A stretch of DNA of 53,545 bases, taken from positions 1-53,545 of the forward strand of contig JAGAMO010000035.1 of NCBI GenBank assembly GCA_017624675.1, read 5' to 3'. How positions within the stretch are numbered: the first letter of the stretch is position 1; the number at the start of each line of letters is the position of its first letter. The stretch comes from Clostridia bacterium. GTDB taxonomy: Bacteria; Bacillota; Clostridia; Oscillospirales; Acutalibacteraceae. The translations under genes were made by a program, and so were the position numbers. Shown piece after piece: positions 1-53,545 of this stretch. The notes beneath the pieces were generated by a model. It had not been told where the DNA came from. It ran no database searches and saw only the letters and a list, made by a program, of their open reading frames with translations.

Positions 1-166
1 ATAGCTCATTTTCGGAACGGCACAGAGACCGTTCCCTACTAATGCTGACGCATTAATAATTGTCCTTGATTTATATGATTTCTCATAAGAATCGTCGGGT
101 CCTTATTACTTGTCGTTGTTTAATTTTCAAGGTCCGTTTTGCAGCCCTTTCTCAAGGCGCCCGATT
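1..166 (-). other. Putative rRNA operon leader; 16S gene would lie beyond the left edge
   Basis: Transcribed leftward from the promoter at 167-195. There is no convincing ORF. The minus strand carries CCTTGAAAATTAAACAACGA (complement of 113-132), wording typical of clostridial pre-16S leaders. Two hairpins precede the edge: AATGC/GCATT (41-45 with 50-54) and GGAACGG/CCGTTCC (14-20 with 29-35). No 16S start is visible inside the window, so the identity as an rRNA rather than a tRNA leader is inferred. Confidence 0.6.
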
Positions 167-232
167 ATAATACCACACCAATCCAGCTTTGTCAACACTT
201 TTTTTGAACTTTTTTTAAAATTTTATTTTTAT
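167..232 (-). promoter_or_regulatory. Strong sigma-A promoter with UP-like element for stable RNA operon
   Basis: On the minus strand TTGACA (190-195) is separated by 17 nt from TATTAT (167-172). Upstream, 196-232 is a nearly pure A/T tract with phased A and T runs, resembling a promoter UP element bound by the alpha subunit. This architecture is usual for rRNA promoters. It lies immediately downstream of sigF, with no clear terminator between them. Confidence 0.75.
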
Positions 233-268
233 GCCTAAAATGCACTAAAAACCGCATAAAAACGCCCT

Positions 269-931
269 TTATTCAAGTATTTTGCGCAATTTTTGCAGAG
301 CTTTCTTCTCATTTCTTGAAATTTGTACTTGAGTGAGTCCCAAAAGTGTTGCTGTTTTACTTTGGGTATAGTGATAAAAATATCGGCACTTAATAATCTT
401 TTGCTCAACTTCGCTTAATTTTTTCACTGCTTCCTCCACCTCTAATCTATCATCTAAATTATTATTATTACAGTCTGGCAGGTCGGTTTCCTTTATTCCG
501 TCGTCTCCCTCAAAGGTCAATGAAACGGTTGGTTGAGACGCACAAAGCGCCTCAGTTATTTCTTCGGTTTCGACCTCTAAGATTTTTGAAAGTTCCGAAA
601 CGGTAGGTTCTCTGCCCTCTTTTTGTTGAAACTTTGTTTTTTCCTTAATTATCTTAATTCCAAGTTCTTTGACGCTTCTTGAAACCTTTACCGCACCGCC
701 GTCACGGAAAAGACGGCGGACACACCCCATTATCACGGGCACGGCATAGGTTGAAAAACAAAGTCCTCTTTCATCGTCAAAAGCATCATAGGCTTTTATT
801 AGCCCCATACAACCCGACTGATAAAGGTCATCATACTCAATGCCTTTCCCCGCAAAGCGTCGGCATATCGTATGAACGAGTCCTAAATTTTGTTCGATAA
901 AAAGTTCTCTTTGTTTTTCATCTTTAACCAT
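269..931 (-). CDS. sigF: Forespore RNA polymerase sigma factor SigF
   Basis: First compartment-specific sigma factor of sporulation; it drives forespore genes after asymmetric division and is held inactive by SpoIIAB. The 220-residue protein has region 2 near residues 14-80 (GLVHTICRRFAGKGIEYDDL, then a GLIKAYDAFD segment), a shortened region 3, and a region 4 helix-turn-helix at about 175-215. Its start overlaps the end of spoIIAB by 8 nt and has no strong ribosome site, so translation is probably coupled. The order spoIIAA-spoIIAB-sigF separates it from the otherwise similar SigG. Confidence 0.95.
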   Translation of the reverse strand: MVKDEKQRELFIEQNLGLVHTICRRFAGKGIEYDDLYQSGCMGLIKAYDAFDDERGLCFSTYAVPVIMGCVRRLFRDGGAVKVSRSVKELGIKIIKEKTKFQQKEGREPTVSELSKILEVETEEITEALCASQPTVSLTFEGDDGIKETDLPDCNNNNLDDRLEVEEAVKKLSEVEQKIIKCRYFYHYTQSKTATLLGLTQVQISRNEKKALQKLRKILE

Positions 932-1370
932 TAACCGAAATTCGGGGACTGATTTTCTTAAGCATTGTAACTGTCGTGCCCCGACCGACTACTGATTTTA
1001 CCTTTACATTATCCATAAAGCTTTCCATAACCGCAAAGCCGAGTCCTGCTCTTTCGCCGCCGATACTCGTATACAAAGGCTCCATAGCTTTTGCTACATT
1101 TTCAATTCCACAGCCTTTATCCCTTATTGTGATTTTAATCGAATTGTTGTCATTTAAAATTGCGGTTATGTATATTTTTCCTATCGCCTTTTCCTTATAT
1201 GCGTGAACGATGCAATTGGTTACCGCCTCCGACACAGCGGTTTTAATGTCATTTATTTCCTCTATTGTGGGGTCAAGCTGTGAAGCGAATGCCGAAATAC
1301 AAGCTCTCGCAAAGCTTTCGTTTGTTGACCTTGCTATCAAGGTCATTGTAAATTTATTTTTTAACTGCAT
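924..1370 (-). CDS. spoIIAB: Anti-sigma F factor and SpoIIAA kinase SpoIIAB
   Basis: GHKL-fold serine kinase that binds and silences SigF and phosphorylates SpoIIAA. The ATP-site boxes are visible in order: N box EAVTNCIVHAY (about residues 49-59), G1 box DKGCGI, and G2 box ERAGLGFAV. The length of 148 residues is normal. It starts 5 nt after spoIIAA and overlaps sigF at its 3' end, the standard tricistronic arrangement. Confidence 0.96.
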   Translation of the reverse strand: MQLKNKFTMTLIARSTNESFARACISAFASQLDPTIEEINDIKTAVSEAVTNCIVHAYKEKAIGKIYITAILNDNNSIKITIRDKGCGIENVAKAMEPLYTSIGGERAGLGFAVMESFMDNVKVKSVVGRGTTVTMLKKISPRISVNG

Positions 1371-1375
1371 TTTAA

Positions 1376-1687
1376 TTACCTACCTTCCAATTTTGCTAAT
1401 CTTTCAATTCCTGCCAGTTTAAGCATTTTATAAATGTTGGGGGGTGCACCCATAATGTGAAGTTCTGCGCCTGTTTTCATAAGATTACGGTATCTTCCCA
1501 TAACAAGACCTATACCCGAGCTATCCATAAAGCTGACATCCTTGAAATCGAGAACAAGAAGCGTTGGCATATTCAGTTCCACTGCATTGTCAATGGTCTC
1601 ACGCATTTCCTTTGCGGTATGGTGGTCGATTTCTCCGCCGAGATAGGCTGTTACCACCTCTCGAGTTACATTAATTTCCACCGACAT
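1376..1687 (-). CDS. spoIIAA: Anti-anti-sigma F factor SpoIIAA (STAS domain)
   Basis: Single STAS domain of 103 residues. The loop FMDSSGIGL carries the phospho-accepting serine (Ser56 here, equivalent to Ser58 in Bacillus subtilis). In its unphosphorylated form it captures SpoIIAB and frees SigF. A strong GGAGGA ribosome site precedes the ATG. A sigma-H promoter would be expected upstream, but I found no good match between the folC terminator (1711-1749) and this gene. Unlike B. subtilis, dacF is not the next gene upstream. Confidence 0.95.
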   Translation of the reverse strand: MSVEINVTREVVTAYLGGEIDHHTAKEMRETIDNAVELNMPTLLVLDFKDVSFMDSSGIGLVMGRYRNLMKTGAELHIMGAPPNIYKMLKLAGIERLAKLEGR

Positions 1688-1699
1688 ATTATTTCCTCC

Positions 1700-1749
1700 T
1701 AAACAAAATAAAGGACAAGCCTTTTTTTACATTGTAAAGGCTTGTCCTT
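1700..1749 (-). terminator. Terminator after folC
   Basis: A 14-bp stem pairs 1711-1724 with 1736-1749 (AAGGACAAGCCTTT with its complement). On the minus strand it is followed by TATTTTGTTTA. It ends the folC transcript just before spoIIAA. Confidence 0.75.
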
Positions 1750-1778
1750 AAAAAGTTTGTCGCAAGATGGCGTATTTA

Positions 1779-2978
1779 TTAATTTTTTTCTAAAAGTAAA
1801 GGTCTTATTGCCGAAGCAAGATATAATGAGCCGAAAATCACTGTGTTTTGCTCTTTCGTTTTTTCGATTGCCATTTCCAAACTGTCAGCAACCGAACAGT
1901 TGCAAAACTCACTTGCTATTTCACTCAGTTCTTCTCCGCTCATAGAACGAGGATTATTCGGAACGGTCACGCAAACGGCTGACGCACAGTGTTTTAAAAC
2001 TTCGTTTAAAACCTCACGCACATTTTTGTCTTTCATCATACCGACTATGGCGGTGGGTTTTTCTTTAAATTTTGAGAGTTCTTTTGCTAAAACACAGGCA
2101 CCGTCAGGATTATGGGCGCCGTCAAGCAAAATCAGAGGCTTTTTTGAAATTATTTCAAGTCTTGCGGGAAAAAAGGTATTTTTAAGTCCCTTATATATAG
2201 TGTTATACGGAATATCAAAACCGCTGTTTTTTACAGTCTCAATAGCAACGAGAGAATTTTCGGTTTGGAAATCACCCAAAAGAGAAATTTCAAATTTTTT
2301 TCCTTTATATATATAGGTGTTACCCTCCCCGTCTAATTTTGAAATATCGGGGATTATGAGATTTGCGGTTTTCGATTTTATAACCTCTAAAGCTTTTTTG
2401 TCTTGAAACGGGGTTGTAACTGTGGGGCAAGAACGGAAAATACCGCATTTTTCCTCAGCGATTTTTTCTATAGTATCACCCAAAACAGCGGTATGGTCCA
2501 TACCGATTTTAGTAATTACCGTAACGACTTTATTTTCGAGTGTGTTTGTGGCGTCAAAACGGCCGCCAAGACCTGTTTCGCAGACTAAAATATCAATTTT
2601 CTGCTCTTTGAAATACAAAAACGCCAAAGCTGTGATAAATTCAAACTCGGTGAGCTTAACACCCGTTTGTTTTACAATTTCGGCATATCTTGTCAAATCG
2701 GCTTCGCTTATATATTCGCCGTTTATTTGAATACGCTCACGAAAATCAATTATGTATGGTGATATGAAGGTGCCCGTTTTATAACCTGCCTCTTTAAAAA
2801 CACTCGACACAAAGGCAGTAACTGAACCTTTGCCGTTTGTACCCGCAATATGAATTGCTTTAAACTCATTTTGCGGATTTCCGAGTTGATTTAAAACCTT
2901 TTTTATTCGGTCAAGTCCTGCGGGCAAACCGAAATTACCCAAAGAGTGGATATACTCTAAAGTTTCACGATAATTCAT
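1779..2978 (-). CDS. folC: Folylpolyglutamate synthase / dihydrofolate synthase
   Basis: Mur-ligase-family enzyme that adds glutamate to folates (and often makes dihydrofolate) using ATP. Visible motifs are the P-loop HIAGTNGKGSV near residue 44, the TKIGMDHTAVLG segment with the Mg-binding histidine, and the C-terminal LLDGAHNPDG. The 399-residue length is typical. It lies downstream of valS, which is a common valS-folC pairing in Firmicutes, but a hairpin at 2995-3020 separates them. Confidence 0.95.
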   Translation of the reverse strand: MNYRETLEYIHSLGNFGLPAGLDRIKKVLNQLGNPQNEFKAIHIAGTNGKGSVTAFVSSVFKEAGYKTGTFISPYIIDFRERIQINGEYISEADLTRYAEIVKQTGVKLTEFEFITALAFLYFKEQKIDILVCETGLGGRFDATNTLENKVVTVITKIGMDHTAVLGDTIEKIAEEKCGIFRSCPTVTTPFQDKKALEVIKSKTANLIIPDISKLDGEGNTYIYKGKKFEISLLGDFQTENSLVAIETVKNSGFDIPYNTIYKGLKNTFFPARLEIISKKPLILLDGAHNPDGACVLAKELSKFKEKPTAIVGMMKDKNVREVLNEVLKHCASAVCVTVPNNPRSMSGEELSEIASEFCNCSVADSLEMAIEKTKEQNTVIFGSLYLASAIRPLLLEKN

Positions 2979-2984
2979 TAAAAC

Positions 2985-3020
2985 ACCTACAAAGAAAGGC
3001 TGTCAAAAAAGACAGCCTTT
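2985..3020 (-). terminator. Hairpin terminator after valS (GGCTGTC type)
   Basis: AAAGGCTGTC (2995-3004) pairs perfectly with GACAGCCTTT (3011-3020) around a six-base loop. The minus-strand tail reads CTTTGTAGG, a modest T-rich tract. The same stem is reused after secF (14446-14471). Partial read-through into folC is possible because folC begins 17 nt later. Confidence 0.65.
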
Positions 3021-3024
3021 AAAA

Positions 3025-5658
3025 TTAGTTTGCATTTTCGATATCGGCAATACTGTCCTCTATCATTTTAATTTTCTCAAGCACCTTTGCAAGCTGTGCC
3101 TTTTGCTGTTCAACAAGCTGAGCGGGAGCCTTTGCAAGGAAGCCTTGATTATTAAGTTTCTTTTCGAAGAACTCTTTGTCAACATTAGCTTTATCGAGGT
3201 CTTTCTTAAGACGGGCAAGTTCTGCTGTGAAGTCAACAAGCTCTTTCATTGGCATATAAACGGTAGCATCGTCGGTAATAACTCTTACCGCGCCCTCGCT
3301 ATCAAATTCGTTGCCAATTTCAACCTCGGAAGCATAACCTAAACGGCAGATATAAGCGGTACCCGCTTTGAAAGTATCAGCAAAGTTAGTTGCAATCTGC
3401 ACCTTTGCTTTTCTTGAGGGGGGAACATTCATCTCGGCTCTGCGGTTTCTGATAGCCTTGATTACTGCCATAATCTTTTCAAAATCAGCCTCTTCATCGG
3501 TGAATTTGAGGTCGGTTGTAAACTTGGGCCACTCGGTTACCATTAAAGCCTCACCCTTATGGGGCATGGACTGCCAAATCTCCTCAGTAATAAAGGGCAT
3601 AAAGGGATGGAGTAATGCTAAGGTGTTTGTGAAGACATACACAAGAACGCTTCTTGCGGTATTTTTAGCGTTTTCGTCCTCTCCGTTTAAACGAGCCTTT
3701 GCAATTTCAATATACCAGTCGCAGAAAATATCCCAAATAAAGTCGTAAAGCTTTTGAACTGCTAACCCTAACTCAAACTTATCAAGATTTTCGGTAACAT
3801 CGGCAACCAAGGTGTTGTATTTTGATAAAATCCACTTATCCTCGAGCGCCAACTTATCGGCATCAAGGGGAATAATTTCATCGCTGTCTAAATTCATTAA
3901 AATAAATCTTGCTGCATTCCAAATCTTGTTTGCAAAATTACGACTTGCCTCAACTCTCTCAGGAATGTAGCGCATATCGTTACCGGGGCTGTTACCGGTT
4001 GCCAAAGAAAATCTTAAAGCATCGGCGCCGTAGGTATCAATTACCTCTAATGGGTCAACACCGTTGCCAAGAGATTTAGACATCTTTCTGCCCTGTGAAT
4101 CACGAACAAGACCGTGAATTAAAACAGTGTTGAAAGGAACTTCTCCTGTTTGCTCAATTCCCGAGAACATCATTCTCATTACCCAGAAAGGAATAATGTC
4201 ATAACCTGTAACCAAGGTGTTTGTGGGATAGTAGTGCTTAAAGTCCTCGGTTTCCTCGGGCCAACCAAGTGTTGAGAAAGGCCAAAGGGCAGATGAGAAC
4301 CAAGTATCGAGTGTGTCAGGGTCTTGGGTTATGTTTTTACTTCCGCAATGCTTACACTCTAAAGCCTCGGTTTTGGAAACGGTAATTTCGCCACAGTCAG
4401 CGCAATACCAAGCGGGAATTCTGTGTCCCCACCAAAGCTGACGGGAAATACACCAGTCACGGATATTTTCAAGCCAGTGGAAATAAACCTTTTCAAATCT
4501 TTGGGGAACGAATTTTGTCTCGCCCTCTTTAACAGCGTCAATAGCGGGACCTGCCAAGGGTTTCATCTTGACAAACCATTGCTTTGAAACGCGAGGCTCA
4601 ACAGTTGAAGAACAACGGTAGCAAGTACCTACATTGTGGGTGTAATCTTCGATTTTAACCAAAGCGCCTTCGGCCTCTAAGTCAGCAACGATAGCTTTTC
4701 TTGCCTCATAGCGATCCATTCCAGCATATTTGGGGTAATCAGCAACGATTTTTGCATCATCGGTCATTACATTTATAACAGGAAGATTATGGCGAAGACC
4801 AACCTCAAAGTCGTTGGGGTCGTGAGCAGGGGTAATCTTAACAACGCCTGTTCCGAAATCCATTTCAACATAATCGTCAGCAACAACGGGAATTTCTCTG
4901 TGAACTAAAGGCAAAATCAAGGTTTTGCCAACCATGTCCTTGTAACGTTCATCGTTAGGATTAACAGCAACTGCGGTATCGCCCAAAAGGGTTTCGGGAC
5001 GGGTAGTAGCCAGTTCTAAATAACCGCTACCGTCCTTAAAGGGATAACGCAAATGCCAAAAATGACCTGCTTGCTCCTCGTATTCAACCTCGGCATCCGA
5101 AATAGAAGTCTTACAGTGAGGACACCAGTTAATAATACGCTCGCCTCTATAGATAAGGCCCTTATTATAAAGTCTTTCAAAAACTTCATTAACTGCCTTG
5201 TTACAGCCCTCATCAAGGGTGAAGCGTTCTCTATCCCAGTCGCAAGAAGAACCGAGCTTCTTTAACTGCTCAATAATTCTTCCGCCGTATTGTTTTTTCC
5301 ACTCCCAAGCGCGTTCCAAGAAACCGTCACGACCGATATCTTCCTTGGTTACACCCTCGGACTTCATTTTTTCAACAATCTTAGCTTCGGTAGCGATAGA
5401 TGCGTGGTCTGTACCGGGAAGCCATAAGGTATCAAACCCTTGCATACGCTTAAAGCGAATGAGGATATCCTGTAAAGTATTGTCGAGTGCATGACCCATG
5501 TGAAGCTGACCCGTAATGTTCGGGGGAGGAATAACTATAGTATAAGTATCCTTATCCTTTTCACATTTTGCGTGGAAATATTTACCCTCAAGCCAACCTT
5601 TGTAAATTCGGTCTTCAACATCTTTGGGGTCATATTGTTTGGCTAGTTCCTTTGCCAT
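3025..5658 (-). CDS. valS: Valyl-tRNA synthetase
   Basis: Class I aminoacyl-tRNA synthetase charging tRNA-Val, with an editing domain. The HIGH-type motif appears in [16 protein letters not shown] near residue 45. The KMSKS motif is in [10 protein letters not shown]. The C-terminus is a coiled-coil arm typical of ValRS. Two starts are possible: a GTG at 5673 and the ATG at 5658. I chose the ATG because AAAGGTGG lies 11 nt upstream of it and nothing comparable precedes the GTG; the product is then 877 residues. Confidence 0.97.
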
Positions 5659-5721
5659 TTTAAACTGTCCCACCTTTGGAAAAAATTAACTTTTATATTT
5701 TCATTAAATAAGCACACCATA

Positions 5722-5760
5722 TAACTGTCAGTATGATAGCGTTTGCAAAGCTGACAGTTA
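5722..5760 (-). promoter_or_regulatory. Long hairpin in the valS 5' leader
   Basis: TAACTGTCAG (5722-5731) is the exact reverse complement of 5751-5760, forming a 10-bp stem about 65 nt upstream of valS. The conserved T-box antiterminator sequence is absent, so this is not a recognisable T-box. The role is unknown. Confidence 0.45.
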
Positions 5761-5810
5761 AAGCCGTCTTTACGGAAAATAAATTGTTCTAACATAAAGT
5801 AAGAATTGCT

Positions 5811-5839
5811 TTTGGCGGAATGATTTTGCTTCCGCCAAA
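5811..5839 (-). terminator. Hairpin downstream of the parC-like gene
   Basis: TTTGGCGGAA (5811-5820) pairs with TTCCGCCAAA (5830-5839), a 10-bp perfect stem. The following minus-strand tract AGCAATTCTT is only weakly T-rich. It plausibly terminates the topoisomerase operon 63 nt after its last stop codon. Confidence 0.45.
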
Positions 5840-5901
5840 GGCGACTTTTTCTATTATATATGACTTATCTATTATACACTTTATAGATATATAGTCAAGA
5901 A

Positions 5902-8142
5902 TTAAATGTCAAGCATTTCTTGACTTGCGCCCTCTCCTGCAGGTTTTTTGCTTCCCGCTGCGGGGAGATTTCGTGTTCTGTAGCGGTGGTCGGAAGCAAG
6001 ACTGCCGTCATAAAGACTAACATCCAAAATTCTTTGACCCTTTTTCTGTGTCATAACACCGATACCACCATTATCCTTTGTGGTTTTAGCGGGAATTGAA
6101 GCGGTATTCACTATAAGCATTCTGCCGTTTGTGGATTTAAGCAAGATTTCTGTTTCACTCTTAATATGCAAAATAGTATGAATGGGATATTTTTCCGAAT
6201 ATGCTTTTATAAGCTTTTTACGGTTGGTTTTTGTTTCGTAAGAAGAAAGCGGAACTTTAGAAATTCTGCCGTTGTCGAAAACAAAAATCATAAAGCCCTT
6301 ATAATCCTTGGTGTATGCCATATAAATAGCATTTTCGCCCTGCTCAAATTCGAGCTTACTTGGGATAAAGTCGCCAAGTATACTTGCTTTTGAATCCTCA
6401 AACTCTGAAGTTTTGGACTTGTAAACCTGACACTTATTCGAGAAGAACAACAAATCGGTAGCGTTATCACTCTCAATTTGCTGAGTAATCTCGTCTCCCT
6501 CTTTAAGTTTCTGCTCACCGCTCATTCTAAGTGACTGAGGAGTGATTTTCTTAAAGTAACCGTCCTTTGTGAAGAAAAGTGTCACGGGAGACTCATCAAT
6601 TTCAACCTCTAACTCACTGTCAGCTGCAGCAATGTCGGAAATGATTTCGGTCTTTCTGTCCTCACCGTATTTCTTTGAAACCTCTTCAAGCTCTTTGATT
6701 ATAATTTTAAGAACCTTGGTGCGGGATTTGAGTATAGATTCCATATCCTCAATTTGAGCTATCAAATCCTCAATCTCGGCAGTTCTCTTTAAAATATACT
6801 CACGGTTTAAATGACGGAGCTTAATTTCAGCTACATACTCAGCCTGAATTTCATCAATACCGAAACCAATCATAAGGTTTGGTATAACCTGAGATTCTTG
6901 CTCGGTTTCTCTTACAATTTTTATTGCCTTGTCAATATCCAAAAGGATTTTTTCAAGACCTTGCAAACGGTGAAGCTTTTCCTTTGCCTTTGAAAGGGAG
7001 AAATAAACTCTTCTCTTTACACATTCTTCACGGAAAGCCACCCACTCGCCGATAATTTCCTTAACACCCATTACACGGGGAGAACCTGCAATCAAAATAT
7101 TGAAGTTGCAAGAGAAACTATCCTCTAAAGTGGTCATTTTAAGGATTTTTTTCATCAGCTTTTCGTGGTCGGCGCCACGCTTTAGGTCAATAGCAATTTT
7201 AAGGCCGTTTAAGTCGGTTTCATCACGAATATCGTTAATTTCGGTAATTTTTTTCTGCTTCACCAAGTCAATTACCTTTTCGATAATTGCTTCAACGGTA
7301 GTGGTGGGCGGAATTTGTGTTATTTCAACACAGTTTTCGCTCTTGTCGTAATTATAAACGCCTCTTACCTTAAAGCTTCCCCTACCTGTTTCGTATATCT
7401 TTTCAATATCGTCGCGGTTGTATAAAATCTGACCGCCTATTGGGAAATCGGGGGCAAGTAAAGTGTCAGCAACATTAATGTCATTATCCTTAATGTAAGC
7501 TATTGTGGTTTCGCAAACCTCTCTTAAATTAAAAGGACAAATTGAACTTGCCATACCCGCCGCAATACCTGTGTTTGCATTAACAAGCACGGTTGGGAAG
7601 GTTACGGGGAAAAGCACAGGCTCTTTCATTGTGGCGTCATAGTTATCCACAAAATCAACCGTGTCTTTATCAATATCGCTAAACAATTCACTTGCAATGG
7701 GAGCTAATTTTGCCTCGGTATAACGGGATGCGGCATAAGCCATATCACGGGAATAGGCTTTACCGAAAGAGCCCTTTGATGCTACAAATGGGTGGAGCAA
7801 CGCCTGATAACCCTCGGATAAACGCACCATTGTTTCGTAAATGGCGGCGTCGCCGTGGGGGTTTAACTGCATTGTACGGCCCACAATGTTTGCCGATTTA
7901 ATTGTTCCCCCGTTTAAAAGACCCATATTATACATAGTGTATAATAGCTTTCTGTGGGAGGGCTTAAAGCCGTCAATTTCAGGAATAGCACGGGAGACTA
8001 TAACACTCATGGCATAGGTCATAAAGTTGGTTTCAATAGTCTCGGTTATGGGTTGTTCAACCGTTAAACCCGCTCCCGAAATATAGGCATTAATATTAGG
8101 TTTTACTGTCTTCTTAGCTTCTTGCTTTTTTCTCGGAGCCAT
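5902..8142 (-). CDS. parC: Type IIA DNA topoisomerase subunit A (ParC/GyrA-like)
   Basis: Breaks and rejoins DNA in the topoisomerase IV/gyrase complex. The breakage-reunion domain fills roughly residues 30-480; the catalytic tyrosine is Tyr141 in AASRYTE. A shortened beta-pinwheel C-terminal domain follows, ending in a low-complexity tail, and no canonical GyrA box (QRRGGKG) is seen. At 746 residues it is short for GyrA, which with the neighbouring ParE-like gene suggests topoisomerase IV or a clostridial second topoisomerase. The quinolone-determining segment reads PHGDAAIYE, with Ala99 where GyrA normally has serine. AAGGA precedes the ATG by 7 nt. Confidence 0.8.
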   Translation of the reverse strand: MAPRKKQEAKKTVKPNINAYISGAGLTVEQPITETIETNFMTYAMSVIVSRAIPEIDGFKPSHRKLLYTMYNMGLLNGGTIKSANIVGRTMQLNPHGDAAIYETMVRLSEGYQALLHPFVASKGSFGKAYSRDMAYAASRYTEAKLAPIASELFSDIDKDTVDFVDNYDATMKEPVLFPVTFPTVLVNANTGIAAGMASSICPFNLREVCETTIAYIKDNDINVADTLLAPDFPIGGQILYNRDDIEKIYETGRGSFKVRGVYNYDKSENCVEITQIPPTTTVEAIIEKVIDLVKQKKITEINDIRDETDLNGLKIAIDLKRGADHEKLMKKILKMTTLEDSFSCNFNILIAGSPRVMGVKEIIGEWVAFREECVKRRVYFSLSKAKEKLHRLQGLEKILLDIDKAIKIVRETEQESQVIPNLMIGFGIDEIQAEYVAEIKLRHLNREYILKRTAEIEDLIAQIEDMESILKSRTKVLKIIIKELEEVSKKYGEDRKTEIISDIAAADSELEVEIDESPVTLFFTKDGYFKKITPQSLRMSGEQKLKEGDEITQQIESDNATDLLFFSNKCQVYKSKTSEFEDSKASILGDFIPSKLEFEQGENAIYMAYTKDYKGFMIFVFDNGRISKVPLSSYETKTNRKKLIKAYSEKYPIHTILHIKSETEILLKSTNGRMLIVNTASIPAKTTKDNGGIGVMTQKKGQRILDVSLYDGSLASDHRYRTRNLPAAGSKKPAGEGASQEMLDI

Positions 8143-8155
8143 ATTATCATCCTTC

Positions 8156-8195
8156 GAATTCGTAATGCGTAATTCGTAATGCGTATTTACGAATC
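8156..8195. repeat. Left inverted repeat flanking the four-helix-bundle gene
   Basis: A run built from alternating AATTCG and TAATGCG units. It contains the 13-mer AATGCGTAATTCG (8164-8176), present in inverted orientation at 8557-8569. The stop codon of the four-helix-bundle gene lies inside it, and the parC ribosome site starts right beside it. Confidence 0.75.
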
Positions 8196-8537
8196 ACACT
8201 TTTGAGTTTTAGTTATAGACATCAAAATTTTTATAAGTTCTTGACAATCGAAATGCAAACTTTCAAACAAATTATTATCTATATAATCCGTTTCATTTAA
8301 GATTTCAAGCCAATATTCAGTTTCGCTGGCTTCTTTGAGGGCTATATTCATTTTTGCATAAAAATCCGCCTTACTTTGTCCTCTTACAGCCTCTTTAATA
8401 TTTGCACCGATACTTGTACCGCTTCTCATTATTTGCTTTGACAAAATAAACTCTTTTTTAGAATCATTGAGAAACTTGCTTAATTTAACAATTCTTATTG
8501 CAAAAGCCTTGCTTTTCACAACAATTATATTCTCCAT
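8187..8537 (-). CDS. Four-helix-bundle protein (23S rRNA intervening-sequence family)
   Basis: A 116-residue all-helical protein of the S23 / 23S rRNA IVS family (PF05635, TIGR02436 by recognition). Marker segments are SKQIMRSGTSIGANIKEA and the ETEYWLEILNETDYI stretch. The family is related in fold to the Avd accessory proteins of diversity-generating retroelements, but no reverse transcriptase is present here. Members often sit in IVS elements or between unrelated genes; their biochemical role is unsettled. I chose the ATG at 8537 because AAAGG lies 9 nt upstream; the ATG at 8546 abuts that site. It interrupts the topoisomerase operon and is framed by inverted repeats. Confidence 0.88.
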   Translation of the reverse strand: MENIIVVKSKAFAIRIVKLSKFLNDSKKEFILSKQIMRSGTSIGANIKEAVRGQSKADFYAKMNIALKEASETEYWLEILNETDYIDNNLFESLHFDCQELIKILMSITKTQKCDS

Positions 8538-8550
8538 ATCTACCATCCTT

Positions 8551-8584
8551 TAATTCCGAATTACGCATTACGCATTCCGAATTA
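8551..8584. repeat. Right inverted repeat flanking the four-helix-bundle gene
   Basis: Two AATTCCGAATT-like ends frame tandem ACGCATT units. The 13-mer at 8557-8569 is the reverse complement of 8164-8176. The repeat begins exactly at the stop codon of the parE-like gene (8582-8584), as if an element had inserted there. Confidence 0.75.
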
Positions 8585-10564
8585 ACTAATATCGGCATCA
8601 TCTAAATATAGATAGCCGTTTTCTGCAATGAATTCTTTTCTGCCCTGCAAATCATCACCCAAAAGCATATCAAACATTTGAGCTGTTCTCTCAGCCTCCT
8701 CAGGCATAACCTTTACAAGACGTCGGGTTTCGGGGTTCATTGTGGTAAGATTCATCATATCGGGTTGGTTCTCACCAAGTCCCTTTGAGCGCTGTAAGGT
8801 ATACTTTTTATCCCCGATTTTTGTGAGAATATCGTTCTTTTCCTTTTCGTCGTATGCAAAATAGGTCATATCCTTGGTGCCGATTTCATAAAGAGGTGTT
8901 TCGGCTATAAACACCTTGCCCTCGTTAATAAGTGTCGGCATTAATCGATGTATCATAGTCAAAATAAGAGTTCTAATGTGGAAACCGTCAACATCGGCAT
9001 CGGTACAAATTATAATCTTGTTCCAACGAAGCGCCGATAAATCAAAGGTTGCAAGACCCTTGTTAGCCTTAGACTTAACCTCAACACCGCAACCTAAAAT
9101 TTTAATAAGGTTGGTTATAATCTCACTTTTGAACACCTTATCGTAATCAGCCTTTAAGCAGTTTAAGATTTTACCTCTTACAGGCATTATAGCTTGGAAT
9201 TCAGCGTTACGGGCAAGTTTACAAGAACCTAAAGCCGAATCACCCTCAACTATAAATACTTCTCTTAAGTTTACATCTTTAGAGCGGCAGTCAACAAACT
9301 TTTCAACACGGTCAAGCATACTGTTAGAGCTTTGGAGTGTTTTCTTAATGTTAATGCGTTCACGCTCACTTCTCTCACGACTTCGCTTATTTATAAGCAC
9401 TTGGTCGGCAATTTTCTCTGCCTCGGTTTTGTTCTCAATAAAGTAAACCTCTAACTGATGGCGGAGGAAATCTGCCATAGCCTCATAAATAAATTTATTT
9501 GTGATAGCTTTTTTGGTCTGGTTTTCATAGGAGGTCATAGTTGAGAAAGAGGAAATCACCAAAACCAAGCATTCTTCAACATCCGAGAAGGTAATTTTAC
9601 TCTCGTTATTTTTGTATTTATTCGTCTGCTTTATATAAGCATCAATCTGAGAAACAAGAGCGTTTCTCGTTGCCCTTTCGGGAACACCGCCATGCTCAAG
9701 CCAGCTCGAGTTGTGGTAATACTCTTTTAAGGTTTTCTTATTTGAAAAAGCCAAGGCGGCATTGATTTTAACCTTGTATTCGGGCTTGTCCTCTCGGTCA
9801 CGACCCTTTCTCTCTGTGGACCAGGTCTGCACAGTTGTGAGTGCATCCTCGCCGACCGTTTCGTTAACATAGTCAACAATACCGTTATTATAAACTATAT
9901 CGTGGTTTATAAATTTGTTCCCCTGCTGTTCTCTGAACTGGAACAAAAGTCCGTCATTTACAATGGCTTGTCTTTTCAAGGTATCCAAGAAATACTCTAC
10001 GGGAATATCAGTCTCGGTAAATACCTCTAAGTCGGGTTTCCAACGGGTTTTGGTGCCTGTATCTCTGCCGCTGTAAGGCTCCTTTTTAAGACCGCCCACA
10101 TTATATCCCTTTTCAAAGTGGAGGTTATATTTAAAACCGTCACGCTTAATTTCAACATCCATATATTCAGAGGAATACTGTGTCGAGCAAAGACCCAAAC
10201 CGTTAAGTCCAACCGAATATTCATAGTTTGCGCCGTCGTTGGTGTTATATTTACCACCAGCGTAAAGTTCGCAATATAAAAGCTCCCAGTTATAACACTG
10301 TTCATTGTTGTTAAAGTCAACTGGGGCGCCGCGTCCAAAGTCTTGAACTTCAATAGAACCGTCAGAATATTTTGTAACAATTATTTTATTACCAAAGCCC
10401 TCGCGCGCTTCGTCTATAGAGTTTGAAATAATCTCAAAAGCAGAATGTTCGCAACCGTCAAGACCGTCCGAGCCGAAAATAACACCCGGGCGTTTACGGA
10501 CACGGTCAGGACCCTCAAGCTTTTTAATGCTTTCGTTATCGTATTTCACATTGGTTTTTGCCAT
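8582..10564 (-). CDS. parE: Type IIA DNA topoisomerase subunit B (ParE/GyrB-like)
   Basis: ATPase subunit partnering the ParC-like protein. The GHKL ATP site is visible (SNSIDEA, DFGRGAPVD, VGLNGLGLCS), as are the switch lysine loop NQTKKAI and the TOPRIM metal motifs EGDSALG and DADVDGFHIRTLIL. Several motifs deviate from the textbook forms (EGDSAGG, GGLHGVG), in line with a divergent clostridial paralogue rather than the primary gyrB. I chose the ATG at 10564 because GAGGAG is about 10 nt upstream; the ATG at 10573 is too close to that site. Length 660 residues. Confidence 0.82.
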   Translation of the reverse strand: MAKTNVKYDNESIKKLEGPDRVRKRPGVIFGSDGLDGCEHSAFEIISNSIDEAREGFGNKIIVTKYSDGSIEVQDFGRGAPVDFNNNEQCYNWELLYCELYAGGKYNTNDGANYEYSVGLNGLGLCSTQYSSEYMDVEIKRDGFKYNLHFEKGYNVGGLKKEPYSGRDTGTKTRWKPDLEVFTETDIPVEYFLDTLKRQAIVNDGLLFQFREQQGNKFINHDIVYNNGIVDYVNETVGEDALTTVQTWSTERKGRDREDKPEYKVKINAALAFSNKKTLKEYYHNSSWLEHGGVPERATRNALVSQIDAYIKQTNKYKNNESKITFSDVEECLVLVISSFSTMTSYENQTKKAITNKFIYEAMADFLRHQLEVYFIENKTEAEKIADQVLINKRSRERSERERINIKKTLQSSNSMLDRVEKFVDCRSKDVNLREVFIVEGDSALGSCKLARNAEFQAIMPVRGKILNCLKADYDKVFKSEIITNLIKILGCGVEVKSKANKGLATFDLSALRWNKIIICTDADVDGFHIRTLILTMIHRLMPTLINEGKVFIAETPLYEIGTKDMTYFAYDEKEKNDILTKIGDKKYTLQRSKGLGENQPDMMNLTTMNPETRRLVKVMPEEAERTAQMFDMLLGDDLQGRKEFIAENGYLYLDDADIS

Positions 10565-10601
10565 TTTTTGCATACTCCTCAGTTCTTGATATACAAAGTA
10601 T

Positions 10602-10630
10602 ATTATACACTATATTTTGTGTTTTCGCAA
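10602..10630 (-). promoter_or_regulatory. Sigma-A promoter for the topoisomerase operon
   Basis: On the minus strand TTGCGA (10625-10630) and TATAAT (10602-10607) are 17 nt apart, and transcription would start about 30 nt upstream of the parE-like gene. Confidence 0.65.
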
Positions 10631-10702
10631 GAATAAAAACACTATTTTTAATATTGAATATATATTATATGAAATTATTTTATATTATATAATAAATTAT
10701 GC

Positions 10703-10731
10703 TTGAAAAAAAGCATATTTTGTAGTATATT
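10703..10731 (+). promoter_or_regulatory. Sigma-A-like promoter for the aminotransferase
   Basis: TTGAAA (10703-10708) and TATATT (10726-10731) are separated by 17 nt. An AAAGGAGG ribosome site follows before the ATG at 10755. It lies in the divergent gap with the parE promoter. Confidence 0.55.
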
Positions 10732-10754
10732 TAATTGGTTAAAGGAGGCTCATT

Positions 10755-12032
10755 ATGGCTGATTATTATAGTTTAAACAAACAAGAGCTTGAAAAAGAAT
10801 TTAATGATGTAAGTCGTGAATATGAACATTACCGTTCTATGCACCTTTCTCTCGATATGTCAAGAGGAAAGCCCAGCTCGGACAGTATGGATGTTAGCCA
10901 AAAAATGTTTGATTCGGTAGGCAATCATATCGGCTTTAAAAATATTGACGGTATTGACTGCAGAAACTACGGCGGTCTTGACGGACTCGTTGAACTTAAA
11001 AACCTTTTTGCTGAAATTTTGGAACTTAAACCCGAACAGATTATTGTTGGCGGCAACTCATCACTTAATATGATGTTCGACACTGTAGCTCAGGCTATGA
11101 CACACGGTATGGGCGGAGAGCCTTGGTGCAAACAGGAGGGACTTAAATTCCTTTGCCCCGTTCCCGGTTATGACCGTCATTTTGCTATCACTGAATATTT
11201 TGGTTTGGAGCTCATCCCTGTTCCCTCTAATGAAGAGGGTCCTGATATGGATGTTGTTGAAGAACTGGTAAAGGATGAAAAGGTTAAGGGTATCTGGTGC
11301 GTTCCCAAATATTCTAACCCCGAGGGTATAACATATAGCGACAATGTTGTAAAACGCATGGCGCGCTTAAAACCTGCCGCAGGTGATTTCAGAATTTTCT
11401 GGGATAACGCTTATGTAATACACGATTTGTATGACGAGTCGGATAAACTTTTAAACATTTATACCGAATGTGTAAAAGCAGGTAACCCCGATTTACCCAT
11501 CATCTTCACTTCAACATCTAAAATCACCTTCCCCGGTGCAGGTGTTGCTGCCGAAGCCGCTAGTCCCAACAATGTAGCGCTCTTAAAAGGCAGAATGAAA
11601 TATCAAACCATTGGCCCTGACAAATTAAATCAGTTAAGACACGCTAGAATCTTCAAAAATGCCGCAGATGTAAGAGCACATATGAAAAAACACGCTGATA
11701 TTTTAAGACCCAAATTTGAGGCTGTGTTGGAGGCATTTGAAAACCAATTAGGCGGCACAAACATTGCTCGTTGGACCAAACCCCGAGGCGGTTACTTCAT
11801 TAGCCTTTATGTTCCAAATGGCTGCGCTAAGAGGGTTGAAGAGCTTTGCGCTAACGCAGGTATGATACTTACTTCTGCAGGTGCTACCTATCCATACGGC
11901 GTTGACCCCAATGATTCAAACCTTAGAATTGCGCCCTCATATCCAACCATAGACGAGCTCGAGAAAGCATCCTCTGTTCTTTGCTTGGCCGTGAAATATG
12001 CAGTTTTAGAAAAACTCTTAAGCAACCTATAG
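10755..12032 (+). CDS. PLP-dependent aminotransferase, probable aspartate aminotransferase (class I, PF12897-like)
   Basis: Fold-type I aminotransferase of 425 residues. The PLP-binding lysine lies in STSKITFPGAG, preceded by the typical WDNAYVIHDL aspartate/tyrosine segment, and a substrate-carboxylate arginine is in NLRIAPSYP near the C-terminus. The sequence resembles the subgroup annotated as aspartate amino-transferase (PF12897) rather than the classical AspC/AspB group. Substrate range cannot be read from sequence alone. It stands alone on the plus strand with its own promoter. Confidence 0.85.
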   Translation: MADYYSLNKQELEKEFNDVSREYEHYRSMHLSLDMSRGKPSSDSMDVSQKMFDSVGNHIGFKNIDGIDCRNYGGLDGLVELKNLFAEILELKPEQIIVGGNSSLNMMFDTVAQAMTHGMGGEPWCKQEGLKFLCPVPGYDRHFAITEYFGLELIPVPSNEEGPDMDVVEELVKDEKVKGIWCVPKYSNPEGITYSDNVVKRMARLKPAAGDFRIFWDNAYVIHDLYDESDKLLNIYTECVKAGNPDLPIIFTSTSKITFPGAGVAAEAASPNNVALLKGRMKYQTIGPDKLNQLRHARIFKNAADVRAHMKKHADILRPKFEAVLEAFENQLGGTNIARWTKPRGGYFISLYVPNGCAKRVEELCANAGMILTSAGATYPYGVDPNDSNLRIAPSYPTIDELEKASSVLCLAVKYAVLEKLLSNL

Positions 12033-12034
12033 CA

Positions 12035-12063
12035 TTGACTTTAAAAGGTCTTTAAAGTATAAT
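12035..12063 (+). promoter_or_regulatory. Sigma-A promoter for secDF
   Basis: TTGACT (12035-12040) and a perfect TATAAT (12058-12063) are 17 nt apart. The spacer includes an AT-rich inverted repeat (ACTTTAAA at 12038-12045 with TTTAAAGT at 12051-12058) that may also act as a weak terminator of the upstream gene. Confidence 0.8.
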
Positions 12064-12099
12064 AATTCAAAAGACTAAAAAAAATTGGAGGATTTGCCA

Positions 12100-13530
12100 A
12101 TGAAACTCAAAAAATCAGGCAAACTGACCTTTTTCGTAGTTTTATTTTTGATTTTAGCGCTTACCTTTACCGCTTTCTTCGGAATTGAAAACTACTATGG
12201 AGATACCAGACAAATTATCTTCAAGGGTGCAAACGACATTCGCTGGGGCATCGATATTCAAGGCGGTGTTGAGGCTGTGTTTTCACCCAATAAAGAAGAT
12301 GTTAAAATTACAGACGAGGATATGGACGCTGCAAAGTCTATTATTGAAACCCGTCTTGTAAATGCAAACATCACAGACTATGAGGTTTATACCGACACTT
12401 CAAATCATCAAATTATCGTGCGTTTCCCTTGGGAAGCAGGTGAAAGTGATTTTGACGCTGTGGCTACCGTTAAGAAACTCGGCACATCTGCTGTTCTTGT
12501 TTTCCGCAAAGGAACCGAGCAAACAGGCGAGGTTGTGCTTAAAGGTGCTGATGATGTTAAGAGCGCATACCCCGCTGTTGACCCCGAGACCAATAAGCCT
12601 ATCGTAGGACTCGAGCTCACAAGTCAGGGCACATCTAAATTTGCCGCTGCTACAAGTTCAATGACAGGACAACAAATTTCAATTTGGCTTTCTACCACCA
12701 CATCCGAATTAGATGAGAACGGTAAACCTGTTGTTGAAGAGCTTTTACTTTCCGCTCCCACTGTAAACGAGCCTATAACTAACGGTCAATGCACCATTTC
12801 GGGCAGTGATATGACCGCAGAATATGTAAAAGAATTATCTGAACAAATCAACAGCGGTAAGCTTCCCTTTGCTTTAACTGTTGACGACAGTAAACTTCAA
12901 ATCATCTCCCCCTCTTTGGGTTCTGACGCTTTGAAAGTTATGCTTATTGCAGGTTCTATTGCTTTCGGTCTTGTTTGCTTACTTATGATTTTGCGCTACC
13001 GCTTAAACGGTTTTGTTGCAGCATTTGCGCTTTTAGGTCAGCTCGCAGGCTCTATTGCTTGTATTTCCGGTTACTTTGCATCGGCTAACAGTTTTACACT
13101 CACCGTTCCCGGTATTGCAGGTATTATCCTTTCGGTTGGTGTTGGTGTTGACTGTAATGTTATTGCTGCCGAGCGTATTCGTGATGAGTTCCAGAAAGGC
13201 AAAACCATTGACGGCGCTATTGACAGCGGATTCAAAAACTCACTCAGCGCTATAATCGACGGTAACGTTACCATCGTTATTGTTTCCTTAGTACTTATGG
13301 GTGCCTTCGGCAGTCCTGACGGTATTATGGCAAAGATTATGTCTCCCATAATGTCCCTTTTAGGCTCTGCTATTACAGGCTCTATTTACTCATTCGGTTA
13401 CACCCTACTTGTAGGTACCATTTTCAACCTTATAATGGGCGTTGTTGCCTCCAAACTAATGCTTAAGAGCATTTCAAAGTTCAAAGCATTCAGAAATCCT
13501 TGGTTCTACGGAGGTAAGAAAAATGCGTAA
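12100..13530 (+). CDS. secD: Protein export membrane protein SecD
   Basis: Part of the SecDF complex that uses the proton motive force to pull proteins through SecYEG. An N-terminal membrane helix (about residues 9-30) is followed by the conserved GIDIQGGVEAVF segment, a large external domain, and five C-terminal helices with the SVGVGVDCNVIAAERIRDE motif. The start is the ATG at 12100, 8 nt after GGAGG; a TTG at 12085 overlaps that ribosome site. Length 476 residues. Confidence 0.95.
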   Translation: MKLKKSGKLTFFVVLFLILALTFTAFFGIENYYGDTRQIIFKGANDIRWGIDIQGGVEAVFSPNKEDVKITDEDMDAAKSIIETRLVNANITDYEVYTDTSNHQIIVRFPWEAGESDFDAVATVKKLGTSAVLVFRKGTEQTGEVVLKGADDVKSAYPAVDPETNKPIVGLELTSQGTSKFAAATSSMTGQQISIWLSTTTSELDENGKPVVEELLLSAPTVNEPITNGQCTISGSDMTAEYVKELSEQINSGKLPFALTVDDSKLQIISPSLGSDALKVMLIAGSIAFGLVCLLMILRYRLNGFVAAFALLGQLAGSIACISGYFASANSFTLTVPGIAGIILSVGVGVDCNVIAAERIRDEFQKGKTIDGAIDSGFKNSLSAIIDGNVTIVIVSLVLMGAFGSPDGIMAKIMSPIMSLLGSAITGSIYSFGYTLLVGTIFNLIMGVVASKLMLKSISKFKAFRNPWFYGGKKNA

Positions 13531-14443
13531 ATTTAATATTGATTTCAATAAATCATTTAAATATGTGGCCCTTGTTTATACTGCAATTTTTGTTATCGGT
13601 TTGATAGCTTGTTTCTTTGGCATTAAGCTTGACATTAACTTCTCGGGCGGTGCCAAGATTTCCTATTCGTACACAGGTGATATCAAAACCGAAGAAATTG
13701 AAAAGATTGCTAAAAAGCAGTTAGACGCTAATTTTACGGTTTCCAAGAGCACCGCACTAGCCGGTGAAACCGAAACCTTTGAAATTGCCCTTTCGGGTAA
13801 AAACGCACTCTCTGCTGACAAGCAGGAGGCTTTAACCACCGCTTTTGAAAAAGAGTTCAAGGACAATAAAATTAAGCTTTACAATTCAAACTCGGTTAGC
13901 CCCACAATTGCAGGTACATTCTTTGCAAAAAGTATAGTTGCAATTTTAATTACCGCCTTATTGGTTGTAATTTATGTTGGTTTCCGTTTCAGAAGAATCG
14001 GTGGTGTATCCGCCGCTTTAACAGCAATGGTAGCCTTGGTATTTGATGTTCTTGTAACCTTCTTTGTTTGTGTTATTTTTAGACTTCAGATTGATGCAAA
14101 CTATATCGCTGTTGTTCTTACAATTTTGGGTTACTCTCTTAACGATACCATCGTTATTTACGACCGTGTTCGCGAGAACAAAAAGCTCAATCCATCTATG
14201 GATATCGGCGGTCTCGTTAATTTGAGTATTAACCAGACCGTTATCAGAAACATTGTAACATCACTTACAACTATTTTAGCTGTTCTTACAATCGTTGTGG
14301 TTTCCGAAATTTACGGTCTTACCACCTTGCGTACCTTCGCAATTCCTATGGCTTTTGGTATTGTTTCGGGTGCTATCTCCTCGCTCTTTATTGCAGGTCC
14401 CTTGTGGGTTATCTGGAAAAACAGAAAGCTTAAAAAAGCATAA
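13523..14443 (+). CDS. secF: Protein export membrane protein SecF
   Basis: Partner of SecD. It shows the short N-terminal KLDINFSGGAKISY segment after the first membrane helix, then five C-terminal helices containing YSLNDTIVIYDRVRENKK and the TSLTTILAVL stretch. It overlaps the end of secD by 8 nt, with GGAGG inside secD. Here secD and secF are separate genes, unlike the fused secDF of B. subtilis. 306 residues is normal. Confidence 0.95.
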   Translation: MRKFNIDFNKSFKYVALVYTAIFVIGLIACFFGIKLDINFSGGAKISYSYTGDIKTEEIEKIAKKQLDANFTVSKSTALAGETETFEIALSGKNALSADKQEALTTAFEKEFKDNKIKLYNSNSVSPTIAGTFFAKSIVAILITALLVVIYVGFRFRRIGGVSAALTAMVALVFDVLVTFFVCVIFRLQIDANYIAVVLTILGYSLNDTIVIYDRVRENKKLNPSMDIGGLVNLSINQTVIRNIVTSLTTILAVLTIVVVSEIYGLTTLRTFAIPMAFGIVSGAISSLFIAGPLWVIWKNRKLKKA

Positions 14444-14445
14444 TA

Positions 14446-14477
14446 AAAAGGCTGTCGCAAGACAGCCTTTTCTTTTT
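14446..14477 (+). terminator. Terminator after secF (GGCTGTC type)
   Basis: AAAAGGCTGTC (14446-14456) pairs with GACAGCCTTTT (14461-14471) around a GCAA tetraloop, followed by TTTTCTTTTTG. The stem core is the same as that after valS. Confidence 0.9.
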
Positions 14478-14827
14478 GTATAAAGAAAACCAATATGATA
14501 AGTGTGCGATTGCAAGGGTTAGCATAATTGTTATTAACTTAAAAATTTATTTTTAAACATTGTCGCTCATGCCGCGACAGGCATGCCATTTTTTATGTGG
14601 CGAAAAGAAATGGCAGAAAGATTTGCCTTTAAGGGGGAATTTCGATTTCCCCCTTGGGCGCCAGTTTAAAATATAGATTAAAAAGCCGACAAAAAACTAA
14701 AGTTTTAAATTTGTCGGCAGATTGTATATGTTACAAAGTATCTTCTCTATCGCCCTAACCCCCTTAAACGACAAGGGCTTTGCCCTTGACCCAATTAAGA
14801 TTAGCAATCAAAATATTCACAAGGCAC
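14478..14827. other. Gene-poor, repeat-rich intergenic stretch
   Basis: About 350 nt between two convergent terminators. It holds several perfect inverted repeats: AAGGGGG/CCCCCTT near 14631-14655, GCCGACAAA/TTTGTCGGC (14685-14693 with 14710-14718), and CAAGGGC/GCCCTTG near 14772-14790. A 28-codon frame sits at 14583-14669. It looks like remnants of a dispersed element rather than a gene, but no transposase or att site is visible. Confidence 0.5.
14583..14669 (+). other. Short frame of 28 codons inside the repeat region
   Basis: Reads MPFFMWRKEMAERFAFKGEF then a short tail ending in WAPV. There is no good ribosome binding site. The nucleotide sequence contains the GGGGGAATTTCGATTTCCCCC palindrome, so the frame may be an accident of a repeat. 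I do not assign a protein function. Confidence 0.2.
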
Positions 14828-14854
14828 AAAAAAGCTCCCTTTCGGGAGCTTTTT
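14828..14854 (-). terminator. Bidirectional terminator beside the small P-loop gene
   Basis: AAAAAGCTCCC pairs with GGGAGCTTTTT around TTTC. Runs of A and T on either side allow function on both strands. It sits 2 nt beyond the stop codon of the gene at 14857. Confidence 0.88.
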
Positions 14855-14856
14855 AA

Positions 14857-15267
14857 TTATGCTACAACTTCAGCTATATCAAATAACTTCTTGGGTAACT
14901 CTTCTTTATCAGCCGAAACGGTGAATAAGAACTCAACATCCTCAATCTTAGCCAATCTCTCAAAGAAAGCTACCAACTCATCATAGTTGCGTGTGCCGAT
15001 GCGAAGTGTTGCATCGCCAAAGATATGTGTCACGTCGTTGTTGCCGGATTTGATTCCTGCTAACATACCGTAATACTCGCCATAACCGGAAATACCAAAT
15101 GTATCAGAATCTATTAAACGGGCCTTATGTGTTACAGAGTAGGTTAAAGTATCGCCCTTTTCAATACATACAACATTGCCTAAGCTTTCAGCAGTTGCGG
15201 CGTTAACCAAATCTACTAATTTCTTTGTTTTGCCCGAACCTTTTTTGCCAATGATGATTTTAATCAT
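14857..15267 (-). CDS. Small P-loop protein of unknown function
   Basis: A 136-residue protein that begins with a clear Walker A motif, IIIGKKGSGKTKKLVDL. A possible Walker B aspartate lies in VTHIFGDATL, and the C-terminal half (DELVAFFERLAKIEDVEFLF, then a predicted strand and helix) looks like a compact alpha/beta domain. No sensor or helicase motifs are visible. Similar clostridial proteins are sometimes labelled PilT-like ATPase, which the sequence does not support. It is 48 nt downstream of pgi and probably co-transcribed. Confidence 0.75.
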   Translation of the reverse strand: MIKIIIGKKGSGKTKKLVDLVNAATAESLGNVVCIEKGDTLTYSVTHKARLIDSDTFGISGYGEYYGMLAGIKSGNNDVTHIFGDATLRIGTRNYDELVAFFERLAKIEDVEFLFTVSADKEELPKKLFDIAEVVA

Positions 15268-15315
15268 TTAAAACCAGCTCCTTTATATATTGTTCTGCCC
15301 TAAGGCAGCAGTTTC

Positions 15316-16656
15316 CTATTTTCCGAGTCTCTTTTCAAGTTCAGCCTTTTGAGCCTCGAAACCTGGTTTGCCTAAGAGTGCAAACATATTCTTTTTATAG
15401 CTCTCAACACCGGGTTGGTCGAAGGGATTAACACCAAGCATATAACCCGAGATAGCACAAGCCTTTTCAAAGAAGTAAATAAGTTCGCCCAAGTTTTCCT
15501 CGTCAGGCTTATCAACATTGATAATGAGGTTAGGTACGCCACCGTCTGTATGAGCCAAAACAGTACCCTCAAAAGCCTTGGAGTTAACAAAGGTCATATT
15601 CTTTCCTGCAAGGAAGTTAAGACCGTCGCCGTTGTTTTCCTCAGCCTCGATTACAACATCCTTGTCGCTCTCGCCAAAGGTTACAACAGTTTCGAACATT
15701 ACACGGCTACCGTCCTGAACAAACTGACCCATAGAGTGAAGGTCGGTCGAGAAAGTAACAGATGCAGGGAAAAGACCCTTATTGTCTTTGCCTTCGCTCT
15801 CGCCGAAGAGTTGCTTAAACCACTCAGCCATCATTGTGAAACGAGGCTCATAGGAAACAAGCAATTCAACCGACTTGCCCTTGCGGTAAAAGGCGTTTCT
15901 TAATGCAGCATAGGTGTAGCAGGGGTTTTCAGCAATGTTAGGATTATTGAATTTCTCCATACCAACCTTAGCGCCTGCCATAAGCTTATCAATATCAGCA
16001 CCTGCAGCAGCAATGGGGAGAAGACCAACAGCGGTTAAAACGGAGAATCTTCCGCCAACATCGTCCGGCACTACAAAGCACTCATAACCCTTTTCGTCAG
16101 CCAAAGCTTTAAGAGTTCCTCTTGCTTTGTCGGTTGTGCAGTAGATACGCTTTGCAGCCTCTTCCTCGCCGTAACGCTCTTCCAAAAGTTTGCGGAAAAC
16201 TCTGAATGCGATAGCAGGTTCGGTTGTTGTGCCCGACTTAGAAATAATGTTAACAGATACTCTCTTGCCTTCGCAAAGAGCCAAAACATCGGCTAAGTCA
16301 GAACCCGAAATACTGTTACCTGTGAAATAAATCTCAGGAACATCTTTTCTGAGGTTGTTAAAGTAAGGTCCCTTTAAGAACTCAATAGCAGCACGGGCGC
16401 CCAAGTAAGAACCGCCAATTCCGATAACAATAAGAACATCGGTATCGTTCTTAATCTTCTCTGCTGCTTTCTTAATACGGGCAAATTCTTCCTTGTCATA
16501 ATCCTCTGGTAAAGTAACCCAACCAAGGAAGTCATTTCCAAGACCCGACTTGTTATTTACAGTCTCATGAGCGGCAATAATTTGGGATTTTAATCCCTCA
16601 ATATCATTTTCTCTAATAAAATCTGCCGCAAAGGACTGATTAAAACTAATAGACAT
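15316..16656 (-). CDS. pgi: Glucose-6-phosphate isomerase
   Basis: Interconverts glucose 6-phosphate and fructose 6-phosphate in glycolysis. The SIS-fold signatures are present: [18 protein letters not shown] near residue 72, [10 protein letters not shown], and [14 protein letters not shown]. The 446-residue size matches the short Firmicutes form. A ribosome site AAAGGTGAGG precedes the ATG by about 6 nt. Confidence 0.97.
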
Positions 16657-16682
16657 CTACATCCTCACCTTTCATTGTCTCT

Positions 16683-16711
16683 ATTTTACAATAAAATCCT
16701 TTACTTTTCAA
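16683..16711 (-). promoter_or_regulatory. Sigma-A-like promoter for pgi
   Basis: On the minus strand TTGAAA (16706-16711) and TAAAAT (16683-16688) are 17 nt apart, about 27 nt upstream of the pgi start. Confidence 0.6.
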
Positions 16712-16741
16712 GTGCAAATCATATAAATTCACTAAAAGTTT

Positions 16742-17950
16742 TTATATTTTAAACATTCCGTTTAAAATGTAGCCAAAGCTTAAGGGGAAATCTCGTTTTT
16801 TGAGATTTTCGGCGGCGGTTATAGGAATTCTGCCGATATTTTCGTTGCCGCTGTAAATATTTACATATCCCAGAGTTTGACCCTTTTTAATGGGCGCTTT
16901 AAGATTTTTCTGCCACTCAACCGACTGGCTGATTTCCCCTTTCTGTGCCTTTTCACAAAGGAAACTGACATTACCCTTGGCTTCTACCTTTACAGTATTA
17001 AATTCACCATTTGCCACCAATACTTCCTTTTCTTTTAAATCTGCTTTTATTTCCTCAAAGGCGTAGTTTGCAAAACCGTAATCTAACAATTTTTTTGCAC
17101 CCTCAAATCGGTCTTGACTGGTTTCGCCCGCCAAAACCACAGCCACTAACGACAAAGTGCCACGCTGCGCCGTTGCTGAAAGGCAGTATTTTGCAATAGA
17201 AGTCGTGCCCGTTTTAAGACCCGTTGTGCCATCGTAAAATCTAACCAATTTATTAGTGTTTACAAGCTCGCTTTCACCGTTTCTGAGCGAGTCCATCCAA
17301 ACGGTGGAATAATTTTTTATCAGCTCATGTTTTATAAGCTCGCCCGACATAATTGCAACATCGTTTGCGGTGGTCAAATGCCCCTCAGCATCAAGGCCTG
17401 TGCAGTTTTTAAAGGTGGTAGAGTTCATTCCAAGCTCTGCCGCTCTCTCGTTCATAAGCTTTACAAAGCCTTCTTCGCTACCTGCAACAAGCTCACCCAA
17501 CGCCACACAAGCATCATTTGCCGAGGCAATAACAGTGGCTTTGAGCAATTCGTCCACTGTCATAGCCTCCCCTGGCTCAAGCCATATCTGACTACCGCCC
17601 ATACTGCATGCGTGTTCGCTAGCCGTTACCACCGTATCAAGGTCGAATTCCTTTCGGTCTAACGCCTCCATTACGAGCAAAAGAGACATAACCTTTGTAA
17701 TAGACGCAGGTGGTAGTTTTTCATCACCGTTTTGGTCGTATAATACTTTGCCAGTGTATGGCTCTAACAAAACCGCCGATTTTGCCTTAATTTCCAAAAC
17801 TGTTCCCACAGCCGAGGCTTCAACACTTTGGCTTAGCGGCACTTCTAAATCGCTTATATCGCACTCACTGGCGATTCTTGTTTCAGCCTTGCAAACCACC
17901 GACCCCGACAACACAAATATCATTAAAAAGACAGATAATAATCTTTTCAT
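16742..17950 (-). CDS. D-alanyl-D-alanine carboxypeptidase (class A low-molecular-weight PBP)
   Basis: Trims the terminal D-alanine of peptidoglycan side chains outside the cell. An N-terminal signal peptide (KRLLSVFLMIFVLSGSVVCK) is followed by the transpeptidase domain with SxxK (PASITKVMSL), SxN (ASANDACVAL) and KTG (GLKTGTT). A C-terminal PBP5-like beta domain follows from about residue 290. The start at 17950 is supported by GGAGGGG five nt upstream. It resembles DacF/DacB-like sporulation carboxypeptidases, but the exact role is undecided. Confidence 0.9.
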   Translation of the reverse strand: MKRLLSVFLMIFVLSGSVVCKAETRIASECDISDLEVPLSQSVEASAVGTVLEIKAKSAVLLEPYTGKVLYDQNGDEKLPPASITKVMSLLLVMEALDRKEFDLDTVVTASEHACSMGGSQIWLEPGEAMTVDELLKATVIASANDACVALGELVAGSEEGFVKLMNERAAELGMNSTTFKNCTGLDAEGHLTTANDVAIMSGELIKHELIKNYSTVWMDSLRNGESELVNTNKLVRFYDGTTGLKTGTTSIAKYCLSATAQRGTLSLVAVVLAGETSQDRFEGAKKLLDYGFANYAFEEIKADLKEKEVLVANGEFNTVKVEAKGNVSFLCEKAQKGEISQSVEWQKNLKAPIKKGQTLGYVNIYSGNENIGRIPITAAENLKKRDFPLSFGYILNGMFKI

Positions 17951-18123
17951 ATACGCCCCTCCAATCATTATTAAATATATGCTGTGATGGATAATAATTA
18001 GACCCCTTGAAATTTATGTTGAGGCATGTAATCTTTTGCGAAATCGACGATACATCACACCTTTACGCCGCAAATAAATCTATACGCTCATCGGGATTAC
18101 ATCACAGAGATAAATAGATATAC
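17951..18123. other. Intergenic region upstream of the carboxypeptidase
   Basis: No coding potential or convincing promoter found. A sigma-F type promoter was considered for the carboxypeptidase but not supported. Confidence 0.4.
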
Positions 18124-18156
18124 AAAAAAACACGGCAGTGAGTAATCACCACCGTG
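18124..18156 (-). terminator. Terminator after the DUF975 gene
   Basis: Outer stem CACGG/CCGTG plus inner GTGA/TCAC within 18131-18156, followed on the minus strand by seven T residues (18124-18130). Confidence 0.85.
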
Positions 18157-18167
18157 CTTATTATTAT

Positions 18168-18791
18168 TTATTCTGCTGTAACCTCAGCCGATACTTGAGG
18201 AACTTCTTGCTTTGATTTTAGGTAACGGTAAGCGTTAACTCTTGTTGCCTGCATATAAGGTCCTACCCATATACCTGCCAAACCGAATGTAATCATAGTA
18301 ACCAACGCCCAACCTATAAAAGAAAGGTCTAAAACAAATAAATCCATTTTATATCCTTCGGTCATAGCCATTGATTCTCTAATGCACTCGCGCGCAGATT
18401 TTCCCTTGTTTTCAGCCAAAATATATAAAGACATTGAATAAGAATAAGCTTTTATAATTCCGGGGATTATGAAAAGTAACATCCAAAGAGCGGTATAAAT
18501 ACCCATTAAAAATGTAACCTTAAAAGCTGACCAAAAATCTTCAAAACCAATAAAGGCGTCACTAGCTGTCGGTCTGATACCATCAGTAATATTTAAATAA
18601 ATCATTGCCATACTAAGCATAAATGCGGGCGTAACAATAACCGAAACCGCTAAAGAAACGCCTGGTATCAACATGCCCAACAACTCTGCAACAAAAGAAA
18701 TGGCAAAAACAATCAAAGAAATTACAAATAAAATACCGATTTTGCCTGAAATTTGCACCCTTGCTGCCGCTTTTAATTCTGCTCTGTTCAT
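18168..18791 (-). CDS. DUF975 family integral membrane protein
   Basis: A 207-residue protein with about five membrane segments and the family-specific stretches NRAELKAAARVQISGKI at the N-terminus, FIIPGIIKAYSYSMSLYIL in the middle and AMTEGYKMDLFVLDLSFIGW near residue 145. The family is widespread in Firmicutes and of unknown function. It is monocistronic, with AAAGGAG upstream of the ATG and a terminator just after the stop. Confidence 0.88.
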   Translation of the reverse strand: MNRAELKAAARVQISGKIGILFVISLIVFAISFVAELLGMLIPGVSLAVSVIVTPAFMLSMAMIYLNITDGIRPTASDAFIGFEDFWSAFKVTFLMGIYTALWMLLFIIPGIIKAYSYSMSLYILAENKGKSARECIRESMAMTEGYKMDLFVLDLSFIGWALVTMITFGLAGIWVGPYMQATRVNAYRYLKSKQEVPQVSAEVTAE

Positions 18792-18814
18792 AATATACTC
18801 TCCTTTAAAGTAGT

Positions 18815-18840
18815 GTCAAAAAATCGAAAACTGTCGATTT
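18815..18840 (-). terminator. Terminator after the rsmE-rsmF operon
   Basis: AAATCGA (18821-18827) pairs with TCGATTT (18834-18840). The minus-strand continuation is TTTTGAC. The stem is short and AT-rich, so moderate strength is likely. Confidence 0.6.
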
Positions 18841-18886
18841 CCTGTAAATTCATAATACTATATCTATGCAAAACTTTCAAGAAAAA

Positions 18887-20236
18887 TTATTTTCTCAAAC
18901 CCTTTGGGTAATGGTTTTTAGCTCTGCCATTTACCACCTTTGCTCCGCCAAGTGGGAAACCGTCAACTAAAACTGCCGCCCAACCGTTTTCACAGTCGGC
19001 GTCAATCTCCTCGCCGTGCAAATATTTGATAATCTCGTTGCTATCGGCGGTTAGATTTATTTTCCGCTTAAATTCGTTTCCTAATGCTGTGAAAAATTGA
19101 TGGTGGGGCAAAATGCGGTTTTTTCTGATTTCGCCAATAGTTATTCCACAGCAAAAAGCCTGACCGTCCCTAATCGGTAGTTGATTGTTATAATAAACGG
19201 GGTTGCCGTTATAAGTTGTCACAAAATCGGGATTGTAATTAACCAAGGTGTCCTCTAAAAACTCGGTTACTGTTTTATCTGTTTTTGCAGTTATGGGTTT
19301 AATAACAGCGGTTTCGGCTTCTTCGCTCTTGTGATGAAGCACCGCCATAAACTGACCCTCACCCTTTGCCTTGTGGGGATAAAATCTACGGGCAAAATGG
19401 ATATTTTGACACTCGCAACCCTCAAAGCAAATTCCGTCACTTGTGTATTTTTTTACCCTATCGTTAACGGGGATAATCTCAAAATCGGGGTGGCGTTTTA
19501 AAAAGGCGTCAACCGTCATTTCATTTTCCTCAAGTGAAAAGGTGCAGGTGGCGTATATAATATATCCACCGCTTTTTAAGGTGCAAACCGCGTTATCTAA
19601 AATCTCGGCCTGACGCTTGGCGCACATTAAAACATTGCTCTCACTCCACTCCGAAACAGCGGTTTCCTCTTTCCTGAACATCCCCTCGCCCGAGCAAGGA
19701 GCGTCCACCATAACCATATCAAAGCAATTAGCAAAAACTGTGGCTAATTTCCCACTTTCCATACAGGTTGTTACGGCGTTATGTAAACCCAATCTCTCGA
19801 TGTTTCCTGTGAGGATTTTACAGCGTGATGGTATAATCTCGTTTGAAACAAGCACTCCCCTCTCGCCCAATTTGTTCTTGATTTGGGTGCTTTTTCCGCC
19901 TGGTGCGGCGCACATATCAAGCACTCGCCAATTGGGGTTTATGTCTATACATTCGGCGGGTGCCATTGCGGCGGGTTCTTGCACATAAATCAGCCCCGCG
20001 TGGTGATATGGATGGTTGCCGATTTTATCATATTCAAGATAAAATCCATTTTCCACATAAGGGATTTTATTATTTGAAAAAACATTGATTTTTTCAAATT
20101 CCTCAAGACTTATCTTATCGGTGTTAACTCTGAAAGCCTTAACGGGAGGATTTTCAAGCTCGTTTTTATAGGCTGCAAAATCTTCTCCCAACAGTTTTTT
20201 CATTCGGTTTTCATATTCTAAGGGCAAGTTAATCAT
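18887..20236 (-). CDS. rsmF: rRNA cytosine-C5 methyltransferase, RsmF/NOL1-NOP2-Sun type
   Basis: SAM-dependent m5C methyltransferase of 449 residues. The SAM loop VLDMCAAPGGKST is near residue 105. The two catalytic cysteines are in MVDAPCSGEGMF and ATCTFSLEENE. The extended C-terminal part (after residue 290), with NHYPKGLRK at the very end, matches RsmF-like proteins rather than the shorter RsmB. It overlaps rsmE by the ATGA arrangement (4 nt). Exact rRNA target inferred only from family. Confidence 0.88.
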   Translation of the reverse strand: MINLPLEYENRMKKLLGEDFAAYKNELENPPVKAFRVNTDKISLEEFEKINVFSNNKIPYVENGFYLEYDKIGNHPYHHAGLIYVQEPAAMAPAECIDINPNWRVLDMCAAPGGKSTQIKNKLGERGVLVSNEIIPSRCKILTGNIERLGLHNAVTTCMESGKLATVFANCFDMVMVDAPCSGEGMFRKEETAVSEWSESNVLMCAKRQAEILDNAVCTLKSGGYIIYATCTFSLEENEMTVDAFLKRHPDFEIIPVNDRVKKYTSDGICFEGCECQNIHFARRFYPHKAKGEGQFMAVLHHKSEEAETAVIKPITAKTDKTVTEFLEDTLVNYNPDFVTTYNGNPVYYNNQLPIRDGQAFCCGITIGEIRKNRILPHHQFFTALGNEFKRKINLTADSNEIIKYLHGEEIDADCENGWAAVLVDGFPLGGAKVVNGRAKNHYPKGLRK

Positions 20237-20982
20237 TTGTTTTCCTCAAACATTTCAATCTCTAACATACACATTGAAACAGCGGTAATAGCCGCAGTTT
20301 CGGTGCGCAAAATTCTTTTACCAAGAGAAATTGTTTTGGCTTCGCTCTCGATTGCCTTTTCAATTTCTGTTTTGTCAAATCCACCCTCGGGTCCTATAAA
20401 AATTCCAACCGACTCAACAGTTTTAAGCTCTGCTAATGCTTCAATAGTCGCCTTCATACCCTCTTTATTTTCGTAAGGCACCATAATCATATCAAGTGTT
20501 TTAGCATATTCTAACGCTTTGCCAAAGGGCAAAACCTCTGAAATTTTGGGGATTATATTTCGTTTGCTCTGCTTTGCGGCACTTTCACAAATAGCTTGCC
20601 ACCGAGCAACCTTTGATTTTGCCTTTTTATCATCTAGTTTGACAACGCAGTTTTTCATTGCAACGGGAATAATTTCAAAGATGCCTAGTTCAACGCATTT
20701 TTGAATTATGTATTCCATCTTGTCACCCTTAGGCAAGCCTTGGAACAGATATATTTTAACGGGAAGTTCGGTGCTTGTATAATTTTCTTCTGCAATTTCC
20801 AAACAAACAAATTCTTCGGAAAATGAATTAATGCGACACAAATCACTCTGCCCGTCACAGCTTACAAGACAGGTATCCCCCACTTGCATTCTCAAGACAT
20901 TTTTAATGTGATTATAGTCACTTCCCGTTATATAATAAAAGGAATCTTTTTTGTTTTCTTGATTTGCGAAAAAATTAAACAT
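20233..20982 (-). CDS. rsmE: 16S rRNA m3U1498 methyltransferase RsmE
   Basis: SPOUT-class (trefoil knot) methyltransferase. A PUA-like N-terminal domain is followed by knot signatures GPEGGFDKTEIEKA and LGKRILRTETAAI. I chose the ATG at 20982 (249 residues, starting MFNFFANQ) because AAGG is 9 nt upstream and because family members begin near that point. An upstream in-frame start at 21036 would add a hydrophobic, low-complexity tail. Confidence 0.92.
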   Translation of the reverse strand: MFNFFANQENKKDSFYYITGSDYNHIKNVLRMQVGDTCLVSCDGQSDLCRINSFSEEFVCLEIAEENYTSTELPVKIYLFQGLPKGDKMEYIIQKCVELGIFEIIPVAMKNCVVKLDDKKAKSKVARWQAICESAAKQSKRNIIPKISEVLPFGKALEYAKTLDMIMVPYENKEGMKATIEALAELKTVESVGIFIGPEGGFDKTEIEKAIESEAKTISLGKRILRTETAAITAVSMCMLEIEMFEENK

Positions 20983-21099
20983 AAAGCACAACCTTGTTTT
21001 AAAGTTAATTATTATGGTTATGATTAGTCGAAACATTTCTGTTTCGACTAACTACAATCATAATTATATCAGTAAATCGAAATATTTACAAGGGTAATA

Positions 21100-21136
21100 A
21101 AAAACAGTCCCGACCCTACGGTCGAAACTGGGTTTT
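21100..21136. terminator. Hairpin with CCCGACC core (third hairpin of the tRNA-Pro mosaic)
   Basis: CGACC (21111-21115) pairs with GGTCG (21120-21124), with outer pairing of ACAGT and ACTG and a following GGGTTTT. The core CCCGACC-loop-GGTCGAA is the same as in the hairpin at 21502-21538. Confidence 0.45.
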
Positions 21137-21141
21137 AAATT

Positions 21142-21319
21142 CAAGGCGAAGCCTTGTATATCATCAAAATGTTAGTTTTGCATATCATCAGTGGCAAAGC
21201 CGCTGTATCTCATCAAGCCGATAGAGATATGCACACCTGCGGTATGATGATATCCGCCGCACGAGTGCAGCAATGATATACACGCTAAAGCGTGATGATA
21301 TACCAAGCCTATCGGCTTG
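21142..21319. repeat. 3+3 imperfect palindrome of ATATCATCA units with interposed mini-hairpins
   Basis: Left half: three direct copies of TATATCATCA (21157-21166, 21181-21190, and variant 21206-21215), each preceded by a short, hairpin-like segment such as CAAGGC-GAA-GCCTTG (21142-21156). Right half: three complementary copies TGATGATAT (21245-21253, variant 21272-21280, 21293-21301), followed by mini-hairpins such as CACGCT-AA-AGCGTG (21281-21294) and CAAGCC-GGCTTG (21304-21319). AAGCCGATAG (21215-21224) is also the exact complement of 21309-21318. The halves can form one long stem with small hairpins protruding from both sides. No ORF fits. I do not know a named family for it. Confidence 0.8.
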
Positions 21320-21323
21320 AATA

Positions 21324-21355
21324 AAAAATCCTCGTTCCGAAGAACGAGGATTTTT
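21324..21355. terminator. Strong bidirectional hairpin terminator
   Basis: A perfect 14-bp stem pairs 21324-21337 (AAAAATCCTCGTTC) with 21342-21355 around CGAA. A/T runs on both sides. It separates the palindrome from the broken tRNA copy. Confidence 0.85.
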
Positions 21356-21450
21356 GGTCCGAGTGACAGGGTGCGGGTGTCCAGTGGACACCTCTGTGCA
21401 TTGCACAGAAGCACCGACCGAGGCGACAGCCGAGACCTTGAACCTGCGGC
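21355..21450 (-). pseudogene. Broken copy of the tRNA-Pro 3' end with a 66-nt insertion
   Basis: 21355-21370 is identical over 16 nt to 21539-21554 (CCA end, discriminator, acceptor strand and start of the T stem). 21437-21450 is identical over 14 nt to 21556-21569 (T loop and stem). In the intact tRNA one base lies between these blocks; here 66 nt (21371-21436) intervene. The insert holds two perfect 7-bp hairpins (GGTGTCC/GGACACC and TCTGTGC/GCACAGA) closed by GGTGC (21370-21374) with GCACC (21411-21415), a three-way junction. No 5' half of the tRNA is present. Confidence 0.7.
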
Positions 21451-21476
21451 AACTTTTCTTAACGCTCAGACCTTCT

Positions 21477-21490
21477 CAGGTTCAAGTCCT
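21477..21490 (+). repeat. Inverted 14-nt copy of the tRNA-Pro T arm
   Basis: CAGGTTCAAGTCCT is the exact reverse complement of 21552-21565 in the intact tRNA-Pro. Its first ten bases also pair with 21437-21446, enclosing a 30-nt loop. Confidence 0.7.
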
Positions 21491-21501
21491 ATAATAATAA
21501 A

Positions 21502-21538
21502 AAAATCCAAACCCGACCAAATGGTCGAATTTGGATTT
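21502..21538 (-). terminator. Terminator of tRNA-Pro
   Basis: Outer stem AAAATCCAAA/TTTGGATTTT and inner stem CGACC/GGTCG (21514-21518 with 21523-21527). On the minus strand the hairpin immediately follows the CCA end and is followed by TTTTTTTATT. Confidence 0.85.
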
Positions 21539-21614
21539 TGGTCCGAGTGACAGGACTTGAACCTGCGGCCTCTTGACCCCCAGTCAAGCGCGCTACCAGC
21601 TGCGCCACACCCGG
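21539..21614 (-). tRNA. tRNA-Pro, anticodon GGG
   Basis: Minus-strand cloverleaf of 76 nt. Acceptor CCGGGTG pairs with CACTCGG (one G-T pair, C1-G72 as expected for bacterial tRNA-Pro). D stem GCGC/GCGC. Anticodon stem CTTGA/TCAAG with loop CTGGGGG, anticodon GGG reading CCC and CCU. T arm GCAGG-TTCAAGT-CCTGT, discriminator A and an encoded CCA. It has its own promoter and terminator. Confidence 0.95.
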
Positions 21615-21648
21615 ATAGTTGAAATATGTATTTTCAAGCACAAATACT

Positions 21649-21676
21649 ATTATACCAATAATATTTAATTTGTCAA
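21649..21676 (-). promoter_or_regulatory. Sigma-A promoter for tRNA-Pro
   Basis: On the minus strand TTGACA (21671-21676) and TATAAT (21649-21654), both perfect consensus, are 16 nt apart, about 35 nt before the mature tRNA 5' end. Confidence 0.85.
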
Positions 21677-21679
21677 CAA

Positions 21680-21715
21680 AAAATTAAGGGGTTGGAAAGT
21701 TTTTTTCAACCCCTT
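21680..21715 (-). terminator. Terminator after ptsH
   Basis: AAGGGGTTG (21686-21694) pairs with CAACCCCTT (21707-21715). The minus-strand tail reads AATTTTTTGTTG. Confidence 0.88.
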
Positions 21716-21730
21716 ATTTTGTTTTTAAAA

Positions 21731-21994
21731 TTAGTCAGCAAATCCGGACTCCACAAGAGCAACAAGACCCTCGAGAGCTTCCTTTTCATCGGTGCCGTCA
21801 ACAATAATCTTAATTGTTGTGCCGCCAACAATGCCGAGAGATAAAACGCCCAAAAGACTCTTAGCGTTAACCTTTCTCTCTTCCTTCTCTACCCATATTG
21901 AAGACTTATATTCATTTGCCTTCTGAATAAAGAAAGTAGCGGGACGAGCGTGAAGACCTACCTGATTTTGAATAACAACATCTTTAACACACAT
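21731..21994 (-). CDS. ptsH: HPr family phosphocarrier protein
   Basis: Phosphocarrier of the sugar phosphotransferase system and, in Firmicutes, a carbon-catabolite signal. Counting from the ATG at 21994, the histidine of GLHARPATFF falls exactly at position 15 and the serine of AKSLLGVLSL at 46, the two regulatory sites of HPr. AGGAG precedes this ATG by 8 nt, so the in-frame start 18 nt further upstream is rejected. Length 87 residues. It is monocistronic here, not next to ptsI, so a solo HPr or Crh-like regulator is possible, but His15 favours HPr. Confidence 0.92.
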   Translation of the reverse strand: MCVKDVVIQNQVGLHARPATFFIQKANEYKSSIWVEKEERKVNAKSLLGVLSLGIVGGTTIKIIVDGTDEKEALEGLVALVESGFAD

Positions 21995-22059
21995 TGTAAA
22001 TTCTCCTAACATTAGATGATGTAAACGGCAATGCCGTAGATTTATTGTTTAACATTGTT

Positions 22060-22087
22060 ATTATACCACAATAAATTCAATAGTCAA
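22060..22087 (-). promoter_or_regulatory. Sigma-A promoter for ptsH
   Basis: On the minus strand TTGACT (22082-22087) and TATAAT (22060-22065) are 16 nt apart. Transcription would start about 60 nt before the gene. Confidence 0.8.
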
Positions 22088-22163
22088 TTATTTGTGAAAA
22101 AGTTCTAATAATTATCCAACAAATAATTATGGTGGACTCTAAAATTTATGCAAAATAACAATA

Positions 22164-22898
22164 CTAAAGTTCTATTCCGTTTTTCTTTAGCAGTTTTTTA
22201 TCTTTTTCACAGAGCATTTCAGGGGTTAGCATATCGGGTCGCTTATCTATTGTTAGTAAAATCGACTGAATTTTTCGCCAATCGGCAATTTTTGCGTGAT
22301 TTCCCGACAACAAAACTTCAGGAACTTCGCGTTCTCGCCAAACCGCAGGCTTAGTATATTGAGGGTATTCCAAAAGCCCCGAAAAATGGCTCTCCTCCTC
22401 AAAACACAAATTATCAGATAAAACGCCGGGAAGCATTCGGCAAACCGCATCAGCAACCGTTAAAGCAGGTAACTCGCCTCCCGTTAAAACATAATCGCCT
22501 AAAGAGAGTTCCTCATCAACTATTTCGTCAATTACTCTTTGGTCAATTCCCTCATAATGACCGCAAAGCAAAACAATTCTGTCCTTCTTAGAGAGTTCAA
22601 CCGCTTTTTTTTGAGTAAATGTTTCGCCCTTTGGAGACATATAAATCAAGTAAGGTTTTTCCTCGCCCTCATTATAAAGGCTTTTATAACAGTTATATAT
22701 AGGCTCAGCCGCCATAACCATACCCATACCGCCGCCGTAAGGAGTGTCATCCACCTTATTATGTTTGTTCCCTGAAAAATCTCTTATATTAGTGCAAACT
22801 ATTTCCACCTTGCCCGATTTTTGTGCTCGGCCTATTATACTCTCATTCATAACCTGCCCACACATTTCGGGGAAAAGGGTTAAAATATCAATTCTCAT
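22164..22898 (-). CDS. trmD: tRNA (guanine-N1-)-methyltransferase TrmD
   Basis: Makes m1G37 beside the anticodon, which protects against frameshifting. SPOUT-fold motifs: DDTPYGGGMGMVM near residue 50, LLCGHYEGIDQRV, and LSLGDYVLTGGELPAL. I prefer the ATG at 22898 (MRIDILTLFPEM, 244 residues, matching family N-termini) over a TTG two codons earlier. It overlaps the 3' end of rimM by 11 nt. The rpsP gene often found with this pair is absent here. Confidence 0.96.
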   Translation of the reverse strand: MRIDILTLFPEMCGQVMNESIIGRAQKSGKVEIVCTNIRDFSGNKHNKVDDTPYGGGMGMVMAAEPIYNCYKSLYNEGEEKPYLIYMSPKGETFTQKKAVELSKKDRIVLLCGHYEGIDQRVIDEIVDEELSLGDYVLTGGELPALTVADAVCRMLPGVLSDNLCFEEESHFSGLLEYPQYTKPAVWREREVPEVLLSGNHAKIADWRKIQSILLTIDKRPDMLTPEMLCEKDKKLLKKNGIEL

Positions 22899-23403
22899 CG
22901 TCAAAAATCCCCTTTAAAGGTCTGATTACTACCCTTTCTTCCTCGGGCTTTGCCTCTACTATAACATCGGCAATAGCGGGTACAAGGTATTTTTTGCCAT
23001 TATTAGTTATATGCCACACATCGTTAGCACCTGTTTCGCTAACATCCGAAAGCTTTCCTAAAACCTCGTTTGTATCAGCATCATAAACAGTTGCTCCCAA
23101 AATGTCGCTTATAAAATATCTGCCCTCGGGTAATTTTACATCCTTGCGATTGATGAAAATAATCTTGCCTCTTAGTCGCTCGGCTTCCTCAATAGAATTT
23201 ACGCCATCAATAGCCATAAGCACTACATTTCCGTGAGGTCTAGCGTTTAAAATTTTCAATTTACCTTTACCCTCGGAATCGGTATAGACACATTTAAAAC
23301 CTGTCAAAAACTCGCCGTCATCACACCACGGCTGAACTCTTACCATACCCCTAACGCCGTGAGTTCCAACAATTTTTCCTGTTTCAAGAAATTTCTTAAT
23401 CAT
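22888..23403 (-). CDS. rimM: Ribosome maturation factor RimM
   Basis: Assists 30S head assembly by binding S19. The N-terminal beta-barrel starts with ETGKIVGTHGVRGMVRV and the PRC-barrel contains the YFISDILGATVYD segment. Start ATG at 23403 has GGGAG five nt upstream, while the TTG at 23415 would sit on the ribosome site. Length 171 residues. Co-transcribed with trmD. Confidence 0.94.
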   Translation of the reverse strand: MIKKFLETGKIVGTHGVRGMVRVQPWCDDGEFLTGFKCVYTDSEGKGKLKILNARPHGNVVLMAIDGVNSIEEAERLRGKIIFINRKDVKLPEGRYFISDILGATVYDADTNEVLGKLSDVSETGANDVWHITNNGKKYLVPAIADVIVEAKPEEERVVIRPLKGIFDDEN

Positions 23404-23462
23404 AATATCTCCCAAGAACTTACTATATCAAAATAATAACACAAGTTCACACTTTTTTCAAT

Positions 23463-23490
23463 AAAAAAAGAACTGCCCGAAGGCAGTTCT
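23463..23490 (-). terminator. Terminator after the sugar ABC ATPase
   Basis: AGAACTGCC (23469-23477) pairs with GGCAGTTCT (23482-23490) around CGAA. Seven T residues follow on the minus strand. Confidence 0.92.
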
Positions 23491-23500
23491 CGAATTTTTA

Positions 23501-24643
23501 TTAGTTGGTGATTGTAAGCTCGGTATCCTTATCGAACAAGTGAATCTTCTCAGGCTCAATTGTGATGGTGATATGGTCACCAGGCTTAGCAGTGTTGGTA
23601 GGAGCAACACGAGCATTGATAGTCTGACCTTCGCAGTTCATGTAAAGGTAGGTTTCAGCACCCATAAGCTCGGTAACTTCAACATTAGCCTCAACAACAC
23701 CGTCGGGATATGCAGCAATGAGGTCCTCTTCGTTATGAACATCTTCAGGACGGATACCCATAATAACTTCCTTGCCAACATAAGCATCAAGGCAATTATC
23801 CTTATTCTTAGAAGCGGGAAGCTTAATCTTGAACTTAACACCTGCGCGAGTTTTGGTATCTTCAGAACCGAACTCTACAAAGTAGTCATTACCTTCTTTA
23901 AGAAGAACAGACTCAATAAAGTTCATCTGGGGAGAACCGATAAATCCAGCAACGAAGAGGTTACAAGGACGCTTATAAAGGTTTTGAGGAGTATCAACCT
24001 GTTGAACAAGACCGCTCTTCATAACAACGATACGAGTACCCATTGTCATAGCCTCGGTCTGGTCGTGGGTTACATAGATAAAGGTTGTACCCAAACGCTG
24101 ATGTAACTTAGAAATCTCGGTACGCATCTGTGCACGAAGCTTAGCGTCCAAGTTGGATAGAGGCTCGTCAAGTAAGAATACCTTAGGCTCACGAACGATA
24201 GCACGACCTAATGCCACACGCTGACGCTGACCACCAGACAAAGCCTTAGGCTTACGCTCTAAAAGATGCTCAATATCAAGAATACGAGCAGCTTCTTCAA
24301 CACGGCGTCTGATTTCATCCTTTGGAGTTTTACGAAGCTTCAAACCAAATGCCATATTATCAAATACGGTCATATGGGGATAAAGAGCATAGTTCTGGAA
24401 CACCATTGCGATGTCTCTATCCTTAGGAGCTACGTCGTTAACAAGACGGTCGCCGATATATACTTCACCGTCAGAAATTTCTTCAAGACCGGCTACCATA
24501 CGAAGTGTGGTAGATTTACCGCAACCTGAAGGTCCAACAAGAATTATAAACTCTTTGTCCTTAATTTCGAGATTGAAGTCCGTAACAGCAGTAACGCCGC
24601 CGGGGTATCTCTTGTAAACATTGCGAAGTGATAAACTTGCCAT
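23501..24643 (-). CDS. Sugar ABC transporter ATP-binding protein (MsmX/UgpC type), orphan
   Basis: ATPase of 380 residues that energises carbohydrate ABC importers. Walker A VGPSGCGKST near residue 36, Q-loop VFQNYALYPHMTV, signature LSGGQRQRVALGRA, Walker B VFLLDEPLSNLDAK and switch VTHDQ are all intact. The C-terminal 140 residues form the regulatory TOBE/MalK-like domain. No permease or binding-protein gene is nearby. In Firmicutes such solo ATPases (MsmX, MsmK) serve several sugar importers at once, which fits this context. Confidence 0.92.
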   Translation of the reverse strand: MASLSLRNVYKRYPGGVTAVTDFNLEIKDKEFIILVGPSGCGKSTTLRMVAGLEEISDGEVYIGDRLVNDVAPKDRDIAMVFQNYALYPHMTVFDNMAFGLKLRKTPKDEIRRRVEEAARILDIEHLLERKPKALSGGQRQRVALGRAIVREPKVFLLDEPLSNLDAKLRAQMRTEISKLHQRLGTTFIYVTHDQTEAMTMGTRIVVMKSGLVQQVDTPQNLYKRPCNLFVAGFIGSPQMNFIESVLLKEGNDYFVEFGSEDTKTRAGVKFKIKLPASKNKDNCLDAYVGKEVIMGIRPEDVHNEEDLIAAYPDGVVEANVEVTELMGAETYLYMNCEGQTINARVAPTNTAKPGDHITITIEPEKIHLFDKDTELTITN

Positions 24644-24678
24644 TGAATAACCCTCCTGAGGTCTTATTTTGCTATATT

Positions 24679-24687
24679 ATTATATCA
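24679..24687 (-). promoter_or_regulatory. Extended -10 promoter for the sugar ABC ATPase
   Basis: The minus strand reads TGATATAAT, an extended -10 element. No good -35 hexamer is found at 16-18 nt. A GGAGG ribosome site lies between it and the gene. Confidence 0.5.
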
Positions 24688-24784
24688 AATGGAACGCCAA
24701 AATGCTATGCAAAATATCCACAATGATATATGCACTTTTTTGTAAATGTTGACTGTCGTGTTCAAAATCGTGAAGAAAATTGTA

Positions 24785-24804
24785 AGAAAATAGGTAAAAA
24801 CCTA
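24785..24804 (-). terminator. Weak terminator after the pseudouridine synthase gene
   Basis: TAGGT (24791-24795) pairs with ACCTA (24800-24804); the minus-strand tail is TTTTCTTAC. A five-bp stem, so tentative. Confidence 0.4.
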
Positions 24805-24821
24805 CAATAAAACACTATAAA

Positions 24822-25529
24822 TTAATATAATACGCTTTTGAGCTCTGCCTCGGTTAATTCTCGGCACTCGCCCTCTTTCAGGTCTTCGGGCAATTTGAAG
24901 CCGCCAATGCTTAATCTTTTAAGCTCGTTCACGCCAAGACCTAAAACTCCAAACATTCGCTTAATCTGGTGGTACTTACCTTCTCTAATTTCTACAAGAG
25001 CTTCCTTTTCGCCCTTTATTTCAAGCTTTGCGGGAAGACATTTCGTACCGTCCGCCAAAACGATACCCTTTGCAAATTCCTCACAGGCGTTTTTAGGTAT
25101 AAGTCCATCTAAAACCACGTGATAAACCTTTTTAATATCGCTTTTAGGAGAAATTACCTTGTGGGAAAACTGCCCATCGTCGGTTATAAGTAAAAGTCCT
25201 GTGGTATCCTTATCCAGTCTCCCCACAGGAGAAAGGTTTTGACGGGAAAGTTCGGTTGGAACCAAATCAACCACAGTTTGTCTGTTATTATCGGTCGACG
25301 CCGAAAGTACACCTTTGGGTTTATTTAAAACAAGATAGATAAATTCTTTGAAATTCACTGCTTGTCCCTTATAGGTAATATTACATTCAAGCGGCGAAAA
25401 GGACCTTGATGGGTCGCGGACGAGCTCCCCGTCCACACCAACAAAGCCTCTTCTTATATCCGCCTTGGCATCGCTTCTTGAAATATTAAGTTGAGATGCT
25501 ATTATTTTATCAAGTCTTTGTAAATTCAT
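24822..25529 (-). CDS. Pseudouridine synthase, RsuA/RluB/E/F family
   Basis: Isomerises specific uridines of rRNA. An N-terminal S4 RNA-binding domain (about residues 1-48) precedes the catalytic domain. The family signature GRLDKDTTGLLLITDDG carries the catalytic aspartate. EGKYHQIKRMFGVLG is the second conserved segment. At 235 residues it fits RsuA (16S U516) better than RluB, but the target is inferred. It begins 3 nt after the DUF4830 gene. Confidence 0.9.
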   Translation of the reverse strand: MNLQRLDKIIASQLNISRSDAKADIRRGFVGVDGELVRDPSRSFSPLECNITYKGQAVNFKEFIYLVLNKPKGVLSASTDNNRQTVVDLVPTELSRQNLSPVGRLDKDTTGLLLITDDGQFSHKVISPKSDIKKVYHVVLDGLIPKNACEEFAKGIVLADGTKCLPAKLEIKGEKEALVEIREGKYHQIKRMFGVLGLGVNELKRLSIGGFKLPEDLKEGECRELTEAELKSVLY

Positions 25530-25532
25530 ACA

Positions 25533-25958
25533 TTAATACTTTCTAATTTCTGTCATTTTTCCGCCGATTTTAGTTTCGGCAACATCGCCGCCTATAATCT
25601 GCCCATCGCAGACTATAAGGGTTAGAATTTTATCTGAATTTTTCACGGGATAACTGTAAACCGTCACTCCATCACCTTTAAATTCAGAGAGGTCAAAACC
25701 GCCTTTTTTCTGTAGTTTATTGTAATTTAAATAAACATCGGAAAACTTTTCAGGTATTTGTGTTTCCTTAGAGGTGCAACTCTCCTCATCGACATCTAAC
25801 CCTAGACCGCTTATATACACCATTCTCTTGGCATGGGTTGAGCCGTCAGGCAAGGAAACTTTCAAAGAAGAAACCCAAATTGAGCCCATAAAAATCATTA
25901 CCACAATGCAAAATATAATTGCCAATTTCTTTTTGGTTATTGTTAAAAACAGTTTCAT
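25533..25958 (-). CDS. DUF4830-like membrane-anchored protein
   Basis: A 141-residue protein with one N-terminal membrane helix (about residues 10-30) and a soluble outer domain. The pattern of an IPEKFSDVYLNYNKLQKKGG segment followed by FKGDGVTVYSYPVKN matches what I recall of DUF4830. There are no catalytic motifs and one cysteine pair candidate only. It is translationally adjacent to the pseudouridine synthase and probably shares an operon with ispF. Confidence 0.7.
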   Translation of the reverse strand: MKLFLTITKKKLAIIFCIVVMIFMGSIWVSSLKVSLPDGSTHAKRMVYISGLGLDVDEESCTSKETQIPEKFSDVYLNYNKLQKKGGFDLSEFKGDGVTVYSYPVKNSDKILTLIVCDGQIIGGDVAETKIGGKMTEIRKY

Positions 25959-26014
25959 AAAAACACCGTCTTAAGATTAATTGGTTATTAAATTTTATTG
26001 TGGCAATCAACAAA

Positions 26015-26482
26015 TTATTCTAAAATACACACTGCGTGGGCGGAAATTCCCTCAAGATTTCCTGTAAAGCCAAGTCCCTCCTCGGTTGTGGCTTTAACAT
26101 TCACTTCCGAAATTTCTATTTCACAATCACTCGCGATGTTTTTAACCATTTGCTCTATAAAGGGAGCCAGTTTTGGCTTTTGTGCTATCACAGTAGCGTC
26201 AATATTTGAAACCTTAAAGCCTTTCAGCTTTATAAGGGATATGCACTCTCTTAAAAGCACTCGGCTGTCAGCACCTTTAAATTTAGGGTCAGTATCGGGG
26301 AAATGCTTACCGATATCTCCCAAAGCAGCGGCACCTAAAAGTGCATCACTTACGGCATGAAGTAAAACATCTGCATCAGAGTGACCTAAAAGTCCCTTTT
26401 CGAAAGGCACTTTTACTCCGCCTAAAATTAAATCTCTATTCTCACAAAATCGGTGAACGTCATATCCGTGCCCTATTCGCAT
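26015..26482 (-). CDS. ispF: 2-C-methyl-D-erythritol 2,4-cyclodiphosphate synthase
   Basis: Fifth step of the MEP isoprenoid pathway. The metal-binding histidines are in [11 protein letters not shown] and [20 protein letters not shown]. The cytidine-binding [12 protein letters not shown] segment is intact near the C-terminus. The trimeric enzyme is normally about 155 residues, as here. It overlaps ispD by 10 nt. Confidence 0.97.
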
Positions 26483-27207
26483 TTTTCTTCCTCCAAAAGC
26501 GCCGAAGCTAAAGCAATATCGCTAAGGGTTGTAATCTTAATGTTTTTACGGTCGCCCTCAACCGTTAAAACCTCAAACCCTGCGTTTTCCATAATAGATG
26601 TATCATCGGTAAAAAGGGATAAATCCTCAGCCTTTTCTATTGCTAATTTATAATCCGCCACTCTTACACCCTGAGGTGTTTGAACAGCTATAAGGCTGCT
26701 TCTGTCAAGCGTTTTTAAAACCTTTCCGTCAGCGTCAATTTCTTTTACGGTGTCTACCACAGCCACCCCGCAGGTAACAGCCGAATAGTTTTTAAGGCCA
26801 CCTACAACATTTTTTATTGTTTTTTCACTCACCAGTGGTCTTGCGCCATCGTGGATAAGAACATTTTCGCAGGTTTTATCTACCCTTGCCAAACCTTTTT
26901 GCACCGATTCCTGACGATTTGCACCACCGCAAACAATATCACTAAGCTTGGTTATATTATACTTTTCGGTTAACATCTGCATTGAAAAAACATCATCGGC
27001 ACGAACAACCAAAATTATGTTAGAAATTTCATTGCTATTCTCAAAAGCCATTAAAGTTCTTATAATAACGGGTACACCGCCGATTTCAGCCAACTGTTTG
27101 TTTACCCCTTGCATACGGGTAAAGTTTCCTGCGGCAACTATTATTACAGGTATGCCTTTTTTGTTTTTTGCGGCTATTTCATACTTTAACGCCGTTTCGG
27201 TTTTCAT
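26473..27207 (-). CDS. ispD: 2-C-methyl-D-erythritol 4-phosphate cytidylyltransferase
   Basis: Third step of the MEP pathway, joining CTP to MEP. The second signature [16 protein letters not shown] and the [13 protein letters not shown] segment are clear. The nucleotide loop reads [14 protein letters not shown], where most IspD proteins have AAGxGxRM, so a usual glycine is replaced by phenylalanine. The remaining conserved residues support function. Upstream of ispF in the standard ispD-ispF order. Confidence 0.93.
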
Positions 27208-27225
27208 AATGGCACCTCATCAACA

Positions 27226-27249
27226 AAAAGAGGGGTCAAAAGACCCCTC
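27226..27249 (-). terminator. Terminator after the CD1247-like gene
   Basis: GAGGGGTC (27230-27237) pairs with GACCCCTC (27242-27249) around AAAA; the minus-strand tail is TTTTTGTTG. Confidence 0.9.
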
Positions 27250-27258
27250 ATACAGTTA

Positions 27259-27711
27259 TTATTCTTCCGTCTCTGCGCAGCAATCGCAACCACAGTCACA
27301 ATCGCTGTCAAGGTCGAAATCAAATTCGAGGTCGGTGCCACAGTTGGGGCAAGCCATTCCTTCTTCAGCAAGCATATCTGCATCTAAATAGATAACATCG
27401 TTACAAGCGGGGCACTCAATTTCATAAATCTCGTCATCCTCACAGCAATCACAGTCATCATCGTCGCAGCAGTCGCAATCGCAGTCATCTTCTTCATAAA
27501 TAAAGTCTTCCAAGCTTGAAAGGTCTTCATCTACAGCGTCGATTTGCTCCATAAGCTCGTCGCAACCGTCTTCGATTTCGCAAATCTCATCAGTAATATC
27601 GCCCAAAAGGTCGATAATTGCAACTAAGATTTTGCCTTCTTTTGTGGTTTCGTCTAAAGAAAGACCCTCAGCCAAGCCTTTGATATAAGCTATCTTCTCA
27701 CAAATATCCAT
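27259..27711 (-). CDS. Acidic Cys/Asp-rich protein (CD1247-like N-terminal domain, zinc ribbon)
   Basis: The first 60 residues (starting MDICEKIAYIKGLAEG) form the helical domain known in Clostridia as the CD1247 N-terminal domain. Then come two runs of alternating Cys and Asp (about residues 79-92 and 135-145), and between them a zinc-ribbon pair CPAC and CPNC. The function is unknown; a metal-binding role is only inferred. GGAGG lies 8 nt before the ATG at 27711; the TTG at 27726 is rejected. Second gene of an operon with efp. Confidence 0.82.
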   Translation of the reverse strand: MDICEKIAYIKGLAEGLSLDETTKEGKILVAIIDLLGDITDEICEIEDGCDELMEQIDAVDEDLSSLEDFIYEEDDCDCDCCDDDDCDCCEDDEIYEIECPACNDVIYLDADMLAEEGMACPNCGTDLEFDFDLDSDCDCGCDCCAETEE

Positions 27712-27732
27712 ATTTAAATCCTCCAAAAAGAT

Positions 27733-28290
27733 TTATGCTCGCTCCATGTATTCGCCGGTGCGTGTGTCGATTCTAACCTTGTCACCCTCGTTGATGAACA
27801 AAGGAACGCGGATTTCAGCGCCTGTTTCAACGGTAGCGGGTTTAGTAGCGTTGGTTGCAGTGTTTCCTGCAAAACCGGGGTCGGTCTGGGTAACCTCAAG
27901 CTCTACGAATGTAGGAGGCTCAACACCGAAAACATTACCCTTGTAGGAAAGGATTTTGCAAACCATGTTTTCCTTTACGAACTTAAAGTTGTCGCCAACT
28001 TCACTTGCGTTGATGGGAACCATATCATAGGTTTCCTGGTCCATAAAGTAGTACAAACCACCGTCAGAATAAGAATATTCCATATCCTTTCTCTCGATAT
28101 AAGCGGTGGGGAATTTAGCGGTTGGGTTATAAGATTTTTCAATAACCGCGCCGGTAATAACATTTTTAGTCTTTGTTCTTACGAAAGCAGCGCCTTTACC
28201 GGGTTTAACATGTTGGAATTCAACAACCTGAAGAACGTTGCCGTCCTCCTCAAAAGTAACGCCGTTTCTGAAATCGCCTGCACTTATCAT
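27733..28290 (-). CDS. efp: Elongation factor P
   Basis: Relieves ribosome stalling at polyproline stretches. Three OB-like domains in 185 residues. The modifiable loop [12 protein letters not shown] places the tip lysine at position 32, the residue that receives 5-aminopentanol in B. subtilis. The C-terminal GEYMERA is typical. A perfect consensus promoter precedes it. Confidence 0.97.
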
Positions 28291-28333
28291 AATTTATATT
28301 CCTCCGTAATGCAGAATTTTATTATACACAAAT

Positions 28334-28362
28334 ATTATATAAAATATACCTTATTTTGTCAA
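28334..28362 (-). promoter_or_regulatory. Perfect-consensus sigma-A promoter for efp
   Basis: On the minus strand TTGACA (28357-28362) and TATAAT (28334-28339) are exactly 17 nt apart. It starts 3 nt after the yraN stop codon. Confidence 0.92.
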
Positions 28363-28364
28363 GT

Positions 28365-28718
28365 TCAAAAGGCATTTTTAATGTAGTTGAGCTGCCATTT
28401 ACCGTCATTTTTAAAGGTAACTTCTGCCACGTCAAAACGCGGCTGTAAATCTTCGGTCTTAGCTTTAATCAAATAGTCCTGACCCGCCTTGTGTAATCGG
28501 GCAATTTTATGGGAATCTACCGCCTCTTTGGCTGAAACAAAGGAATTCTCCTTTCTGGTTTTTACCTCAACGAATAGTAGTATATCCCCTTTACTAGCTA
28601 TGATATCAATTTCTCCAAAACGGCAAAGATAATTTCTTTTTAAAATAGTATGCCCGTTTTTTCTGAGAAAGGATACCACCATATCCTCGCCCTTTTTTCC
28701 TATTTCACCCAAATTCAT
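28365..28718 (-). CDS. YraN family endonuclease-like protein (UPF0102)
   Basis: A 117-residue restriction-endonuclease-fold protein with the family core GEIDIIASKGDILLFVEVKT and N-terminal GEIGKKGEDMVVSFL. It overlaps rnhB by one base and is normally found beside it. Role in the cell is not established. Confidence 0.9.
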   Translation of the reverse strand: MNLGEIGKKGEDMVVSFLRKNGHTILKRNYLCRFGEIDIIASKGDILLFVEVKTRKENSFVSAKEAVDSHKIARLHKAGQDYLIKAKTEDLQPRFDVAEVTFKNDGKWQLNYIKNAF

Positions 28719-29320
28719 TATTTTTCACCCAAAAGTTTCTTTAAAAACGAGGGTCGGTGAATAGGACTCACGCCATATTTTAAAATAGCGTCGGTATGCT
28801 CCTTTGTGCCGTAGCCTTTGTGCTTTTTGAAATTGTACTCAGGATACTTTTTGTCTTCTTCAAGCATAAGACGGTCTCTTGTTACCTTTGCAAGAATAGA
28901 CGCCGCCGCAATAGAGCTGGAAAGTGCATCGCCCTTTACAACTGTTTTGCAGGGAACTTTTATGTCTGTTGGCACACGGTTTCCGTCAATAAGGGCAAAA
29001 TCAGCGGAAGTCGACAAACCCTCAATCGCCCTATTCATAGCAATATAGGTAGCATTTAATATGTTATGTTCCTCTATCTCCTCAACCGAAGCAAAGGCAA
29101 TGGAATAGCTCAAAGCTTTCTCTTTGATTTCATCAAAAAGCGCTTCTCGTTTCCTTTCGCTAAGCTTTTTAGAATCGTTAAGACCCTCAATTTCCTCAGC
29201 CAAAATTACCGCCGCCGCGCAAACGGGACCTGCAAGTGGACCTCTGCCCGCCTCGTCAACGCCGCAAACCGCCTTAAAGCCTTGTTGTTTTATCTCATTT
29301 TCTATAGAAAAATCAGGCAT
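28718..29320 (-). CDS. rnhB: Ribonuclease HII
   Basis: Removes ribonucleotides from DNA and RNA primers. The catalytic motif [16 protein letters not shown] supplies D and E; the remaining aspartates are in ALIDGNRVP and the [15 protein letters not shown] region. An ATG at 29320 and a GTG at 29326 are both possible. The spacing to AAAGG is 10 nt and 4 nt respectively, so the start is uncertain by two codons. It overlaps the end of rbgA. Confidence 0.96.
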
Positions 29321-30182
29321 TATCACTTATCCTTTCAAGAGTGATTAAACCTATTTTACAGTTTCTGTACTCCTCAAGCAGCATATTTGCCGCCCTTTCA
29401 GTATCGGTTTCGCCGCCGCGAATAACCATACCCCTCTTTTTACCGATTTGGCAAAGCAAATCGTAGCTATCACACTCAAAATCAAGTTTTCCGTATCTCG
29501 CTTCAAGAAGTTCGGGGTAAGAGGCACTTAAAATTTCAAGCAGACGCATACCGAGTAATTCCGTATCCAAAATCCTATCTTTAACAGCCCCTGTAAATGC
29601 CAAATGTTCGCCAACCGTCTGGTCCTCAAATTTAGGCCACAAAACTCCCGGTGTGTCTAAAAGTTCAAGTTGTTTATCAATGGTAAACCACTGATTTCCC
29701 CTTGTAACACCAGGTCGGTTTTCGGCTTTAGCACGGGTTTTTCCTGCAATTCTGTTAATAAAGGTAGATTTTCCAACATTAGGAATGCCAACCACCATAA
29801 CCCTTAAGGGTTTTCCAACCATACCCTTTGACTGGTAATATTCAAGTCTTTCAGCCAATGTTGTTTTTACAGTAGTTTTAAATTTATCTATTCCTTTTCC
29901 GTTTTTGCAATCTAAAGGAATAGCCGCAATATTTTGAGCTTTATAAAAATTTATCCACTCTTCGGTGACATTTTTATCCGCCATATCGCACTTATTAAGT
30001 AAAATTATATGTGGTTTGCCCTTTATGAGTTCTGCAATTTCGGGATTTCTAGAGCTTATGGGGATTCTTGCATCAACCACCTCAGCCACTGCATCAATTA
30101 AAGGTAAAATCTCCCCTATTTTGCGGCGGGTTTTAGCCATATGGCCCGGAAACCACTGTATGCTTTGTGTATTATCTGCCAT
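29313..30182 (-). CDS. rbgA: Ribosome biogenesis GTPase RbgA (YlqF)
   Basis: Circularly permuted GTPase required for late 50S assembly. The motif order is G4 (LLNKCDMAD), then G1 ([14 protein letters not shown]), then the switch GVTRGNQWF and G3 ([10 protein letters not shown]). The N-terminal [12 protein letters not shown] and a C-terminal ANTAR-like helical domain are typical. 289 residues. It starts one nt after the lepB stop codon. Confidence 0.96.
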
Positions 30183-30183
30183 A

Positions 30184-30831
30184 TCAGTCCAAAACTCCTA
30201 TTTTATTTAAAGGTAAAAATCTAAAAATAGCTTTTCCTAAAACATAACGCTTATCTACAAGTCCGTTATCTCCAATTACTGAAAAACGGCTATCCAAAGA
30301 ATCGGAACGGTTATCTCCCAAAACAAAAATATATCCTTTTGGAACATATAAAGGAAATTCCACATCTCCGTTATCGATTGTGGGAGAACTGATATAATCG
30401 TCCTTTAATACCTTGCCGTCAACATAAACCTTTCCGCCGTTTTCAAAATCTATATCAACCGTTTGTCCGCCAACGGCTATTACTCTCTTTATAATAGGTT
30501 CCGCACCCAATTTTTGATTTTTAATAGAATTTCCCACATTTCTGGAAATTACAACTATATCGCCATTTTCTGGCTCGTAATTAAAATTAGTGATTACTAT
30601 TCGGTCTCTATCGTGAAGGGTGTTATTCATAGAATCACCGTCAATAGTAGCAATTCTGAAAACAAAACAAAAAATTATAACAACAGCAATTATGGCAGTG
30701 CTTAAAACCTCAAGCGACTCAACCCACTCTCTGCCCTTTACAGGCTTTTCTTCAACCTTTGTATCAGGCAAAGAATTTGCAAATTCTTCATTGATTTCGA
30801 AACCATTGCTGTATAAATTTTCTCTTCTCAA
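30184..30831 (-). CDS. lepB: Signal peptidase I
   Basis: Cleaves signal peptides at the outer face of the membrane. One membrane helix (about residues 40-63) is followed by the catalytic serine in DGDSMNNTL and the lysine in IIKRVIAVGGQ, plus box GDNRSDSLDSR. The start is TTG, chosen because GAGG lies 8 nt upstream and no ATG is near. The cytosolic N-terminal extension of about 38 residues is longer than in B. subtilis SipS. Confidence 0.93.
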   Translation of the reverse strand: MRRENLYSNGFEINEEFANSLPDTKVEEKPVKGREWVESLEVLSTAIIAVVIIFCFVFRIATIDGDSMNNTLHDRDRIVITNFNYEPENGDIVVISRNVGNSIKNQKLGAEPIIKRVIAVGGQTVDIDFENGGKVYVDGKVLKDDYISSPTIDNGDVEFPLYVPKGYIFVLGDNRSDSLDSRFSVIGDNGLVDKRYVLGKAIFRFLPLNKIGVLD

Positions 30832-30863
30832 GTAAATTACCTCTCAAACTACCATAGATGCTA

Positions 30864-30903
30864 AAAAACAAAGGAGGGTAAGGTTTGACACCGTAACCCT
30901 CCT
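30864..30903 (-). terminator. Terminator after rplS
   Basis: AGGAGGGT (30872-30879) pairs with ACCCTCCT (30896-30903); the minus strand continues TTGTTTTTTAG. Confidence 0.88.
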
Positions 30904-30915
30904 CGATTTTGAAAA

Positions 30916-31257
30916 TTAGATTAATTCCTTAACCTTTGCAGCCTTACCAACTCTATCGCGGAGATAGTAAAGTTTAGCTCTGCGAACGCGACCTTTACGA
31001 ACAAGCTCAACCTTTGCAACAGAGGGAGAGTGTACGGGGAATACGCGCTCAACACCGCAACCGTAAGCAACACGGCGAACGGTAAAGGTTTCAGCAATAC
31101 CACTGTTATTCTTAGCGATAACGGTACCTTCAAAAATCTGAATTCTTTCTTTTTCGCCTTCCTTAATTCTTACGTGCACCTTAACTGTGCTACCGATTAG
31201 GATTTCAGGAACGTCAGACTTCAACTGACTCTGAGCGATTTCTTTAATGATGTCCAT
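30916..31257 (-). CDS. rplS: 50S ribosomal protein L19
   Basis: L19 lies at the 30S-50S interface. The 113-residue sequence has the [20 protein letters not shown] core and the basic [20 protein letters not shown] tail region. It is monocistronic with its own promoter, a structured leader and a terminator. Confidence 0.97.
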
Positions 31258-31375
31258 TAGTTTTCCTCCTTAATTTTTTGCAGATGTTCATAAGAAAATC
31301 TTAGAGGACCACCCGTTTCAATGTCGATTTTTTCGGCATGAACCCGCTTGATAAGGACTCAAGCGACTTAAATGC
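31258..31375 (-). promoter_or_regulatory. Structured rplS leader, L19-leader candidate
   Basis: About 120 nt of untranslated leader. On the minus strand CGCTTG (complement of 31360-31365) pairs with CAAGCG (complement of 31345-31350), followed by GGGTTCATGCCGA. This resembles the autoregulatory L19 leader described for Firmicutes (Rfam L19_leader), but I match it by memory only. Confidence 0.5.
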
Positions 31376-31381
31376 TCAAAT

Positions 31382-31410
31382 AGTATAACACATACTATTA
31401 TAAATTTCAA
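31382..31410 (-). promoter_or_regulatory. Sigma-A promoter for rplS
   Basis: On the minus strand TTGAAA (31405-31410) and TATACT (31382-31387) are 17 nt apart. Confidence 0.75.
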
Positions 31411-31480
31411 GGCTTTTTTAATTTCAGTTTAAAAAGCCTTATTTCTTACTCAACCCCCGTGCCGACAAGCAGTACGGGGG
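31409..31480 (-). terminator. Two hairpins after rplQ, probable end of the ribosomal cluster
   Basis: AAGGCTTTTT/AAAAAGCCTT (31409-31418 with 31431-31440) and CCCCCGT/ACGGGGG (31454-31460 with 31474-31480). Neither has a classic T-tract on the minus strand, so termination strength is uncertain. The rest of 31481-31559 shows nothing recognisable. Confidence 0.4.
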
Positions 31481-31559
31481 TGTTTAGTACACACATTATC
31501 AGCCTGGAGCTTTGCCTTGCTGTGCCAATGTGAGGACTAAATTAATAAAAGTTTATTAC

Positions 31560-31901
31560 TTAGATTAACTCGATAATTGCCATCTCAGCAGCATCGCCGC
31601 GACGGGGACCGATTTTAGTGATACGGCAGTAACCGCCGTTCTTATCGGCATACTTAGGAGCGATTTCGTTGTAAAGCTTTGCTACAACATCTTCCTTAGT
31701 AATGAACGCCCATGCCTGACGTTTGCTTGCTAAAGTATTGGTCTTAGCGAGTGTAATATACTTCTCTGCCATTGCTCTTACCTCTTTAGCGCGGGTAACA
31801 GTGGTCTCAATCTTGCCGTTTTCAAGCAAGAAGGTAACCATTGCTCTGAGCATTGCAGTTCTGTGTTCGCTGGTTCTTCCGAGTTTACGGGTACCTGGCA
31901 T
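31560..31901 (-). CDS. rplQ: 50S ribosomal protein L17
   Basis: Last gene of the alpha cluster. The 113-residue protein has the [20 protein letters not shown]-terminus and the [21 protein letters not shown]-terminus characteristic of L17. Confidence 0.97.
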
Positions 31902-31943
31902 TTCTATTCACTCCTTAACTAGTGATTTAGCATAAATGCTTTA

Positions 31944-32894
31944 TTATTCGTCTGACTTTTTGAGGGTAAATCCAAAGGAGTCTAACTTTGCGATAACCTC
32001 TTCAAGAGACTTACGGCCTAAGTTTCTAACCTTCATCATATCGTCCTCAGACTTGTTGATAAGGTCTTCAACCGTATTAATACCTGCGCGCTTTAAGCAG
32101 TTAAAGCTACGAACAGATAAATCCAATTCATCGATAGTTAAATCGAGAACCTTTTCTTTCTCGTTGTCACTCTTTTCAGACAAGATGTTCTCGGTCTCGC
32201 TAACGCCTGCAGCCAAATCAAGGAACAACTCAAGATGCTCCATTAATATTTTAGCAGACATAGAAATAGCTTCGTTAGCCTTTAAAGAACCGTCAGTCCA
32301 AACTTCCATAGTGAGCTTGCCCTTGTCGGTAACATTACCGATACGGGTATTGTCAACATAGAAGTTAGCCTTTAAAACAGGTGAATAAATGGAGTCAACG
32401 GGAATAACACCGATTACATTAACCTGTTGCTTATTCTGCTCTGCCGAAACATATCCTCTTCCCTTGTCAAGTGTAAGCTCCATATTAAGAGAAGCACCTG
32501 CATCAAGAGTAGCAATATGCAAATCGGGATTAAGAATTTCAACTTCGGAATCGGCTTTGATAGAAGCAGCGGTAACCACGCAGGGACCTTCAGCTTCAAT
32601 GTAAACCTTTTTCGCCGTATCAGCATGAAGCTTTGCGATTATACCCTTGATGTTAAGGATGATTTCAGTTACATCTTCTTTAACACCGGGGATTGTAGAA
32701 AACTCATGCACTACACCGTCAATCTTAACGGATGTTACAGCCGCACCGGGGAGAATGGAGAGTAAAACTCTTCTCAAACTGTTACCGAGGGTTGTAGCAT
32801 ATCCGCGCTCTAAAGGCTCCATTACGAATTTACCGTAGGTGCCGTCAGCGGTTAATTTGACAGTATCAATTCTGGGCTTTTCAATCTCTATCAT
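31944..32894 (-). CDS. rpoA: DNA-directed RNA polymerase alpha subunit
   Basis: Scaffold for polymerase assembly. N-terminal dimerisation domain with [20 protein letters not shown]; a linker around residues 225-245; and the C-terminal UP-element-binding domain ([20 protein letters not shown], then [14 protein letters not shown]). 316 residues. Between rpsD and rplQ, the usual place. Confidence 0.98.
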
Positions 32895-32969
32895 TTAAAA
32901 GCTCCGTTTCTCCGTATACAGATTTTGATTTTTATATGCCCTATACGGTGGGCTCTAAGATAAATATTA

Positions 32970-33596
32970 TTACTTAGAATAAAGCTCGACAATGAGTTGG
33001 TCTTCAACAGGAGCATCAATCTGGTCTCTGTTGGGGAGAGCAACAACCTTAGCGGTTAAAGCGGTCTTGTCAACGTCAATCCACTCGGGAGTGGGACGAG
33101 CGCTGTTAGCCTCTAAAACAGCCTTAATCTTGTCAAGTGAGCGAGCCTTTTCGCAAATAGATACAACGTCGCCAGCCTTTAAAAGGTAAGAAGCGATATC
33201 AACACGCTTACCGTTAACCTCAAAGTGACCGTGACCTACAAGCTGTCTAGCTTCTGCACGAGAAGAAGCAAAGCCTACTCTGTAAACCACATTATCAAGA
33301 CGGCTTTCGAGAATCTTTAAAAGGTTGTCACCGGTAATTCCGGGCTTTCTCTCAGCAATCTCAAAATAATGATGGAACTGATTTTCCTGAACGCCGTAAA
33401 AGCGTCTTGCGGTCTGCTTAGCACGAAGCTGCAAACCGTATTCGGATGACTTCTTTCTACCTTGTCCGTGTTGACCGGGAGCGTAAGCTCTAATACCAAC
33501 AGAACATTTTTCAGAGTAGCATCTTTCACCCTTTAAGAATAATTTCTTACCCTCGCGGCGGCAAAGTCTGCATACTGCACCGGTATATCTTGCCAT
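32970..33596 (-). CDS. rpsD: 30S ribosomal protein S4 (zinc form)
   Basis: Primary 16S binder and assembly initiator. The N-terminus keeps four cysteines (CRLC, then C and C of ERCYSEKC), so this is the zinc-binding form. An S4 RNA-binding domain lies at about 97-160. ATG at 33596 has GGAGGTG six nt upstream; the TTG at 33611 is rejected. 208 residues. Confidence 0.97.
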
Positions 33597-33652
33597 CTTT
33601 TGCACCTCCAAATTTTTAATGCAAATTAAATTTGTCTAAACTGTATTAATGA

Positions 33653-34051
33653 TTATACGCGTCTTCTCTTAGGAGGACGGCAACCATTGTGAGGAATAGG
33701 GGTTACGTCTTTAATCATGCTAACCTCTAAACCAGCAGTCTGCAATGCGCGGATTGCAGCTTCACGTCCAGCTCCGGGACCCTTAACAAATACTTCAACG
33801 GTTTTAAGACCGTGCTCCATAGCAGCTTTAGCAGCAGTTTCAGCTGCAGACTGTGCTGCGAAAGGAGTAGACTTTCTTGAACCTCTGAAACCGAGTTCGC
33901 CGGCAGAAGCCCATGAAAGAGCGTTACCCTGAGTATCGGTAATTGTTACGATAGTATTGTTGAAGGTAGACTGAATATGAGCAGAACCACGTTCAATGTT
34001 CTTTTTCTCACGACGACGGCGTGCACCGGCCGTTTTCTTAGCAGTAGCCAT
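33653..34051 (-). CDS. rpsK: 30S ribosomal protein S11
   Basis: Platform protein contacting the mRNA exit region. 132 residues with basic N-terminus and signature [20 protein letters not shown] at the C-terminus. Confidence 0.98.
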
Positions 34052-34067
34052 TTTATCTTCCTCCTAC

Positions 34068-34436
34068 TTACTTTTTCTTGTTTGCTATAGTCTTCTTGGG
34101 ACCCTTGCGAGTACGAGCGTTAGTCTTAGAACGCTGACCTCTTACGGGCAAACCTTTACGGTGACGAAGGCCTCTATAGCTGCCGATTTCAATAAGTCTC
34201 TTAATGTCAAATGCGATTGTACGGCGACGGTCACCCTCAACCTGAAGGTTGTGGTCGATATATTCACGCAATTTTGAAATATCATCCTCGGTTAAATCCT
34301 TAACTCTTGTGTCGGGATTGATACCTAAATCGGCAAGGATTTTTTTAGATGTAGTAAGACCGATTCCGAAAATATAAGTGAGACCGATTTCTACTCGCTT
34401 CTCGTTCGGAAGGTCAACACCAGCAATACGTGCCAT
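34068..34436 (-). CDS. rpsM: 30S ribosomal protein S13
   Basis: Head protein forming intersubunit bridge B1. 122 residues, starting [20 protein letters not shown] with the [20 protein letters not shown] signature and a lysine-rich tail. Confidence 0.98.
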
Positions 34437-34495
34437 TAATCAAAGCACCTCCATTTTTTCTTTACGGCGGATTTCCGCCATTTGCGACCTACAAA

Positions 34496-34609
34496 TTAAC
34501 CCTGACGTTGTTTGTGCTTGGGGTTCTCACAGATAACCATGATTCTTCCCTTACGCTTGATTATTTTGCACTTTTCGCAAATCTTTTTAACAGAAGGTCT
34601 GACTTTCAT
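34496..34609 (-). CDS. rpmJ: 50S ribosomal protein L36 (zinc form)
   Basis: A 37-residue protein, [20 protein letters not shown] then a short tail ending KHKQRQG. The CEKC pair, a third cysteine in VICENP and the following histidine form the zinc site. It lies between infA and rpsM as usual and was identified by reading the minus strand directly. Confidence 0.97.
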
Positions 34610-34651
34610 TCGATTTTGCCTCCTTAAATTTTACAGTGTGATTAAATCACA

Positions 34652-34870
34652 TTATTTAGAACGCCAAGTAATGCGTCCCTTAGTTAAGTCATAGGGAGAC
34701 ATTTCAACCGTAACCTTATCTCCGGGGAGAATTCGTATATAGTTCATACGAAGTTTACCCGAAATGTGAGCTAAGATTTTATGTCCTCCCGGTATTTCTA
34801 CCTGAAACATTGCGTTAGGCATAGCCTCAACAACGACGCCTTCAAGTTCTATCATATCTGCTTTAGACAT
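34652..34870 (-). CDS. infA: Translation initiation factor IF-1
   Basis: Single OB-fold protein of 72 residues that blocks the ribosomal A site during initiation. Signature segments [17 protein letters not shown] and [17 protein letters not shown] are intact. Its ATG abuts the stop codon of the KOW gene. Confidence 0.98.
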
Positions 34871-35122
34871 TTAGTTTCTCTCCTTTTCATAGGTACTCTC
34901 AAAAATCCTTAAAGATTTCCGTAATTGTTTGTTAGAATTAAAGCTTTCAGACTGTAAAACAGTATTTGTAAAGGATAAATGTTTAACATTCTTCTTCTTG
35001 GGACGCTCTAAGGGACGCTCTTTACCGTCGCATACGCAAACGGCGTTTTGCATCTCTTCTACAACCACTAAAAAGTAGCCCTTGTCCCGACCTTTTTTTG
35101 AACACACTATCTGTCCTATCAT
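34871..35122 (-). CDS. KOW-domain RNA-binding protein (L14e-like)
   Basis: 83 residues with an N-terminal KOW-like motif (GQIVCSKKGRDKGYFLVVV) and a basic linker (RPLERPKKKNVKHL). The gene is regularly placed between map and infA in Clostridia and resembles archaeal/eukaryal L14e-type proteins; its role in the bacterial ribosome is not established. The ATG at 35122 has GAGG six nt upstream and follows the map stop codon by one base. Confidence 0.85.
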   Translation of the reverse strand: MIGQIVCSKKGRDKGYFLVVVEEMQNAVCVCDGKERPLERPKKKNVKHLSFTNTVLQSESFNSNKQLRKSLRIFESTYEKERN

Positions 35123-35123
35123 A

Positions 35124-35879
35124 TTAAACCTCACAAAGGGTCATAATCTTGGGACCGTCACTTGTGATGACTATTGTATGCTCAAAGTGAGCTGAAAGAG
35201 AACCGTCCTTTGTCAGTACTGTCCAACCGTCGGGTAAAATCTTAACATCCGAACCGCCGGCGTTAACCATTGGCTCAATAGCAAGTGTCATACCCGGCAT
35301 TAGTCTTATTCCCCTGCCGGCAGGACCGAAATTCGGAACCTCCGGTGCTTCGTGAAGCGCTGTGCCAATTCCGTGACCCACAAATTTGCGAACCACTGAT
35401 AATCCGTTTGCTTCAACAAAGCTTTGCACTGCGTTTGAAATATCACCTATTCTGCCGCCCGACACCGCAGCCGCAATTCCCTTATAAAGAGACTGCTCTG
35501 TAATGTCCATCAGCCGCTTTGCTTCGGGAGAAATGTCTCCGCACGCAAAAGTGGCGGCATTATCGCCATGATACCCCTCAAACTCAGCGCCAAGGTCGAT
35601 ACTGACTATATCCCCTTGCTTTAATTTTCTATTACGGGAGGGAATACCGTGAATTACCTCGTTGTTTATAGATATACAGGCGGTGGCAGGATAGCCGTGA
35701 TAGTTTTTAAAGTTAGGTTTTGCGCCCTGACTTAAAATGTAATCCTCGGCCAATTTATCCAGCTCGGCCGTGGTAATACCCGGCTCTACCGCCTTGCCTG
35801 CTATTTGTAATGCTCCTGCTGATATTCTGCAAGCTTCTTTCATAACTTTAAGCTCGCGAGCAGTTTTAAGCACTATCAT
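35124..35879 (-). CDS. map: Methionine aminopeptidase type I
   Basis: Removes the initiator methionine. Metal ligands are visible in SIDLGAEFEGYHGDNAATF (two Asp), GHGIGTALHEAPEVP (His), AIEPMVNAG (Glu) and HFEHTIVIT (Glu). 251 residues. It starts 3 nt after adk. Confidence 0.97.
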   Translation of the reverse strand: MIVLKTARELKVMKEACRISAGALQIAGKAVEPGITTAELDKLAEDYILSQGAKPNFKNYHGYPATACISINNEVIHGIPSRNRKLKQGDIVSIDLGAEFEGYHGDNAATFACGDISPEAKRLMDITEQSLYKGIAAAVSGGRIGDISNAVQSFVEANGLSVVRKFVGHGIGTALHEAPEVPNFGPAGRGIRLMPGMTLAIEPMVNAGGSDVKILPDGWTVLTKDGSLSAHFEHTIVITSDGPKIMTLCEV

Positions 35880-35882
35880 ATC

Positions 35883-36515
35883 CTACTGCTCCAATGCTGC
35901 AAGAACGAGACGAGTTGTATCCTTAACCTCATCCTGACCTTCAACGCATACAAGCTTTCCGCAGGATTTATAATATTCCTTTAAAGGCTCGGTTTGTTCG
36001 TGATAAATTTCAAGTCTGTTTAAAACAGTCTCTGGTTCATCGTCTTTACGAATAACCAAGTTTCCGTCACAGAAATTGCATTTGCCATCTACATTAGGCT
36101 TTTTGAATTCTGTGTGGTAGCTGGCACCGCACTTCTCACAAACGCGTCTACCTGACATACGCTTAACGATTTCCTCGTCTTTAACCTCAATAGAGAGAGC
36201 AAGGTCAATGTCAAAGCCCATAGTGTCAAGCGCTTCGGCTTGGGGGATTGTGCGGGGGAAACCGTCAAGAATGTAACCGTTTGCACAGTCACTCTCTGCT
36301 AAACGCTCCTTGATGATGCCGATAACAACCTCATCAGGAACCAAAGCTCCGGCTTCAATAAAGCTTTTTGCCTTTAAACCCATTTCAGTACCGTTTTTTA
36401 AAGCAGCACGGATAATGTTGCCGGTTGAAATGGTGGGAATGTTGTATTTTTCAGAGATAACCTCTGCCTGGGTGCCTTTACCGGCACCGGGAGCTCCTAA
36501 AAGAATTAATTTCAT
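35883..36515 (-). CDS. adk: Adenylate kinase (zinc LID form)
   Basis: Balances AMP, ADP and ATP. P-loop LLGAPGAGKGTQAEVI, DGFPRT segment, and a LID with four cysteines (VCEKCGASYH and KCNFCDG), the zinc-bearing long form. 210 residues. In the secY-adk-map order. Confidence 0.97.
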   Translation of the reverse strand: MKLILLGAPGAGKGTQAEVISEKYNIPTISTGNIIRAALKNGTEMGLKAKSFIEAGALVPDEVVIGIIKERLAESDCANGYILDGFPRTIPQAEALDTMGFDIDLALSIEVKDEEIVKRMSGRRVCEKCGASYHTEFKKPNVDGKCNFCDGNLVIRKDDEPETVLNRLEIYHEQTEPLKEYYKSCGKLVCVEGQDEVKDTTRLVLAALEQ

Positions 36516-36532
36516 AGATTTACTCCTTTTAA

Positions 36533-37822
36533 TTAATCAAGAAAGCCCTTGTAATGACGCATCATCATCTGGGATTCAAGATTACGAACTGTGTCTAATG
36601 CAACGCCTACCATAATGAGTACCGAAGTACCGCCTAAAGAAATGTTGATTTTGCCTACATTTCCGATAACAATAGGAAGAATTGCGATAACACTCAAGAA
36701 CAAAGCACCCATTAAGGTGATTCTTGATAAAATCTTAGAAATGAAATCTGAAGTGGGCTTGCCGGGACGAATACCGGGGATTGCACCACCGTTTTTACGC
36801 AAGTTGTTAGTCATTTCAACAGGATTAAACTGGATGGTTGCATAGAAGTAAGCAAATCCAATAATCATTGCGAAGTATACTACTGCGTAGAAAATTCCCT
36901 GAACGCTGAAAAGCTGTAAAACCTTACCAAAGGATGTTGCCTGTTGCTCAGCATTCATAAAGCCCAAAATCATTGTAGGGAGCATCAAAATTGAGGAAGC
37001 AAAGATGATAGGCATAACACCTGACATATTAACCTTAATCGGAATATGTGTGTTTTGACCGCCATACATCTTATTTCCAACAACACGCTTTGCATACTGA
37101 ACGGGAATTCTGCGTTCTGCCTCGGTCATCCAAACAACGAAGGCGATAATTGCTAAAAAAGCAACCAAAATTCCGATAACAGCAAACTTCTGGTCGAAAT
37201 CTTTCCAGTATGTCCACAAAGCACCTGCTGCCTGAGGACCGCGGGAAAGAATACCTGCGAAAAGGAGTATTGAAATACCGTTGCCGATACCCTTTGAATC
37301 AACCTGTTCGCCGAGCCACATTACTAAGGCAGAGCCTGCAGTGAATGCCAAAACGATAACAAAACCTGCAAAGATTACAGCAGCTGTACCGCTTACGGTC
37401 AAGAAACCACTTCTCTTCAAATAGATATAGTAAGCTATACCCTGAATAATTGCCAAAATAATGGTTGCATAACGTGTGATTTGTGCTAATTTCTTCTGAC
37501 CCTCTTCACCCTCTTTAGAAAGTCTCTCTAACGCGGGGATAGCCACACAGAGAAGCTGAACGATAATTGAAGAGTTAATGTACGGGGTTACCGACATTGC
37601 GAAGATGGCGCCGTATTCGAGACCGCCACCGGTCAGAATTGAAAGGTAGCTGAAAAATTCATTTACGCCTTCACCTGTCATAGATGCGCGTAAAGCAGCT
37701 ACATTGATATAAGGAACGGGGATTACCGAACCGATACGGAAAATGAGAAGAATTAAGATTGTAAATAAAATCTTATTTCTAAGCTCTTTTATTCTCCAAG
37801 CGTTCTTTAATGTTTCTAACAT
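36533..37822 (-). CDS. secY: Preprotein translocase channel SecY
   Basis: Ten-helix protein-conducting channel, 429 residues. Signatures include IPALERLSKEGEEGQKKLAQ, the YGGQNTHIPIKVNMSGVMPI segment and GGTSVLIMVGVALDTV near the C-terminus. The ATG overlaps the rplO stop codon by one base. Confidence 0.98.
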   Translation of the reverse strand: MLETLKNAWRIKELRNKILFTILILLIFRIGSVIPVPYINVAALRASMTGEGVNEFFSYLSILTGGGLEYGAIFAMSVTPYINSSIIVQLLCVAIPALERLSKEGEEGQKKLAQITRYATIILAIIQGIAYYIYLKRSGFLTVSGTAAVIFAGFVIVLAFTAGSALVMWLGEQVDSKGIGNGISILLFAGILSRGPQAAGALWTYWKDFDQKFAVIGILVAFLAIIAFVVWMTEAERRIPVQYAKRVVGNKMYGGQNTHIPIKVNMSGVMPIIFASSILMLPTMILGFMNAEQQATSFGKVLQLFSVQGIFYAVVYFAMIIGFAYFYATIQFNPVEMTNNLRKNGGAIPGIRPGKPTSDFISKILSRITLMGALFLSVIAILPIVIGNVGKINISLGGTSVLIMVGVALDTVRNLESQMMMRHYKGFLD

Positions 37823-38262
37823 TAAATCACCTCGGTCTTTCCGCCGGCAGCAGCAATTTTCTCAGCTGCAGAAGCAGAGAAAGCGTTAAGTTTAACTTCT
37901 AATTTCTTAGTAAGCTTTCCGTTGCCTAAAACCTTTACAGGAAGGTTAGCCTTCTTAATGATTCCCTTAAGCTTCAAAGCTTCAGCGTCGATAACTGTAC
38001 CGTCCTCGAACACTTCTAAAGCGGAAACGTTAATAGCTACCCAATCCTGAGCAAATATATTGTTAAAGCCACGCTTAGGAACACGTCTTTGTAAAGGCAT
38101 CTGTCCGCCTTCAAAGCCTGCTCTAAAACCGCGACCTGCACGGGCTTTTTGACCCTTGTGACCCTTACCGGCTGTTTTGCCGTTACCTGAGCCATGGCCT
38201 CTGCCTATGCGCTTAGACTCTTTTGTAGAGCCAATAGCCGGAGCTAATTCATGCATTTTCAT
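37822..38262 (-). CDS. rplO: 50S ribosomal protein L15
   Basis: Late 50S assembly protein. Gly/Lys-rich N-terminus ([20 protein letters not shown]) then [17 protein letters not shown]. The ATG at 38262 has AAGGAGGTG six nt upstream; an in-frame start 45 nt earlier would add residues foreign to L15. 146 residues. Confidence 0.97.
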
Positions 38263-38313
38263 TGTTCGCACCTCCTTGCTTAATACACGGTCTAACCGTA
38301 ATTCCACCTAGAA

Positions 38314-38514
38314 TTAAGCCTTAACTTCGCTGAATTCTACTAAGTGGATAATCTTGTTAATTTTGCCTCTGGTCTGAGCGTTATCGGGATGACATCTCTC
38401 ATCGCCAATTTTATGAAGACCCAAAGCCTCAGCAGTTGCGATTTGGTCCTTTTTAGAACCGATTGTGCTTTTAACAAGCTTTACCTTAAGGCAAGCAGTC
38501 TTTTTTGTAGCCAT
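38314..38514 (-). CDS. rpmD: 50S ribosomal protein L30
   Basis: 66 residues. LKVKLVKSTIGSKKDQIATA followed by EALGLHKIGD is the L30 signature. Between rpsE and rplO as usual. Confidence 0.96.
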   Translation of the reverse strand: MATKKTACLKVKLVKSTIGSKKDQIATAEALGLHKIGDERCHPDNAQTRGKINKIIHLVEFSEVKA

Positions 38515-38528
38515 TTCACTGCTCCTCC

Positions 38529-39032
38529 TTAACCTACGATTTCCTTAGCAGTCTTGCCACGGATAGCAGCAACCTCTTCAGCACTTCTGAGTGCCTTAAG
38601 ACCTGCTATTGTAGCGCGAACTACGTTACAAGGATTGTTTGAACGTAAAGCCTTTGTACGAATATCGGAAATACCGACAGTCTCAACAACGGCACGAACC
38701 GCACCGCCGGCGATAACACCGGTACCGGGAGCAGCGGGCTTGAGTAAAACTCTGCCTGCACCGAACTCACCAATGATTTCGTGCGGGATGGTAGTACCCT
38801 TTAAGGATACCTTTATAAGATTTTTCTTAGCGTCCTCGATACCTTTACGGATAGCATCCGGAACTTCGCCGGCTTTACCCATACCGTAACCTACGATACC
38901 GTTTCCGTCACCTACAACTACGAGAGCAGAGAATTTCATAATACGTCCGCCCTTTACGGTTTTAGAAACACGGTTAATGGCAACTACACGCTCTTTTAAA
39001 TCTAATGTTGATGCGTCTATATTTGTAGCCAA
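38529..39032 (-). CDS. rpsE: 30S ribosomal protein S5
   Basis: 167 residues. The double-stranded-RNA-binding-like N-domain contains [19 protein letters not shown], and [20 protein letters not shown] is in the C-domain. Contributes to decoding accuracy. Confidence 0.98.
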
Positions 39033-39047
39033 AAGTATTCCTCCCTC

Positions 39048-39407
39048 TTAGAACTTAAGGCCGCCCTCACGGGCACCTTCAGCTAATTCTTTGACACGGC
39101 CGTGATAAATGTATCCGCCACGGTCAAAAACAACCTCGGTGATGCCCTTAGCAGCAGCACGCTCTGCGATTAACTGTCCAACCTTACGAGCACCCTCGCT
39201 GTTACCGCCGTTTAACTCGAAATCCTTCTCGTTAGAAGCAACTGCTGCGAGTGTTACACCGTTTACATCATCTATAAGCTGGGCTGTGATGTTCTTATTG
39301 GAGCGGAATACGTTAAGACGAGGACAAGCAGCTGTTCCGCTAATCTTAGCACGAACACGCATATGACGCTTAAGTCTTGCCTTATTGCTGTTAGTTTTGC
39401 TAACCAT
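39048..39407 (-). CDS. rplR: 50S ribosomal protein L18
   Basis: 5S rRNA-binding protein of 119 residues. [20 protein letters not shown] and [20 protein letters not shown] match L18. Confidence 0.97.
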
Positions 39408-39422
39408 TTACATACACTCCTT

Positions 39423-39971
39423 TTATTTCTTAGAACCCTTAGCGGCCTTACCTTCTTTACGGCGGATATGCTCATCAGCATACTTAATGCCCTTGCCCTT
39501 ATAAGGCTCGGGGGGACGCTTCTCGCGAACCTCTGCCGCAAATTGGCCAACCTTTTGCTTATCGGCACCGCTTATAATGATTTGGTTCGGGTTCGGTACC
39601 TCAATTGTAATACCAGCGATTTCTTCCATAATAACCTGATGAGAGTAACCGAGGTTCATTACAAGATTTTTTCCCTGCTTCTGTGCACGGTAACCAATAC
39701 CGTTTACCTCTAAAGTCTTGGAGTAGCCATTTGCTACACCCTCAACCATGTTAGCGATAAGTGTACGGGTTAAACCGTGAAGTGCGCGGTGTTCTTTATT
39801 GTCAGAAGGACGTGTAACGATAATCTCGTTGCCTTCTAATGCGATAGCCATATCAGCATTAAAAGTATCCTTGAGTTCACCCTTAGGTCCTTTAACGAAA
39901 ACTTCGTTGCCGTTAACCTTAACCTCAACACCTGCGGGAATTGTGATAGGTTTTCTTCCTATTCTAGACAT
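39423..39971 (-). CDS. rplF: 50S ribosomal protein L6
   Basis: Two-domain protein of 182 residues beside the factor-binding site. [20 protein letters not shown] at the start and [20 protein letters not shown] near the end are diagnostic. Confidence 0.98.
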
Positions 39972-39986
39972 TCCTAACGCACCTCC

Positions 39987-40385
39987 TTACCAAACATAAG
40001 CAAGCACTTCGCCGCCAACGTTAGCTTTGCGTGCTTCTTTGTCTGTCATAATACCCTTAGAGGTGGAAAGGATTGCTATACCAAGGCCTTTCATAACCTT
40101 AGGCATATCCTCTACATTTGTGTAGATACGCAAGCCCGGCTTAGAAACTCTGCGGATGCCGGTGATAACCTGCGACTTATTCTGGCCGTATTTCAAAGTA
40201 ATATGAATTACGCCCTGTTTACCGTCTTCTTCAACGGTAAAGCTTGCGATGTAGCCTTCATCAAGTAAAATCTGAGCGATAGCTTTCTTTACTTTGGATG
40301 CAGGAACATCTACCGAATCGTGTTTTGCAGAGGATGCGTTACGAATTCTCGTAAGCATATCTGCTATTGTATCGGTAATTTGCAT
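39987..40385 (-). CDS. rpsH: 30S ribosomal protein S8
   Basis: Central-domain 16S binder of 132 residues. Starts [20 protein letters not shown] and ends with the [20 protein letters not shown] region. In E. coli S8 represses the spc operon; no regulatory site was identified here. Confidence 0.98.
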
Positions 40386-40413
40386 GCCGTCAACCTCCTT
40401 TTAGTTCTGCGCC

Positions 40414-40599
40414 TTACCAGCTAGCCTTCTTTACTCCGGGGATCTCGCCCTTGTAAGCGAGTTCTCTGAAGCATATACGGCAGATGCCGTACTTACGAAG
40501 ATAAGCGTGGGGGCGGCCACAGATTTTACATCTGTTGTACTCTCTTGTAGAAAACTTAGCAGGACGAGCCTGTTTGATTTTCATAGCAGTTTTAGCCAT
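40414..40599 (-). CDS. rpsN: 30S ribosomal protein S14 type Z
   Basis: Short zinc-binding S14 of 61 residues with [20 protein letters not shown], four cysteines in two CxxC pairs. The longer zinc-free form is not in this window. Confidence 0.97.
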
Positions 40600-40616
40600 A
40601 GTTCTTTTCCTCCTAC

Positions 40617-41156
40617 TTACTTCGCAAACGGAGCGCCTAAAAGTGTAAGCAACTCACGAGCTTCTTCGTCTGTATTGGCGGTGGTAACAAAGATAATATC
40701 CATACCACGAACCTTGTCAATCTTTTCGTATTCGATTTCGGGGAATATTAACTGCTCTTTAACGCCCATAGCATAGTTTCCTCTGCCGTCGAAAGCGTTG
40801 GGGTTAATACCTCTGAAGTCTCTTACTCTGGGGAGAGCTGCGTTGAAAAGTCTCTCAACGAATTCATACATTCTCTCGCCTCTTAAAGTAACCTTTGCAC
40901 CGATGGGCATACCTTCACGAAGCTTGAAGTTTGCAACAGACTTCTTAGCTTTGCAGGGTACTGCCTTCTGTCCGGTGATTTTGCCAAGGTCAGTGATGAT
41001 AGCATCAATAACCTTAGAATTGTCCTTTGCCTCGCCGGCACCTACATTGATAACTACTTTATCGAGCTTAGGAATCTGCATAACGCTCTTGTAGCCGAAT
41101 TTCTGCATCAATGCGGGAGCAATGGAAGCTTTATATTCATTAGCTAAATATGACAT
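40617..41156 (-). CDS. rplE: 50S ribosomal protein L5
   Basis: 5S-associated protein of 179 residues contacting the P-site t[23 protein letters not shown] and [20 protein letters not shown] are typical. Confidence 0.98.
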
Positions 41157-41174
41157 TGTCAGTTCCTCCTACTC

Positions 41175-41498
41175 TTAAAAAGTCTCTCCGCATTTCTTGC
41201 AAACGCGGTCTTTTTTGCCATCTTCGTAGATTTTAGTGCCTACTCTGGTGGGCTTATTGCACTTAGGACATACTAATTGAACCTTACAAGCGTAAATTGC
41301 GCTCTCGGTCTCAATTATTCCGGAGGGGTCTCCGGCCTTACGGGGCTTAACATGTTTCTTAACCTTGTTGATGCCCTCAACTATTACTTTACCCTCTTCG
41401 GGGCTAACCTCAAGAACCTTACCGGTCTTATTGCGGTCCTTCTTGTCTCCTGTGAGGAGTACTACGGTATCACCCGTCTTAATGTGAAGCTTATTCAT
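41175..41498 (-). CDS. rplX: 50S ribosomal protein L24
   Basis: Assembly-initiating protein of 107 residues with a KOW domain (IKTGDTVVLLTGDKKDRNKT). The C-terminus carries two CxxC pairs (CPKCNKPTRVG and CKKCGE), a zinc-ribbon arrangement found in many Gram-positive L24 proteins. Confidence 0.97.
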   Translation of the reverse strand: MNKLHIKTGDTVVLLTGDKKDRNKTGKVLEVSPEEGKVIVEGINKVKKHVKPRKAGDPSGIIETESAIYACKVQLVCPKCNKPTRVGTKIYEDGKKDRVCKKCGETF

Positions 41499-41514
41499 TT
41501 GTCTTTACCTCCCA

Positions 41515-41883
41515 TTAAAGTACTTCCGGAGCAAGAGAAAGAATCTTAGTATAATCTTTCTCACGAAGCTCACGGGCTACGGGTCCAAAAATACGGGTAC
41601 CACGGGGGTTTTTGTCCTCACGGATGATAACAGCCGCATTTTCGTCAAATCTGATGTATGTGCCGTCATTACGACGAAGACCCTTAGCAGAACGAACTAC
41701 TACAGCCTTAACAACATCGCCCTTCTTTACAGTACCGCCGGGAGCGGCCTTTTTAACAGAAGCCACGATAACGTCGCCAATGTTGGCATACCTCCTTCTG
41801 GAGCCTCCAAGAACACGGATGCACATAATTTCTTTAGCACCGGTATTGTCAGCAACCTTGAGGTAACTCTGTTGTTGTATCAC
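41515..41883 (-). CDS. rplN: 50S ribosomal protein L14
   Basis: 122 residues. [20 protein letters not shown] and the [20 protein letters not shown] segment are diagnostic. Confidence 0.98.
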
Positions 41884-41903
41884 AGTGTTTTCCTCCTTGT
41901 AGA

Positions 41904-42161
41904 CTACTTAGCCTTTTCGATAATCTCAACCACACGCCAATTCTTTTGCTTGGAGAGAGGTCTTGTTTCCATAATAAGAACCTTATCACCTACGCCGCAC
42001 ATGTTATTCTCATCGTGAGCCTTAAGTCTGATAGTATTCTTAATAATCTTCTTGTAGAGGGGGTGCTTTACGTTGTCTTGAATAGCAACTACAACGGTTT
42101 TATCCATTTTGTCACTTGCAACGATGCCCACTCTTGTTTTACGAAGGTTTCTTTCACTCAT
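41904..42161 (-). CDS. rpsQ: 30S ribosomal protein S17
   Basis: 85-residue OB-fold protein. [20 protein letters not shown] and the [20 protein letters not shown] segment identify it. Confidence 0.98.
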
Positions 42162-42176
42162 TTTCAGCTACCTCCT

Positions 42177-42383
42177 TTAAGCGTTATTGCTGTTCTTGAT
42201 TTCGGTTTCGCGGATAATTGTCTTAACGCGAGCGATATCTTTCTTAACAGCAACGATACTCATGGGGTTTTCGAGCTGATTAATGGCGAGTTGGAAACGC
42301 AGTTTAAATAATTGGTCTTTAAGGTCTGCCAACTTTTCGTTAAGCTCAGCTAAGCTCAATTCTCTGATTTCCTTTGCATTCAT
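42177..42383 (-). CDS. rpmC: 50S ribosomal protein L29
   Basis: 68-residue helical hairpin at the exit tunnel. [20 protein letters not shown] and the [20 protein letters not shown] region match. One base overlaps rplP. Confidence 0.97.
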
Positions 42384-42808
42384 TACTGCTCACCACCCAT
42401 TTCCTGCTTAGTAACAAACTTACACTTAATAGGAAGCTTGTTAGCGGCGAGACGCATAGCCTCACGGGCTAACTCCTCGCTAACACCACCGATTTCGAAC
42501 ATTACACGGCCGGGTTTAACAACGGCTACCCAGTATTCGGGTGAACCTTTACCTGAACCCATTCGGGTTTCAGCAGGTTTCTCAGTAATGGGCTTATCGG
42601 GGAATATTTTAATCCAAACTTTACCGCCACGCTTGATATAACGTGTCATAGCAATACGGGCAGCTTCGATTTGGTTAGAGGTAATCCACGCAGGCTCTAA
42701 AGCCTGAAGACCGAAATCACCGTGTGTTACGGTGTTACCTCTTAGAGCTTTACCGGTCATACGACCACGGTGTACTCTACGGTATTTAACACGCTTAGGC
42801 ATTAACAT
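42383..42808 (-). CDS. rplP: 50S ribosomal protein L16
   Basis: 141 residues near the A-site tRNA elbow. It begins [17 protein letters not shown]. The first ATG (42808) is preferred: it overlaps the rpsC stop codon and has GGAGG 9 nt upstream, while the second ATG is 15 nt away. Confidence 0.98.
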
Positions 42809-43476
42809 TAGCGGGAGCCTCCTTCCTTCTTGGAACGATTGCGATTATCGGAAAGAACTTCGCCCTTGTAAATCCAAACCTTAACACCAATCTTACCGTA
42901 AGTGGTGTCAGCCTCTGCAAAGCCGTAATCAATGTCAGCTCTGAGGGTTTGTAGGGGGATAGTACCTTCATGATACTGTTCGCTTCTTGCGATTTCAGCG
43001 CCGCCTAAACGACCTGAAACCTGAGTTTTGATACCCTTAACGCCGAGTCTCATTGCTCTGCCGATGGAGAGCTTCATAGCGCGGCGGAAAGAAATACGTT
43101 TTTCAAGCTGAGTTGCAATGTTTTCTGCAACGAGCTGTGCGTTAGCGTCAGGACTCTTAATCTCAACAATGTTTACAACTACTGTTTTGCCAAGCATTTT
43201 CTGGCAAGTAGCGCGAAGCTTTTCAATTTCGCTACCGTTACGGCCGATAACCATACCGGGTTTTGCACAGTGGATGTGAAGTCTTACACGCTTGTCGTCA
43301 CGTTCGATTTCGATTTTTGCAATACCTGCACTGTAAAGTGCCTTTTTAAGGTATTTACGGAGGTTATAGTCCTCAACCAATGTGTCACCAAAGGTGCCTT
43401 TATTGGCAAACCAACGTGAGTCCCAGTTTTTAATTACGCCCACACGCATACCGTGGGGATTAACTTTTTGACCCAT
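42808..43476 (-). CDS. rpsC: 30S ribosomal protein S3
   Basis: KH-domain protein at the mRNA entry channel, 222 residues. [20 protein letters not shown] start, KH motif [16 protein letters not shown], and C-terminal [15 protein letters not shown]. Confidence 0.98.
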
Positions 43477-43491
43477 TTTAAAACCTCCTCA

Positions 43492-43830
43492 TTAAATTTC
43501 GCGTTCTTTAAGAACGATTGTCATATGGCTTGTTCTCTTCAAGATTCTGTGAGCTCTGCCGTGGTCCTTTGGACGAATTCTCTTAAGAGTAGGTCCGGGA
43601 CAAACAAAACACTCAGCAACATAAAGACGGGAAACATCCATATTGTGATTGTTTTCTGCATTTGCAATAGCTGATGCTAAAAGCTTCTCTAAATACTCGC
43701 AAGCGGACTTAGGAGTAAATTTGAGTATAGCCATAGCCTTGTCAGCATCCTGGTTACGGATTAAATCCATAACTATTTTCACCTTACGGGGTGAAATGCG
43801 GGCGTATTTAAGTATTGCCCTAGCTTCCAT
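43492..43830 (-). CDS. rplV: 50S ribosomal protein L22
   Basis: Exit-tunnel protein. Translation most likely starts at the ATG at 43830 ([20 protein letters not shown]), with GGAG 9 nt upstream, giving 112 residues. The frame is open for 32 more codons upstream, but those overlap rpsS and are unlike L22. C-terminal [20 protein letters not shown] is conserved. Confidence 0.97.
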
Positions 43831-43849
43831 AGTCAAACTCTCCTTTACT

Positions 43850-44125
43850 TTACTTACCGCTGGTCTTTGAACCTGCGTGACCTTTAAATGTTCTGGTCGG
43901 TGCAAATTCACCGAGCTTATGACCAACCATATCCTCTGTTACGTAAACAGGAACGTGTTTACGTCCGTCATGAACCGCAAAAGTGTGTCCAACGAAATCG
44001 GGGAATATGGTGGATGAACGGCTCCAAGTTTTAAGAACACGCTTTTCGCCGGCTTCGTTCATTTCTTTGACTCTCTTTAGCAACACGGGTTGCACGTAAG
44101 GGCCTTTTTTAATGCTTCTTCCCAT
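43850..44125 (-). CDS. rpsS: 30S ribosomal protein S19
   Basis: 91 residues. [40 protein letters not shown] and the C-terminal [14 protein letters not shown] segment are standard. Confidence 0.98.
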
Positions 44126-44149
44126 AAATCCTTAACTCCTTTCGCTGAC

Positions 44150-44977
44150 TTACTTGCGACGCTTAACGATATACTTATCGCTAGCCTTATGCTTCTGACG
44201 GGTCTTGTAACCGAGGGTGGGTTTACCCCAAGGGGTAACAGGACCGGGACGTCCGATGGGGGATTTACCCTCACCACCACCGTGGGGGTGGTCACAGGGG
44301 TTCATTACAGAACCGCGAACTGTGGGTCTCCAACCCATGTGGCGCTTACGTCCTGCTTTACCGTAGTTGATGTTAGCATGCTCAGGATTGGAAACAGTAC
44401 CAACTGTTGCCATGCACTTAGCAGGAACGTTGCGAAGCTCACCGGAAGGAAGACGAAGCAATGCCATACCGTTTTCCTTAGCCATAAGCTGTGCCATGTT
44501 ACCAGCAGAACGTGCAAGCTGAGCGCCCTTACCGGGGTAAAGCTCGATATTGTGAATGAAGGTACCAACGGGGATATTAACCAAAGGTAATGCGTTACCG
44601 GGTTTAATATCTGCATCGGGACCGCTTACAACAGTATCTCCAACCTTTAAATCTTGAGGAGCGATAATGTAACGCTTCTCGCCGTCCTCGTACTGAACGA
44701 GGGCAATGAAAGCAGAACGGTTGGGGTCGTACTCAAGGGTAAGAACTGTTGCGGGGATACCGAAACGCTCTCTCTTGAAGTCGATAATTCTGTACTTTCT
44801 GCGGTTTCCGCCGCCTCTATGGCGAACGGTGATTCTGCCGTAGCTGTTTCTACCGGCATTTTTCTTAATAGCTGTAAGCAAACTTCTTTCAGGCGCTACC
44901 TTGGAAAGACCGGAATAATCCATAGTGGTCATATTACGGCGGCCGTTAGTAGTCGGCTTATAATGTTTAATAGCCAT
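44150..44977 (-). CDS. rplB: 50S ribosomal protein L2
   Basis: Key peptidyl-transferase-centre assembly protein. [17 protein letters not shown] start and the C-terminal [19 protein letters not shown] with the conserved histidine stretch. The ATG at 44977 (275 residues) is favoured on homology; a GTG four codons earlier touches the AGGAG ribosome site. Confidence 0.98.
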
Positions 44978-44989
44978 TTTTAATTTCAC

Positions 44990-45070
44990 TCTCCTATTTT
45001 GGCTTAGCGAAACCCGTATTAAAGGGTTTCATACATCACCGGAAATCAACGATTTCCAACAGACGGGTTC
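44990..45070 (-). promoter_or_regulatory. Hairpins in the rplW-rplB intercistronic gap
   Basis: GAAACCC/GGGTTTC (45009-45015 with 45024-45030) and GGAAATC/GATTTCC (45041-45047 with 45051-45057). There is no T-tract. Unusual inside a cluster whose other gaps are mostly under 30 nt; an RNA-processing or regulatory site is possible. Confidence 0.4.
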
Positions 45071-45364
45071 TTAGATAAGACCGTCGAAGAATTCGATAGG
45101 CTTGGAATCAGCCTTTAATGTTACGATAGCCTTTTTCCAAGAAGCAGTGTAACCGCTGTAGCGGCCCATGCGCTTCATTTTGCCGCGAACGCTGATTGTG
45201 TTTACCTTAGCAACCTTAACCTTGAAAAGCTCAGCAACTGCTTCAGCAATCTCAATCTTGTTAGCGTCTTTTGCTACCTTAAAGGTGTATTTCTTGTCGG
45301 CAATGCCTGACATGCTCTTTTCGGTAATAACCGGAGCAAGAATGATGTCCTGTGCGGTTTTCAT
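45071..45364 (-). CDS. rplW: 50S ribosomal protein L23
   Basis: 97-residue protein at the exit tunnel that docks trigger factor and [23 protein letters not shown] and [20 protein letters not shown] match. One-base overlap with rplD. Confidence 0.97.
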
Positions 45365-45987
45365 TATGCATATACCTCCTCAAGCTTAGCTACTGCACCC
45401 TTAACGATTACCAATGTATCAGCATTGATAATGTCATAGGTGTTGATGGTGTTTACCTGAGCAGACTTAGCGCCCTTGATGTTTGCAATAGACTTAACAG
45501 CGAATGCGTTGTTGTCCTCAAGAACGATAAGAGCTTTTTTACCTGCATTGATAGCCTTTAAGCAATCAGCAACTGTCTTGGTCTTGTAAGAGTCAAGCTT
45601 TAACTCGTCAAGAACGATAAGATTGCCGCCGAGTACTTTGTCAGACAATGCAGAAAGTAAAGCCAATCTGCGAACCTTCTTGTTGAGAGAGTAAGAATAA
45701 TCTCTCGGCTTGGGTGCGTGAACAATACCACCGTGTCTCCACTGAGGTGCTCTTGTAGAGCCCTGTCTTGCGTGGCCTGTACCCTTTTGTCTCCAAGGCT
45801 TTTTACCGCCGCCGGAAACCTCTGTACGGGTGAGAGTGGATTGTGTGCCCTGACGCTGATTTGCAAGGTAGTTAACAACTGCCATGTGCATTACAACAGC
45901 ATTAGGTGTAATTCCGAAAATAGCATCGCTTAATGTGATTTCGCCCACATTTTTGCCTGCCATATCTACTACTGCTATATTAGGCAT
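45364..45987 (-). CDS. rplD: 50S ribosomal protein L4
   Basis: 207 residues. The tunnel-constricting loop includes [20 protein letters not shown] followed by [21 protein letters not shown]4 regulates the S10 operon in E. coli; whether it does so here is unknown. Confidence 0.98.
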
Positions 45988-46007
45988 AATTCAAAACACT
46001 CCTTCCC

Positions 46008-46640
46008 TTAAGCTTTAACGCTGTCGAAAAGAACTACGATTCCGCCCTTGGGACCGGGAACGGCACCCTTAACAGCGATGATATTCTTTTCTGCGTCAAC
46101 CTTAACTACACTGAGATTCTGAACGGTTACACGTTCATTACCCAGATGTCCTGCCATTTTCTTGCCCTTGAATACTCTTGACGGGCTGGAGCAGGCGCCT
46201 AATGAACCGCCGTGGCGGTGTACGGGACCTGTACCGTGAGACTCTTTAAGTCTACCGAAGTTCCAACGCTTAATGGTACCGGCATATCCTTTACCTTTGG
46301 AAGTACCTCTTACGTCAACAGTGTCGCCCTCTGCAAAAATGTCAGCCTTAATAATGTCGCCAACATTCATAGCGCTTGTGTCCTCAAAACGGAACTCTCT
46401 GAGTACCTTCTTGGGAGCAACGTCGCCCTTTGCAAAGTGACCCTTCTGGGGCTTGTTTACCTTTGAAGCCTTTAAATCGCCGTAGCCGATTTGTACTGCT
46501 TCATAACCGTCGTTCTCGATTGTCTTCTTCTGTGAAATAACACAGGGACCTGCTTCAATAACAGTAACGGGAACAACATTTCCGTTTGCGTCAAAAAGCT
46601 GGGTCATACCAAGCTTCTTGCCAACGATGCCTTTTTGCAT
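46008..46640 (-). CDS. rplC: 50S ribosomal protein L3
   Basis: 210 residues. [20 protein letters not shown] start and [20 protein letters not shown] loop region identify L3, an early 50S assembly protein. Confidence 0.98.
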
Positions 46641-46753
46641 TTTCTTTTCCTCCTATTGGTTATTGGTTGGTTTTCACCAACATGACCTGTCGTGTCAAAT
46701 CGAACATCTTAATATATATTGTGGGGACAACCCGTCCTACACATTATTATATA
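46641..46753 (-). other. Long intercistronic gap between rpsJ and rplC
   Basis: A 113-nt gap holding short hairpins (TTGGT-ACCAA type near 46664-46680 and GGAC/GTCC near 46722-46738) and a GGAGG ribosome site for rplC. No promoter is convincing. Confidence 0.4.
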
Positions 46754-47065
46754 TTAGAGTTTAATTTCGATTTCAACACCGGCGGGAAGCTCAAGACCTG
46801 TTAAAGCCTCAACAGTTTTGTTGGAAGGTCTGATAACATCGATGAGCCTTTTGTGTGTCCTCATTTCGAATTGCTCACGGCTGTCCTTATACTTATGAAC
46901 AGCGCGAAGGATTGTAACAACCTCTTTTTCAGTGGGTAGCGGTACGGGACCGGATACTCTAGCGCCTGTACGTTTAGCGGTTTCCACTATCTTTTCAGCG
47001 GACTGGTCTACAAGTGCGTGGTCGTAACCCTTAATTCTGATTCGGATTTTTTCTTTCACTGCCAT
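46754..47065 (-). CDS. rpsJ: 30S ribosomal protein S10
   Basis: First r-protein gene of the cluster; also the NusE transcription factor. Begins [20 protein letters not shown] at the ATG at 47065, with GGAGGCG 8 nt upstream. An earlier in-frame ATG at 47128 would add 21 residues not found in S10. 103 residues, with the [20 protein letters not shown] segment. Confidence 0.98.
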
Positions 47066-47112
47066 GTGAATTTCGCCTCCTTGATTAGTTGGCGGGCAAA
47101 ACTTACAACGAG

Positions 47113-47130
47113 CCGTGTTTTTCATCACGG
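47113..47130 (-). promoter_or_regulatory. Hairpin just upstream of the rpsJ ribosome site
   Basis: CCGTG (47113-47117) pairs with CACGG (47126-47130). A second stem, CCCGT/ACGGG, lies at 47277-47281 with 47287-47291 near the start of the leader. These could be parts of an S10-operon regulatory leader. Confidence 0.4.
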
Positions 47131-47304
47131 TCCATTATAAAACCGGCACTGGCTGGGGTCGCAGTCAATTCCGGACGGCAAATCGCTTTGCCGTTGTACA
47201 CAAAGTTCGCAAGTATCTTTATGTACTCCTAATTCTTTCGCCCGGTTTAAAATCGGACATACTCCGCAGAAATTTCCCCGTTCTAGACGGGCCACCTCCT
47301 GCAT
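47125..47304 (-). CDS. Cys-rich leader ORF upstream of rpsJ, unknown function
   Basis: A 59-codon frame inside the S10 operon leader. It encodes six cysteines in pairs: CGVC, CELC, and two later ones in [11 protein letters not shown]. It ends with tandem TGA TGA stop codons 59 nt before rpsJ. The ribosome site is weak, which argues against efficient translation. It may be a small zinc- or redox-responsive protein, a leader peptide, or chance; I cannot assign a family. Confidence 0.35.
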
Positions 47305-47345
47305 CAACGCATGTTTTACGCCATACTTTCACAGCGTACTGTCGT

Positions 47346-47374
47346 ATAATAACACATATCTTTTATAATTGCAA
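47346..47374 (-). promoter_or_regulatory. Sigma-A promoter for the S10-spc-alpha cluster
   Basis: On the minus strand TTGCAA (47369-47374) and TATTAT (47346-47351) are 17 nt apart, with an A/T-rich tract upstream (47375-47402) that could act as an UP element. This predicts a leader of about 275 nt before rpsJ. Confidence 0.75.
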
Positions 47375-47442
47375 GTCTTTTTTTAAACTTTTTTTAAAAA
47401 AATTCAGCTATACAATATATATGGTTGTCCCCTCTTTTGGGC

Positions 47443-47480
47443 TACAAAAAAGGAGTTTTACCGTCTTGGCAAAACTCCTT
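47443..47480 (-). terminator. Terminator after the amidase gene
   Basis: AAGGAGTTTT (47450-47459) pairs with AAAACTCCTT (47471-47480), followed by TTTTTTGT on the minus strand. Confidence 0.9.
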
Positions 47481-47484
47481 ATAA

Positions 47485-48210
47485 CTACTGCAAAAAGCTG
47501 TTTCGGACATACCCCACCGTCTGATTATATCCCACCAAAGACCAGTCGGGCAGTGTGGCAAATACTGTAACCTCACTGCCGTTTGGAATACTTCCAACAA
47601 TGGATGCTGTGGCGGATGGCGTATATCTCACATTCAAATTCGACCCTCTTGTTGCTACAGTCGTAACATAAATAGGCTGTGGATAGTTAAATGGAATCCC
47701 GAAATATTCGGTAAGCGACAGCACAAGATTTTGTGCGATAGCTTCTACATTATTTCTTATCCATTCGGCATCAAGCGGATTATCATGATACGCCACCTCT
47801 AAAAGTACGCTTGGCGCTTTGGTGCGTCTGACCTCGCCCAAAGAGGTGGTCGGCACAATTCTTGTAGCATTGGGAAGCGGATATATCAGTTGCAGATTTC
47901 TCACAAGAATTTCGGCAAAGCGTTTACCCTCGGCGCTTGAGGGATAATAATACGCCTCCACTCCCCTGGCGTTTCCTGTGCTTGACGCATTAGAGTGAAT
48001 TGCAAAATGCAAATCGTAATTTCCCATGTTAGACTCGGCAATGGAACTCGCCGCCGTCATATCGGGACTGTTTCGCACAAACCTTATACCGCTTGACACC
48101 AAATAAGGCTCCATAGCATCGGCAATTAAATTCATATACTGTTCTTCGTTTCCGCCGCCCGAATAAGGATTAAATTCTTGAGTTGACGGACTTAAATAAA
48201 TAATCGGCAT
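47485..48210 (-). CDS. N-acetylmuramoyl-L-alanine amidase (Amidase_3) with C-terminal SH3b domain
   Basis: Predicted to cut the bond between muramic acid and the peptide stem. The Amidase_3 domain spans about residues 2-172, with a zinc histidine in LHFAIHSNAS, the glutamate in GGNEEQYMN and the catalytic glutamate in SVLLEVAYHDN. The usual first zinc histidine (GHGG-type motif) is replaced: the equivalent segment is LSPSTQEFNPY. An SH3b domain follows (residues 183-241, with the LNVRYTPSATASIVGSIPNG core). No signal peptide is seen, as in mother-cell lysis amidases such as CwlC. Confidence 0.85.
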   Translation of the reverse strand: MPIIYLSPSTQEFNPYSGGGNEEQYMNLIADAMEPYLVSSGIRFVRNSPDMTAASSIAESNMGNYDLHFAIHSNASSTGNARGVEAYYYPSSAEGKRFAEILVRNLQLIYPLPNATRIVPTTSLGEVRRTKAPSVLLEVAYHDNPLDAEWIRNNVEAIAQNLVLSLTEYFGIPFNYPQPIYVTTVATRGSNLNVRYTPSATASIVGSIPNGSEVTVFATLPDWSLVGYNQTVGYVRNSFLQ

Positions 48211-48248
48211 AAAAAATCACCCTTTAAACTTTATTCGTTCAAAGGGTG
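48211..48248 (-). terminator. Terminator ending the dnaG-sigA operon
   Basis: CACCCTTT (48218-48225) pairs with AAAGGGTG (48241-48248); TTTTTT follows on the minus strand directly before the amidase start codon. Confidence 0.8.
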
Positions 48249-48257
48249 TTTTATGTT

Positions 48258-48800
48258 TTATTGTATCGAGTATTTTTCTGCCTCAGCCTTAACCACCGAT
48301 AAAAACCAACAATAAAGCGCCTCGCCGAGTTCCTGATAAATGGGGTCGCCGTCGTGAGAGCAAAGCATTGCAAAGGTCTGACCTATTCGGCGTTCAACAT
48401 CGCTTCCTCTTCTGAATGCGAGGTAGTAAAAAGAGAATGCACCGTTGTCCTCAGCCGTCACATAATGCTTGGGGTCTTGTTTCTTTATGGTATCCAAAAA
48501 ACTCTTTTGCGCAAGACCGCCCAAGGTATCATTCTGAGTCAAGGTTTCAAAGCCTATAGATGCCGCAAAAGAAAGAAGCATACGCCTTTGGGAAAGCATT
48601 TCAAGGTTTGTTTCCCTTTCCCCAACAAGAGAGTCTGCAATATCCTTAATGAACTTTTCAGCAACGCCCTTGCCCCAATTCTTAGCCTTTTGGGTTTCTT
48701 CCTTTGTGAGAATTTCTGCGTTGTCGCTCCTTATTAAATTTTGCTTAACACTTGCAGAGGGCTTGTCTCCTGCAATTTTAATATCATTATCTAAATTCAT
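48258..48800 (-). CDS. Conserved hypothetical protein downstream of sigA
   Basis: 180 residues, mostly helical, with no signal peptide, membrane segment or recognised catalytic motif. Noted segments: KAKNWGKGVAEKFIKDIADS, a RRMLLSFAASIGFETLTQND stretch and the C-terminal GEALYCWFLSVVKAEAEKYS. Position suggests co-transcription with the TSCPD gene and sigA (30-nt gap). I cannot assign a function. Confidence 0.7.
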   Translation of the reverse strand: MNLDNDIKIAGDKPSASVKQNLIRSDNAEILTKEETQKAKNWGKGVAEKFIKDIADSLVGERETNLEMLSQRRMLLSFAASIGFETLTQNDTLGGLAQKSFLDTIKKQDPKHYVTAEDNGAFSFYYLAFRRGSDVERRIGQTFAMLCSHDGDPIYQELGEALYCWFLSVVKAEAEKYSIQ

Positions 48801-48830
48801 TTTTTCCTCCTTTTTCAGAGAAAATTATTC

Positions 48831-49070
48831 CTAAATATTTTTAAGGGCTTCTGCCAACTGAGCGGGACAAGAGGTTCCTTTAAAGCCGCATTTAATATCC
48901 TTTAGCTTTTCGATAACATCTTCTGCCTTCATTCCTTCTACCAAAGCCGAAATGCCTTTTGTGTTACCGTTACAGCCGCCTTCGAACTGCACCTTTTTAA
49001 CAATGCCGTCCTCAACCTCTATATTAATTTGTCTTGAACATACACCCTTAGTTTTATATGAAAATTTCAT
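48831..49070 (-). CDS. TSCPD domain protein (TIGR03905-like)
   Basis: 79 residues ending with the GTSCPAQLAEAL motif that names the family, with further cysteines in KTKGVCSRQ, EGGCNGN and IKCGFKG. The TSCPD domain also occurs at the C-terminus of some vitamin-B12-dependent ribonucleotide reductases, where it may help metal or thiol chemistry. The stand-alone version is of unknown function. It begins 11 nt after sigA. Confidence 0.9.
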   Translation of the reverse strand: MKFSYKTKGVCSRQINIEVEDGIVKKVQFEGGCNGNTKGISALVEGMKAEDVIEKLKDIKCGFKGTSCPAQLAEALKNI

Positions 49071-49081
49071 TTAAAATATTC

Positions 49082-50134
49082 CTATCTGTCCTTAAATTTA
49101 TTACTGCGAACAGGGTGACGGAGTTTTCTAAGCGCCTTTGCTTCAATCTGGCGAATACGCTCTCTTGTAACATTAAACTCCATACCAACCTCTTCTAAAG
49201 TGTGGCATCTGCCGTCTTTTAGACCAAAGCGCAAACGGATAACAGCCTCTTCACGGGGAGTGAGGGTTTTTAAAACTCCGTCAATATCCTCATTTGTGAT
49301 GGACTTAAGTGCCGCATCATCGGGAGCCAAAGCGTCCTCGTCACGGATAAAGTCCATAAGGCGGGAATCCTCCTCGGGACCGATGGGTGTTTCCATTGAA
49401 ACGGGCTCTTGAGCCACACGCATAATTTCACGCACACGCTCAACAGGTAAATCCATTTTTTCTGCAATCATTTCCTCGCTTGGTTCAACGCCGTTTTCGT
49501 GCAACAACTGACTTTGAATTTTCTTGAGTCTGTTAATGGTTTCAACCATGTGCACTGGGATACGGATAGTTCTTGCCTGGTCGGCAATGGCACGGGTAAT
49601 CGCCTGTCTTATCCACCAAGTAGCATAGGTGGAAAACTTAAAGCCCTTGGTGTGGTCAAACTTGTCAACCGCCTTGATTAGACCAACATTACCTTCTTGA
49701 ATAAGGTCTAAGAAATACATACCTCTTCCAACATATTTTTTAGCTATACTAACAACAAGTCTAAGGTTAGCCTCGGTAAGTCTTTGCTTTGCGTATTCGC
49801 TACCCTCGGCAATTTTAACCGCAAGTTCAATCTCTTCTTCGCCTGACAATAGGGGCACACGGCCTATTTCACGAAGATATACCTTAACAGGGTCATCGAG
49901 AGAAATATTGTCAAAATTTCCGTCGTCCTCGCTGAGTTTATCAACGTCCATCTCCTCAAGCTTAAGGTCGTCCTCGGTAGGCTCTTCATCAAAGTCAAGC
50001 TCCAATGCGGGAGGCTCGGCAAAAAGCTCTTCCAAATCCTCGGGAGCATTTTCTATATCGTCAATACTTGTTGGTTTATCTAAATTAGTCTCTTCAGCAG
50101 ATTCAATTATCTCTTTCTTTTCCTTTTCGCTCAT
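49082..50134 (-). CDS. sigA: Primary RNA polymerase sigma factor SigA (RpoD)
   Basis: Housekeeping sigma factor of 350 residues. An acidic N-terminal region is followed by region 1.2 ([20 protein letters not shown]), region 2 with the -10-binding [20 protein letters not shown], region 3, and region 4.2 ([20 protein letters not shown]). The short acidic region 1.1 is typical of Firmicutes. The ATG at 50134 has AAGGGG about 9 nt upstream and follows dnaG by 2 nt; an in-frame ATG at 50188 lies inside dnaG. Confidence 0.98.
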
Positions 50135-50136
50135 TG

Positions 50137-51909
50137 TTAATTCCCCTTTTGTTTTTTGTCTATAATATTTTGAAGTCTTAGTGCCCATTCTTCAACCGAA
50201 ACATCGGAATTGCGGGACATTTCAAGCCTTAGGTTTTCTTCTAATATAACCTCAATACAGTCATTTAATACAATTTTCGGGTTTTTTGCCGCCCTTTCGC
50301 TGTTTTGCAAAGACACTAAAAGTCCAAGCTCGGCAGGAAGCAACTGCTGACCGAAGGTGGAAATATCAAGTCCCTCACCCTTCTCGAGAGTATCAATTAT
50401 TATGCTGTAAATTCTTTTATTTAATGAGGTTATCATTTTTTCAGGCGGTAATTTCTCCTGTGCCGTTTTGTAAAAATCGGGATGCTGTAAAAGTACCGCA
50501 ATTAAGGTTTCCTCGGCATTGGTGCCTTTAACCGAAATCCTCTTTTCAGGATTTACATCGTTCTTTGTAAACTTAGGTCTTATGATATCGTTTATTTCTT
50601 TCTTCTCTTGACTTCTTACAAAGCCTTTTCTGAGGTCCTTTACCTTTGTTTCAAGGGCGGTGCGTGAAACACCGTATTTTTCACTTAGTCTACCTATATA
50701 GATATCCCTTGTCATAATATCGCTTTGGGAAGCAATAATCTCAGCCGCGGCAGAAAGGTATTTGAGTTTTCCGTCGTCCGACAAAAGGTCAATATCCTTT
50801 GCCGCCATTAAAAGCTTATATTCAATATCACTAACTGCCCCGTCTATAAGTCCTCTGAAACGGTCGGGTCCGTTTTTCTTTATAAACTCATCGGGGTCCT
50901 TACCGTCGGGGATTACAATTACCCTTGTTTTAAGTCCCGTTTTTTCTAAAATTTCAGCCGCTCTTTTAATAGCCTTTTGACCTGCGGCATCGGCATCCAT
51001 TGTCAAGACAACCTCTTTGGTGTATCTTGCCAAAATGTTAGCTTGTTCTTCAGTAAAAGCGGTGCCAAGAGGTGCCACTGTATTTTCAAATCCCGCTTGG
51101 TTGAGAGAGATAACATCCATATTACCCTCTACCAAAATCATTCTTTCCTCGCAGTGGTTTTTAGCCAAGTTCATTCCAAAAAGGTTTGCGCTCTTTTTAT
51201 AAACAGGCGTATCCGATGTATTTACATATTTTCCGCCTTGTTTATCTTCTCCCGGCATTGCTCTGCCGCTAAAGCCCACAACATTTCCCCTTATATTTAT
51301 TATGGGAAACATAACACGCTTTCTGAAACGGTCATAATAAGTGCCACGCTGACTTTTGCCAACAACATTTGCGGCTACCATTTCGTCTATTGTGTAGCCC
51401 TTTGATTTGAGATGGTTTATAAGCGCATCCCAACTGTCAGGCGAAGCGCCGAGACCAAACTTTTTGATGGTGGCGGGTTTAAGCCCTCTGCCAAGCAGAT
51501 ATTCCCTTGCCCAGACTCCCGCATCGCTTAAAAGGTATTCGTGGAAAAATCTTGCGGTTTCGCGGTTGATATCATAAATTCGATTTTTGAGTCTTTGCAT
51601 AGAATCGTCATAACCGCTATCGGGCAAGGTCACTCCCGACCTTTCGGCAAGAAGCTTTATAGACTCAATATAATCCAGATTTTCAATCAGTCCCGTAAAG
51701 GTAAAAACATCGCCGCCAACACCGCAACCGAAACAATAAAAGGAAGCTGTTTCGGGGTATACCGTAAAGGAGGCGGTTTTTTCACCGTGGAAAGGACAAA
51801 GGCCAACAAGGTTTTTGCCTCTGCGTTTTAATGTCACATATTGAGAAATGACCGTTTCAATATCATTGCGATATTTTATTTCGTTGATAACATCCTCGGG
51901 TATAGCCAT
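50137..51909 (-). CDS. dnaG: DNA primase
   Basis: Makes RNA primers for replication. N-terminal CHC2 zinc finger ([15 protein letters not shown], then FYCFGCG), a TOPRIM catalytic core ([13 protein letters not shown] and [12 protein letters not shown]) and a C-terminal helicase-binding domain from about residue 440. 590 residues is normal. In the classic dnaG-sigA operon. Confidence 0.98.
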
Positions 51910-51989
51910 AAAACATCCTCCTTTATTTTTTATTGCCTTTAATTATATATTAGACTTTTTTGTCGAAATACCTTTATTTTTTAAAAGAA

Positions 51990-52041
51990 ATTTAAAACCG
52001 CCCGAAAAAGCGGAATTAAAACTCTTTCGAACGGCGGTTTT
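51990..52041 (-). terminator. Terminator after metA
   Basis: AAAACCGCC (51994-52002) pairs with GGCGGTTTT (52033-52041), with further pairing inside (CGAAA and TTTCG). The minus-strand tail is AAATTTCTTTT. Confidence 0.7.
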
Positions 52042-52091
52042 TATATGTTTTTAACGATTCAACTGAAACACTTATTATTTTGATTTTACAC

Positions 52092-53009
52092 CTATTTAAT
52101 CTTTTCAATGTCATAAGGAGTTGTCTGATAAACAAAATAGTTAAGCCAGTTGGAATATAAAAGATTTGCGTGGGCTCTCCAAGTATTTAAGGGAGACTTT
52201 TTAGGGTTGTTATCGGGGAAATAGTTTTTGGGTATTTCAATCTCCTTACCCTCGCCCAAATCTCTGAAATATTCGTTAGCCAAGGTTATACTGTCATACT
52301 CGGAATGACCTGTTACAAAAATCTGTTTTCCGTTTTTAGTGGAAACCGCATAAACGCCACCCTCTTTAGAGGAGGATAAGATTTTAAGCTCTTTAACTGC
52401 CTTTATATCCTCGGTTTTAACGGTTGTATGTCTTGACTGGGGTACCATAAAGGTATCGTCAAAGCCACGGAAAAGTATGGACTTTTTATAATCAACCTTA
52501 TGTGGAAAAACGCCGAAAAGCTTTTTATCAAGCGCATATTTCTTCACGCCGTAGTGATAGTAAAGTCCCGCCTGAGCGCCCCAACAAATGTGGAATGTGG
52601 AATGAACATGGGTTTTGGTCCACTCCATAATCTCGCAAAGCTCATCCCAATATTCAACCTCATCAAATTCTAGTAACTCGACGGGTGCGCCTGTTATAAT
52701 CATACCGTCAAAGGTGCGGTCCTTTACATCGTCAAAGGTCTTATAAAATGTGAAAAGATGCTCTGCAGAGGTGTTTTTAGATTTATGGCTTTTCGTGTGT
52801 ATAAATTCTAAGTCAACCTGCAAGGGAGAGTTGCCGAGAAGTCGTGATAACTGAGTCTCGGTTTCAATCTTTTTGGGCATTAAATTAAGCAATAAAATCT
52901 TAAGAGGGCGAATATCCTGTGTAATCGCTCTCGTTTCGGTCATAACGAAAATGTTTTCGTCATTTAAAGTTTTTACTGCGGGTAAATCGTTTGGAATTTT
53001 AATAGGCAT
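52092..53009 (-). CDS. metAA: Homoserine O-acetyltransferase (MetA family)
   Basis: Activates homoserine for methionine synthesis. The glutamine-amidotransferase-like fold carries the nucleophile Cys142 in [10 protein letters not shown] and the His/Glu pair in VTGHSEYD. The residue at position 111 is glutamate ([11 protein letters not shown]). In Bacillus MetA this residue selects acetyl-CoA, whereas glycine in E. coli selects succinyl-CoA. The acetyl donor is therefore inferred. 305 residues, monocistronic, no SAM riboswitch seen upstream. Confidence 0.92.
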
Positions 53010-53052
53010 TTCGCTACCTACCTTTTTAAAAAATATATATTAAATATAATAC

Positions 53053-53080
53053 AAATTCCCCTTTTTGTAAAGGGGAATTT
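53053..53080 (-). terminator. Hairpin terminator after the feo genes
   Basis: AAATTCCCCTTT (53053-53064) pairs with AAAGGGGAATTT (53069-53080), a perfect 12-bp stem with a 4-nt loop. The minus-strand tail GTATTATATTTA is AT-rich but not a pure T run. Confidence 0.7.
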
Positions 53081-53085
53081 ATCAG

Positions 53086-53268
53086 TTACTTATTTGGATA
53101 TTTCTCATTATGGATATAATTGGAACAACCGCCACTGCATTTATTAGCACACTGCTTGGCATAAGGACAACCTACACATTTTTCACCATGCTTTTTAGCA
53201 CGAACAAGATACCATATGATACCTGTTGCAATAGCTACCAGTATTAAAACAACAATTACATTTTCCAT
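53086..53268 (-). CDS. FeoB-associated Cys-rich membrane protein
   Basis: 60 residues: a single N-terminal membrane helix (VIVVLILVAIATGIIWYLV) followed by a Cys-rich tail (EKCVGCPYAKQCANKCSGGC). This matches the small proteins regularly encoded after feoB (PF12669-like), thought to assist ferrous iron uptake. It follows the feoB end by 27 nt. Confidence 0.92.
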   Translation of the reverse strand: MENVIVVLILVAIATGIIWYLVRAKKHGEKCVGCPYAKQCANKCSGGCSNYIHNEKYPNK

Positions 53269-53295
53269 AATTAAAATCCTAACTAAAATATTATA

Positions 53296-53545
53296 TTATT
53301 TTGTACCGCTCAAAGCGTATTCGGTTTTCATTTTCTTGTTGGTGTTAATAATTAGACCACTTACAACAGCAACCATAATGGCTACTGCCACAAGGCCGCC
53401 GATTGCTGCACCGATATTAAGAGTACCACCAACAACAAGTGTACCGATGGTATAAACGAGATATGCTACGGCGTAACCAACTGCAAGTTGGAGACCAATG
53501 CCGCCCCAAAGCCATTTAGCGCTCTTCATTTCAGCGTTCATAGCA
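53296..53545 (-). CDS. feoB: Ferrous iron transporter FeoB, C-terminal fragment (runs off right edge)
   Basis: The visible 82 or so residues form the last membrane part of FeoB: EMKSAKWLWGGIGLQLAVGY with two hydrophobic helices and a short cytosolic tail. The frame stays open to the right edge, so an internal ATG at 53541 is not taken as a start. The GTPase domain lies outside the window. The Cys-rich partner downstream supports the identification. Confidence 0.82.
   Translation of the reverse strand, partial: AMNAEMKSAKWLWGGIGLQLAVGYAVAYLVYTIGTLVVGGTLNIGAAIGGLVAVAIMVAVVSGLIINTNKKMKTEYALSGTK

Follow-up and report, generated by a model that had tools for sequence, protein, structure and literature searches.

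The palindrome at 21142–21319 of the window, by which we mean the whole 53,545-nt stretch of DNA that was analysed, raises the question of what kind of element repeats a unit three times, mirrors it three times and fills the spaces with small hairpins. The structure is real and chance is excluded: the exact word ATATCATCA occurs four times in the window, both strands counted, always inside the palindrome (0.48 expected), and none of 100 shuffles of the window reached four or more. Likewise, the 261 nt at 21100–21360 fold with -103.8 kcal/mol (z = -10.2), a value matched by 0 of 200 shuffles. The 3+3 arrangement of direct and mirrored units given in the preliminary description is present and supported by this word count and its shuffles. 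On the left, units 1 to 3 lie on the plus strand at 21156–21166 (GTATATCATCA), 21180–21190 (GCATATCATCA) and 21204–21215 (TGTATCTCATCA), the word itself starting at 21158 and 21182 as ATATCATCA and at 21207 as ATCTCATCA. On the right, units 4 to 6 lie on the minus strand at 21245–21255 (TGATGATATCC), 21272–21282 (AATGATATACA) and 21293–21304 (TGATGATATACC); here the word is exact at 21245–21253 and 21293–21301 and has one mismatch (AATGATAT) at about 21273–21280. Between the units the mini-hairpins could be located at 21143–21155 (hp1), 21166–21179 (hp2), 21190–21204 (hp3), 21233–21245 (hp4), 21256–21271 (hp5) and 21282–21293 (hp6), with loops of GAA, AAA and other sequences; in the window copy hp2 contains one T.G, and hp4 and hp5 one C.A mismatch each. 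A feature overlooked earlier is the 10-nt motif M at the palindrome centre (21215–21224, plus strand, AAGCCGATAG), which is complementary to the loop and 3' arm of the right-end hairpin R (21305–21318, AAGCC TATC GGCTT). The two strong hairpins said to border the palindrome were found at 21324–21355 and 21008–21067, and a further one is visible by eye at 21101–21128. The first of these has arms that are 100% complementary and are followed by a T-run, as in an ordinary Rho-independent terminator; this terminator covers 21324–21355 only and leaves the palindrome unexplained.

Judged by eye from the points at which three related copies (L001, L023 and L024) diverge, the true unit appears to be a cassette of about 226 bp on the minus strand (21129–21354), running from the base after a CCA to ..AAAACCCA. 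It comprises the terminator hairpin T as its first part (21324–21355, minus strand, AAAAATCCTCGTTC..GAACGAGGATTTTT), the 3+3 palindrome and the end AAAACCCA (21129–21136, minus strand), which is common to L023, and it abuts a 17-nt fragment of a tRNA-Pro 3' end (21355–21371, minus strand, ..CGGACCA). A host-type tRNA-Pro terminator comes after the cassette end (21101–21128, minus strand, GTTTCGACC..GGTCGGGACTGTTTTTT), and one resembling it by eye stands after the tRNA-Pro CCA in L228. Since the cassette is gene-less, ends in AAAACCCA at 21129 and is followed by this tRNA-Pro-type terminator, we read the RsmE gene on its left (20233–21036, PF04452) as a host gene and not as cargo. The statement that the palindrome lies downstream of a tRNA holds in part: a tRNA-Pro(ggg) does stand on its right (21539–21614, minus strand), but the 17-nt tRNA fragment, some 130 nt belonging to a distinct tRNA-tail insertion and a second terminator directly after the CCA of the intact tRNA (21502–21538, minus strand) intervene, in that order from the cassette. 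Tail units of this sort were seen at 21355–21501 of the window and in six other loci (L200, L206, L212, L221, L222 and L228), some in tandem. They measure about 130–310 nt, consist of rearranged tRNA-Pro pieces, often with a GTCC..GGAC palindrome, are inserted after tRNA-Pro and end in a copy of its 3' end (..ACCA); this is tRNA-end insertion of another kind than that of the palindrome cassettes.

The possibility, allowed for in the preliminary description, that no second copy exists in related genomes can be set aside, for the search of relatives revealed a dispersed family. Within its own genome (G000, a draft, 96.7% complete) the query 21130–21325 gave 17 matches at E <= 10, eight of them at E <= 0.001 in six places, on contigs C31 (the query itself), C37, C7, C14, C13 and C24; by eye, the matches on C13 and C24 are heads, as we call the palindromes, built of another unit word. 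Among 60 genomes, one per species and the own genome included, 21 contained a match at E <= 0.001, and the best foreign match, in G046 from another bacterial family, aligns over the full 196 bases with 93% identity. In the closest copies (L023, L024 and L028, among 33 copies read) the similarity spans the terminator hairpin and stops at the CCA of different tRNA ends, so that a T of common sequence accompanies the palindrome at each of them. From 37 parsed cores we kept 27 full-length copies; of the ten dropped, nine were kept copies on the opposite strand and one (L033) lay at a contig edge. An intact tRNA is found 52–63 nt off on the terminator side in 15 of the 27, a type-A end motif (see below) precedes two, and what precedes the remaining ten reads as a tRNA 3' fragment or as an end of some other type. 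Just before the A-rich terminator start stands CCA in 26 copies and ACA in one (L043), a count that rests on reading by eye, the script class 'CCA only' being weak alone. The unit sits immediately downstream of a tRNA 3' end, complete or fragmentary, or follows the end motif of the cassette before it.

An empty site could be recognized with HPr–tRNA-Pro as synteny anchor. QueT had been dropped as anchor, with a tRNA before it only in the query locus and one other (30 loci) and its gene start located by the motif in only 4 of 30; with RsmE, tRNA-Pro lay within the fetched flanks in 0 of 17 relatives. Thirty HPr loci were read: in 27 of them HPr has a tRNA-Pro(ggg) behind it in the same orientation (the exceptions being L208, with a convergent tRNA-Pro, and two loci that have none), and the sequence after its CCA is highly variable. 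In L224, a 240-bp unit consisting of terminator, ATATCATCA head and gene-less tail stands between the CCA and the host terminator AAATCCAAATTC.., whereas in L213 and in the window this terminator directly follows the CCA. These are a filled and an empty site, compared between species. An insertion route that is active, or recently was, is indicated by four features: the sharpness of the junction at CCA, the presence of an end motif, the arrays, and copies that are nearly identical in different families.

What the window copy lacks in genes, its sisters provide. As far as sequence comparison can tell, they are gene cassettes lined up behind tRNA genes in gut Clostridia, each with terminator hairpin, R, three units, M, three mirrored units and mini-hairpins between, then either a promoter with an accessory gene or S23 with another gene, one or two passenger genes in all, and an end in ..CCCA. 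In the larger stretches the order on the tRNA strand is tRNA..CCA, terminator, head, a TTGATT-17-TATAAT promoter, a small gene and an end motif such as GGTTTTCAGGCACTTTTCATTCGTGCCACTAAGTTCAAAACTCCCA, directly after which the next terminator and head come. Two heads stand in a row in L067 and three in L055, with differing unit words. At the head edge, 14 of the 27 full-length copies, but not the window copy, combine the -35 box TTGATT with a -10 box that matches at 5/6 or better, 15–19 nt away; in 13 of those 14 TATAAT lies exactly 17 nt from it. Neither count has a shuffled control. A free-standing MITE is rejected, since the head recurs in one unit together with terminator, promoter, gene and end motif. 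Heads made of ATGTAATCA, GTTATATT/AATATCAC, ATGAAAT, ATGATGT, AATGAAG, ATTCATT and further words keep the same order of parts, and heads with other unit words come after identical end motifs.

The end-motif pattern matched 50 stretches in a collection of 84,980 named species genomes, possibly one without the window's own genome: 49 are titled Clostridia or Oscillospiraceae and one 'bacterium', and 34 name a ruminant gut sample. Viral contigs gave 0 matches to the pattern, and in the window genome the type-A motif is absent at up to 2 mismatches. Inside the 50 loci we counted 60 end motifs (<=3 mismatches). An ORF stop lies 5–81 nt ahead of 50 of them (median 15; within 30 nt in 45), the ORFs having a median length of 181 aa; the other ten have no ORF within 150 nt, several since the locus begins there. 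Pfam, run on 20 proteins of which 17 came from the 50 cargo ORFs, returned HAD, GNAT, TIR, AAA_21, APH-type kinase, SAP domain, YcxB, RDD, DMP19 and DUF4085, with further weak matches below cut-off and four proteins that matched nothing. At least two more end-motif types, GGTTTTCGACCGG..GTGTCGGTCCCA and GGTTTTC..CAGTTCTTTTTCG..GACA, were seen by eye in L030, L043, L045, L055 and L152.

One gene recurs next to the head. In eight distinct copies the gene behind a ATATCATCA head is S23 (PF05635), and several of these copies have a variable second gene after it; one such S23 matches PDB 2rld (E 2.9e-15). In the own genome, an S23 on C14 stands behind a head of the window-palindrome kind and a tRNA-Gly. 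PF05635 was matched in 44 of the 60 genomes at E <= 0.001 and, across the phylum, in 35 of 249 at E <= 1e-10. For 28 of 30 S23 loci that could be parsed, the median inverted-repeat score was 22.75, whereas 130 control ORFs gave 12.5 (p = 2e-9), and scores of at least 20 were seen in 22 of the 28 and 25 of the 130. When 90 loci were fetched for PF05635 alone, 74 passed parsing, and 30 of these 74 S23 genes had the 3' end of a same-strand tRNA at most 600 nt upstream, compared with 2 of 53 other ORFs in the same loci (p = 8e-7); opposite-strand tRNA 3' ends upstream and tRNAs downstream both numbered 0 in the 74. This habit looks local to the window's order, because none of the 28 phylum-wide S23 loci read lies behind a tRNA. 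These 28, of 29, were read via match coordinates (L372 was too short); in many, by eye, S23 stands between mirrored tandem repeats, and the score is at least 20 in 14 (median 19.25, in a set that has no control of its own). Both of the two checked, L371 and L375, are inside 23S rRNA. The window itself holds a separate S23 element at 8163–8590 (minus strand), with an S23 ORF at 8187–8546 between mirrored AATGCGTAATTCG-type repeats, located between gyrB-like and gyrA-like genes. By eye, S23 follows what is apparently the same gyrB-like end in two relatives (L233 and L243).

Furthermore, one architecture serves different unit words, and the word appears to go with the S23 subfamily, each repeat type tending toward its own version of S23. 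This comparison used 84 loci; of the 85 kept, 84 passed a repeat-word filter that has no control, and 11 had been fetched for other reasons, mostly the head. The repeat-word cosine was 0.63 for S23 pairs of at least 80% identity (72 pairs), 0.23 at 60–80% (257) and 0.02 at 45–60% (1981), with a permuted mean of 0.045, and for pairs below 80% identity the Mantel r between S23 relatedness and repeat word was 0.42 (maximum of 500 permutations, 0.08). Below 60% identity, unit words are hardly common to both members of a pair; above it, the covariation may partly reflect co-inheritance of one element. The MADSPLIIKSKEFAL kind of S23 tends to follow AAGTAA/AGTGAA-type heads (L096, L299, L304–L306, L308, L309, L313 and L316). 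The element's presence shows only a weak association with having any S23, of which a match was found in 19 of the 21 genomes that bear the element and in 25 of the 39 others (p = 0.03); the two without were G002 (72% complete) and G014 (83% complete).

The palindrome is therefore no isolated curiosity: it belongs, as a member without genes, to a system of cassettes that occupy tRNA 3' ends and have a cognate S23 family. We consider it fairly probable that it forms the head of a non-autonomous mobile cassette of the S23 type whose movement S23 drives. S23 would recognise its own unit word, which probably lies exposed between the mini-hairpins when the DNA is single-stranded or extruded. With catalytic help from the host or another source, it would promote the unit's insertion where CCA|AAAA meet; copies that have no S23, the window copy included, would have moved in trans. 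S23 is the best candidate for the cognate factor because no tyrosine recombinase stood beside a ATATCATCA head in the 30 of 40 PF00589 loci read, RT and Y1 genes show no significant association with the element and four element-bearing genomes free of both have S23; its role as mobiliser is what we would predict from this. S23 is not known to have catalytic activity, so that the model still lacks a nuclease or recombinase. S23 might also regulate the adjacent promoter. Of the readings offered in the preliminary description, the non-autonomous mobile element is best supported, by the many copies, the cross-family near-identity, the filled and empty site and the position at tRNA 3' ends; that description had missed how the cassettes are built, their end motif and the link to S23. 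Nothing came up that would point to a nucleoid- or replication-associated repeat. More tentatively, and with rather less confidence, we suggest that these may represent a new class of mobile cassette, with tRNA 3' ends as docking sites, the 3+3 palindrome as identity tag and S23 as sequence-specific mobility factor, one subfamily per word, of which the intervening sequences (IVS) of 23S rRNA might be the oldest or simplest members.

Could the cassettes be moved as in integrons instead? The end motif would then be an attC-like folded site, the tRNA 3' end an attI-like site, and a tyrosine recombinase encoded elsewhere (e.g. of Xer type) would move the cassettes, leaving the head as arm region and S23 as frequent cargo or directionality factor. 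Like integron gene cassettes, those described here mostly carry a single gene, line up in arrays and have a structured site just after the ORF stop, in which outer and inner boxes look complementary by eye. Each of the 10 genomes examined contains PF00589 genes, and one such gene in the own genome (L019, on C7) adjoins a tRNA-Arg(cct) about 2.6 kb to the right of a ATATCATCA head. However, in 30 of 40 PF00589 loci that were read, about 1.5 kb to each side where the contig allowed, neither a ATATCATCA-type head nor a type-A end motif was found (0 of 30), and by eye no recombinase was seen among the 50 cargo ORFs, up to 230 residues of each being read (17 of the 50 were covered by Pfam). Boxes of attC sites read RYYYAAC/GTTRRRY, which the end motif GTTCAAAAC, compared by eye, does not seem to fit. 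Integron cassettes also differ in that each S23-type cassette has its own terminator and often a promoter, in the tRNA end as target, and in that no integrase was found next to a ATATCATCA head in the 30 loci read. That S23 subfamily tracks unit word is, moreover, unexpected of mere cargo. We therefore regard this explanation as unlikely, though it is the strongest of the alternatives.

Less probable still is that the head is a structured RNA or cis-regulatory region, transcribed or acting as an S23 operator for the edge promoter, and spread by ordinary gene transfer. The edge promoter in 14 of 27 heads fits such a role, and so does a match to a known RNA: Rfam detected Gut-1 RNA (RF01706) in two of 11 sister loci (L067 and L091), one alignment spanning three mini-hairpins with UGAAAU between them, which equals half of a sister head. 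Gut-1 has been grouped with likely noncoding RNAs and listed for the human gut only, and the description of it in PMC2864571, as far as it was available to us, mentions neither mirrored half nor tRNA neighbour, S23 or cassette. The window has no RF01706 match above cut-off, and a known RNA family was rejected for this copy, which has no Rfam match above cut-off. The hairpins and M–R covary, as an RNA fold would. Across the 27 copies, a paired fraction of 0.98 (hp2), 0.99 (hp3), 0.97 (hp5) and 0.95 (hp6) was found for arms of the same copy, and of 0.70, 0.70, 0.71 and 0.53 for arms crossed between copies; 0 of 2000 arm shuffles reached the observed pairing, though shuffles ignore relatedness. 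With this reservation, the earlier idea that the mini-hairpins have changed sequence and still pair is borne out for these four. A cruder stem measure gave smaller contrasts (5.5 vs 4.1 bp for hp2, 3.4 vs 2.7 for hp1), and all pair counts come from a custom parser. M and R pair over 9.0 bases on average, compared with 4.0 for crosses between the M of one type and the R of another, and by eye the relation is kept in sister heads with other words. Between units, 11 A.C and 1 G.T were counted on the plus strand (648 pairs, 35 of them non-standard), a minus-strand bias, in small numbers, that minus-strand RNA would also give. Against this, G.T-type pairs in the mini-hairpins favour the plus strand by 6 to 1 in the left half (hp2/hp3) and are 1 to 9 in the right half (hp5/hp6; p = 0.004). 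Such a switch of the tolerating strand at the palindrome centre is not expected of a single RNA strand, although the numbers are small. The window copy has neither promoter nor gene, and the sharp CCA junction and end motif require an insertion mechanism in any case. Finally, a REPIN-like single-stranded DNA element moved by a Y1 (IS200/RAYT) transposase is very improbable: a unit that lands 3' of a short fixed word and has hairpins close to either end does resemble IS200/IS605 logic, and Y1 genes occur in 38 of 60 relatives, but the own genome (0 at E <= 0.001) and four other element-bearing genomes, all drafts, have no Y1 match, the association with the element is not significant (16 of 21 vs 22 of 39, p = 0.17), nor is that of RT genes among the 60 genomes, and the four element-bearing genomes that match neither RT nor Y1 all have S23.

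Returning to the proposed S23-driven cassette, the closest known relatives are the 23S rRNA IVS, which carry S23, have terminal inverted repeats and are excised by RNase III according to PMC4990558, where S23 appears as a four-helix bundle, pentameric in Xanthomonas, and where an older proposal that the IVS ORF serves mobility is cited (Ralph and McClelland 1993). Both have S23 genes framed by element-specific mirrored repeats and insert in stable-RNA genes. The cassettes differ in inserting at tRNA 3' ends, in having the entire palindrome on one side of the gene, in carrying other genes instead of or after S23, and in being closed by an end motif. The window copy has the element-specific mirrored repeats, but it has no gene between head and end, hence no S23 (PF05635) coding sequence, and it stands behind a tRNA-Pro 3' end and not in a 23S rRNA helix. 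REPIN/RAYT systems, as described in PMC3116915, resemble it in their palindromic miniature units with one specific protein per repeat group; here the own genome has no Y1 match, the partner is S23 and the target a tRNA end. The window copy thus behaves as a cassette or REPIN-type element would, and it is a relative of the S23 IVS, yet it has too few of their defining features for membership. The open-access titles and starts of abstracts that were searched contained no description of S23 cassettes or tRNA-tail palindromes. Ever since the discovery of the rRNA intervening sequences S23 has, to our knowledge, lacked an assigned function, and the link between its subfamilies and repeat words offers many natural protein–site pairs for direct tests of that function. 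If S23 does move cassettes, gut Clostridia would own an integron-like route of gene exchange at tRNA genes, one that escapes searches for integrons or linked integrases, and the Gut-1 'RNA' would gain an explanation. Elsewhere in the window, an S10-Clostridia ribosomal protein leader (RF03136, 41.1 bits) was matched at 47238–47315.
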